The notes beneath the pieces are model-generated. The model was not told where the DNA came from. It did no database searches and worked only from the letters and a program-made list of their open reading frames with translations. Positions 1-33,959 of a DNA stretch of 33,959 nt are shown one piece after another. The position numbers and the translations under genes were made by a program. This stretch comes from Phytoactinopolyspora halotolerans (GTDB taxonomy: Bacteria; Actinomycetota; Actinomycetes; Jiangellales; Jiangellaceae), in the NCBI RefSeq assembly GCF_010550675.1, contig NZ_JAAGOA010000021.1:98796-132754 (forward strand). The letters are read 5' to 3'. How positions within the stretch are numbered: the stretch's first letter is position 1; the number at the start of each line of letters is the position of its first letter.

Positions 1-143
1 TGGTGGGGTTTGGGCGCACCCCCCCCACAACCCCCCCTGTTTTGGGGGGTTCCCCCCCCCCAAAACCCCTGATCTTCGACGGTCCGGGGCACGTCGGGTG
101 GCTACCCTGGCTTGGGTTGGATCTTGAGGGCCGCACGACGGAA
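1..143. other. Gene-free G/C-tract region
   Basis: No gene is supported here. The first 70 bases are long C and G runs: the plus strand has C8, C7, G6 and C10 runs, so the minus strand carries four or more G-runs of at least four, with short spacers. An inverted repeat is also present: GTTTTGGGGGG at 39-49 and CCCCCCAAAAC at 56-66. The tract could form a G-quadruplex or a cruciform. Homopolymer miscounts in sequencing are also possible here. Confidence 0.5.
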
Positions 144-191
144 GATGAAGACGAGTTTGGTGGCCTCTGGCGCCCCACACTCGTCTTCATC
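144..191 (-). terminator. Hairpin after the hydroxyproline operon
   Basis: A perfect 13-bp inverted repeat, GATGAAGACGAGT at 144-156 and its complement at 179-191, lies about 60 bases past the stop codon of the last gene of the minus-strand operon. The loop is 22 nt. There is no clear T-run after it on the minus strand, so it is either a weak or non-canonical terminator or an mRNA-end stabilising hairpin. No other gene-end signal is visible. Confidence 0.5.
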
Positions 192-247
192 AGCCCGGCC
201 GCGGCCGCCGCGGAAGCTGGAGTGTGGCCGCCGGTACGGGAAGAGCT

Positions 248-1249
248 TTAGAACCCGAAGCCGGTGGGGAAGGGATCGGCCGGGTCCAGCATGTACTGGC
301 CGATCCCGGTCACCCACGCCCGCCCGGTAATGGTGGGCACGACGGCCGGACGTCCGGCGACCGTGGTCTCACTGACCAGCCGGCCGATGAACCGGGATCC
401 GATGAACGACTCGTTCACGAAATCCCGATTCAGCGGCAGTTCGCCCCGCGCCCACAGTTCTGCCATCCGGGCCGATGTGCCGGTGCCGCACGGCGAGCGG
501 TCGAACCACCCCGGGTGGATGGCCATCGCATGCCTCGAATGCTCCGCGGTCGACCCCGGAGCGATGAACTCGACGTGGTGGCAGTGGTCCACCCCGGCGA
601 TCTCCGGGTGGTGCGGCGGCGCCTGCTGGTTGAGCGCATCCATGATGGCCAGCCCAGCACGCAGGATGTCCTGCTGCCGCGACCGCTCGAACGGCAGTCC
701 GACCTTTTCCAGCTCCACCATCGCGTAGAAGTTCCCGCCGAACGCCAGGCTGTACGGCACCGCCCCGAGCCCCGGCACGTCGACGGTTTCGTCCAGCCGC
801 TCCGCGTAGGACGGCACGTTCTCGATGGTGACCGAGTCGGCGTGCCCGTCGCTGACGTCGACCCGGGCGACGACGAGCCCGGCCGGGGTATCCAGCCGGA
901 TAGTCGTCACCGGCTCGGTCACCTCCACCATGCCGGTCTCCACCAGCACGGTCGCCACGCCGATCGTCCCGTGCCCGCACATCGGCAGGCATCCGGACAC
1001 CTCGATGTACACGACGCCCCAGTCCGCGTCCGGCCGGGTCGGCTGCTGCAGGATCGCCCCGCTCATGGCCGCGTGGCCGCGCGGTTCGTTCATCAGCAGT
1101 TGCCGGACGTGGTCGAGGTGCTCGATGAAGTGCAACCGCTTGTCGTTCATGGTGGCGCCGGGGATCTCGCCGACGCCGCCGGTGACGACGCGCGTCGGCA
1201 TCCCCTCGGTGTGCGAGTCGACTGCGGTGTAGAGCCTGGACGAGCGCAT
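248..1249 (-). CDS. 4-hydroxyproline 2-epimerase / proline racemase family
   Basis: Cytosolic, cofactor-independent epimerase of the proline racemase family, 333 aa when started at the ATG at 1249 (MRSSRLYTAVDSHTEG). That N-terminus matches the family, and an 18-codon upstream extension does not. Both catalytic cysteines are present: Cys91 in MCGHGT and Cys254 in SPCGTGTSA. This argues for a racemase/epimerase and against trans-3-hydroxyproline dehydratase, which has Thr at the second site. The expected reaction is trans-4-hydroxy-L-proline to cis-4-hydroxy-D-proline. It is the last gene of the operon, 10 bases after the DapA-like gene. With a D-hydroxyproline dehydrogenase and a DapA-like deaminase next door, hydroxyproline is a better substrate guess than proline. 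The family is certain; the substrate is inferred from context. Confidence 0.9.
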   Translation of the reverse strand: MRSSRLYTAVDSHTEGMPTRVVTGGVGEIPGATMNDKRLHFIEHLDHVRQLLMNEPRGHAAMSGAILQQPTRPDADWGVVYIEVSGCLPMCGHGTIGVATVLVETGMVEVTEPVTTIRLDTPAGLVVARVDVSDGHADSVTIENVPSYAERLDETVDVPGLGAVPYSLAFGGNFYAMVELEKVGLPFERSRQQDILRAGLAIMDALNQQAPPHHPEIAGVDHCHHVEFIAPGSTAEHSRHAMAIHPGWFDRSPCGTGTSARMAELWARGELPLNRDFVNESFIGSRFIGRLVSETTVAGRPAVVPTITGRAWVTGIGQYMLDPADPFPTGFGF

Positions 1250-1259
1250 GGTGCGGCCC

Positions 1260-2177
1260 CTACCGGCTGGCCAGGTACTCGATCGCCCGGGCCGCGTCGG
1301 CACGGACGCCGACCTCGTGCTCGCGGCTGAGCGGTCCGCGCGGCGGGCGGGTGGGGCCGCCGTAGCTGTGCCCGCCGATGTCGATCACCAGCTTGATCGC
1401 CTGGACGAACTCGGTGCGCGTGTCCCACCGGAAGACGGCCACCAGGTTGCGGTAGAGCTCCCGGGCGTCGGCGAACTTTCCGGCCATGACCAGATCGTAG
1501 ATCTCGACGGACTCCCCCGGGAAGGCGTTCGGGAACCCGGCGAACCAACCCACCGCACCGTCGACGAGCGACTCGAACAGCACGTCGTCCGCCCCGGCGA
1601 CGACGGCGATGTCGCAACGTTCCTGGATCTCCAGGACCCGCCGGACGTCGCAGGAGAACTCTTTGACCGCGACCACCTCCGGAATCTCGGCCAGCCGGGC
1701 CAGCGTCTCCGGGGACAGGTCGATCTTGGTGTCGATCGGGTTGTTGTAGGCCATGATCGGCAGCCCAACCTCGGCCACCCGGGCGTAGTGCTCGATCACC
1801 TCGTCGTCGTTGGCCCGGTACAGGGTCGGTGGCAGCAGCAGGATCGCGTCTGCTCCGTCTTCGCCTGCGTATTCCGCCCATCGCTGAGCCTGATGCCACC
1901 CGGGCGCGTGCACACCGGCGATGACGGAGGCGCGTCCGCCGACGGCCTGCACGGCGGTCTGGACGACCTTCCGTCGCTCGTCGTCGGTGAGCGACGAGTA
2001 CTCGCCGAGGGAACCGTTCGGGCCGATGCCGTGGCAGCCGTTCTCGACCAGCCACGTACAGTGCGCGGCGAAGCGGTCGTAATCGACGGCCAGCCCGCTG
2101 CTCTCGCTGGAATCCTCCTTGAACGCGAGCGTGGTGGCGACGGTGACGCCGCGGGGGTCGTACGAGGTGGTAGTCAC
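1260..2177 (-). CDS. DapA-family aldolase/deaminase, likely Pyr4H2C deaminase
   Basis: A 305-aa protein of the dihydrodipicolinate synthase/N-acetylneuraminate lyase family (TIM barrel). The Schiff-base lysine is Lys172 (VAVKEFS) and the conserved tyrosine is Tyr144 (MAYNNP). GPNGSLGEY near residues 53-60 replaces the usual GTTGE loop. In bacterial hydroxyproline pathways a DapA-like enzyme converts delta1-pyrroline-4-hydroxy-2-carboxylate to 2-oxoglutarate semialdehyde with loss of ammonia. Its position between the dehydrogenase and epimerase genes supports that role. The start is a GTG at 2177, preceded by AAAGGACT at good spacing. A true lysine-pathway DapA is unlikely in this operon. Family is sure; the exact reaction is inferred. 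Confidence 0.87.
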   Translation of the reverse strand: MTTTSYDPRGVTVATTLAFKEDSSESSGLAVDYDRFAAHCTWLVENGCHGIGPNGSLGEYSSLTDDERRKVVQTAVQAVGGRASVIAGVHAPGWHQAQRWAEYAGEDGADAILLLPPTLYRANDDEVIEHYARVAEVGLPIMAYNNPIDTKIDLSPETLARLAEIPEVVAVKEFSCDVRRVLEIQERCDIAVVAGADDVLFESLVDGAVGWFAGFPNAFPGESVEIYDLVMAGKFADARELYRNLVAVFRWDTRTEFVQAIKLVIDIGGHSYGGPTRPPRGPLSREHEVGVRADAARAIEYLASR

Positions 2178-2228
2178 GGGAGTCCTTTCGCTTCGTGATC
2201 AATCTGTGTGAGGCGATCGTCGGTGGAG

Positions 2229-3689
2229 TTACTGATCGTCGGTGGCGAGCTCGCCCAGCCGCAACGGGAAGGCGATCGGCCGGCGGTCGAATCGCGCATC
2301 GTCCCGCAGCCGGCCGTGCGGACCTGCGTCGGCCAGCAGCTTCTCGACGGTCCGCCCGCAGATCCGGCCCTGGCAGATGCCGAGGCCAGCGCGGGTGGAG
2401 AGTTTCAGCGAGCGCAGGCTCGACGACTCGGTGGCGGCCGCTGCGGCGCGCAGGGCGCCGCAGTTCACCTCCTCGCAGCGGCAGACCACGGTGTCGTCCG
2501 TGAGCCACCCGGTCCAGCCGGGTCGTACGCTGTGCGCGGCGTGCATGCGCTGTGCGAACTCCTGGTAGATGGAACGAGCCCGCAGTGGTCGGCGCAACAC
2601 GTCGTCGGTCGCGGAGCCGCCTGCGGCGCAATGACCGGCGATCGTCCCCTCGGCCAGCGCCAGCTCGACACCGCCGATGCCGGTGATCTCACCGGCTGCG
2701 TAGACGTCCCGCACGCTGGTGCGCTGGTCCGCATCCACGGCGACGAACCCGGCGTCGTCCAGCTCGCATCCGGCTGCGAGGGCAAGCTCGAGGCGAGGCG
2801 TGAACGCGTGGCTGACGCAGACGGCGTCGGCGGCGACGCGCCGCTCGGTTCCGCGGACCGGTCGCCACTGCTCATCCACCGACGCGATGGTCACCGCCGT
2901 GACCCTGTCGGTTCCGTGTGCACGGACCACGGCTGTGCCGGTGCGGTACGGGATCCGGTGCCGCACCTGCCGCACGACATACCCGGCCAGCTCGACCCCT
3001 TTCTTTCCAGCTCTGGCCAGCAGCCACGGCCGTGGCAGCCAGCCGGACGCCAGGGTGCGCGACCGGGACGCCTCGTACACGCCGACCACCGCCGACCCGG
3101 TCTGAACCAGAGACGCGGCGACCGGCAGCAGGAACGGTCCGGCACCGGCGACCACGACCCGTTCGCCGACGGCCACCCGCTCGCCCTTGGCCAGCGCCTG
3201 GGCGGCACCCGCGGTGAAGACCCCGGGCAGCTCCCAGCCCGGAAACGGCAGGGTCCGGTCATGCGCGCCGGTCGCGACGACGATCGCATCCGGCTTCAGC
3301 GTCAGCCGTTCTCGTGCGGCGCCGTCGGCCGGCCCGACCAAGATGTGCACCGTGGTTCGTCGTAGCTCGCCCTCACTAGCCTGCTGAGCGGGAGGGGCTT
3401 CTTTCCGCCGTGCCGCGTCGGTTTCCTCGATCGCCCACACCTGGGCGCTGCGCAGGACCCTGCAATGGTCGTCGCGGTCGAGCGCACGGCGGAGTTCGGT
3501 GAACGCTGCCCAGCCATGGTGAAGAACGCGTTCCCGCTCGGACGAGCGATTATCCGGCAGGTGCCGCCAGTACTGGCCGCCGACATCGTCGGCTGCGTCG
3601 AGCAGCGTGACCAGCGCTCCCTGGGTGCGCGCCGCACGTGCCGCCGCGAGCCCGGCTGGTCCGGCGCCGATGACGAGCACGTCAGCCAT
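2229..3689 (-). CDS. D-hydroxyproline dehydrogenase, alpha (FAD, [2Fe-2S]) subunit
   Basis: A 486-aa pyridine-nucleotide-disulfide-type flavoprotein. It starts MADVLVIGAGPAGLAAA, a Rossmann FAD motif, at the ATG at 3689; a GGAGG lies just upstream and an upstream extension lacks similarity. A second Rossmann motif (VVVAGAGPF) sits mid-protein. The C-terminal part has a BFD-like cysteine set (CRC near the start of the domain and CQGRIC later) that should bind [2Fe-2S]. This layout matches the alpha subunit of heteromeric amino-acid dehydrogenases (D-hydroxyproline, octopine/nopaline, opine and L-proline types). It overlaps the gamma subunit gene by 8 bases and lies downstream of the DAO-type subunit, so the three should form one complex. 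Substrate is inferred from the epimerase and deaminase neighbours. Confidence 0.87.
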   Translation of the reverse strand: MADVLVIGAGPAGLAAARAARTQGALVTLLDAADDVGGQYWRHLPDNRSSERERVLHHGWAAFTELRRALDRDDHCRVLRSAQVWAIEETDAARRKEAPPAQQASEGELRRTTVHILVGPADGAARERLTLKPDAIVVATGAHDRTLPFPGWELPGVFTAGAAQALAKGERVAVGERVVVAGAGPFLLPVAASLVQTGSAVVGVYEASRSRTLASGWLPRPWLLARAGKKGVELAGYVVRQVRHRIPYRTGTAVVRAHGTDRVTAVTIASVDEQWRPVRGTERRVAADAVCVSHAFTPRLELALAAGCELDDAGFVAVDADQRTSVRDVYAAGEITGIGGVELALAEGTIAGHCAAGGSATDDVLRRPLRARSIYQEFAQRMHAAHSVRPGWTGWLTDDTVVCRCEEVNCGALRAAAAATESSSLRSLKLSTRAGLGICQGRICGRTVEKLLADAGPHGRLRDDARFDRRPIAFPLRLGELATDDQ

Positions 3690-4050
3690 CGCCACCACCT
3701 CCGTCGGCGGAAAGCCGGGATGTCGGATCGGCCGGGTGCGCGGGTAGTGCATCGTGTTGGGTGTCGACGACATCGCCGTCGGCGGCCCGTCGCTGGCAGG
3801 CGCGGACATCACGTTGACCGTTCACCGTCACGACGCAGTCGAAGCAGACACCGATGCCGCAGAAGACGCCACGTGGCGCGTTCTTCTGGGACGTGCGCCG
3901 CCAGGACAGTTCGCCGGAGGTCAGCAGGATGCCGGCGATCGTCTGCCCGGCTCGTCCGGTTCGGGACACGCCGTCGACGGTGACGTGGACCGCGCTCGAC
4001 GGATCCGGCCGAATCGGGTCATCGGCGGGTGGCACGGAACGTGGTGGCAT
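3682..4050 (-). CDS. D-hydroxyproline dehydrogenase, gamma ([2Fe-2S] ferredoxin-like) subunit
   Basis: A 122-aa small iron-sulfur subunit. Cysteines 64, 69, 72 and 85 form the C-x4-C-x2-C...C pattern of a [2Fe-2S] ferredoxin fold (CGIGVCFDC, then RAC). Small proteins of this kind bridge the FAD subunits of heteromeric amino-acid dehydrogenases. The ATG at 4050 comes two bases after the stop of the DAO-type subunit, and the 3' end overlaps the alpha-subunit start by 8 bases, so translation is probably coupled. The residues after about 110 are low complexity (Pro, Gly). Confidence 0.87.
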   Translation of the reverse strand: MPPRSVPPADDPIRPDPSSAVHVTVDGVSRTGRAGQTIAGILLTSGELSWRRTSQKNAPRGVFCGIGVCFDCVVTVNGQRDVRACQRRAADGDVVDTQHDALPAHPADPTSRLSADGGGGDG

Positions 4051-4052
4051 GG

Positions 4053-5231
4053 CTAAGCCACCTCCTCGAGATGGGGTGCCAGGCTCGGACGGGCGGCGGA
4101 GAACGGTGCGGGATCGATCTGCGGCTCGTGTCCGAGCATGAGATCGCGCAGGAGCTCCCCGGTCGCCACCGAGAGACCGATGCCGGCGCCCTCGTGACCC
4201 GTGGCGTGCCACAGTCCGCGCAGCCGATGGTCGGGGCCGATCACCGGCACGTGATCCGGGACGAACGGACGGAATCCACCGTAGCTGCGCATCACGGGTA
4301 TGTCGGCCAGAAACGGGAAGAGTGCGGTGGCCTTCGCCGCGATCTCGCGGAGCGCCGCCACCCGCAGCCGGGAGTCGAACCCGACGTGCTCGCGGGACGA
4401 GCCGATGAGCACCGTGCCGGCCGCCGTGCTCTCCACCACGGTGGAGGTCTGCAGTGCGGCGTCGTCGGAGCCGACCGCGCCGACGTAGTCGCCGTCGTAG
4501 ACCTTGTGGAAGATCCGGTGTGGCATCCGGCTCGTCACCAGGACCATGCCTCGGCGCGGCCGGACCGGCAGGGGCGCGTCGAGCCTGGCGGTCACCTCGC
4601 CGGACCACGGCCCGGCGGCGACCACGACTGCGTCGGCGCGCAGCTCACCCGCGGTGGTGACGATCCCGGTCAGGCGCCCTCCATCGGACCGGATGCCGCC
4701 GGTGGCTTCGGCGCCTTCGATGACCTTGACCCCTGCCGCGCGGGCCGAAGCCAGCAGTGCCTCGGTGGCAGCGGCCGGCTGGACCTGGGCGTCCTCGGGA
4801 TAGTGAACGGCGGCGGTGGCCTTGCGGGTCAGGTCCGGTTCCAGCCGCAGCGCTTCGTCGAGCTCGACGGGGCGGGCGTCGACGCCGACCTCGTTCTGCT
4901 TCGCGGCGAACTCGAGCAGCGGCTCGGCCCCGGCGTCGGTGGTGGCGACGACGACGCCGCCCTTCCGGTCGAACTCGATGGACGGGAAGGTCGGGCCAAG
5001 CTCCACGGCCAGCTCCCGGGCGATCATCGGCCACAACCGCGACGAGTACCGCGCCAACACCAGCTCCGGCCCCGGTTCTTTGTCCGAGACGAGGACGTTG
5101 CCTTCACCCGACGACGATGTGCCGGAGGCGGCGGCGTTGCGCTCGACGACCGTCACGCCGACACCGGCCCGGGCGAGGCTGCGTGCGACGGCCGCCCCGA
5201 CGATGCCGGCTCCGATGACGATGACGTCCAT
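4053..5231 (-). CDS. D-hydroxyproline dehydrogenase, beta (DAO-type FAD) subunit
   Basis: A 392-aa D-amino-acid-oxidase/glycine-oxidase-family flavoprotein. It starts MDVIVIGAGIVGAAVA, the FAD dinucleotide-binding motif, followed by VVERN at the end of strand 2. A second conserved DAO block near the C-terminus reads GLWHATGHEGAGIGLS. It is the substrate-oxidising subunit expected to turn cis-4-hydroxy-D-proline into delta1-pyrroline-4-hydroxy-2-carboxylate, passing electrons to the partner subunits encoded directly downstream. The ATG at 5231 lies two bases after the permease stop. A stand-alone sarcosine or glycine oxidase is the alternative, but the adjoining gamma and alpha subunits favour a multi-subunit dehydrogenase. 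Confidence 0.87.
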   Translation of the reverse strand: MDVIVIGAGIVGAAVARSLARAGVGVTVVERNAAASGTSSSGEGNVLVSDKEPGPELVLARYSSRLWPMIARELAVELGPTFPSIEFDRKGGVVVATTDAGAEPLLEFAAKQNEVGVDARPVELDEALRLEPDLTRKATAAVHYPEDAQVQPAAATEALLASARAAGVKVIEGAEATGGIRSDGGRLTGIVTTAGELRADAVVVAAGPWSGEVTARLDAPLPVRPRRGMVLVTSRMPHRIFHKVYDGDYVGAVGSDDAALQTSTVVESTAAGTVLIGSSREHVGFDSRLRVAALREIAAKATALFPFLADIPVMRSYGGFRPFVPDHVPVIGPDHRLRGLWHATGHEGAGIGLSVATGELLRDLMLGHEPQIDPAPFSAARPSLAPHLEEVA

Positions 5232-5233
5232 GG

Positions 5234-6223
5234 CTAGCGCCTCCGGTTTCCGACGGCCGCAAGCGCGACGGCGGCGAGGATGATGACGCCGGTCACGAGA
5301 TCCTTCAGCTGCGGATTCACACTCATGATGTCGAATCCGTTGCCGATCAGCGCGATCAGGTACACACCAGAGATGGACCGCCAGACCGCGCCGACGCCTC
5401 CGTAGATACTTGTCCCACCGAGAATGATCGCGGCGATCGCCTCCAGCTCCATGCCCAGCCCGGCCTGTGGCTGCCCTGATGAGATCCGGGACACGGCGAT
5501 GGCCGCCGCCAGCCCCGCCGCGAGACCGCTGAGCATGAAGACGCAGATGCGGACCTTGGCGACTCTGATGCCGGAGAGCTCCGCGGCGTCCGCGTTGCCG
5601 CCGACGGCGAAGACGTGCCGGCCGAACAGCGTCCGCTGCAGCGTAAACCACAGCACAGCGACGAACGTGGCCAGCACGATGACGGCGATGAAGACACCAC
5701 CGACGCGCAGCCGTCCCAGGTCGGTGAATCCGTCGACCGTGACGGTGATCAGCGAGCCACCGGTGACCATGACCGCGATGGCGCTGAAGACCAGACTTGT
5801 GGCCAAGGTGGCGAGGAAGGAGTGGACTCTCAGGGTGGTCACCGCGACACCGTTGACCAGGCCGAGCGCGACGCAGATGACGGGTGCGGCCAGCAACCCG
5901 AGCCACGGATTGCCGGTGCCGTCCGCGATGGCTGCGGCGGAGACGCTGCCGACGGCGAACATCGCCCCAGTGGAGAGGTCGAAGTTGCCGGAGACGATGA
6001 CGAACGTCCCGGCTGCCGCGATCATCGCGAGCGGCACATTCTGGTTCGCGATGTTCATCAGGTTTGCGAAGGTGAAGAACGACGGTGACGCCATCGCCAG
6101 CACGACGAGCAGGATCACCAGCAGGATCAGAACCGCATAGTCGCGGACGAAGAAGAGCGCACGAGTGGCGGCCGGTGTGGTGTGGGCCGGCATGGCATCC
6201 GCGCTCGCCAGGTCAGTCGTCAT
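5234..6223 (-). CDS. ABC transporter permease, ribose (CUT2/RbsC) type
   Basis: A 329-aa integral membrane permease of the branched-chain/ribose superfamily, with about eight to ten hydrophobic segments. Family hallmarks include VSGNFDLSTGAMFAVGSVSAA near residue 80, the short ATLATSLVFSAIAVMVTGG block, and an EAIAAIILGGTSIYGG loop, the usual contact with the ATPase. Its start overlaps the ATPase stop (ATGA), and the DAO subunit follows after 2 bases. Only one permease gene is present; CUT2 systems usually work as homodimers. CUT2 importers normally take sugars, autoinducer-2, purine nucleosides or polyols, so pairing with an amino-acid pathway is unusual. Confidence 0.92.
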   Translation of the reverse strand: MTTDLASADAMPAHTTPAATRALFFVRDYAVLILLVILLVVLAMASPSFFTFANLMNIANQNVPLAMIAAAGTFVIVSGNFDLSTGAMFAVGSVSAAAIADGTGNPWLGLLAAPVICVALGLVNGVAVTTLRVHSFLATLATSLVFSAIAVMVTGGSLITVTVDGFTDLGRLRVGGVFIAVIVLATFVAVLWFTLQRTLFGRHVFAVGGNADAAELSGIRVAKVRICVFMLSGLAAGLAAAIAVSRISSGQPQAGLGMELEAIAAIILGGTSIYGGVGAVWRSISGVYLIALIGNGFDIMSVNPQLKDLVTGVIILAAVALAAVGNRRR

Positions 6224-7773
6224 GCCGGCTGCTCCTTCAGTGTCGTGTCGGCGACCGAGAAGAGCTGAAACAGCACCTCATCGGCCGGTGTACTGGACGG
6301 GTCGACCTCGCCCCGCGTCCGCCCGTCGATGACCAGGTAGGCGCGGTGGCTGAGGTTGAGTACCTCTTCGTGCTCGCTCGAGATCAACAGCACGGCTACG
6401 CCGCGCCGAGCCAGAGCGGTGATCGCCTCATAGATGGTGAACTTGGCGCCGATATCGACGCCGCGGGTGGGCTCGTCCAGGATCACCAACCGTGGTTGTC
6501 CGATGAGCCATTTGGACAGCAGAGCCTTCTGCTGGTTACCGCCGGAGAACCCAGCGACCGGCAGGTCGATCGCGGGCGGGCGCATCTGCAGCGACTGGAC
6601 CATATCCGTGACGGCGTGCCGCTCGTCTCGGGTGGCGATGATGCCGTGTCGGCTGAACCGATCGAGGAAGGCGAGCGACACGTTCTCCTTGACCGATCGA
6701 TCCAGGACGAGACCCTGGTGATGGCGGTCCTCCGGCACGAAGACCATCCCGCGGGAGATCGCGTCGCGTGGCCGCTTCCCGGTGATCCGCTCGCCGTCGA
6801 AACAGACGTCGCCACCGGTGACACGGTCCGCGCCGAAGATCGCGCGGGCGATCTCGGTGCGCCCGCTGCCGACCAAGCCGAGTAGCCCGACGATCTCGCC
6901 GGGACGCACGGCCAGCGACGCCCCGCGCGCACCGCGCTCGCTCGCGAGGTCGCTCACCTGCAGGATCGGCGCCACCTCAGCACTCACCGTTGCAGGACGC
7001 GGTGGGAACGTCGCGTCCAGCCGGCGGCCGAGCATGCCTTCCACGACGCTCCGTTTTGTCTCCTGCATCGCCGGTGCAGAGCGGACGAGGCGGCCGTCGC
7101 GCATGATCGATATGGTGTCGCTCACCTCGAAGACCGCATCGAGGAAATGCGAGACGTACACGATGGTGCGGTCCTGGGCTTTCAGGTGCTGGATGAGGCG
7201 GTGCAGCCGTTGCGTCTCGTGCGTGGTCAGCGACGAGGTCGGCTCGTCCATCACGATCACGCGGGCGTCGCGGGCGAGCGAGCGCATGATCTCGACCTTC
7301 TGCTGGTCGGCAAGGCGTAACTCACGCACACGGGCCCGCGGCGGCAGGCCGAAGCCGACCTCGTCTTCCAGACGAGCGAATCGTGCCGCGAGCGTGCCGC
7401 GGAGTATCCCGAGCCGATGTTCCTCCACGCCCAGAAAGACGTTCTCCGCGACCGTCAGCTCGGGGACGAGCGACAGTTCCTGGGCGATCATGGCTACGCC
7501 GGCCTGCTGAGCGCGCAGCGGATCCCACCGCTGAACCTCCCGACCGCCGACCAGAAGCCGGCCGGAGTCCGCAGAGTACAGTCCGGCTACGACCTTTCCG
7601 AGGGTGGACTTGCCTGCACCGTTCTCGCCGACGAACGCGTGAACCTCGCCGGGCGCGAGGGAGACGCTGACGTCGTCCAGCGCCTGCGTCCCGCCGAATC
7701 GCTTGCTCACGCCGCGGACTTCGACGAGTGGCGCGCCGCCCTCCACGGATCCGCTGCCGTGGACGGTGCCCAT
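6220..7773 (-). CDS. ABC transporter ATP-binding protein, RbsA/CUT2 type
   Basis: A 517-aa double-ATPase protein. The first half has Walker A at residues 49-57 (GENGAGKST), a degenerate signature (LADQQKVEI) and Walker B (VIVMDEPTSSLT). The second half has the degenerate Walker A typical of RbsA (GLVGSGRTE, no lysine), an intact signature (FSGGNQQKA) and Walker B (LVILDEPTRGVD). So only the first site is expected to hydrolyse ATP fully. The ATG at 7773 is preceded by GGGGGA. A GTG at 7788 overlapping the stop of the binding-protein gene is a possible alternative start. It pairs with the adjacent permease and binding protein. Confidence 0.93.
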   Translation of the reverse strand: MGTVHGSGSVEGGAPLVEVRGVSKRFGGTQALDDVSVSLAPGEVHAFVGENGAGKSTLGKVVAGLYSADSGRLLVGGREVQRWDPLRAQQAGVAMIAQELSLVPELTVAENVFLGVEEHRLGILRGTLAARFARLEDEVGFGLPPRARVRELRLADQQKVEIMRSLARDARVIVMDEPTSSLTTHETQRLHRLIQHLKAQDRTIVYVSHFLDAVFEVSDTISIMRDGRLVRSAPAMQETKRSVVEGMLGRRLDATFPPRPATVSAEVAPILQVSDLASERGARGASLAVRPGEIVGLLGLVGSGRTEIARAIFGADRVTGGDVCFDGERITGKRPRDAISRGMVFVPEDRHHQGLVLDRSVKENVSLAFLDRFSRHGIIATRDERHAVTDMVQSLQMRPPAIDLPVAGFSGGNQQKALLSKWLIGQPRLVILDEPTRGVDIGAKFTIYEAITALARRGVAVLLISSEHEEVLNLSHRAYLVIDGRTRGEVDPSSTPADEVLFQLFSVADTTLKEQPA

Positions 7774-7787
7774 ACCGGTCCCCCGCA

Positions 7788-8810
7788 CTAGCCGTTCCAC
7801 TCGCCGCCGAAGTCGGGAGCCTCGTCGAGAGTCTCCTTGGTGGCGTACGGCTCGACGTCGCCGACGGCGTCGGCGTCCACCCAGGACTCGACGTCCTCGC
7901 CGGTGAGGGCGTTGTGCAGCTGCTCGAAGGCGGCCTTGCCCATGCTGACCGGGAAGTTGATGTAGTCGGCCTTCCAGGTGCCCTCCCGGACCGCGGTGAC
8001 CGCGTCCTTGGTGCCACCGCCGCCGGTGAGGTAAATGCTCGACGGCTCGATCCCGGCGTTCTGCAGGGCAACCTGCGCGCCCGAGGTCTGCTGGTCGGCG
8101 TTGGAGAGGATGGCGTCGATGTCGCGGTTGGCCTGGAGTACGTTGGTGATCGCCGTGAGCGACTGGTCGCGGTCGTAGTTGCCCTCGACCGTGGCGACGA
8201 TTTCGACGTTGTCGTGCTGCTCCAGCACGCCCTGGTAAGCATCGCGACGAGCGACGTCCAGTGGCGCGTTCAGCTGCCCGACGAGCAGTACTGCTTTGCA
8301 CGGGTCTTTGTCCGCGCAGTACTCGGCGACGCCTTCGGCCTGCTTGGCGGCGGCTTCGGACGGCGGGACGGCGACGGTCGAGACGACGCCCTCCACCTGT
8401 GGCTCCATCTCCTCGATATCCGGGCCGATCGGGTTCAGCACGGTGACGACTGGGATCTCCTGAGCCAACGGGAACGCCGCGGCCAAGCCGGGTCCGTCAT
8501 TGGGAACGACGATCACGCCGTCGTAGTCGCCGGAGGTGGTGGTGTTCTGCAACTGCGACAGTTGCGTGTTGGCGTCGAACTGGCCGTCGAGCAGCTGCAG
8601 GTCGACGTCGGCGCCCGTCTCCGCTACGGCTTCCTCGACACCCTGGTAGACGGCCTGGTTGTAACCGTTCTGGCTGGAGGCGGCGAGAACGGCGACGCGA
8701 TAACCTCCATCGCTGTCGGAACCGCCTCCCGCCTCGGAGCAACTCGTCAGGGCGACCGCACTGATAGCGACGACGGCACTGGTGCGGATAGCGAGGACTC
8801 GCCGGTTCAT
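7788..8810 (-). CDS. Lipoprotein substrate-binding protein, CUT2 type
   Basis: A 340-aa periplasmic-binding-protein-type (RbsB-like, PBP1) lipoprotein. The N-terminus has MNRR, a hydrophobic segment and a lipobox, with Cys24 (VALTSC) as the expected lipidation site, followed by a Gly/Ser/Asp linker. Body motifs such as GVIVVPNDGPGL, AVLLVGQLNAP and AILSNADQQTSGA fit the sugar-type family. It is the first gene of the minus-strand operon, with GGAGGT seven bases before the ATG. It sets the substrate specificity of the importer; its ligand is unknown and could be hydroxyproline, a hydroxyproline conjugate, or a sugar-like compound. Confidence 0.92.
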   Translation of the reverse strand: MNRRVLAIRTSAVVAISAVALTSCSEAGGGSDSDGGYRVAVLAASSQNGYNQAVYQGVEEAVAETGADVDLQLLDGQFDANTQLSQLQNTTTSGDYDGVIVVPNDGPGLAAAFPLAQEIPVVTVLNPIGPDIEEMEPQVEGVVSTVAVPPSEAAAKQAEGVAEYCADKDPCKAVLLVGQLNAPLDVARRDAYQGVLEQHDNVEIVATVEGNYDRDQSLTAITNVLQANRDIDAILSNADQQTSGAQVALQNAGIEPSSIYLTGGGGTKDAVTAVREGTWKADYINFPVSMGKAAFEQLHNALTGEDVESWVDADAVGDVEPYATKETLDEAPDFGGEWNG

Positions 8811-9007
8811 TCTGACCTCCGCGATGAGTGAGGACGATCACATGATGATGAGAGAGTAATATGTCACATGTCAAATGTCTCTAGGAATGCTGCAACGTGT
8901 CCGGGTGCCGACAGAAGCTCGACGTCGCGCTGGCTTTGTAAGGTGTGACATATTACATATGCCCAAGGTGTGTGACAACGCTATGGACGAAAGGACGGGC
9001 AGGGGAG
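8811..9007. promoter_or_regulatory. Divergent promoter region with inverted AT-rich operators
   Basis: This intergenic region separates the importer/hydroxyproline operon (minus) from the hyuAB-amidohydrolase operon (plus). TAATATGTCACA at 8857-8868 recurs exactly inverted at 8944-8955. Close to the first copy, ATGTCA repeats three times at 7-base period (8861-8880, the last copy ATGTCT). A -35-like TTGACA for the minus-strand operon lies at 8869-8874 inside this cluster; its -10 (CATCAT around 8845-8850) is weak. On the plus strand TTGTAA (8935-8940) and TATGCC (8957-8962) are possible promoter boxes flanking the second site. The AT-rich words stand out against the GC-rich background and resemble operators. 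The same core occurs in the GntR gene's promoter. Confidence 0.6.
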
Positions 9008-11083
9008 ATGGCGCATGATGCCAGGATCGCCGTCGACGTCGGCGGAACCTTTACCGACGTGGTCAAGCTCATCCCCTCGACAGGAGAGATCCGGTTCGAG
9101 AAGGTGACCACCACGCCGGACGCTCCCACGCGAGGCGTGCTCGACGCGTTCGGCAGGGCCCAGGCGGATCCGGCCGACGTGGCGATGTTCAATCACGGCA
9201 CGACGCTCGGACTGAACGCGCTGCTCACCAGGACCGGCGCTCGTACCGCTGTCGTCGCCACCGCCGGGTTCCGGGACGTCTATCTGCTTGGCCGGACGGA
9301 CCGCCGGACCAATTACGACATCACCTATAGCAAGCCGCCGGGCCTGCTCCAACGGAAGGACACGTTCGAGGTGCGCGAGCGGTGTTGCTTCGACGGGAGC
9401 GTCGCGGTTCCGTTCGACGACGACGACGCACGCCGTGTCGCCCAGGTGATCGCCGAGCGTGGCTACCAAGCGGTCGCGGTGGCGTTCCTGCATTCCTACG
9501 CCAACCCGGAACACGAAATGCTCATGGGCCGCGTGTTGGCGGAGCTCGCGCCGGACGTCGAGGTCACCCTGTCGCATCAGCTCTCCCGCGAGTACCGGGA
9601 GTACGAGCGGACCAGCACGGCAGTGCTCGACGCCTACATCAAACCGACCGTCCGCGGTTACCTCACCGAGCTGGAGAACCGCCTCGACGATGACCGGTTC
9701 GGCGGCCGGTTTCTGATGTCCCGCTCCGGCGGTGGTGCGATGACCGCCGAGTCCGCGCGAGAGCAGCCGGTGAACCTCATCCTCTCCGGTCCGGCCGGCG
9801 GTGTGATCGGTGCGGCCGCGCTCTCCCGGCTGCTGAACGTCCCCAACCTGATCACCATCGACATGGGCGGGACGAGCCTGGACGCATCGCTGGTGATCGA
9901 CGGCGAACCAGTGATGTACCAGGGCACCGAGTTCGAAGGGTTGCCGATCAACACGCCGTCGCTGTACATCCACACCATCGGGGCCGGTGGAGGGTCTATC
10001 GCGTGGCTGGACGAGGCTGGTGCGCTGCAAGTAGGACCGCAGAGCGCCGGTGCCGTCCCCGGACCGGCCGCGTACGGCCGAGGCGGCGAGCAGCCGACGT
10101 TCACCGACGCGGCGGCGGTTCTCGGCTATCTCGGTGCCGACACGCCGCTCGGCGGGGACCTCACCTTGGACCTGCAGCGCGCCGGCGCCGCGCTGTCCGG
10201 CGTCGCCGATCGGCTCGGACTGACCACCACCGAGCTCGCCCGCGGTGTGGTCCGGATCTCCACCACGAAGATCACCGGTGCCGTGCGGGCGATCACCGTC
10301 GAACTGGGCCGTGACCCAAAGGATTTCGCACTGCTGACGTTCGGCGGCGGTGGTGGCCTGGTCGCACTCGACGTCGCCCGCGAGCTGGGCATCCCCACGG
10401 TCATCGTCCCTCCCGGGCAGGGCGCGTTCTCCGCGCTCGGCATGCTCATGGCCGACGTCCAACACGACGTCTCCCGTACCTCGGTGGTGCCGCTGGCTGG
10501 CGTCGGCGCGCCGTTCTTCGCCACCTCGTTCGCCGAGATGGAGGCGGAGGCGCACGAGTTGCTGGGCGACGACGGATTCCCGCCCGAGCGGCGACAGATG
10601 CATCGGAGCGTCGACGCCCGCTATCAGGGCCAGGAGCACGCGGTCACGGTGCCGTTCCCGGTCGACGCGACCGACCCGGCGGCCGCGATCGAGAAGGAAT
10701 TCGCCGTCCTGCACGAGCGGCTGTACGGGCACACGATGGGAGATCCCGTCGAGCTCACCACGCTGCGACTGCGTGCCGTCGGCGCCGTCGACAAACCGGA
10801 GCTGCCCCGGTACCGGCCGCGCGACTCCGGCGCGCCCGAGCCGAGAGGTGAGCGTACGGTGCACACGTCCGGCGACCGGCCAACGACGTACCAGCTGTAC
10901 GTGCGTGAGGATCTGACCAGCGGGGACACGGTCGATGGGCCGGCCATCATCGCCGAACACACGGCGACCACGGTGATCCATGCGGCCGATCGCCTGCGGG
11001 TCGGCGAGTTCGGAGAACTGGTGATCTCGGTCGGCGGCGCGCGATCGGACAGGCACCCGCGAGACGACGAGGAGAACCGATGA
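9008..11083 (+). CDS. Hydantoinase/5-oxoprolinase subunit A (HyuA family)
   Basis: A 691-aa HyuA-type subunit with the actin-like ATPase fold. The phosphate motif DVGGTFTDVV is close to the N-terminus, then NHGTTLGLNALL, LSGPAGGVIGA, and the second phosphate motif TIDMGGTSLDASL. Family members are ATP-dependent enzymes that open cyclic amides or carboxylate ketones (5-oxoprolinase, N-methylhydantoinase, acetone and acetophenone carboxylases), acting with a HyuB subunit. I start at the ATG at 9008 because the protein family begins here; the ribosome site is poorly spaced (GGGGAG directly abuts it). In-frame GTGs at 8945 and 8972 are alternatives, but the first lies inside the operator. It overlaps hyuB by ATGA. 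Substrate unknown. Confidence 0.9.
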   Translation: MAHDARIAVDVGGTFTDVVKLIPSTGEIRFEKVTTTPDAPTRGVLDAFGRAQADPADVAMFNHGTTLGLNALLTRTGARTAVVATAGFRDVYLLGRTDRRTNYDITYSKPPGLLQRKDTFEVRERCCFDGSVAVPFDDDDARRVAQVIAERGYQAVAVAFLHSYANPEHEMLMGRVLAELAPDVEVTLSHQLSREYREYERTSTAVLDAYIKPTVRGYLTELENRLDDDRFGGRFLMSRSGGGAMTAESAREQPVNLILSGPAGGVIGAAALSRLLNVPNLITIDMGGTSLDASLVIDGEPVMYQGTEFEGLPINTPSLYIHTIGAGGGSIAWLDEAGALQVGPQSAGAVPGPAAYGRGGEQPTFTDAAAVLGYLGADTPLGGDLTLDLQRAGAALSGVADRLGLTTTELARGVVRISTTKITGAVRAITVELGRDPKDFALLTFGGGGGLVALDVARELGIPTVIVPPGQGAFSALGMLMADVQHDVSRTSVVPLAGVGAPFFATSFAEMEAEAHELLGDDGFPPERRQMHRSVDARYQGQEHAVTVPFPVDATDPAAAIEKEFAVLHERLYGHTMGDPVELTTLRLRAVGAVDKPELPRYRPRDSGAPEPRGERTVHTSGDRPTTYQLYVREDLTSGDTVDGPAIIAEHTATTVIHAADRLRVGEFGELVISVGGARSDRHPRDDEENR

Positions 11084-12816
11084 GCGACGCGATCACCACC
11101 GAAGTCATCCGGCACGCGCTGCTCGCGGGCGCGGAGGAGATGGCCCGTAATCTGTGCCGGACCGCGTACAACACGGTCGTCTACGAGATTCACGACTACG
11201 GGATCGGGCTGCACGACGCGGACGGTGACGTCGTCGCGGACGCGCCGGGCATCGCGGTCTTCACCCGCGCCAACGACCACGGCGTGAAGAAGTCGATCGA
11301 GTTCCTCGGCCGGGAGCGGATGCGCCCCGGCGACGTGTACATCCTGAACTATCCGTACTGGGCATCGGCGCACACGCTCGACCCGCTCGTGTTTGCGCCG
11401 GTGCATCACGAGGGCGAGCTGATCGGATTCGCCTCCTGCCGCATCCACGTGCTCGACCTGAAGCAGAAGAACCCTGGGTACGTGCTCGACTCGACCGACA
11501 TGTACTCCGAAGGGCTGGTCTTCCCGGTCACCCGCCTGTACCGGGAGGGGGTGCAGGACGACGACGTGTTCAACATCATCCGGTTCAACAGCCGGATGCC
11601 GGAGCGGACGATCGGCGACATCCAGGCACAGGTATCGGCCTGCGTCACCGGGGTCCGCCGCATGTCCGGCATCGCGGCCACGTACGGTGCCGGGAAACTG
11701 TCCAGCGCGATGGCGGCGATCAATGACCACGGAGAGCGGCTTGCCCGGCTGGCGCTGGCCAGGCTGCCCCGCGGGATGTGGAGCGCCGAGGACATCGTCG
11801 ACAGTGACGGAGTCGACCTTGACCGGCCGATCCGGTTGCGTGCGACGGTGACCGTCACCGATGAGGAGATGGTGGTCGACTGGACCGGGAGCGAGACCGG
11901 GGTCCGGGGCCCGATCAACCTTCCGCTGGGCCAGACTCACGCGCTGTGCAGCCTGATCTTCAAGGCGATGACCACACCGGACACGCCGGTGGTGGCGGGC
12001 AATTTCCGACCATTGCGGGTGGTGACCGTGCCCGGGTCGGTCATGCACGCCGAGCCTCCGATGCCCACGTTCACGCTGTGGACTGGACTGCTGGCCGGTG
12101 AAGTCGTGCTCAAGGCGCTGGCGCAGGGGATGCCGGAGCTGGTCCCCGCCTGCTCCGGCGGGGACGTCTCGTCGATGATGGGGTTGGGCGTCAACCCGAG
12201 AACCGGCGACGCCTGGCTGGAGGCGACGAACGAGGCGGTCGGCTTCGGCGGGCATGCCGGCGGCGATGGGGAGGACGGCATCATGCATCTGTCCGAACCC
12301 GGCTGCCGGAACAACCCGGTGGAGGTGTTGGAGACGAAGTCCCCGATGGTCATCGAGTCCTATGGTTACGTACCGGACAGCGGCGGCGCCGGTCGGCACC
12401 GTGGTGGCGTAGGGGTGAGCCGCGTCTATCGGTTTACCTCCGAATCCACGGGCATATGCCTGGTGTACAAGACTCGGTCGGCGCCGTGGCCGATCGCGGG
12501 TGGTCGGCCGGGGGCGTCGGCGCGGATCGTGCTCAATCCCGGAACGGAGCGGGAGGTGGTGCAGGGCGGAAGTTACAACCATCTCGCCGCGGGAGATGTG
12601 CTGGCGAACATCACCGGTGGGGGAGGCGGGTACGGCGACCCGCTGGCCCGGGATCCGGAGCGGGTACTGGCCGACGTGGTCAACGGCTACGTGAGCGTCG
12701 AGGCCGCTGCCGCCGAGTACGGTGTGGTGATCGACGCTGGGAGCTGGACCGTCGACACCACCGCCACCACCGCCCTCCGCAACTCCCGCGATCATCGGCC
12801 AGTGAGCGCGCCATGA
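11080..12816 (+). CDS. Hydantoinase/5-oxoprolinase subunit B (HyuB family)
   Basis: A 578-aa HyuB-type subunit, the partner of the preceding HyuA. Recognisable blocks include the N-terminal EVIRHALLAGAEEMARNL, GDVYILNYPYWASAHTLDP, a central VDWTGSETGVRGPINLP segment, and the glycine-rich C-terminal GGGGGYGDPLARDP. The ATG overlaps the hyuA stop (ATGA), and the stop overlaps the start of the amidohydrolase gene in the same way, so the three are translationally coupled. It has the length of a typical HyuB. It would complete an ATP-dependent cyclic-amide hydrolase. No gamma subunit of the acetone-carboxylase type is present, which argues against a carboxylase. Confidence 0.9.
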   Translation: MSDAITTEVIRHALLAGAEEMARNLCRTAYNTVVYEIHDYGIGLHDADGDVVADAPGIAVFTRANDHGVKKSIEFLGRERMRPGDVYILNYPYWASAHTLDPLVFAPVHHEGELIGFASCRIHVLDLKQKNPGYVLDSTDMYSEGLVFPVTRLYREGVQDDDVFNIIRFNSRMPERTIGDIQAQVSACVTGVRRMSGIAATYGAGKLSSAMAAINDHGERLARLALARLPRGMWSAEDIVDSDGVDLDRPIRLRATVTVTDEEMVVDWTGSETGVRGPINLPLGQTHALCSLIFKAMTTPDTPVVAGNFRPLRVVTVPGSVMHAEPPMPTFTLWTGLLAGEVVLKALAQGMPELVPACSGGDVSSMMGLGVNPRTGDAWLEATNEAVGFGGHAGGDGEDGIMHLSEPGCRNNPVEVLETKSPMVIESYGYVPDSGGAGRHRGGVGVSRVYRFTSESTGICLVYKTRSAPWPIAGGRPGASARIVLNPGTEREVVQGGSYNHLAAGDVLANITGGGGGYGDPLARDPERVLADVVNGYVSVEAAAAEYGVVIDAGSWTVDTTATTALRNSRDHRPVSAP

Positions 12817-14039
12817 CGGGGCCGAGAGTGGCGGATCGCCCCAGCGGCGATCTGGCCGTCGTCAACGCACTGGTCTTTGACGGCGTGTCGGACCGCCTGG
12901 AGGAGGCGGACGTCCGCATCGCGGATGGTGTCATCCGTGAGGTAGGGGCGTCCGGCGTGAGCAAGGCGGAACGCGTCGTCGACGCCCGCGGGCGCACGCT
13001 GATCCCCGGCATGATCGACGCGCACTTCCACGCGTACGCGTCCGCGATGGGTGGCCTGGAGCTGGAGACCCGGCCGCTCAGCTACGTCAGCCTGATGGCC
13101 TCAGCCCGGCTCGGTGGCGCGCTGAACCGTGGGTTCACGACCGTCCGGGATGTGGCCGGCGGCGACATCGGGCTGGCCCGTGCGATCGAGGAGGGACTGC
13201 TGGCCGCGCCGCGCTACCTCTACACCGGCCCGGCGTTGAGCCAGACCGGCGGCCACGGCGATCCGCGCTCGCCCGACGTGGACGTCTGCTTCGGCCACGG
13301 GCACATGAACGAGATCGTCGACGGCGTCGACGCGGTGCGCCGGGCCGTCCGCGAGCGGTTCCGGACCGGCGCCCATGCGATCAAGATCATGGCGTCGGGT
13401 GGCGTCATCTCGCTGACCGACCCGATCCGGGTGCCGCAGTTCTCCGCCGAGGAGGTCGCAGCCGCTGCCGACGAATCCACCCGGCGGGGCAGCTACGTGG
13501 CGGCGCACGCCTACTCGGCCGAGGCGATCGTGCACTCGGTGACCAACGGCGTGCGCTCGATCGAGCACGGCAACCTGCTCGACGCCGACGCCGCCCGGCT
13601 GATGGCCGAGCATTCCGCCTTCTTGGTGCCGACCCTGGCGACCTACGACGCGATGAACCGGCGCGGCGACGACGTGAACCTGCATCCGGTGTCCCGGGCG
13701 AAGAATGCCGAGGTGCTGACGGCCGGGCAGCGCGCCATCGAGATCGCGCGCGCAGCCGGGGTGCGGATCGGGTTCGGTACCGATCTGATGGGGCCGCTGG
13801 CCGATGAGCAGTTGCACGGCATCCGACTCCAGCTGGAGGTGGAGCCGGTACTCGACGTCCTGCGCTCGCTGACATCGGTCAACGCTGACCTGCTGAATCG
13901 AGATGACCTCGGCCGAATCGCGGAAGGCTGCGCCGGGGACCTGGTCCTGTTGGACGGCGACCCGACCGCGGACCCTGCCGTGCTCTGGGACGAGACCCGG
14001 CCCCGCACCGTCATCCAAGCCGGATCCATCATCCCATGA
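12813..14039 (+). CDS. COG1228-type metal-dependent amidohydrolase (prolidase-like)
   Basis: A 408-aa member of the amidohydrolase superfamily, imidazolonepropionase/prolidase-like branch. All expected binuclear-metal ligands are visible: His71 and His73 (DAHFH), Lys191 as the likely carboxylated lysine (AIKIMASGG), His232 (AAHAYS), His252 (IEHGN) and Asp324 (GFGTD). COG1228 includes enzymes characterised as Xaa-Pro dipeptidases and other carboxypeptidase-like peptidases, as well as imidazolonepropionases, so the family alone does not fix the substrate. The ATG at 12813 overlaps the hyuB stop. In this operon, cleavage of a dipeptide opened by HyuAB is an attractive guess. The stop codon lies inside a palindromic repeat element (14033-14090). 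Confidence 0.85.
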   Translation: MTGPRVADRPSGDLAVVNALVFDGVSDRLEEADVRIADGVIREVGASGVSKAERVVDARGRTLIPGMIDAHFHAYASAMGGLELETRPLSYVSLMASARLGGALNRGFTTVRDVAGGDIGLARAIEEGLLAAPRYLYTGPALSQTGGHGDPRSPDVDVCFGHGHMNEIVDGVDAVRRAVRERFRTGAHAIKIMASGGVISLTDPIRVPQFSAEEVAAAADESTRRGSYVAAHAYSAEAIVHSVTNGVRSIEHGNLLDADAARLMAEHSAFLVPTLATYDAMNRRGDDVNLHPVSRAKNAEVLTAGQRAIEIARAAGVRIGFGTDLMGPLADEQLHGIRLQLEVEPVLDVLRSLTSVNADLLNRDDLGRIAEGCAGDLVLLDGDPTADPAVLWDETRPRTVIQAGSIIP

Positions 14040-14090
14040 TCATGAACACTAACCCGTGTTATGTGAACGGCTAGTGTTCATGATCATGGG
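14033..14090. repeat. Palindromic repeat element, copy 1
   Basis: A 58-base element with 19-bp perfect arms (14033-14051 and 14072-14090). The terminal CCCATGATCATGAACA is identical to that of copy 2 at 20040-20096. Its 26-base centre matches the reverse complement of the copy-2 centre at about 20 of 25 positions, so the two are the same element in opposite orientation. It lies between convergent genes, supplies the TGA stop of the amidohydrolase, and may act as a bidirectional terminator there. Confidence 0.85.
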
Positions 14091-14092
14091 GG

Positions 14093-14764
14093 TCAGTTCT
14101 CGGTGCGGCCGGCCCACCAGCCGAGGATGTGGCCGATGTGCTGGTGCATCAGCGCCTCGGCGTCGTCGGCCCGGCCCTCGACGAGCAGATCCAGCAGGGC
14201 GTGGTGTTCTTGGGCGGAGTGTTTGAGCTCGACCGTGTTCTTCATGTCAGCCAGCCCCACGAGTCGAGTCTGGCGGCGCAGATCGGCGACGATGTCGACC
14301 AGCCGGCCGTTCCTGGTGAGCTCCATGAGCGCGAGGTGAAAGTCGGTGTCGGCGGCGAGGTACTCAGGGAAGTCCGCCGCGGCGGCCGCCGTCACGATCC
14401 GATCGGCCAGCTCCCGGTAGTGGTCGATCCGGTCGGCCGGGAAGCTGCGTGCGACGATGCCGATCGCCGGCACCTCCAGCCACCGGCGTACCTGTACCAC
14501 CTGTCGCAGGTCATCCTCGCCGACGTGGGTCACCCGGAATCCCTTGTTCCGGACCGGCTCCACGAAACCGCGCTTCTCCAGATCGAGCATGGCCTCCCGG
14601 ACGGGTGTCGCGGAGACCGCGAACTGTGCCGCGAGCGTCGGGACCGAGACTAGCGCCCCGGGCTCGAGCTCGCCGGAGACGATCGCGGCGGATAGGGCGC
14701 GCTCCACCTCCGCACGCAGGCTCGAGGCGTGCTTGATTCGTCGGATGGACGACGGTTGACTCAC
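14093..14764 (-). CDS. GntR-family (FCD subfamily) transcriptional regulator
   Basis: A 223-aa regulator. The N-terminal winged helix reads about ALSAAIVSGELEPGALVSVPTLAAQFAVSATPVREAMLDLEKRGFV (residues 24-68), with the GntR pattern SxTPVREAL-like helix. The C-terminal all-alpha FCD ligand domain has the usual metal/ligand residues in DTDFHLALMELTRN and in the later HH and H segments. The start is the GTG at 14764, with GAGGAG six to seven bases before it; an ATG start is not available. It is convergent with the amidohydrolase. The operator word in its own promoter also occurs twice in the divergent catabolic promoter, so it probably controls both catabolic operons and itself. Its inducer is unknown. 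Confidence 0.92.
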   Translation of the reverse strand: MSQPSSIRRIKHASSLRAEVERALSAAIVSGELEPGALVSVPTLAAQFAVSATPVREAMLDLEKRGFVEPVRNKGFRVTHVGEDDLRQVVQVRRWLEVPAIGIVARSFPADRIDHYRELADRIVTAAAAADFPEYLAADTDFHLALMELTRNGRLVDIVADLRRQTRLVGLADMKNTVELKHSAQEHHALLDLLVEGRADDAEALMHQHIGHILGWWAGRTEN

Positions 14765-14848
14765 CGCACGCTCCTCGAGTCTCGACGGCCGGGACCTGAG
14801 AGTCTGCCCGGAGTATCCAGCGGCGCCGTCTTCACCGGATACCACAAG

Positions 14849-14865
14849 TAGTATATGCCATATTA
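14849..14865 (-). promoter_or_regulatory. GntR gene promoter and operator
   Basis: On the minus strand TAATATGGCA (14865-14856) runs directly into a -10-like TATACT (14854-14849). The operator word matches TAATATGTCA in the divergent promoter at 8857-8866 and 8946-8955 at nine of ten positions. Overlap with the -10 suggests autorepression. No good -35 box is visible. Confidence 0.55.
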
Positions 14866-14935
14866 CTATGGCGCTTGGCCTGTATGGCGGAGTACCGTCA
14901 AAGATAAGCACGGCTCCCGTGAAGCGGTGAGGCTT

Positions 14936-15382
14936 ATGCAGGCCTGGATCGTGTGGTTGATCATCGCAGGGGCGCTCGGCACCGCTGAGCTCTTGACCGC
15001 CACACTCGACCTCCTGCTGCTCGCCTGCGCTGCCCTGGTGGCGGCTGGAGTGGCTGCGGTGGGCCTGGGACTCGGCTTCCAGCTGCTCGCCTTCGCCGCC
15101 GCTGCCACGGTGATGCTCGCGGTCGTGCGCCCGATTGCGCGCCGGCACCTCACCAGCGCGCCGGTCGTACAGTCCGGCACCGCCGCGCTCGTCGGCCGCG
15201 AGGCCGAAGTGCTGGTCGAGGTGAGCAAGAACTCGGGGCTGGTCCGGATCGGCGGCGAGGAATGGACGGCACGCGCCTACGACCCGCACCGCACCATTCC
15301 CGTGGGAGCCACCGTGGATGTGTTCGCCATCGAGGGCGCGACCGCGCTCGTCCATCCCCAGGAGGACCCATGGCCGAGTTGA
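14936..15382 (+). CDS. NfeD-like membrane protein
   Basis: A 148-aa short NfeD protein. It has two hydrophobic stretches near residues 5-25 and 28-65 (WIVWLIIAGALGTAELL; LLLLACAALVAAGVAAVGLG), then an OB-fold domain (GREAEVLVEV, GLVRIGGEEWTARA, IPVGATVDVFAIEGATALV). Short NfeD proteins partner with SPFH/stomatin-like proteins, and such a gene follows here with a 13-base overlap. The ATG at 14936 is preceded by GTGAGG; an in-frame upstream extension lacks membrane-protein character. The role in membrane microdomain or membrane-protein quality control is family knowledge, not seen here. Confidence 0.88.
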   Translation: MQAWIVWLIIAGALGTAELLTATLDLLLLACAALVAAGVAAVGLGLGFQLLAFAAAATVMLAVVRPIARRHLTSAPVVQSGTAALVGREAEVLVEVSKNSGLVRIGGEEWTARAYDPHRTIPVGATVDVFAIEGATALVHPQEDPWPS

Positions 15383-16353
15383 TCGTCGGTCTTGTCGTTG
15401 CGCTGCTCGCCGTGGTGCTGGTGGTACGGACGGTTCGTATCGTCCCGCAGGCCAGGGCCAGCAACGTCGAGCGGCTGGGCCGCTACCTCCGCACCTTGGA
15501 GCCCGGCCTCAACGTGGTGATTCCGTTCATCGACCGGCCGCGGCCGCTGATCGACCTGCGGGAGCAGGTGGTGTCGTTCGAGCCGCGCGCCGTGATCACC
15601 GAGGATAACCTCGTCGTCAACATCGACACAGTGCTGTACTTCCAGGTGACCGACCCGAAGGCGGCGGCCTATGAGATCGCCGACTACATCCAGGCGATCG
15701 AGCAGCTCACCGTCACCACGCTGCGGAATGTCATCGGCAGCATGGACCTGGAGAAGACGTTGACCTCGCGCGAGCACATCAACTCCACACTCCGTGTGGT
15801 GCTCGACGAGGCGTCAGGCAAGTGGGGCATCCGCGTCAACCGCGTCGAGCTCAAGGCGATCGATCCGCCGCCGTCGATCAAGGACTCGATGGAGAAGCAG
15901 ATGCGCGCCGAGCGGGAGAAGCGCGCCGCCATCCTCACCGCCGAAGGCGCTCGGCAGTCGCGCATCCTGACAGCCGAGGGCGACAAGCAGGCGGCGATCC
16001 TCCGCGCCGACGGGCAGGCCAAGGCGATCGACACCGTCTTCGGAGCCATCCACCGCAACGACCCGGACCCGAAGCTGCTGGCGTATCAGTACCTGCAGGT
16101 TCTTCCGGAGCTGGCCAAAGGTGAGGGGAACACGTTCTGGGTCATCCCCAGCGAGGTCACCACCGCGCTGCAGAGCGTGTCCAAGGCATTCACGGACAAG
16201 GGCGACAGCGGCTCGGGAGAGAACGCCGACGCCTCCAACCTCGGCGGCCGCGCTGGTGAGCCGGCGCCGACGGCCGCGCCTGAGCCAGAGCCGCCGACGC
16301 TGACGGAGACGCAGCGGCTCGAGCAGCCCGGCGCGTCCGGCAACGGTGCCTGA
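15370..16353 (+). CDS. SPFH/band-7 domain protein (stomatin-like)
   Basis: A 327-aa protein with one N-terminal membrane helix (ELIVGLVVALLAVVLVVRTV) and then an SPFH domain (ERLGRYLRTLEPGLNVVIPFID, DLREQVVSF, TEDNLVVNIDTVLYFQV). A charged coiled-coil region (about residues 170-225) contains repeats of the EKRAAILTAEGARQS type. The last 50 residues are Pro/Glu/Ala rich and probably disordered. The ATG at 15370 has an AGGAGG four bases upstream and lies inside the end of the NfeD gene. NfeD/SPFH pairs are thought to organise membrane microdomains. Confidence 0.92.
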   Translation: MAELIVGLVVALLAVVLVVRTVRIVPQARASNVERLGRYLRTLEPGLNVVIPFIDRPRPLIDLREQVVSFEPRAVITEDNLVVNIDTVLYFQVTDPKAAAYEIADYIQAIEQLTVTTLRNVIGSMDLEKTLTSREHINSTLRVVLDEASGKWGIRVNRVELKAIDPPPSIKDSMEKQMRAEREKRAAILTAEGARQSRILTAEGDKQAAILRADGQAKAIDTVFGAIHRNDPDPKLLAYQYLQVLPELAKGEGNTFWVIPSEVTTALQSVSKAFTDKGDSGSGENADASNLGGRAGEPAPTAAPEPEPPTLTETQRLEQPGASGNGA

Positions 16354-16458
16354 CGCGGTGGCCAGAACGTCACCTGTCGCCGCGGTCGGCGCCCCCAGCA
16401 GCAAGTGAAGCGGACACGCGCCGGCCACGTGCCGGACACACCCGCGACCGGCTGTGAC

Positions 16459-16495
16459 CAGGCCGTCCTCCGCTGGTAGGGCGGAGGACGGCCTG
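16459..16495. terminator. Bidirectional terminator hairpin
   Basis: A perfect 15-bp GC-rich stem (CAGGCCGTCCTCCGC at 16459-16473, complement at 16481-16495) with a 7-base loop lies between the convergent SPFH and formaldehyde dehydrogenase genes. No T-run follows on either strand, as is common in actinobacteria. Position and strength support termination from both sides. I see nothing else in 16354-16524. Confidence 0.8.
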
Positions 16496-16524
16496 ACCGG
16501 CGTTGCTGACGCTGCGCGCCGCGA

Positions 16525-17742
16525 TCAGCGCTGGATCATGCCATGCGGATCCAGCACATACTTGTGCGCGGCGCCGCGGTCGAAGTCCGAGTAGCCTTGC
16601 GGCGCCTCGGCCAGCGGCAGGACCGTGGCGTTCACGTTCTTCGCGATGTTCACCCGGTCATGCAGGATCGCCATCATCAGCTGCCGGTTGTAGCGCATCA
16701 CCGGGCACTGTCCGGTGGTGAAGGCCAGCGACTTCGCCCAGCCGAGCCCGAACTCCAGCGACAACGAGCCGTGTTTGGCCGCCTCGTCGGCCGCGCCCGG
16801 ATCTCCGGTCACGTACAGCCCGGGGATGCCGACCTTGCCGCCGGCGCGGGTGACGCCCATCACCGTGTTCAGCACTGTCGCCGGGCGTTCTTCCTGAGCG
16901 TTGTCGCCGTGGCCGCGGGCCTCGAAGCCGACGGCGTCGACCGCGCAGTCCACCACCGGGATGCCGAGCAATTGCTCGATCTGGTCCGCCGGCTCGCCCT
17001 TGGAGACGTCGATGGTCTCGCAGCCGAAGCTGCGCGCCTGCTCCAGCCGCTCGGTGTTGAGATCTGCGACGATGACGACGGCCGCGCCGAGCAGGAACGC
17101 CGACGTGGCCGCGGCAAGTCCGACGGGTCCGGCACCGGCGATGTACACGGTCGAACCGGGCTCGACACCCGCGGTCACCGCGCCGTGGAAGCCGGTCGGG
17201 AAGATATCCGACAGCATCGCCAGGTCGACGATCTTCGCCATCGCCTGATCGCGGTCGGGGAAGCGCAGCAGATTCCAGTCCGCATACGGCACCATCGCGT
17301 ACTCGGCCTGGCCGCCCACCCAGCCGCCCATGTCGACGTAGCCGTAGGCGGATCCCGGCCGGTCCGGGTTGACGTTCAGGCAGATACCGGTCTTGCCCTC
17401 CTTACAGTTGCGACACCGCCCGCAGGCGATGTTGAACGGCACCGACACCAGGTCGCCGGTCTTGATGTACTCGACATCGCGGCCGGTCTCGACGACCTCG
17501 CCGGTGATCTCGTGGCCGAGCGCGAGTCCCTCCGGGGCGGTGGTGCGGCCACGGACCATGTGCTGATCGCTGCCGCAGATGTTGGTCGCGACGACCTTGA
17601 GGATGGCGCCGTGCGGCAGCTGGCGTCCCACGTTGTCCGGATTGACTCCCGGACCGTCCTTCAGCTCGAACGTCGGGTAGTCGACATCCTCTACCTCGAC
17701 ATGGCCGGGACCTCGATAGATGACTGCTCTGTTTGCAGGCAC
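16525..17742 (-). CDS. fdhA: Formaldehyde dehydrogenase, glutathione-independent (zinc MDR)
   Basis: A 405-aa zinc-dependent medium-chain dehydrogenase closely resembling the tightly NAD-bound formaldehyde dehydrogenase (dismutase) type. Catalytic-zinc residues include Cys56 (NICGSDQH) and His77-Glu78 (GHE). The structural-zinc cysteines are 107, 110, 113 and 121 (CGRCRNC, then GIC). The NAD site reads YIAGAGPVGLAAA. The insertion VDMGGWVGGQAEYAMVPYADWNL is typical of this subfamily. I choose the GTG at 17742 (protein starts PANRAVIYRGPG) because GGAGAGGAG lies seven bases upstream of it; an ATG at 17760 has no ribosome site. It detoxifies formaldehyde or related aldehydes in the cytosol and stands as a single-gene unit. 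Confidence 0.9.
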   Translation of the reverse strand: MPANRAVIYRGPGHVEVEDVDYPTFELKDGPGVNPDNVGRQLPHGAILKVVATNICGSDQHMVRGRTTAPEGLALGHEITGEVVETGRDVEYIKTGDLVSVPFNIACGRCRNCKEGKTGICLNVNPDRPGSAYGYVDMGGWVGGQAEYAMVPYADWNLLRFPDRDQAMAKIVDLAMLSDIFPTGFHGAVTAGVEPGSTVYIAGAGPVGLAAATSAFLLGAAVVIVADLNTERLEQARSFGCETIDVSKGEPADQIEQLLGIPVVDCAVDAVGFEARGHGDNAQEERPATVLNTVMGVTRAGGKVGIPGLYVTGDPGAADEAAKHGSLSLEFGLGWAKSLAFTTGQCPVMRYNRQLMMAILHDRVNIAKNVNATVLPLAEAPQGYSDFDRGAAHKYVLDPHGMIQR

Positions 17743-17844
17743 AGCGATGCTCCTCTCCATTGAACGGCTGCGTGCCCGTGCGGTGGGACTTGGGGTGGGG
17801 TGGGGTCGTGGTTCGGCCCGAGGGTTGAGGCGATCCGCTACGCA

Positions 17845-17876
17845 CCACCTCCTTGCGGATGCAAGAGCGGAGGTGG
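17845..17876 (-). other. Hairpin pairing a strong Shine-Dalgarno-like sequence
   Basis: CCACCTCC (17845-17852) and GGAGGTGG (17869-17876) form an 8-bp stem, and TTGC/GCAA (17853-17856/17861-17864) form an inner 4-bp stem with a GGAT loop. Read on the minus strand, AAGGAGGTGG is an excellent ribosome site held in the hairpin about 105 bases upstream of the formaldehyde dehydrogenase start. A GTG follows at once but opens a frame with no recognisable product. It may be a leader structure or chance. Confidence 0.4.
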
Positions 17877-18100
17877 CCGTTGTCGTCTGCGGATGCGTGA
17901 TGCCGCGGCAGTGATCCAGTCAGTGCGGACCCTGCCCGGAGGCGACGTCGTCATCGCGGGCCCTGCCCTGCTTAGGCCTCGAGGGGGTGGAAGAGGTCCC
18001 ATCGTGGAACTTCTTCGACGTTATGTCCGCTGGGTACGGCCGTCAATCGGGTGGTGCTGAACGATCTGTTAAGAACGCGCCGGCTCCCGTGCCGTCATGT

Positions 18101-18166
18101 GCCCACCACCGGACGGCCGGGCGCCCACCACCGGATGGTTACGTGCCCACCACCGGATGGTCACGT
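18101..18166. repeat. Three tandem 22-base repeats
   Basis: Units at 18101-18122, 18123-18144 and 18145-18166 all begin GCCCACCACCGGA. Units 2 and 3 differ at one base; unit 1 is more diverged in its second half, and a degenerate fourth unit follows. There are no spacers, so this is a minisatellite and not CRISPR. It lies upstream of bioY. Confidence 0.85.
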
Positions 18167-18391
18167 CCCAACCGCCGGTCGTTTGTGGAAGCCCGCCAAC
18201 CTTGAGCGCGCCGCGCTGGTGCGTATCACCGCTGCGTTCGCGCCCGCGTTCCGTCATCGTGTGAATGTGGGCGTTGCGTTTCCGAGCGCGACGGCTGCGG
18301 TGAGCGCCCCGTGCGCGAGGAGCGGCGAGCCGTCGGACAACGAGGTCGGCAGGCTTCATGACTCTGACCGACCGATCTGGAGGAGACGCCG

Positions 18392-19009
18392 ATGACCCCG
18401 TCTGACCCCCGCATGTCTCGGCCGCGGCGACGGTTGCCCGCCGCGGACATGGCCAGGATCGCCGTGTTCGCCGCGTTGATCGCGGTGCTCGGACTGCCGG
18501 GCCAGTTTCACGTCTTCGGAAACTCGGTGCCGATCACGCTGCAGACGCTGGGGGTTGTGCTGGCGGGTGCGATCCTCGGAGCGTGGCGCGGTGCGCTCAG
18601 TGTGCTGATGCTGCTGGCCCTGGTCGCGGCCGGGTTGCCGCTGCTGGCCGGTGGCCGCGGCGGTCTCGGCGTGTTCGCCGGTCCGTCCGTCGGATACCTG
18701 GTGGGCTGGGTCGTGGGTGCGCTCGTCGTCGGATGGCTGGTGGAACGTGGCGGCCGCCGTCCGGGGGTGGCCTGGGTGCTGCCGGCGTGCCTGATCGGAT
18801 CGGCGCTGATCCTGGTGATCGGCGTGCCGATCCAGTCGCTGGTGACCGGCGTCCCGCTGGGCGAGACGATCGCGCTGTCGCTGGCCTTCGTGCCCGGGGA
18901 CACGCTGAAGTCCGTCGCCGCGGCCGCTGTCGTCGTCGGCGCGCAGCGGGCTTACCCGGACGCGTCGCCGGCGGCCCGTCGCGAACGGCTGTCGAACCGG
19001 GGAGGTTGA
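18392..19009 (+). CDS. bioY: Biotin transporter S component BioY
   Basis: A 205-aa integral membrane protein of the BioY family, the substrate-binding (S) component of biotin ECF importers. Family blocks are GNSVPITLQTLGVVLAGAILGAWRGALSVLMLL, a central GGLGVFAGPSVGYLVGW and the C-terminal FVPGDTLKSVAAAAV. About six membrane segments are visible. The ATG at 18392 has GGAGGAG seven bases upstream. It heads an operon with an acyl ligase, a thiolase-like protein and an EcfT protein. Family is certain; biotin as the substrate is the family expectation. Confidence 0.95.
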   Translation: MTPSDPRMSRPRRRLPAADMARIAVFAALIAVLGLPGQFHVFGNSVPITLQTLGVVLAGAILGAWRGALSVLMLLALVAAGLPLLAGGRGGLGVFAGPSVGYLVGWVVGALVVGWLVERGGRRPGVAWVLPACLIGSALILVIGVPIQSLVTGVPLGETIALSLAFVPGDTLKSVAAAAVVVGAQRAYPDASPAARRERLSNRGG

Positions 19010-19010
19010 C

Positions 19011-20522
19011 GTGCCGGTTGCCGCACACGTCCGTGCGCACGCCATGGCTCGGCCGCATCGGCCGGCCCTGCGATCGCCGCACGGTGTCTGCACGTATGGC
19101 GAGCTCGCCGCGGAGATCGACGTCGCGGCGGGGAGACTGTGGCGGCGCGGTGCGCGACCGGGCGAGCTGGTCGCGGTCGACGCCGCCGAGCCGGGTGAGA
19201 TGCTGACCACCATGCTGGCCGTGGACACCGTCGGTGCGATCCCACTGGTCTGTGATCCGGCATGGTCCGCGGAGCAGCGGGGCGCCGTGCTGGAGACCGT
19301 CGCTCCTGACCACCATGTGCGAGAGCTGCCGAGGGAGGACGCGGAGTCGGCGGCGGGTGCGGCGTTCCCGCATCGATGGGAACCACGGCCACACGATCTG
19401 GCCTGGGCGGGGTTCAGCTCGGGTAGCACCGGACGGCCACGCGCCATCGTGCGCACCCGGGCCTCGTGGACCGGTTCGTATGCCGCGGCGGAGAAGCTCA
19501 GCGGGTTGAGCGAGACGGACACCGTCCTGGTTCCCGGTCCGTTGGTGTCGTCCCTGTTCTGCTTCGCCGTGCTGCACGGGCTGGCGGTGGGGGCCGAGGT
19601 GGTGGTCACCGGGCGGTGGAGCCCACGGGCCGTGCGCGAACTCCTGCCCGGCGTGGACGTGGTGCATGCCGTGCCGCACATGCTGGAGGCGATGCTGCCG
19701 TGGCTGCAGGAGCGTGCGCGGCCGCGGGTCGCCATGGTCAGTGGTGCCGCGCTGGCGTCGGGCCTGCGCGAGCGTGCGGGAGCGGTGGGGCTCGACGTGA
19801 TCGCCTACTACGGGGCCGTCGAGCTCTCCTTTGTGGCGGTGGATGCCGACGGTTCCGGTCTCCGCCCGTTCGATCAGGTGGAGATCGAACTCCGTCCTGC
19901 CGGCGACGACGCGGCGTTGGGTGAGGTGTGGGTCCGGTCGCCGTGGATGGCCGAGGGTTACCTGGCCGGCGCCACCGGCCCGTTCCGGCGAGACGGCGCC
20001 GGCTGGGCGACCGTCGGAGACCTCGCCGAACGCCCCCCGCCCATGATCATGAACAGTAACCGTTCATATAGCACGGTAAGTGTTCATGATCATGGGCGGT
20101 TGCGGCTGCGTGGGCGCGGTGACGGCGCGATCTTGACCGGCGGTGCGACCGTCGTCCCGGAGGATGTGGAGGCGGTGCTGGCCGCCGTACCTGGAGTTCG
20201 GGGCGCGGTTGTGGTCGGGACGCCGCACGAGCACCTCGGTGCCGTCGTCACGGCCCTGATCGAGATCGACGACGCGCGGCCGGTCGGCAGCACCGCGGAC
20301 GACGACGGGCGGCAAGCCGGCAGCAGCATCGACGACGAGCCGCCGCCGGTCACCAGGGCGACGCTGGAAGCGGTGGCCCGCCGCGAGCTGACGACCGCTC
20401 AGCGCCCGCGCCGCTGGTTCGCCGTCGAGCGGATTCCACGCACCGCCATCGGCAAGCCGGCTCGTGCGGCGATCAGCGCCGGCGTGGTCTCTGGGACACT
20501 CGACGTCAGGCCGTTGAGATGA
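19011..20522 (+). CDS. AMP-forming acyl ligase (ANL superfamily) with in-frame repeat insertion
   Basis: A 503-aa adenylate-forming enzyme. The phosphate loop SSGSTGRPR is at about residues 135-143, YYGAVE at about 266-271, the GD of motif A7 at about 335 (WATVGDLAE), GRGDGAIL just after the insertion, and the C-terminal lysine block IPRTAIGKPARAAI. It should activate a carboxylate as acyl-AMP/acyl-CoA. Residues 344-362 are encoded by a 57-base palindromic repeat and interrupt the A7-A8 hairpin; without them the sequence would read as a normal family member. The GTG at 19011 lies one base after the bioY stop, with GGGGAGG upstream. Bacillus subtilis has a similar bioY-linked trio (yhfTSU); the natural substrate is unknown. 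Confidence 0.85.
   Translation: MPVAAHVRAHAMARPHRPALRSPHGVCTYGELAAEIDVAAGRLWRRGARPGELVAVDAAEPGEMLTTMLAVDTVGAIPLVCDPAWSAEQRGAVLETVAPDHHVRELPREDAESAAGAAFPHRWEPRPHDLAWAGFSSGSTGRPRAIVRTRASWTGSYAAAEKLSGLSETDTVLVPGPLVSSLFCFAVLHGLAVGAEVVVTGRWSPRAVRELLPGVDVVHAVPHMLEAMLPWLQERARPRVAMVSGAALASGLRERAGAVGLDVIAYYGAVELSFVAVDADGSGLRPFDQVEIELRPAGDDAALGEVWVRSPWMAEGYLAGATGPFRRDGAGWATVGDLAERPPPMIMNSNRSYSTVSVHDHGRLRLRGRGDGAILTGGATVVPEDVEAVLAAVPGVRGAVVVGTPHEHLGAVVTALIEIDDARPVGSTADDDGRQAGSSIDDEPPPVTRATLEAVARRELTTAQRPRRWFAVERIPRTAIGKPARAAISAGVVSGTLDVRPLR
20037..20099. repeat. Palindromic repeat element, copy 2, inside a coding sequence
   Basis: The core element is 20040-20096 (57 bases). Arms of 19 perfect bases at 20037-20055 and 20081-20099 include the CCCATGATCATGAACA terminus shared with copy 1. 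An inner stem ACCGT/ACGGT (20059-20063/20073-20077) extends the hairpin. The core length is a multiple of three, and the reading frame continues through it without a stop, adding 19 residues to the acyl ligase. Confidence 0.9.
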
Positions 20523-20543
20523 ACGTGACCGTGCGCTTCCCGA

Positions 20544-20587
20544 CGAGCATGCTTTTCGGTCGTGATCGTGACCACTATGCATGCTCG
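20544..20587. repeat. Inverted repeat between ligase and thiolase genes
   Basis: CGAGCATGC (20544-20552) and GCATGCTCG (20579-20587) form a 9-bp stem around a 26-base loop, which itself contains a GGTC/GACC pair. It lies in the 97-base gap between two genes of the bioY operon. Its arms differ from the CCCATGATCATG family. It may be a terminator, processing site or unrelated repeat. Confidence 0.5.
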
Positions 20588-20619
20588 ATCGTGGGTGACC
20601 GTCCGGGACGTGTGCCGCG

Positions 20620-21774
20620 GTGACGGCCGCCGTCGTCGTCGCGGCGCGACGCACGCCCGTCGGTACGGCGGGTCGCGCGCTGGGTGTGGTCACCGTCGAC
20701 CGGTTGGCCGCTCACGTGCTGCGCGCCGTGGCGGACGACATCGGCGAACGCGCCGCGGCCCCGGTCGACGATGTGGTGCTGGGCAACTGCATGGGACCCG
20801 GCGGGAACATCGCCCGGGTGAGCGCGCTCGCCGCCGGGTTGGGCGAGGAGGTCCCGGGTGTCACCGTCGACCGGCAATGCGGAAGCGGACTGGCCGCCGT
20901 CGTGCAGGCCGCACAAGCCGTGGTGTCCGGCGATGCGCGACTGGTGCTCGCCGGAGGCGCGGAGAGCGCCTCCACCGCGCCGATCCGCGCGCACCGCTCG
21001 CTCGAGGGTGCGGGCGAGCCGGTCCCGTATGCCCGGGCGCCGTTCACCCCGGCGGAGTTCGGCGACCCGGAGATGGGCGAGGCCGCGGAGGCGCTGGCGG
21101 CGGCGCGCCACGTGTCCCGAGACCGGCAGGACGCCTACGCCGCGGCGAGCCACGCCAGGGCGCTGGCGGCGCAGCGGGCCGGCCGGTTCGATGCGGAGCT
21201 GGTGCCGCTGACCGAGCTCGGCGCCGACGACCGCCCACGGGCGCTGCGGGAGTCGGTGTTGGCGAGGATGCCTGCTGCCTTCGTGCCCGGCGGCACGGTC
21301 ACCGCGGGCAACTCGTGCCCGGTGAGCGACGGTGCGGCGGCGGTGGGCGTCGTCGCCGATGAGCTGCGCGAAGGTCGGCCCGGGCTGCGGGTCGTCGCCG
21401 GGGCGACAGTGGGCTGCGATCCGCGGCTGCCCGGGTGGGGGCCCGTTCCGGCGGTGCAGCGCGTCCTCCACCAAGCCGGGGCGAAAATGGACGACGTGGC
21501 CGTCGTCGAGATCGTGGAGGCGTTCGCCGGGCAGGTACTGGCCGTGACCGACGCGCTCGGGCTGGACCCGCTCGGCGGCGATGCGGCCAGGGTCTGCCCG
21601 GACGGCGGCGCGATCGCGCTGGGGCACCCGTGGGGTGCGACCGGCGCCGTCTGCGTCGTCCGCCTGTTCAGCCGGTTGGTACGCGGCGGCGCGCCGGCCG
21701 GGACGCTGGGACTGGCCACCGCGGCCGTCGGCGGCGGGATGGGCGTGGCCGCCCTCGTCGAAGTGGTGCGCTGA
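20620..21774 (+). CDS. Thiolase-family protein with altered active site
   Basis: A 384-aa thiolase-fold protein. The nucleophile Cys87 (DRQCGSG) and His336 (GGAIALGHPWGATGA) are present. The usual NEAFA motif reads VEAFA (Asn replaced by Val299), and the usual CxGGGxG motif reads AVGGGMG (catalytic Cys replaced by Ala369). So a normal Claisen thiolase reaction is doubtful. The GTG at 20620 fits the family N-terminus (VVVAARRTPVG); the ribosome site is weak. It sits between the ligase and EcfT genes. B. subtilis yhfS is the analogous bioY-linked thiolase. Its role may be acyl transfer or a synthase step linked to biotin or biotin-precursor acyl groups; this is inference. Confidence 0.85.
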   Translation: MTAAVVVAARRTPVGTAGRALGVVTVDRLAAHVLRAVADDIGERAAAPVDDVVLGNCMGPGGNIARVSALAAGLGEEVPGVTVDRQCGSGLAAVVQAAQAVVSGDARLVLAGGAESASTAPIRAHRSLEGAGEPVPYARAPFTPAEFGDPEMGEAAEALAAARHVSRDRQDAYAAASHARALAAQRAGRFDAELVPLTELGADDRPRALRESVLARMPAAFVPGGTVTAGNSCPVSDGAAAVGVVADELREGRPGLRVVAGATVGCDPRLPGWGPVPAVQRVLHQAGAKMDDVAVVEIVEAFAGQVLAVTDALGLDPLGGDAARVCPDGGAIALGHPWGATGAVCVVRLFSRLVRGGAPAGTLGLATAAVGGGMGVAALVEVVR

Positions 21775-21776
21775 CG

Positions 21777-22376
21777 GTGCTGACCGGGGCGTATGTCGCA
21801 CGGAGTTCGCCGCTGCACCGCGTGCCGCCGGGGGCGAAGGTGTCGGCGCTGGCGGTGGCCTGTATCGGGCTGCTGTGGGTGCGCACGCCGCAGGCCGTCG
21901 GCGTCGCAGTGGCGGCGGTCGCGGTGCTGTACGGCATCGGCCGCATCCGTCCCCGGGAGGCGTGGAGCCAGATCCGGCCGCTGCGCTGGTTCGTGCTGGT
22001 GATCCTGGCCGTGCAGCTGCTGATCACCGATTGGGTGACGGCCACCTCGTTGACCGCGCGGATCGTGTTGGCGGTCGCGCTGGCCGGGCTGGTGACCCTG
22101 ACGACCCGGACCACCGAGCTGATGGCGGCGATGGAACGCGGGCTGGCGCCGCTGCGGCGCGTCGGCGTGGATCCGGCCCGGGTCGCGCTGATGATGTCGC
22201 TGGCGATCCGGAGCATCCCCGTCGTCGCGTCCATCGCCGGGCAGGTGCGGGACGCGCAGCGGGCGCGTGGCCAGGAACGCAGCATCCGTGCCTTCGCCGT
22301 GCCGCTCGTCGTCGGCGTGCTCCGGTACGCGGACACGTTGGGGGAGGCGCTGCAGGCCCGGGGGATGGACGACTGA
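21777..22376 (+). CDS. ECF transporter transmembrane protein EcfT (BioN-like)
   Basis: A 199-aa membrane protein of the EcfT/CbiQ family. The two Ala-Arg-Gly coupling motifs that contact the ECF ATPases are visible at residues 163-165 (QRARGQE) and 194-196 (QARGMD). Four to five hydrophobic segments precede them. The GTG at 21777 lies two bases after the thiolase stop. It is the expected partner of BioY. No ECF ATPase (EcfA/BioM) gene follows: the next gene is ogt on the other strand, 8 bases away. The ATPase must be encoded elsewhere or be shared. Confidence 0.88.
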   Translation: MLTGAYVARSSPLHRVPPGAKVSALAVACIGLLWVRTPQAVGVAVAAVAVLYGIGRIRPREAWSQIRPLRWFVLVILAVQLLITDWVTATSLTARIVLAVALAGLVTLTTRTTELMAAMERGLAPLRRVGVDPARVALMMSLAIRSIPVVASIAGQVRDAQRARGQERSIRAFAVPLVVGVLRYADTLGEALQARGMDD

Positions 22377-22384
22377 CGGCGCGG

Positions 22385-22942
22385 TCAGCCCGACCGCGGC
22401 ACCGGGGCGGTATCCCAGGTGTCCGGGCTGAAGTCCAGGGTGGGTGGCAGCACACCTTCGAGGGCGAGCAACCACCGCTTGATCTCGATCCCCGCGCCGC
22501 CGCTGTAACCGCCCAGACCGTCGTGGGCCAGGACGCGGTGACAGGGGACGATGACCGGGATGGGGTTGGAACCCATGATGGAGCCGATGCCACGGGCGGG
22601 CACCGTGGTGCCGCTGCGTTCCGCCAGCTGCCCGTAGGTCACCGATGTTCCGTACGGCACTCCGGCATGCAAGGCCTCCAGGACGGTTCGCTGCGTGCCG
22701 GAGGTGTAGCGCCAGTCCACCGGTACCTCGAAGACACGTCGCGCGCCGTCGAAGTACTCGACGAGCTGATCCACGACGGGGGCGACGCGCTCGGCGTCGT
22801 CGACGACGGGCAGCCCGGCACGGCCGGCCAGCCGTTCGGGCATGCCCCAGCCCACGGATGCGACGCCGACGCTGGTCACGGCGACACTGAGCGCCCCGAC
22901 CGGGGTGTCGAGCCCGGCGACGGCGACATCATCGGCTTCCAT
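22385..22942 (-). CDS. ogt: Methylated-DNA--protein-cysteine methyltransferase
   Basis: A 185-aa suicide DNA-repair protein that removes alkyl groups from O6-alkylguanine onto its own cysteine. The active-site block is PVIVPCHRVLAHDGLGGYSGG, preceded by GSIMGSNPIP, both hallmarks of the family. The N-terminal domain (GLDTPVGALSVAV) is typical of Ogt, and there is no Ada-type regulatory domain. The start at 22942 (MEADD) is a choice; an ATG three codons upstream at 22951 is equally possible and neither has a strong ribosome site. It converges on EcfT with 8 bases between stops. Confidence 0.93.
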   Translation of the reverse strand: MEADDVAVAGLDTPVGALSVAVTSVGVASVGWGMPERLAGRAGLPVVDDAERVAPVVDQLVEYFDGARRVFEVPVDWRYTSGTQRTVLEALHAGVPYGTSVTYGQLAERSGTTVPARGIGSIMGSNPIPVIVPCHRVLAHDGLGGYSGGAGIEIKRWLLALEGVLPPTLDFSPDTWDTAPVPRSG

Positions 22943-23123
22943 ACCGCACATTCTGCCCGCCGGCACCGACATCGCGCCCGGCACGGTGCTCACCCGCCGC
23001 CCTGCGCACGTGTCGACCCCTGAATGTGTCGACGTCGTCCACGTCATGGCATGGACAAGGTCGATACTTCTGCGCAGCTGCCGGAGGAACGGGGAACGCC
23101 GCAGGGCTCTTCCGCCACTGGCG

Positions 23124-23136
23124 TACACTGCGGGCG
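23124..23136 (+). promoter_or_regulatory. -10 box of a leaderless promoter (MOSC gene)
   Basis: TACACT (23124-23129) lies seven bases before the GTG start at 23137. This spacing puts the transcription start at or next to the start codon. No ribosome site is present, and no clear -35 box is seen. Confidence 0.6.
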
Positions 23137-23892
23137 GTGCATATCGCGAGGCTTGGGCTGACGCCGGTGAAAGGGATGGCACACACCCCGCTGGAGCGTC
23201 TGGACGTGAACGCCGACGGGCCGCCGTACGACCGGGTGTTCTGCCTGGTCGAGGCGGACACCGGGCGGGTGCTCCGTACGGTGGAGAACGACCTGCTCAT
23301 GGCCTGCCATGCGGCATGGGAACCGCCGGTGCTCACCATCCGCACGCCGGTGGGCGAGGCCACCGGGGAGGTGGTCGACGGGGCCGCGATGACCGGCTTC
23401 TACTGGGAGCGCGAGATCAAGCTGGTCACCGCCGACGGGCCGTGGTCGCCGCTGCTGAGCGAGTACGTCCGGCGTCCCGTCGTGCTGTGTCGCGTCCCGG
23501 ACCCCGGCGCGGTGGTATGGGCGGGATCCGTTTCGGTCGTGTCCACGTCGTCGCTGGTGGAACTGGCTCGCCGGCTCGGCCGGCCACACGACGACGGCGC
23601 CCGCTTCCGCCCGACCGTCGTGGTCGACACCGGCGACGCACCGCCGTTCATCGAGGACACCTGGGTGGGTTCGCGGCTGCGGCTCGGCTCGGCCGTGGTC
23701 ACCGTCGACGAGCGGCTGCCGCGGTGCGCCGTCGTGAACGCGCTGCCGGCGGCGGGCGGCCGGGACGCCGCGGTGCTCAAGGCGCTGGCCGGTGATCGGC
23801 TCGAAGGCACGGACATCTTCTTCGGCGTCAGCGGCGATGTGGACCGGCCCGGCCGGCTCGTCACCGGTGACCCGGTCCGCCTACTCCCGTGA
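23137..23892 (+). CDS. MOSC-domain protein (YcbX-like N-terminal barrel)
   Basis: A 251-aa protein with an N-terminal MOSC beta-barrel (ARLGLTPVKGMAHTPLERLDVNADGPPYDRVFCLVE) and a MOSC core. The core includes RFRPTVVVDT, the DTWVGSRLRLGSAVVTV block, and RLPRCAVVNA, whose cysteine is the likely molybdenum-cofactor-sulfur site. The C-terminal part reads FFGVSGDVDRPGRLVTGDPV. Such proteins carry sulfur for molybdenum cofactor chemistry or reduce N-hydroxylated compounds. The GTG start at 23137 is set by the -10 box seven bases upstream, which indicates a leaderless mRNA. The stop codon lies at the edge of a palindromic repeat. Confidence 0.85.
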   Translation: MHIARLGLTPVKGMAHTPLERLDVNADGPPYDRVFCLVEADTGRVLRTVENDLLMACHAAWEPPVLTIRTPVGEATGEVVDGAAMTGFYWEREIKLVTADGPWSPLLSEYVRRPVVLCRVPDPGAVVWAGSVSVVSTSSLVELARRLGRPHDDGARFRPTVVVDTGDAPPFIEDTWVGSRLRLGSAVVTVDERLPRCAVVNALPAAGGRDAAVLKALAGDRLEGTDIFFGVSGDVDRPGRLVTGDPVRLLP

Positions 23893-23945
23893 TCGTCAAC
23901 AGGTAGAACGGTCATAGCACGGCACGGCCCACGGTTGACGATCAC
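23889..23945. repeat. Palindromic repeat, diverged copy 3
   Basis: GTGATCGTCAAC (23889-23900) and its complement (23934-23945) form a 12-bp stem. The 33-base centre contains CGGTCATAGCACGG, close to CGTTCATATAGCACGG in copy 2, and the arms keep the GATC-based plan. The TGA stop of the MOSC gene lies inside the left arm. It may terminate that transcript. The relation to copies 1 and 2 is suggestive, not proven. Confidence 0.6.
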
Positions 23946-23960
23946 CGCGTGTGCCGGGGC

Positions 23961-23972
23961 TACGCTGCTGGT
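23961..23972 (+). promoter_or_regulatory. -10 box of a leaderless promoter (membrane protein gene)
   Basis: TACGCT (23961-23966) lies six bases before the GTG start at 23973, a leaderless arrangement. TTGACG (23935-23940), inside the right arm of repeat copy 3, could act as a -35 but the 20-base spacing is long. Confidence 0.55.
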
Positions 23973-25292
23973 GTGCTCGGACTGACCCTTGTCGCCTTCA
24001 CCATCGCGTGGTGGCTGGGGCTGTACCTGCTGGGCCGTGATCCGTGGCGGGCCACCATGCGCAGGGCCGGCCTCGGGTTGCTCGCCTACGCGCTGGCGCT
24101 GGCGTTCGCGCCGTTCGACGGCGCGCTGCCCGAGCACGCACACGAGGTGCTGGCCGGGCTGCCGGCGCTGATCTGGAGCGGGGTGCTGATCGCCCTGCTG
24201 CCGGCGGACCATCGGTGGCGAGCACGCGCGGATCGGCTCTGGTCCGCCGGGGCCGTCCCGGCGGGTGTGACAAGCCTGGTGCTGGCGACCGCCGCCGGCG
24301 GACCATGGCGCGTGGTGGCGGCCGCCGTGGTGCTCGCGCCGCTGCTCGTCTCCGTGGCCGCTCTGATCCGGGCGCGTCGCGGGCACGGGATCCGTGATGG
24401 CCTGGTGATCCTGGCCAGCCTGCTGTTCGGCCTGGGAGTGGCGGCCCTGCTCATGCCGATGGGCTGGCTGCCGGACGTCTTGGTCATCGGCGCGATCGGC
24501 GTCGACCTGCTCGTGCTCGGAGCGGTCGTCGCGGCGTCGAACGCCGTCGAGTCCGGAGAGGCGCTCGCCACGGATCTGCGCCGGTCAGCCATGGGCGCCG
24601 GTCTGGTCGCGCTGGTGCTCGGCGGCCAGTTCGGCCTGGTGGCGGTGGGCACCGCGGATCCGGACGGGTTGCTGCCGCTGGCGTTCGGGGTGGTCGGCAC
24701 CGCGGTGGCCGTGGTCACCCTGGCCAGCCCGCTGCAGGCGGTGCTCGACCGGCTGGTGTTCGCCGGTGCAGCCGAGGTGCGTACGCAACGTGCCGAGCTG
24801 CGCGACGCCGCGGACGCCCTGCCCCGGCGGAACGAGCACGAGCGGCTGGCCAAGCTGGACGACGACGGGTTCGCTCGCCTGGTGCGGGAAGCGTTACGGC
24901 ACTACGGCGACCTGGGGAAGTTGCTGGCCAATCCGCTGACCGCCCTCCCCGCCATCGATAAGAGGCTGGTCGAGCGCGGGCGCGAAGATCACTCTCTGGA
25001 CCGGGCGATCGAGTTGAAAGCGATGCTGCTGGAGTGCATCGAGCGGCTCAAGCCGCCGGATCAGGAGTTCGGCACCAGCGAGGAATGGCGGCACTACAAC
25101 GCTCTCTACTTCCCGTACGTGGCGGGCCTGCGGCCGTATCGGCGGCAACCGGACCTGAGCGGCATGGACGAGACGTCCCGGCGGGCCTTCGACTGGTTCC
25201 GCCGGTACGTGCCCGAGCGGACGCTGTACAACTGGCAGAACGCGGCGACCCGGGTGGTCGCGGCAGACCTGCGGACGCGCGACTGGCAGTAG
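23973..25292 (+). CDS. Multipass membrane protein with soluble C-terminal domain, unknown
   Basis: A 439-aa protein I do not recognise. Residues 1-270 hold about eight hydrophobic segments separated by short charged loops. From about residue 275 a soluble, charged, probably helical domain follows (ELRDAADALPRRNEHERLAKLDDDGF). It ends in an aromatic-rich part with RHYNALYFPYVAGLRPYRR, FDWFRRYVPERTLYNWQNAATR and a final DWQ. The start is the GTG at 23973, set by the leaderless -10 box. The C-terminal half looks conserved in style (many Trp, Tyr, Arg), suggesting a defined domain on the cytoplasmic side. A role as a sensor or regulator of a neighbouring gene is possible but not supported. Confidence 0.75.
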   Translation: MLGLTLVAFTIAWWLGLYLLGRDPWRATMRRAGLGLLAYALALAFAPFDGALPEHAHEVLAGLPALIWSGVLIALLPADHRWRARADRLWSAGAVPAGVTSLVLATAAGGPWRVVAAAVVLAPLLVSVAALIRARRGHGIRDGLVILASLLFGLGVAALLMPMGWLPDVLVIGAIGVDLLVLGAVVAASNAVESGEALATDLRRSAMGAGLVALVLGGQFGLVAVGTADPDGLLPLAFGVVGTAVAVVTLASPLQAVLDRLVFAGAAEVRTQRAELRDAADALPRRNEHERLAKLDDDGFARLVREALRHYGDLGKLLANPLTALPAIDKRLVERGREDHSLDRAIELKAMLLECIERLKPPDQEFGTSEEWRHYNALYFPYVAGLRPYRRQPDLSGMDETSRRAFDWFRRYVPERTLYNWQNAATRVVAADLRTRDWQ

Positions 25293-25354
25293 CCGGCGGA
25301 TGTCCGACCGGGCAACTGGCAGTAGTTGGCAGTGCCATGTCTGCAGATGGCAGT
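25282..25354. promoter_or_regulatory. TGGCAGT repeat cluster before a small membrane protein gene
   Basis: ACTGGCAGTAG occurs at 25282-25292 and 25315-25325. TGGCAGT also occurs at 25327-25333 and 25348-25354. Overlapping inverted repeats are visible: CAACT/AGTTG (25313-25317/25324-25328) and TGGCA/TGCCA around 25327-25337. The cluster begins in the last codons of the upstream gene and ends about 75 bases before the next start. It looks like a multi-site operator; no regulator gene is adjacent. Confidence 0.45.
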
Positions 25355-25430
25355 GGGTGCGCGGCCATGGTGGCGGTGGCCTCGACACCGAGGCGCCCAG
25401 CACCGAGACACCGAGAGGGAGATGGTCACC

Positions 25431-25859
25431 ATGGCCATGGACACGATCAATCGAGCGGGAAACGTCGTCCGCGTCCGAGAGAACCCGCTGCTGCGTTGGG
25501 CCCTGGAGATCGACGGCGCCGTATCGGCGCTGAACGGTCTGGCCTATGTGGTCGCCGCGGGCGCGCTGAGTGACCTGCTGGGCCTGCCCACGGCCCTGCT
25601 GGTACCGGCCGGCGCGTTCCTGGTCGTCTACGGACTGGTTCTGGTCGCGATGTCGATGCGTTCGACGGTCGGCCGCGCCGTGGTACGGACCGTCATCGTG
25701 CTCAACGCGTTGTGGGTGGCGGACAGCATCGTGGTCGCCGCATCGGGATGGTTCGACGCGTCCACCGCGGGGATCGTCTGGATCCTGCTGCAGGCCGCCG
25801 TCGTCGCCGGGTTCGCGGTCGCCCAAGCGGGAGGACTCCGCCGCGCGATCGCGGCGTGA
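25431..25859 (+). CDS. Small membrane protein, unknown function
   Basis: A 142-aa protein with four hydrophobic segments, roughly residues 26-47 (DGAVSALNGLAYVVAAGAL), 52-74, 82-105 and 112-132. Lengths and spacing fit a four-helix membrane protein of the small actinobacterial integral-membrane type. I do not recognise a named family. The ATG at 25431 is chosen because GAGGGAG ends nine bases upstream; ATGs at 25422 and 25437 are also in frame. It follows a cluster of TGGCAGT repeats that may regulate it, and a long inverted repeat follows it. Confidence 0.75.
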   Translation: MAMDTINRAGNVVRVRENPLLRWALEIDGAVSALNGLAYVVAAGALSDLLGLPTALLVPAGAFLVVYGLVLVAMSMRSTVGRAVVRTVIVLNALWVADSIVVAASGWFDASTAGIVWILLQAAVVAGFAVAQAGGLRRAIAA

Positions 25860-25874
25860 GCGGACGACGTAGAC

Positions 25875-25942
25875 GCGTCATGGGCTCAGGTTACGCATCC
25901 GGCCCGCCAGGTGCGGCCACGCGTGACGTGAGCCCATGACGC
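25875..25942. terminator. Long imperfect inverted repeat between convergent genes
   Basis: GCGTCATGGGCTCA (25875-25888) is perfectly complementary to 25929-25942, and the next eight bases on each side (25889-25896 and 25921-25928) pair with two mismatches. This gives a stem of about 22 bp around a 24-base loop. Its position after the small membrane protein and after the convergent 66-aa gene fits a bidirectional terminator; a repeat element is the alternative. Confidence 0.6.
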
Positions 25943-26006
25943 CCGCCTGAGGGCGGACGAGCGTTACCTGAGACCGCGAGAACGAAGCCGTGCGACCGTG
26001 TCGGCG

Positions 26007-26207
26007 TCAGTGCGTCGGCAGCGGTGCGTCCAGATCGGCGTCGTGGTGGTGCGTCCAGCGGACCCGGTGCTCGCCGAAGCCGGCCGCGTGCACACCGTGG
26101 TGGCCGAGCGGCCGGCGGCAGCGGTAGTGCAGCGAGTAGAGGTCCCGGCAGGAATCCCGGAAACTCGTGTAGGCGAACTCGAGGTCAAGGCGGCGGTCGT
26201 CGCTCAT
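26007..26207 (-). CDS. 66-aa His/Cys-containing protein, unknown
   Basis: A short gene with a good ribosome site: GGGAGGT lies a few bases before the ATG at 26207 (MSDDRRLDLEFAYTSF). The protein has nine histidines and two cysteines in its last 50 residues (for example GHHGVH and THHH), preceded by an acidic N-terminus and an aromatic stretch. I do not recognise the family. It lies downstream of, and in the same orientation as, the copper operon, but has its own promoter-like region between, so a link to metal handling is only a possibility. Coding is supported by the ribosome site, the upstream promoter-like sequence and the terminator-like repeat after it. Confidence 0.6.
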   Translation of the reverse strand: MSDDRRLDLEFAYTSFRDSCRDLYSLHYRCRRPLGHHGVHAAGFGEHRVRWTHHHDADLDAPLPTH

Positions 26208-26257
26208 GATGGACCTCCCGGTGGAGGCGCGCGACTCCGTTGTCCCGCAGGCGGACA

Positions 26258-26293
26258 CTTACCAGCTGCACATTATCCGCTCAACTGGGTAAG
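26258..26293 (-). promoter_or_regulatory. Promoter and inverted repeat before the 66-aa gene
   Basis: On the minus strand GATAAT (26277-26272) is a good -10 box about 65 bases upstream of the start. It is flanked by the inverted repeat CTTACCAG (26258-26265) and CTGGGTAAG (26285-26293), with one extra G. The repeat around the -10 suggests control by a repressor. Confidence 0.45.
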
Positions 26294-26350
26294 ATCGCCA
26301 CCCCTGGTCGTCCGATTTGTTACGGTTTCGGGGCTGCGCGGCGACCACCT

Positions 26351-28696
26351 TCAGCGGGCGAACCGGCGCAGCCGCAGGCTGTTGCTCACCACGAAGGCCG
26401 AGCTGAACGCCATCGCCGCACCCGCGATCATCGGGTTCAGCAGCCCGGCGGCGGCTACCGGCAGCGCGGCCACGTTGTACGCGAACGCCCAGAACAGATT
26501 GCCCTTGATGGTGCGGAGGGTACGGCGAGAGAGCCGGATCGCCTCGGCGGCCGCCCGGAGGTCACCCCGGACCAGGGTCAGATCGCCGGCCTCGATCGCC
26601 ACGTCCGTCCCGGTTCCCATGGACAGTCCCAGATCGGCGCGGGCCAGGGCGGCGGCGTCGTTCACCCCGTCCCCGACCATGGCGACCACCTTGCCCTCGG
26701 ACTGCAGACCGGCGACGACGTCGAGCTTGTCGCGGGGCAGGACCTCGGCGATCACCTGATCCGGCCCGATGCCGACGGACGAAGCGACGGTCCCGGCGAC
26801 GGTGGCGTTGTCGCCGGTCACCAGCATCGGTGTGAGGCCGAGTTCGCGCAGTTCGGTGACGGCCTGGGCCGATGTGGGCTTCACCGTGTCCGCCACCAGG
26901 AGCAGCCCACGCACGCGGCCGTCCCAGGCCACGGCGACCACCGTCTGTCCGGCGGCCTCGGCGCCGGCGCGCGCGCCGGCCAGCGACGACGGCAGATCCT
27001 GGAGGCCCCGTGCCGCGTCGTCGTCGGATCCGGTCTCCCACGACGTCTGCCGCAGCAGCGCCGGACGCCCGACGACGACGGACCGGCCGTCCACCACGCC
27101 ACGTACGCCGAGGCCCTCGACGTTGACGAACTCCGAGGGGGCGGGGAGGGTATCGCCGGCCGGCTCGTCCCGGGCGGCTCCGGCGATGGCACGGGCGATC
27201 GGATGCTCCGACGCATCCTCCAATGCGCCGGCCAGGCGCAGCACCTCCTCCCGCCGTTCGCCTTCGGCGGGGACCACGTCTACCAGCGTCATCCGTCCGG
27301 TGGTGACGGTGCCCGTCTTGTCCAGCAGGATCGTGTCGATACGGCGCGTCGACTCGAGCACCTCCGGGCCCTTGATGAGGATGCCCAGCTGTGCGCCTCG
27401 CCCGGTGCCCACCATCAACGCCATCGGGGTGGCCAGGCCGAGTGCGCACGGGCACGCGATGATCAGGACGGCGACGGCGGCGGTGAACGCAGCGCCCACG
27501 CCGTCACCGTTGCCGAGCCAGAACCCGAGCGTCGCCGCGGCCAGAGCGATGACGATCGGGACGAACACCCCGGAGATGCGGTCGGCCAGCCGCTGGACCT
27601 CGGCTTTGCCGGACTGTGCCTCGTCGACGAGCCGGGCCATCTGCGCGAGCTGAGTGTCCGAACCGACGCGCGTGGCCCGCACCACCAGCCGGCCGCCCGC
27701 GTTGACGGTGGCGCCGACGACGCCGTCGCCGACGGTGACCTCGACCGGAACGGACTCGCCGGTGAGCATCGAGACGTCGACCGCGGACCTGCCCTCCTCG
27801 ACGACGCCGTCGGTGGCGATCTTCTCACCGGGGCGGACGACGAACCGGTCGCCGACGACGAGCTGCTCGACGGGGATCCGGACCTCCTGGCCGTCCCGGA
27901 GGACGGCGACGTCCTGGGCGCCGAGTTCCAGCAGGGCTCGCAGCGCCGCGCCGGCCCGTCGCTTGGAACGCGCCTCGAAGTACCGGCCGGCCAGGATGAA
28001 CGTGGTGACGCCGGCGGCGACCTCCAGGTAGATGTTCGACGCGCCGTCGCCGCGGCTGACGGTGAGCTCGAACGGATGGGACATCCCTGGTTCTCCGGCA
28101 CCGCCCAGGAACAACGCATACAACGACCACAGCATGGCCGCGAGCGTGCCCATGGAGATCAGGGTGTCCATGGTGGCGGCGGCGTGGCGCAGGTTGATCC
28201 ACGCGGCCCGGTGGAAGGGGTATCCGCCCCAGACCACCACCGGAGCGGCCAACACGAGCGATAACCACTGCCAGTCGTCGAACTGCAACGCCGGGATCAT
28301 CGCCATCGCGATCACCGGCAGCGACAGCGCGGCACTGATCACCAGCCGGGTCCGTGCCGAACGTGTGACCTCGTCGTCGGTCCGGGCGGCGGACGGTGCC
28401 AGACCGCCGCCCGGGGGCGAGCCGTCGCCGGCCGTGGAGCCGTCTCCAGCTGCCGGCGCCGGTGGTGGAGGAGGTGTGGCGGTGTATCCGGTGGCCTCGA
28501 CCGTCGCGATCAGGTCGTCGACGTGGATGTGATCGCCGAAGCTGACCTGAGCCTTCTCGGTCGCGTAGTTGACCGTGGCGGTGACCCCGTCCATCCGGTT
28601 GAGTTTCTTCTCCACCCGGGCGGCGCACGAGGCGCAGGTCATGCCGCCGATCGACAGCTCGATCCGGCCGGCGTCGGTTCGAGTCTCGGTACTCAA
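26351..28696 (-). CDS. copA: Copper-exporting P1B-type ATPase
   Basis: A 781-aa P1B-1 copper ATPase. One N-terminal heavy-metal domain has the copper-binding MTCASC (Cys21, Cys24). A Pro/Gly/Ser linker precedes eight membrane helices with the transport motif CPC ([13 protein letters not shown], around residue 415). The phosphorylation motif DKTGT is near 458, the SEHPIA nucleotide-binding motif follows, and [16 protein letters not shown] is near 670. The C-terminal helix has NLFWAFAYN and the copper-site residues of the Cu+ class (MxxSS-like [14 protein letters not shown]). It exports Cu+ from the cytoplasm. The start appears to be a TTG at 28696, with no ATG available before the metal domain. 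It is the third gene of the csoR-copZ-copA unit. Confidence 0.95.
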
Positions 28697-28720
28697 CGTC
28701 GTTTCACCGGCGGTCGACGC

Positions 28721-28942
28721 TCATGTCGTGGTGGTTGCGGCGAGCTCGTACCCGGCCTCGTCCACGGCGGCGCGCACATCCTCCGTGTCCAGCGGCGCGG
28801 CGCTGGTGACGACGACGTCGCCGGAGGCGAGATCGACCTGCACGTCGGAGACGCCACCGATCTTCGAGACCTCGGAGGTGACCGCGGAAACGCAGTGGCC
28901 GCAGGTCATGCCGGTGACCTTGTACGTGGTGGTGTTGCTCAT
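28721..28942 (-). CDS. copZ: Copper chaperone, heavy-metal-associated domain
   Basis: A 73-aa single heavy-metal-associated domain. MTCGHC (Cys14, Cys17) is the copper-binding site in a ferredoxin-like beta-alpha-beta fold (YKVTGMTCGHCVSAV, DVQVDLASGDVVV, EDVRAAVDEAGYEL). It should hand Cu+ to the CopA ATPase encoded next, or to the repressor. The ATG at 28942 has GAGAGGGG upstream. It lies between csoR and copA in one operon. Confidence 0.93.
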   Translation of the reverse strand: MSNTTTYKVTGMTCGHCVSAVTSEVSKIGGVSDVQVDLASGDVVVTSAAPLDTEDVRAAVDEAGYELAATTTT

Positions 28943-28976
28943 ATCGGAACCCCTCTCGGAACGGTGGAGATGCTGA

Positions 28977-29258
28977 TCAGGAACGGACCAGGCGGGCGAT
29001 GGCCTCCTGGGCCTCGCGGACCTTCTGGTCGGACTCCTCACCGCCCGCACGCGCGGCATCAACGACGCAAGTGGCGATGTGGTTGTCGAGCAGCTCCAGC
29101 GAGAACGACTGGAGCGCCCGGGTGGCGGCGGTGACCTGGGTCAGGATGTCGATGCAGTACTTGTCTTCTTCGACCATGCGCTGCAGGCCTCTGATCTGGC
29201 CCTCGATCCGCCGCAGCCGCATGAGGTGTTTCTCTTTGGATTCGCTGTTGCTCGCCAT
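28977..29258 (-). CDS. csoR: CsoR-family copper-sensing repressor
   Basis: A 93-aa all-helical DUF156 repressor. The Cu(I) ligand triad Cys35, His60 and Cys64 (KYCIDIL, NHIATC) is intact, matching the copper-sensing branch. The N-terminal DNA-binding part reads HLMRLRRIEGQIRGLQRMV. Cu(I) binding should release the protein from its operator. The ATG at 29258 has GGAAGGA upstream. It is the first gene of the operon, and a matching operator overlaps the promoter directly upstream, so it should repress itself, copZ and copA. Confidence 0.93.
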   Translation of the reverse strand: MASNSESKEKHLMRLRRIEGQIRGLQRMVEEDKYCIDILTQVTAATRALQSFSLELLDNHIATCVVDAARAGGEESDQKVREAQEAIARLVRS

Positions 29259-29297
29259 GGCATCCTTCCCTGGAAACGTGGCACCGCTATCTCCAAC

Positions 29298-29327
29298 ACT
29301 CTACCCCCCTAGGGTATTTCGTGTCGA
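29298..29327 (-). promoter_or_regulatory. Copper operon promoter with CsoR operator
   Basis: On the minus strand TCGACA (29327-29322) and TAGAGT (29303-29298) form -35 and -10 boxes with an 18-base spacer. The palindrome TACCCCCCTAGGGTA (29302-29316) fills the spacer and touches the -10. This is the TACCC...GGGTA style of CsoR sites, so CsoR would block RNA polymerase here. Confidence 0.8.
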
Positions 29328-29345
29328 GGTCCGGGGTGTCGCCGA

Positions 29346-29399
29346 GCGACGGCGAGTGGCCGGGTGTGGCGCGCGACGGCGAGTGGCCGGGTGTGGCGC
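29346..29399. repeat. Tandem 27-base duplication
   Basis: Two units at 29346-29372 and 29373-29399 begin GCGACGGCGAGTGGCCGG and are identical. They lie between the copper promoter and the Nudix gene. No gene is supported in 29328-29436. Confidence 0.85.
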
Positions 29400-29436
29400 C
29401 GTGCGATAGCGAACGTCCGGCCGGCGACGCCGATCG

Positions 29437-29922
29437 CTACGGCGTCGAGCTGTCCACGTCCACGTCCACGTCCACGTCCGCGTCAAGGTCGAGCGCGACG
29501 AACCTGCGGACGATCCGGTGGTCCAGCTCGTGCGTCAGGACGCCGAGTGCCTGATCCGGGGTAAGCCAGCGGATCGCATCCACCTCGCGATGCGGCTCGA
29601 AACTGCCGCCCATCGCCCGCATCTCCCAGTATCGGACCGTCTTCGGCCGTCCGTCCGGGTGCTGACGCGAACTGCGATCCACGTAACGCACCTCGTCCAG
29701 AAAGCGGCCAAGCTCGGCCGAGACGCCGGTCTCCTCCAGAACCTCGCGGACGGCGGCGTCACCGAACGTCTCACCCGGATCGAGTTTGCCCTTCGGCAGC
29801 GACCAGTCGTCGTACTTCGGCCGATGCACGACGACGATCTCCACCTCGTCGCCGGCGGGGCGCCACACCACCCCGCCGGCGGCCCGGACCGTGTTGTCCG
29901 GATCGTTCTGCTCAGCGCTCAC
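29437..29922 (-). CDS. Nudix hydrolase
   Basis: A 161-aa Nudix hydrolase with the full Nudix box at residues 45-67: G-x5-E...REVLEETGV, starting GKLDPGETF. N-terminal AAGGVVWRP and WSLPKGKL are typical of the MutT/diadenosine polyphosphate-like branch. The substrate is a nucleoside diphosphate linked to another group, not identifiable here. The C-terminus ends in a run of Asp-Val dipeptides (residues about 148-157) encoded by a GTCCAC hexamer repeat; this tail is not part of the fold. The start is a GTG at 29922 with GAGGACGG upstream. No histidine phosphatase domain follows, unlike some mycobacterial MutT1 proteins. Confidence 0.9.
   Translation of the reverse strand: MSAEQNDPDNTVRAAGGVVWRPAGDEVEIVVVHRPKYDDWSLPKGKLDPGETFGDAAVREVLEETGVSAELGRFLDEVRYVDRSSRQHPDGRPKTVRYWEMRAMGGSFEPHREVDAIRWLTPDQALGVLTHELDHRIVRRFVALDLDADVDVDVDVDSSTP
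29452..29487. repeat. GTCCAC hexamer repeat in the Nudix gene
   Basis: Four perfect GTCCAC units (29452-29475), then GTCCGC and GTCAAG. The repeat encodes alternating Asp and Val at the Nudix C-terminus. Gain or loss of units would keep the frame. Confidence 0.9.
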
Positions 29923-29983
29923 TGGACCGTCCTCACCATGCGTCCATCATCACCGACCGGCCGGATGGCACAGCAGCCGGGAT

Positions 29984-29995
29984 TACCCTCGTAGG
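29984..29995 (+). promoter_or_regulatory. -10 box of a leaderless promoter (CPBP gene)
   Basis: TACCCT (29984-29989) lies six bases before the GTG start at 29996, as in the two other leaderless promoters at 23124 and 23961. There is no ribosome site. Confidence 0.6.
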
Positions 29996-30787
29996 GTGAC
30001 CGAAACCGCCCAGGAACCGCTGATCGACACGCGCACCCGGCGGCGGCTGAGTGTCGAGGTGTGGATCGTGCTGGGGCTGTCCCTCGGCCAGTCCGGCGTC
30101 TACGCGGTGGTGCGTCTGATCGAACGCCTGGCCGAACAGGCCACGCGCGACGTTCCGCTCTCCCAGCAGCGGACCACCATGAACACCAGCAGGAGCGACT
30201 TCGAGTACATCGACCTGGTGTACCAGCTGCTGAGGTTGGGGTTCGCGATCGTTCCGGTGGCGCTGGCGCTGTACCTGCTGTCGGCACCGGGGCGTTCGGC
30301 TCTCCGCCGGATCGGTCTGGACGCCACTCAGCCGTGGCGTGACCTGTCGATCGGCGCCGGGCTCGCGCTGGTCGTCGGCGTCCCCGGCATCGGCGTGTAC
30401 CTGATCGGGCATGCGCTGAACATGAACGTGCAGATCGCAGCGAGCGGGTTGGACCAGTACTGGTGGACCGTTCCGGTGCTCATCCTCTCGGCGCTGAAGA
30501 ACGCGCTGCTGGAAGAGGTCGTGGCGGTCGGTTACCTGATGGAGCGGCTCCGGCAGCTCGGCTGGCAGGTTCCGGCGGCGATCGCCGCCAGCGCGTTGCT
30601 GCGCGGCTCGTACCACCTCTACCAGGGCTACGGGATGGCGCTGGGCAACGTCGCCATGGGGGTGCTGTTCGGGTGGTGGTATCACCGTACGAGGCGGGTG
30701 ATGCCGCTGGTGGTGGCGCACACGTTGCTCGACGTGGTCTCCTTCGTCGGATACGAGCTGTTCGCCGACGTTCTCGACCTGCCCTGA
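29996..30787 (+). CDS. CPBP-family intramembrane metalloprotease
   Basis: A 263-aa polytopic membrane protein of the CPBP (Abi/CAAX protease) family. The three family motifs are present: ALLEEVVAVGYL (glutamate pair), RGSYHLYQG (Arg...His), and HTLLDVVSF (His...Asp). About seven to eight membrane helices are visible. Members cleave within membranes; the bacterial substrates are mostly unknown. The start is the GTG at 29996, with a leaderless -10 box six bases upstream. It diverges from the Nudix gene (73 bases between starts) and converges on the aldehyde dehydrogenase. Confidence 0.88.
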   Translation: MTETAQEPLIDTRTRRRLSVEVWIVLGLSLGQSGVYAVVRLIERLAEQATRDVPLSQQRTTMNTSRSDFEYIDLVYQLLRLGFAIVPVALALYLLSAPGRSALRRIGLDATQPWRDLSIGAGLALVVGVPGIGVYLIGHALNMNVQIAASGLDQYWWTVPVLILSALKNALLEEVVAVGYLMERLRQLGWQVPAAIAASALLRGSYHLYQGYGMALGNVAMGVLFGWWYHRTRRVMPLVVAHTLLDVVSFVGYELFADVLDLP

Positions 30788-30834
30788 GGCACGGCGGTCC
30801 CTGCGCACCGTCCCGCTCAGGGCACGGGCCGAGA

Positions 30835-32409
30835 TCACCCGCCGTAGCCGAACGGCAGCGACGGGTCGGTCGCGGTCTCGGTCCATACCGACTTCGGCTG
30901 GCTGTACTCCAGCAATCCGTCCAGGCCACTGGAGCGGCCGTATCCGCTGTCGTTGAACCCGCCGAACGGCGACATCACGCTGATCGTCTTGTAGCTGTTG
31001 ATCCAGACGGTTCCGGCCCGCAGCCGGCCGGCCACTCGGTGTGCCCGGCCCACGTCCTGGGTCCACACCGCGCCGGCGAGGCCGAACTCGGAGTCGTTCG
31101 CGATCGCCACCGCCTCGTCCTCGTCGTCGAACGGGATGGCGACGACGACCGGCCCGAACACCTCCTGGCGGGCGATCGGCGCCTGGTTGTCCACGTCACG
31201 GATCACCGTCGGCTGGTAGAAGAACCCGTCGCGCAACGCCTCTGCTGGATGCCCGGCGCGGCCGCCGGTGACGAGAGTTCCCGCACCGGCTCCGGCACCC
31301 GCGCCGTCGACCGCGGCGGTGACGAGCTGCCGGATCCGTTCCAGCTGCGCCCGGTTCTGCACGGGGCCCACTTGGGTGCCGTCGGCGAGCGGGTGCCCGA
31401 GCCGGATCCGCTCGGCCAGGCGTCCCAGCCGGTCCACCACCTCGTCGTAGACGCCGCGCTGCACCAGCAGGCGGGAGCCGGCGACGCAGCTCTGGCCGCA
31501 GCCGGCGAAGACGGCCGCCGCCGCACCACCGACCGCGCGGTCGAGGTGGGCGTCGGCGAAGACGATATTGGCGGACTTCCCGCCGAGTTCCAGCACACAC
31601 GGCGTCAGCCGCTCCGCCGCGGCGACGGCGATGCGCCGCCCGGTCCGTGGCGATCCGACGAACACCACCTTGCCGACGCGCGGGTGGGTGACCAGTGCGT
31701 GGCCCGCGGTGCCACCCAGGCCGGCCAGGACGGTCACGGTGCCTGCGGGGAGGCCCGCGTCGAGCGCCAGCTTGGCCAGCACGACGGACGTCAGCGGGGT
31801 CAGTTCGGACGGTTTGAGCACCATCGCGTTCCCGGCGGCGAGTGCGGGAGCCAGTTGCCACCCGGCGGTGAAGATCGGTGCGTTCCACGGCGTGATCGCC
31901 GCCACCACACCGTACGGCTCGCGCCGCGTGTAATTCAGATGGGATGTCGGGACCGGTATGACCTCGCCGTGCTGCTTGTCCGCCCAGCCGGCGTAGTACT
32001 CGAACATCTCGGCGACCTTGGCGACCTCGGCCCGTGCGTCGTTCAGCGGCTTGCCGGCGACGATCGCCTCCAACCGGCTCAGCCCGTCGCCGGCGGCACG
32101 CACGCTGCGGCCCAGTTCCCACATCAGCCGGCCCCGCTCGGATGCGGTCAGCGCCTGCCATGCGGCGGCCCCGGCGACGGCGGCGTCGACCGCCTCCGCC
32201 GCCGCGGCGGTACCCCCGTCGGAGTACGAGAGCAGCAGCGTTCCGGTCGCGGGATCCTCTAGGCCGATCGGAGCGCCGTCGCCCGGGCGCAGGTCGTCGC
32301 CGACGAACCCGGCGACCGGCCGGTCCGGGCCGAACCAGCAGGCCCAGAGTTCGGCGACCAGGTCGGTAGGGCTGGTGGACTGGTCGATGGTCACGGTGGG
32401 GCCGGTCAT
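30835..32409 (-). CDS. Aldehyde dehydrogenase (NAD(P)-dependent)
   Basis: A 524-aa aldehyde dehydrogenase of the betaine-aldehyde/general ALDH class. The catalytic glutamate is in LELGGKSANIVF and the nucleophilic cysteine in GCGQSCVAGSRL. Cofactor and substrate motifs include TPWNAPIF, LKPSELTPL, FVGSPRTGR, QEVFGPVV and FGGFNDSGYGRSSG. The first 40 residues form an extension with no clear motif. Its ATG overlaps the stop of the 3-hydroxyisobutyrate-dehydrogenase-like gene. Together they suggest oxidation and reduction of a semialdehyde or hydroxy-acid intermediate. It could supply the missing 2-oxoglutarate-semialdehyde dehydrogenase of the hydroxyproline route, but distance and its own operon argue against that. 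Confidence 0.92.
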   Translation of the reverse strand: MTGPTVTIDQSTSPTDLVAELWACWFGPDRPVAGFVGDDLRPGDGAPIGLEDPATGTLLLSYSDGGTAAAAEAVDAAVAGAAAWQALTASERGRLMWELGRSVRAAGDGLSRLEAIVAGKPLNDARAEVAKVAEMFEYYAGWADKQHGEVIPVPTSHLNYTRREPYGVVAAITPWNAPIFTAGWQLAPALAAGNAMVLKPSELTPLTSVVLAKLALDAGLPAGTVTVLAGLGGTAGHALVTHPRVGKVVFVGSPRTGRRIAVAAAERLTPCVLELGGKSANIVFADAHLDRAVGGAAAAVFAGCGQSCVAGSRLLVQRGVYDEVVDRLGRLAERIRLGHPLADGTQVGPVQNRAQLERIRQLVTAAVDGAGAGAGAGTLVTGGRAGHPAEALRDGFFYQPTVIRDVDNQAPIARQEVFGPVVVAIPFDDEDEAVAIANDSEFGLAGAVWTQDVGRAHRVAGRLRAGTVWINSYKTISVMSPFGGFNDSGYGRSSGLDGLLEYSQPKSVWTETATDPSLPFGYGG

Positions 32410-33260
32410 GGCTGTGCCATCCGATTGAAGTCCGCCTCGGCTCCGAGCCGGTCCCGAGTCTGCTGCCAGGTCCGGTTGACGTCGTCGACCAGCGGGGCGT
32501 CGACGCCGAGCGCGGTTGCCGTCTGGGCCGCCAAGGCGACGTCGCGCGCCATCAAGCCGAGAGTGAAACCGGAGTCGAACGTGCCGGGCAGCACCCACCG
32601 TGCCAGGTTGATCTCGGTGACCGCGCTCCGGCCCGAAGCGGCGTTGACCGCGTCCACCACCCGTTCCGGATCCAGGCCGGCGGCTTGTGCGACACGCAGC
32701 GCCTCGCCGGTGATCTGCAGGTGGGTGGCGCACAGCAGGTTGTTGATCAGCTTGGCGGTGTGGCCGGCACTGGGCCCGCCGACGTGCACGGAGTGCGCCG
32801 TGATCGCGTCCAGCACGCTCTTCGCCTCGGCCACGGCCTCGTCCTCGCCGCCGACGAACGCGGTGAGTGTGCCCTGCGCGGCGCCGGACGGGCCGCCGCT
32901 GACCGGCGCGTCGACGAAGCCGTGCCCGTCGGCGGTCAGCCGCTGGGCGATGGTCCGGGTGGAGAGCGGGTCGCTGGTGGAGGTGTCGATGACGAGCCGA
33001 TGCGTGACGCCGGCCGGCACCAGCCCACCCTGGCCCAGCAGGACCGACTCCACCTGCGGCGAGCCGGGAAGGGACAGCACGACGGTCGCCGCGCGCTGCC
33101 ACGCGTGCTGGAGCTGGACGAGGGTGACGTCCGCGCCGGCACGCGCGGGTGCGTCTGGCGACGGGTCGACCCCGAGAACGTCGTAACCGGTGGCGGCCAG
33201 GGTACGGGCGATCCCGGCCCCCATGTTGCCGAGTCCGATCACGGCGACGGTGTCTGGCAT
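32406..33260 (-). CDS. 3-hydroxyisobutyrate dehydrogenase family reductase
   Basis: A 284-aa beta-hydroxyacid dehydrogenase. The N-terminal Rossmann motif is GLGNMGAGIA. The family signature for substrate binding is DAPVSGGPSGAAQGTL, and the catalytic lysine is in GHTAKLINNLL. Family members act on 3-hydroxyisobutyrate, tartronate semialdehyde, or related hydroxy acids. The specificity is not fixed by these motifs. The start at 33260 (MPDTVAVIGLGNMG) fits; GAGGAG lies 12 bases upstream. It overlaps the aldehyde dehydrogenase by ATGA and follows the membrane protein by 55 bases. Confidence 0.92.
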   Translation of the reverse strand: MPDTVAVIGLGNMGAGIARTLAATGYDVLGVDPSPDAPARAGADVTLVQLQHAWQRAATVVLSLPGSPQVESVLLGQGGLVPAGVTHRLVIDTSTSDPLSTRTIAQRLTADGHGFVDAPVSGGPSGAAQGTLTAFVGGEDEAVAEAKSVLDAITAHSVHVGGPSAGHTAKLINNLLCATHLQITGEALRVAQAAGLDPERVVDAVNAASGRSAVTEINLARWVLPGTFDSGFTLGLMARDVALAAQTATALGVDAPLVDDVNRTWQQTRDRLGAEADFNRMAQP

Positions 33261-33315
33261 GGTGCGATGCGCTCCTCTTCTTGCGCTGTGCGGTGCCGTG
33301 CTGTGCTGCGAACGG

Positions 33316-33813
33316 TCAGTCGGTGATGGTCAAGACGATGTCGGCGATGACGGCGGAGCCGAAGTACGTGCCCGCGAGCACGAAGACCGCGATCACGGCG
33401 AGCTTCCAGCCGGTCCGCTTGGCGATGGCCACCTCGTCGCCGCTGACCGCGAGACCGGCGTAGGCGAGGCAGGGCACACTCAATGCGAGGAAGTCGATCT
33501 CTTCGACGACGCCGAGCACGGCCTGGTCCCACGGGGCGAACGGCACCGTGGCCGCGATTCCCAGCAGCGAGATCCAGGCGACGCTGGGCAGGTAGAACGG
33601 CGCGACACGGGCCAGCAGGAGCCCGCCCACGCAGATCGCGTACAGGCCGGCCATGCCGCCCAGTGCCGCGAGCGGGGTCAGGTCCGTGGCCAGCAGCTGC
33701 AGGGCCCACCCGATGACGCTGATCAGGGCCAGGTCGCGCAGGTGCGGCAGCAGTGCGATCTTCTCGCGGGCCAGGCGCGGCTGCGCCCCGGCGGTGGTGT
33801 CGTCGACGCTCAT
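33316..33813 (-). CDS. Small multipass membrane protein, possible transporter part
   Basis: A 165-aa hydrophobic protein with about five membrane segments, roughly residues 27-43, 48-69, 78-94, 108-124 and 136-160. A charged N-terminal 25 residues precedes them. I do not recognise the family. As the first gene of an operon with a hydroxyacid dehydrogenase and an aldehyde dehydrogenase, it could be one half of a two-part solute transporter, but no second half is present here. AGGAGG lies eight bases before the ATG at 33813. Confidence 0.7.
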   Translation of the reverse strand: MSVDDTTAGAQPRLAREKIALLPHLRDLALISVIGWALQLLATDLTPLAALGGMAGLYAICVGGLLLARVAPFYLPSVAWISLLGIAATVPFAPWDQAVLGVVEEIDFLALSVPCLAYAGLAVSGDEVAIAKRTGWKLAVIAVFVLAGTYFGSAVIADIVLTITD

Positions 33814-33879
33814 GCTCTTGCCTCCTGTGCGTCCAGTAGTGATTGGTGGTTGATCAGATGAGTGGTTGACGACTGATTC

Positions 33880-33959
33880 GTGTGCTCGTCGTCGCTTGCC
33901 GGTGAAAGTCCGGTCCGGGTAACCGCCAGGGGGCCCGGTAGCAGGCTGGCGGCCTCGTT
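33880..33959 (+). ncRNA. Possible 5' end of a group II intron (runs out of window)
   Basis: From about 33880 the plus strand reads like a structured RNA. GCCGGTGAAAGTCCGG forms a CCGG/CCGG hairpin with the GGTGAAAGTCC wording common in bacterial group II intron domain I. CCGGG (33915-33919) can pair with CCCGG (33934-33938), and CCGCCAG (33923-33929) with CTGGCGG (33946-33952), giving interlocking stems. A GTGTG near 33880 resembles the intron 5' boundary. No intron protein is visible because the window ends. A different structured RNA cannot be excluded. Confidence 0.4.

Follow-up and report, generated by a model that had tools for sequence, protein, structure and literature searches.

We find that the stretch of DNA analysed here (the window; 33,959 nt, NCBI RefSeq assembly GCF_010550675.1, contig NZ_JAAGOA010000021.1, positions 98,796-132,754 of the forward strand) carries a 57-base palindrome lodged in frame inside a gene for an AMP-forming acyl-CoA ligase, and that this palindrome probably is one member of a hairpin element of 57 or 58 bases dispersed across the Jiangellaceae, which would have entered the gene by non-autonomous, MITE-like insertion. 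The window comes from Phytoactinopolyspora halotolerans, a member of this family of free-living or endophytic bacteria. Taken as a whole, the observations are likely to be best explained by a MITE-like hairpin element that sits mostly at gene ends and whose in-frame copies survive inside proteins. A gene running into such an element at its 3' end would gain only a short tail, from the element's quick stops, and entry in the open frame would add a 19-residue peptide, 57 bases being 19 codons; an in-frame copy would survive where the loop or linker that receives it is tolerant.

The preliminary description placed the palindrome in frame within the acyl-ligase gene, at residues 344-362, and this is borne out, as the open reading frame crosses the element without a stop codon and these residues read PMIMNSNRSYSTVSVHDHG (Table 1). 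The ligase copy consists of CCCATGATCATGAACA, 25 bases and TGTTCATGATCATGGG, and its extended hairpin, as RNA, folds with a predicted energy of -43.3 kcal/mol (z -11.9). Our own gene model starts the ligase at 19044, within the open reading frame that begins at 19011. Matches to the AMP-binding (8-318) and AMP-binding_C (386-482) domains flank the insert, which occupies a variable turn, flanked by the motifs GDLA and LRGRGDG, that immediately precedes the C-terminal domain and lies between what we take to be the motifs named A7 and A8. Alignment with the malonyl-CoA synthetase 4FUQ matches ligase residues from 358 onward to IDERGYVHILGRGKDLVITGG, so that the insert lies within the turn before that strand, which presumably has a role near the domain hinge. 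An AlphaFold2 model of the ligase alone had a mean pLDDT of 35 and was not used. We infer that the 19-residue peptide is made and tolerated.

Table 1. Features in the window, with positions counted from its first base, and copies of the element inside predicted genes of three genomes (G002, Phytoactinopolyspora endophytica EGI 60009).
Feature	Position	Strand	Basis or remark
57-base palindromic element, ligase residues 344-362, in frame	20040..20096	+	sequence, ORF translation, covariance model
Full hairpin stem of the ligase copy, with three more paired bases per side	20037..20099	.	RNA folding
AMP-forming acyl-CoA ligase / adenylating enzyme with insertion, 503 aa	19011..20522	+	ORF, domain matches
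Copy 1, 58 bases, between convergent genes	14033..14090	.	sequence, gene calls, covariance model
Gene with stop codon supplied by copy 1	12828..14039	+	gene calls
Diverged third copy, arms TGATCGTCAACA / GGTTGACGATCA	23882..23952	.	21.3 bits, E 2.5e-4
Window genome: AMP-forming ligase			internal
Window genome: glycoside-hydrolase-like protein			assigned by eye; no Pfam/NCBIfam match at 1e-3
Window genome: GlcE-like protein			NCBIfam GlcE 160 bits, under cut-off of 284
Window genome: cobaltochelatase-like protein			C-terminal tail; 741 bits, under cut-off of 779
G002: ligase
G002: GlcE-like protein
G002: biotin carboxylase/carboxyltransferase protein			between CT_A_B (482-756) and CT_C_D (804-1021)
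G002: NUDIX protein			C-terminal tail
G005: ligase
G005: GlcE-like protein
G005: ABC ATPase			before ATPase domain; membrane domain match weak
G005: nitrite/sulphite-reductase-like protein
G005: LysR regulator			within substrate domain
G005: PaaD-like protein			between FeS_assembly_P (15-84) and zinc ribbon (152-197)

The window holds two further copies. Copy 1, whose length of 58 bases had been given correctly, provides from its own TGA the end of the upstream gene at 14039. Both main copies match a covariance model of the element with E about 1e-21, each being among the 16 sequences from which that model was built. The diverged third copy sits at the 3' end of the gene at 23176-23892 and is the sole match to the arm type TGATCGTCAACA in the loci examined, which were picked for the main type. 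A class of low-scoring matches in G002 (29-49 bits) may be a second subfamily. An Rfam scan of bases 13500-21500 gives a single match over the element, of 26.6 bits against a gathering threshold of 93. ARAGORN calls a 95-base tRNA-Arg (ccg) at 18726-18820, inside the open reading frame 18392-19009, which is probably a false call.

Exact 16-base half sites of the element occur 63 and 57 times in the window genome, as compared to none for a reversed control pattern, and the family is therefore not a product of chance. Such half sites are found in 6 of 13 Jiangellaceae genomes searched and in none of eight genomes of other families, the sole scan for spread outside the family. The covariance model, with at most 150 strand matches scored per genome, finds matches with E of 0.001 or better in 20 of the 22 family genomes, those in genus g3 being weaker (best E 1e-7 to 1e-12). 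We fetched and classified 253 copies from four genomes of 5.0-7.6 Mb, comprising 107 from the window genome, 40 from its congener G002, 92 from G005 and 14 from G003; these are a subset chosen by similarity, and the conservation of their arms is therefore partly a matter of choice. Arms with all 13 bases exact make up 190 of 214 (window genome), 66 of 80 (G002), 51 of 184 (G005) and 25 of 28 (G003). The consensus starts CCCATGATCATG, and the 19 residues encoded read roughly P-M-I-M-N-(T/S)-N-R-...-S-V-H-D-H-(G/R).

Copies of 57 bases predominate (223, with 29 of 58 bases and one of 55), and in the window genome they make up 100 of 107, the other seven being 58 bases long. The suggestion that the ligase copy had been altered by one base to give a multiple of three is thus reversed: 57 bases is the norm, and the 58-base copy 1 is the odd one. 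In G003 all 14 copies are 58 bases long, and the majority are nearly the same in sequence and form almost perfect hairpins, as recent amplification might leave them. Inner-stem pairing (positions 17-24) is 0.845 in the window genome, 0.878 in G002 and 0.762 in G005, against maxima of 0.802, 0.840 and 0.687, respectively, in 300 shuffles of halves, and copies inside genes are paired to much the same extent as the rest (21-27 of 28 vs. means of 22.7-23.3). Of the 57 stem positions that differ at sites shared by the window genome and G002, 16 are double changes that keep the pair, and 41 lack pairing in at least one of the two copies; stem pairing is favoured but not absolute. Pairing of the flanks beyond the 57 bases is about that expected by chance in the window genome and G002, and above shuffles in G005. 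Leave-one-out subtype scoring assigns 88 of 100 copies of the window genome, 27 of 36 of G002 and 79 of 81 of G005 to their own genome; such genome-specific subtypes fit amplification within lineages.

The reading frames of the element are strongly asymmetric. Across 217 copies of 57 bases (late-added copies and all 58-base copies being left out of this count), frame 0 can be read through on at least one strand in 99 of 100 from the window genome, 35 of 36 from G002 and 77 of 81 from G005; the remaining six have no open frame, and no frame other than 0 is ever open. The other two frames close fast, with TGA at base 7 and TAA at base 20. In-frame copies inside predicted genes number 14 of 253, all of 57 bases and all in frame 0: four of 107 in the window genome, four of 40 in G002, six of 92 in G005 and none of 14 in G003, whose 58-base copies are not frame-neutral, although 14 copies are too few for a conclusion. 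Twelve of these 14, in eight different proteins, are internal and flanked on either side by domains or homologous sequence, and two form C-terminal tails (Table 1). The phenomenon is thus wider than first noted, both within the window genome and over the four genomes.

Orthologues were compared for four of the eight insert-bearing proteins, and we find an empty orthologue for each. In the ligase, for which the alignment takes in 15 of 19 genomes with a match, the window genome included, no more than a short loop stands in place of the insert in 12 of the 14 other orthologues, and the extra residues of the remaining two, G002 and G005, are the element itself, in the same loop and in frame. The insert in the glycoside-hydrolase-like protein is confined to the window genome, giving a net gain of 18 residues over seven of seven empty orthologues in a loop whose length does not otherwise vary (alignment of 8 of 13 matches). 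That in the sulphite-reductase-like protein is confined to G005, with six of six others lacking the element (7 of 9 genomes aligned). Other long insertions, by eye unlike the element, occupy the same loop in G002 and G011, and the loop therefore seems generally tolerant. The GlcE-like protein carries the insert in the window genome, G002 and G005 and lacks it in G001, G003 and G009 (8 of 20 genomes aligned); the loop of G024 is filled by an unrelated stretch of 18 residues, the G011 alignment is too poor to count, and G004 has no match.

The ligase and the GlcE-like protein thus share the insert loop between lineages, and whether each loop was entered once or more than once depends in part on the trees. 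The window genome and G002 are sisters with support of 98-100 in the ligase, glycoside-hydrolase-like and concatenated trees. In the ligase and concatenated trees G005 branches outside G002, G004 and the window genome, but the glycoside-hydrolase-like tree places it with G001 (78); the tree of the sulphite-reductase-like protein gives no resolution. Support for the split parting G005 from G001 and G003 is 55/60 in the concatenated tree. Two insertions, or a single insertion followed by loss in G004, explain the ligase equally simply; a single insertion is enough for the GlcE-like protein, provided that the window genome is more closely related to G005 than it is to G001 and G003. The two shared loops speak for descent, and the subtypes for renewal or independent insertion.

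That the same-loop inserts arose independently, each loop being a hot spot or tolerating inserts unusually well, has in our judgment close to an even chance. All six G005 in-gene copies are of the G005 subtype, the flanks of the inserts differ between lineages, the loop varies in length among insert-free orthologues, and the unrelated stretch in the GlcE-like loop of G024 is of the same tenor; against this, two coincidences among few insertions demand a strong preference for site or loop, no target motif is established, and no target duplication is found. That each loop instead records one ancient insertion, later homogenised within each genome, is a credible reading, though we lean against it. 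Two of eight proteins carrying the insert in the same loop in both lineages is unlikely at random, and the window genome and G002 have exact junctions in common in both the ligase and the GlcE-like protein, with ligase copies 92% identical in the inner 25 bases. The distinct subtype of the G005 copies weighs against ancient insertion, as do the extra residues on both sides of its two shared copies, its GlcE-like copy, which is near the genome consensus, pairs at 27 of 28 positions and so looks recent, and the loss in G004 that the ligase tree requires. Among the eight in-gene copies of the window genome and G002, five score with their own genome and three with the sister, the two subtypes overlapping.

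Otherwise the element keeps away from the interior of genes and is found at their 3' ends. Of the 253 copies, 14 (5.5%) are inside a gene and 136 (54%) straddle a gene edge, whereas 57-base intervals drawn at random from the same loci are inside a gene 83-85% of the time and straddle an edge 8-9% of the time. Gene calls around the copies come from our own codon model rather than from standard annotation, and the in-gene class demands an open frame; insertions that break a gene would therefore count as gene ends, and gene-truncating insertions may be hidden among the gene-end copies. A gene 3' end lies within the copy or at most 30 bases away for 187 of 253 copies, and 28 copies take in the ends of both members of a convergent gene pair. 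Gene 3' ends within copies number 152: base 7, the TGA of CCATGATC, accounts for 99 and base 20 for 38, with 15 at other positions. Random frames would make the base-7 and base-20 classes equal; the excess of the earlier stop suggests either that selection favours the shortest possible tail or that insertion occurs in register with the stop codon.

This placement is the main argument for a different account, in which the primary role of the element is that of a functional hairpin of gene 3' ends carrying its own stops, as a transcript end, mRNA 3' stabiliser or protein-binding site, and in-gene copies are accidental by-products. We regard this as tentative and somewhat doubtful as the primary role, though it is compatible with the MITE-like explanation. 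The arms match at 512 of 520 positions over 20 sites common to the window genome and G002, the flanks being about 68-93% identical, but the arms of randomly paired copies agree equally (0.981), so that it is the family that is conserved and not the site. The hairpin is not a canonical intrinsic terminator, since a T-run usually does not follow it: the 12 bases after the stem mostly contain zero to three T, with two or fewer in 127 of 206 (window genome), 35 of 64 (G002) and 134 of 164 (G005) flanks.

As for mobility, the element has the traits of a MITE in its terminal inverted repeats, its shortness, the absence of a coded transposase and its copy number of at least 107 in the window genome, and we infer movement, past or present, by copying. 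No transposition event is seen among the available relatives, which are distant, the best ligase identity being 77% over trimmed columns. We find no Y1 transposase in any of 22 Jiangellaceae genomes, with a control search positive in 5 of 14 known genomes, and a RAYT-mobilised REP is not supported on this ground. There is no excess of direct repeats of 2-5 bases that would mark a target-site duplication, with boundaries shifted from -4 to +4 and a threshold of at least twice the expected count plus 4. Seven solo half-sites occur in about 1.46 Mb of loci, no two of them in one locus, and the loci read contain no longer autonomous version. Scans of viral contigs, with a gap of 25-26 bases, and of plasmid and phage collections give no match.

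The sites common to the window genome and G002 (20 from 27 candidates) have an inner identity of 0.740 vs. 0.667 for random pairs, a value reached by one of 2000 random sets of 20; in another run none exceeded 0.760. To judge from these sequences, shared sites keep some but little history of their own. Six of the 20 fit better with one centre flipped, compared with 0.498 for random pairs, and orientation is therefore mostly kept; inversion, considered as a source of flipped centres, is not proved.

The codon positions of the host genes speak to their maintenance. Between the window genome and G002, ligase codon positions 1, 2 and 3 differ at 91, 67 and 201 of 481 codons (19, 14 and 42%), those of the GlcE-like gene at 55, 48 and 154 of 335, and those of the glycoside-hydrolase-like gene at 116, 86 and 309 of 718, counts that take in part of the ORF 5' extensions and are uncorrected for saturation; insert-free gene pairs have a similar profile. 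The pattern in the ligase is that of a maintained gene and, together with the uninterrupted reading frame, argues against a pseudogene, one of two refuting conditions that the preliminary description had itself set; the other, occurrence of the residues in close homologues free of the repeat, is likewise not borne out by the ligase alignment. That the insert residues are an old part of the ligase resembling the repeat by chance, or belong to a decaying pseudogene, is extremely improbable and finds no support, given the insert-free orthologues, the normal codon-position constraint and a DNA sequence that is a near-consensus copy of so large a family.

The behaviour of the element has known counterparts. 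According to the available portions of the sources, Rickettsia palindromic elements (RPE) are dispersed palindromes that lie in ORFs of unrelated proteins without loss of frame and encode a conserved peptide, and orthologues carry the same group at similar sites (PMC3767692, PMC10969869, PMC2229807); they are 100-150 bp long (PMC3767692), and an RPE-bearing guanylate kinase is described as translated and active with changed substrate affinity (PMC2229807). The likeness to RPE that had been proposed holds for behaviour, since the Jiangellaceae element, like chiefly RPE-1, -2 and -3, is in frame in unrelated genes with a conserved predicted peptide, but not for length, at 57/58 bp. Compared by description rather than by sequence, it differs further in residing in an actinobacterial family rather than in obligate intracellular alphaproteobacteria, and in lying chiefly at gene 3' ends, where it supplies stops. 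In-frame repeats in genes are also described, in the parts available, for Wolbachia palindromic elements and for the coding palindromes of Methanocaldococcus jannaschii (PMC4224334, PMC2996958), which share this placement, again by description only, and belong to other phyla.

Short non-autonomous repeats fused in frame to genes are likewise reported, in the accessible text of PMC2229807, for the bacterial MITEs NEMIS/Correia (107 bp), ERIC and YAPL. The Jiangellaceae element resembles these in both respects and differs in having only 57/58 bases, no target duplication found and no Y1 transposase, the only type searched for. REP elements, given as 20-40 bp with GTAG or CGTC tags in the available part of PMC3733652, are, like REPINs, short, numerous, palindromic and mostly extragenic, as is the present element; unlike them, it has a consensus starting CCCATGATCATG, and no Y1 transposase is found in the 22 family genomes. 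The impression that such coding palindromes had gone undescribed for actinobacteria holds in the open literature, most subscription papers aside, where none is found among the matches listed for Jiangella, Phytoactinopolyspora or actinobacteria, and in the available portion of the Jiangella gansuensis genome paper CRISPR is the only context in which palindromes are mentioned. As a phenomenon this is already known, and what is new is a variant in a new lineage. On our best reading this is an endemic MITE-like hairpin element that behaves like RPE and is not assigned to them.

The available papers treat coding palindromes mainly from intracellular alphaproteobacteria, one archaeon and some MITEs, and drift in reduced genomes could explain their tolerance. 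Inserts in eight proteins of genomes of the size surveyed here suggest that the process needs no reduced-genome conditions. More speculatively, and on balance unlikely in our view, the design of the element may suit it both to gene capping, through its two quick-stop frames, and to lodging in proteins, as an open 19-codon spacer, with a translated palindrome renewed in place in two genera by conversion or repeated insertion. With several species, empty orthologues and lineage-specific subtypes at hand, insertion, loss and renewal become directly testable in the Jiangellaceae, and the placement at gene ends raises the question of whether a mobile hairpin has turned into the stop signal of many genes.
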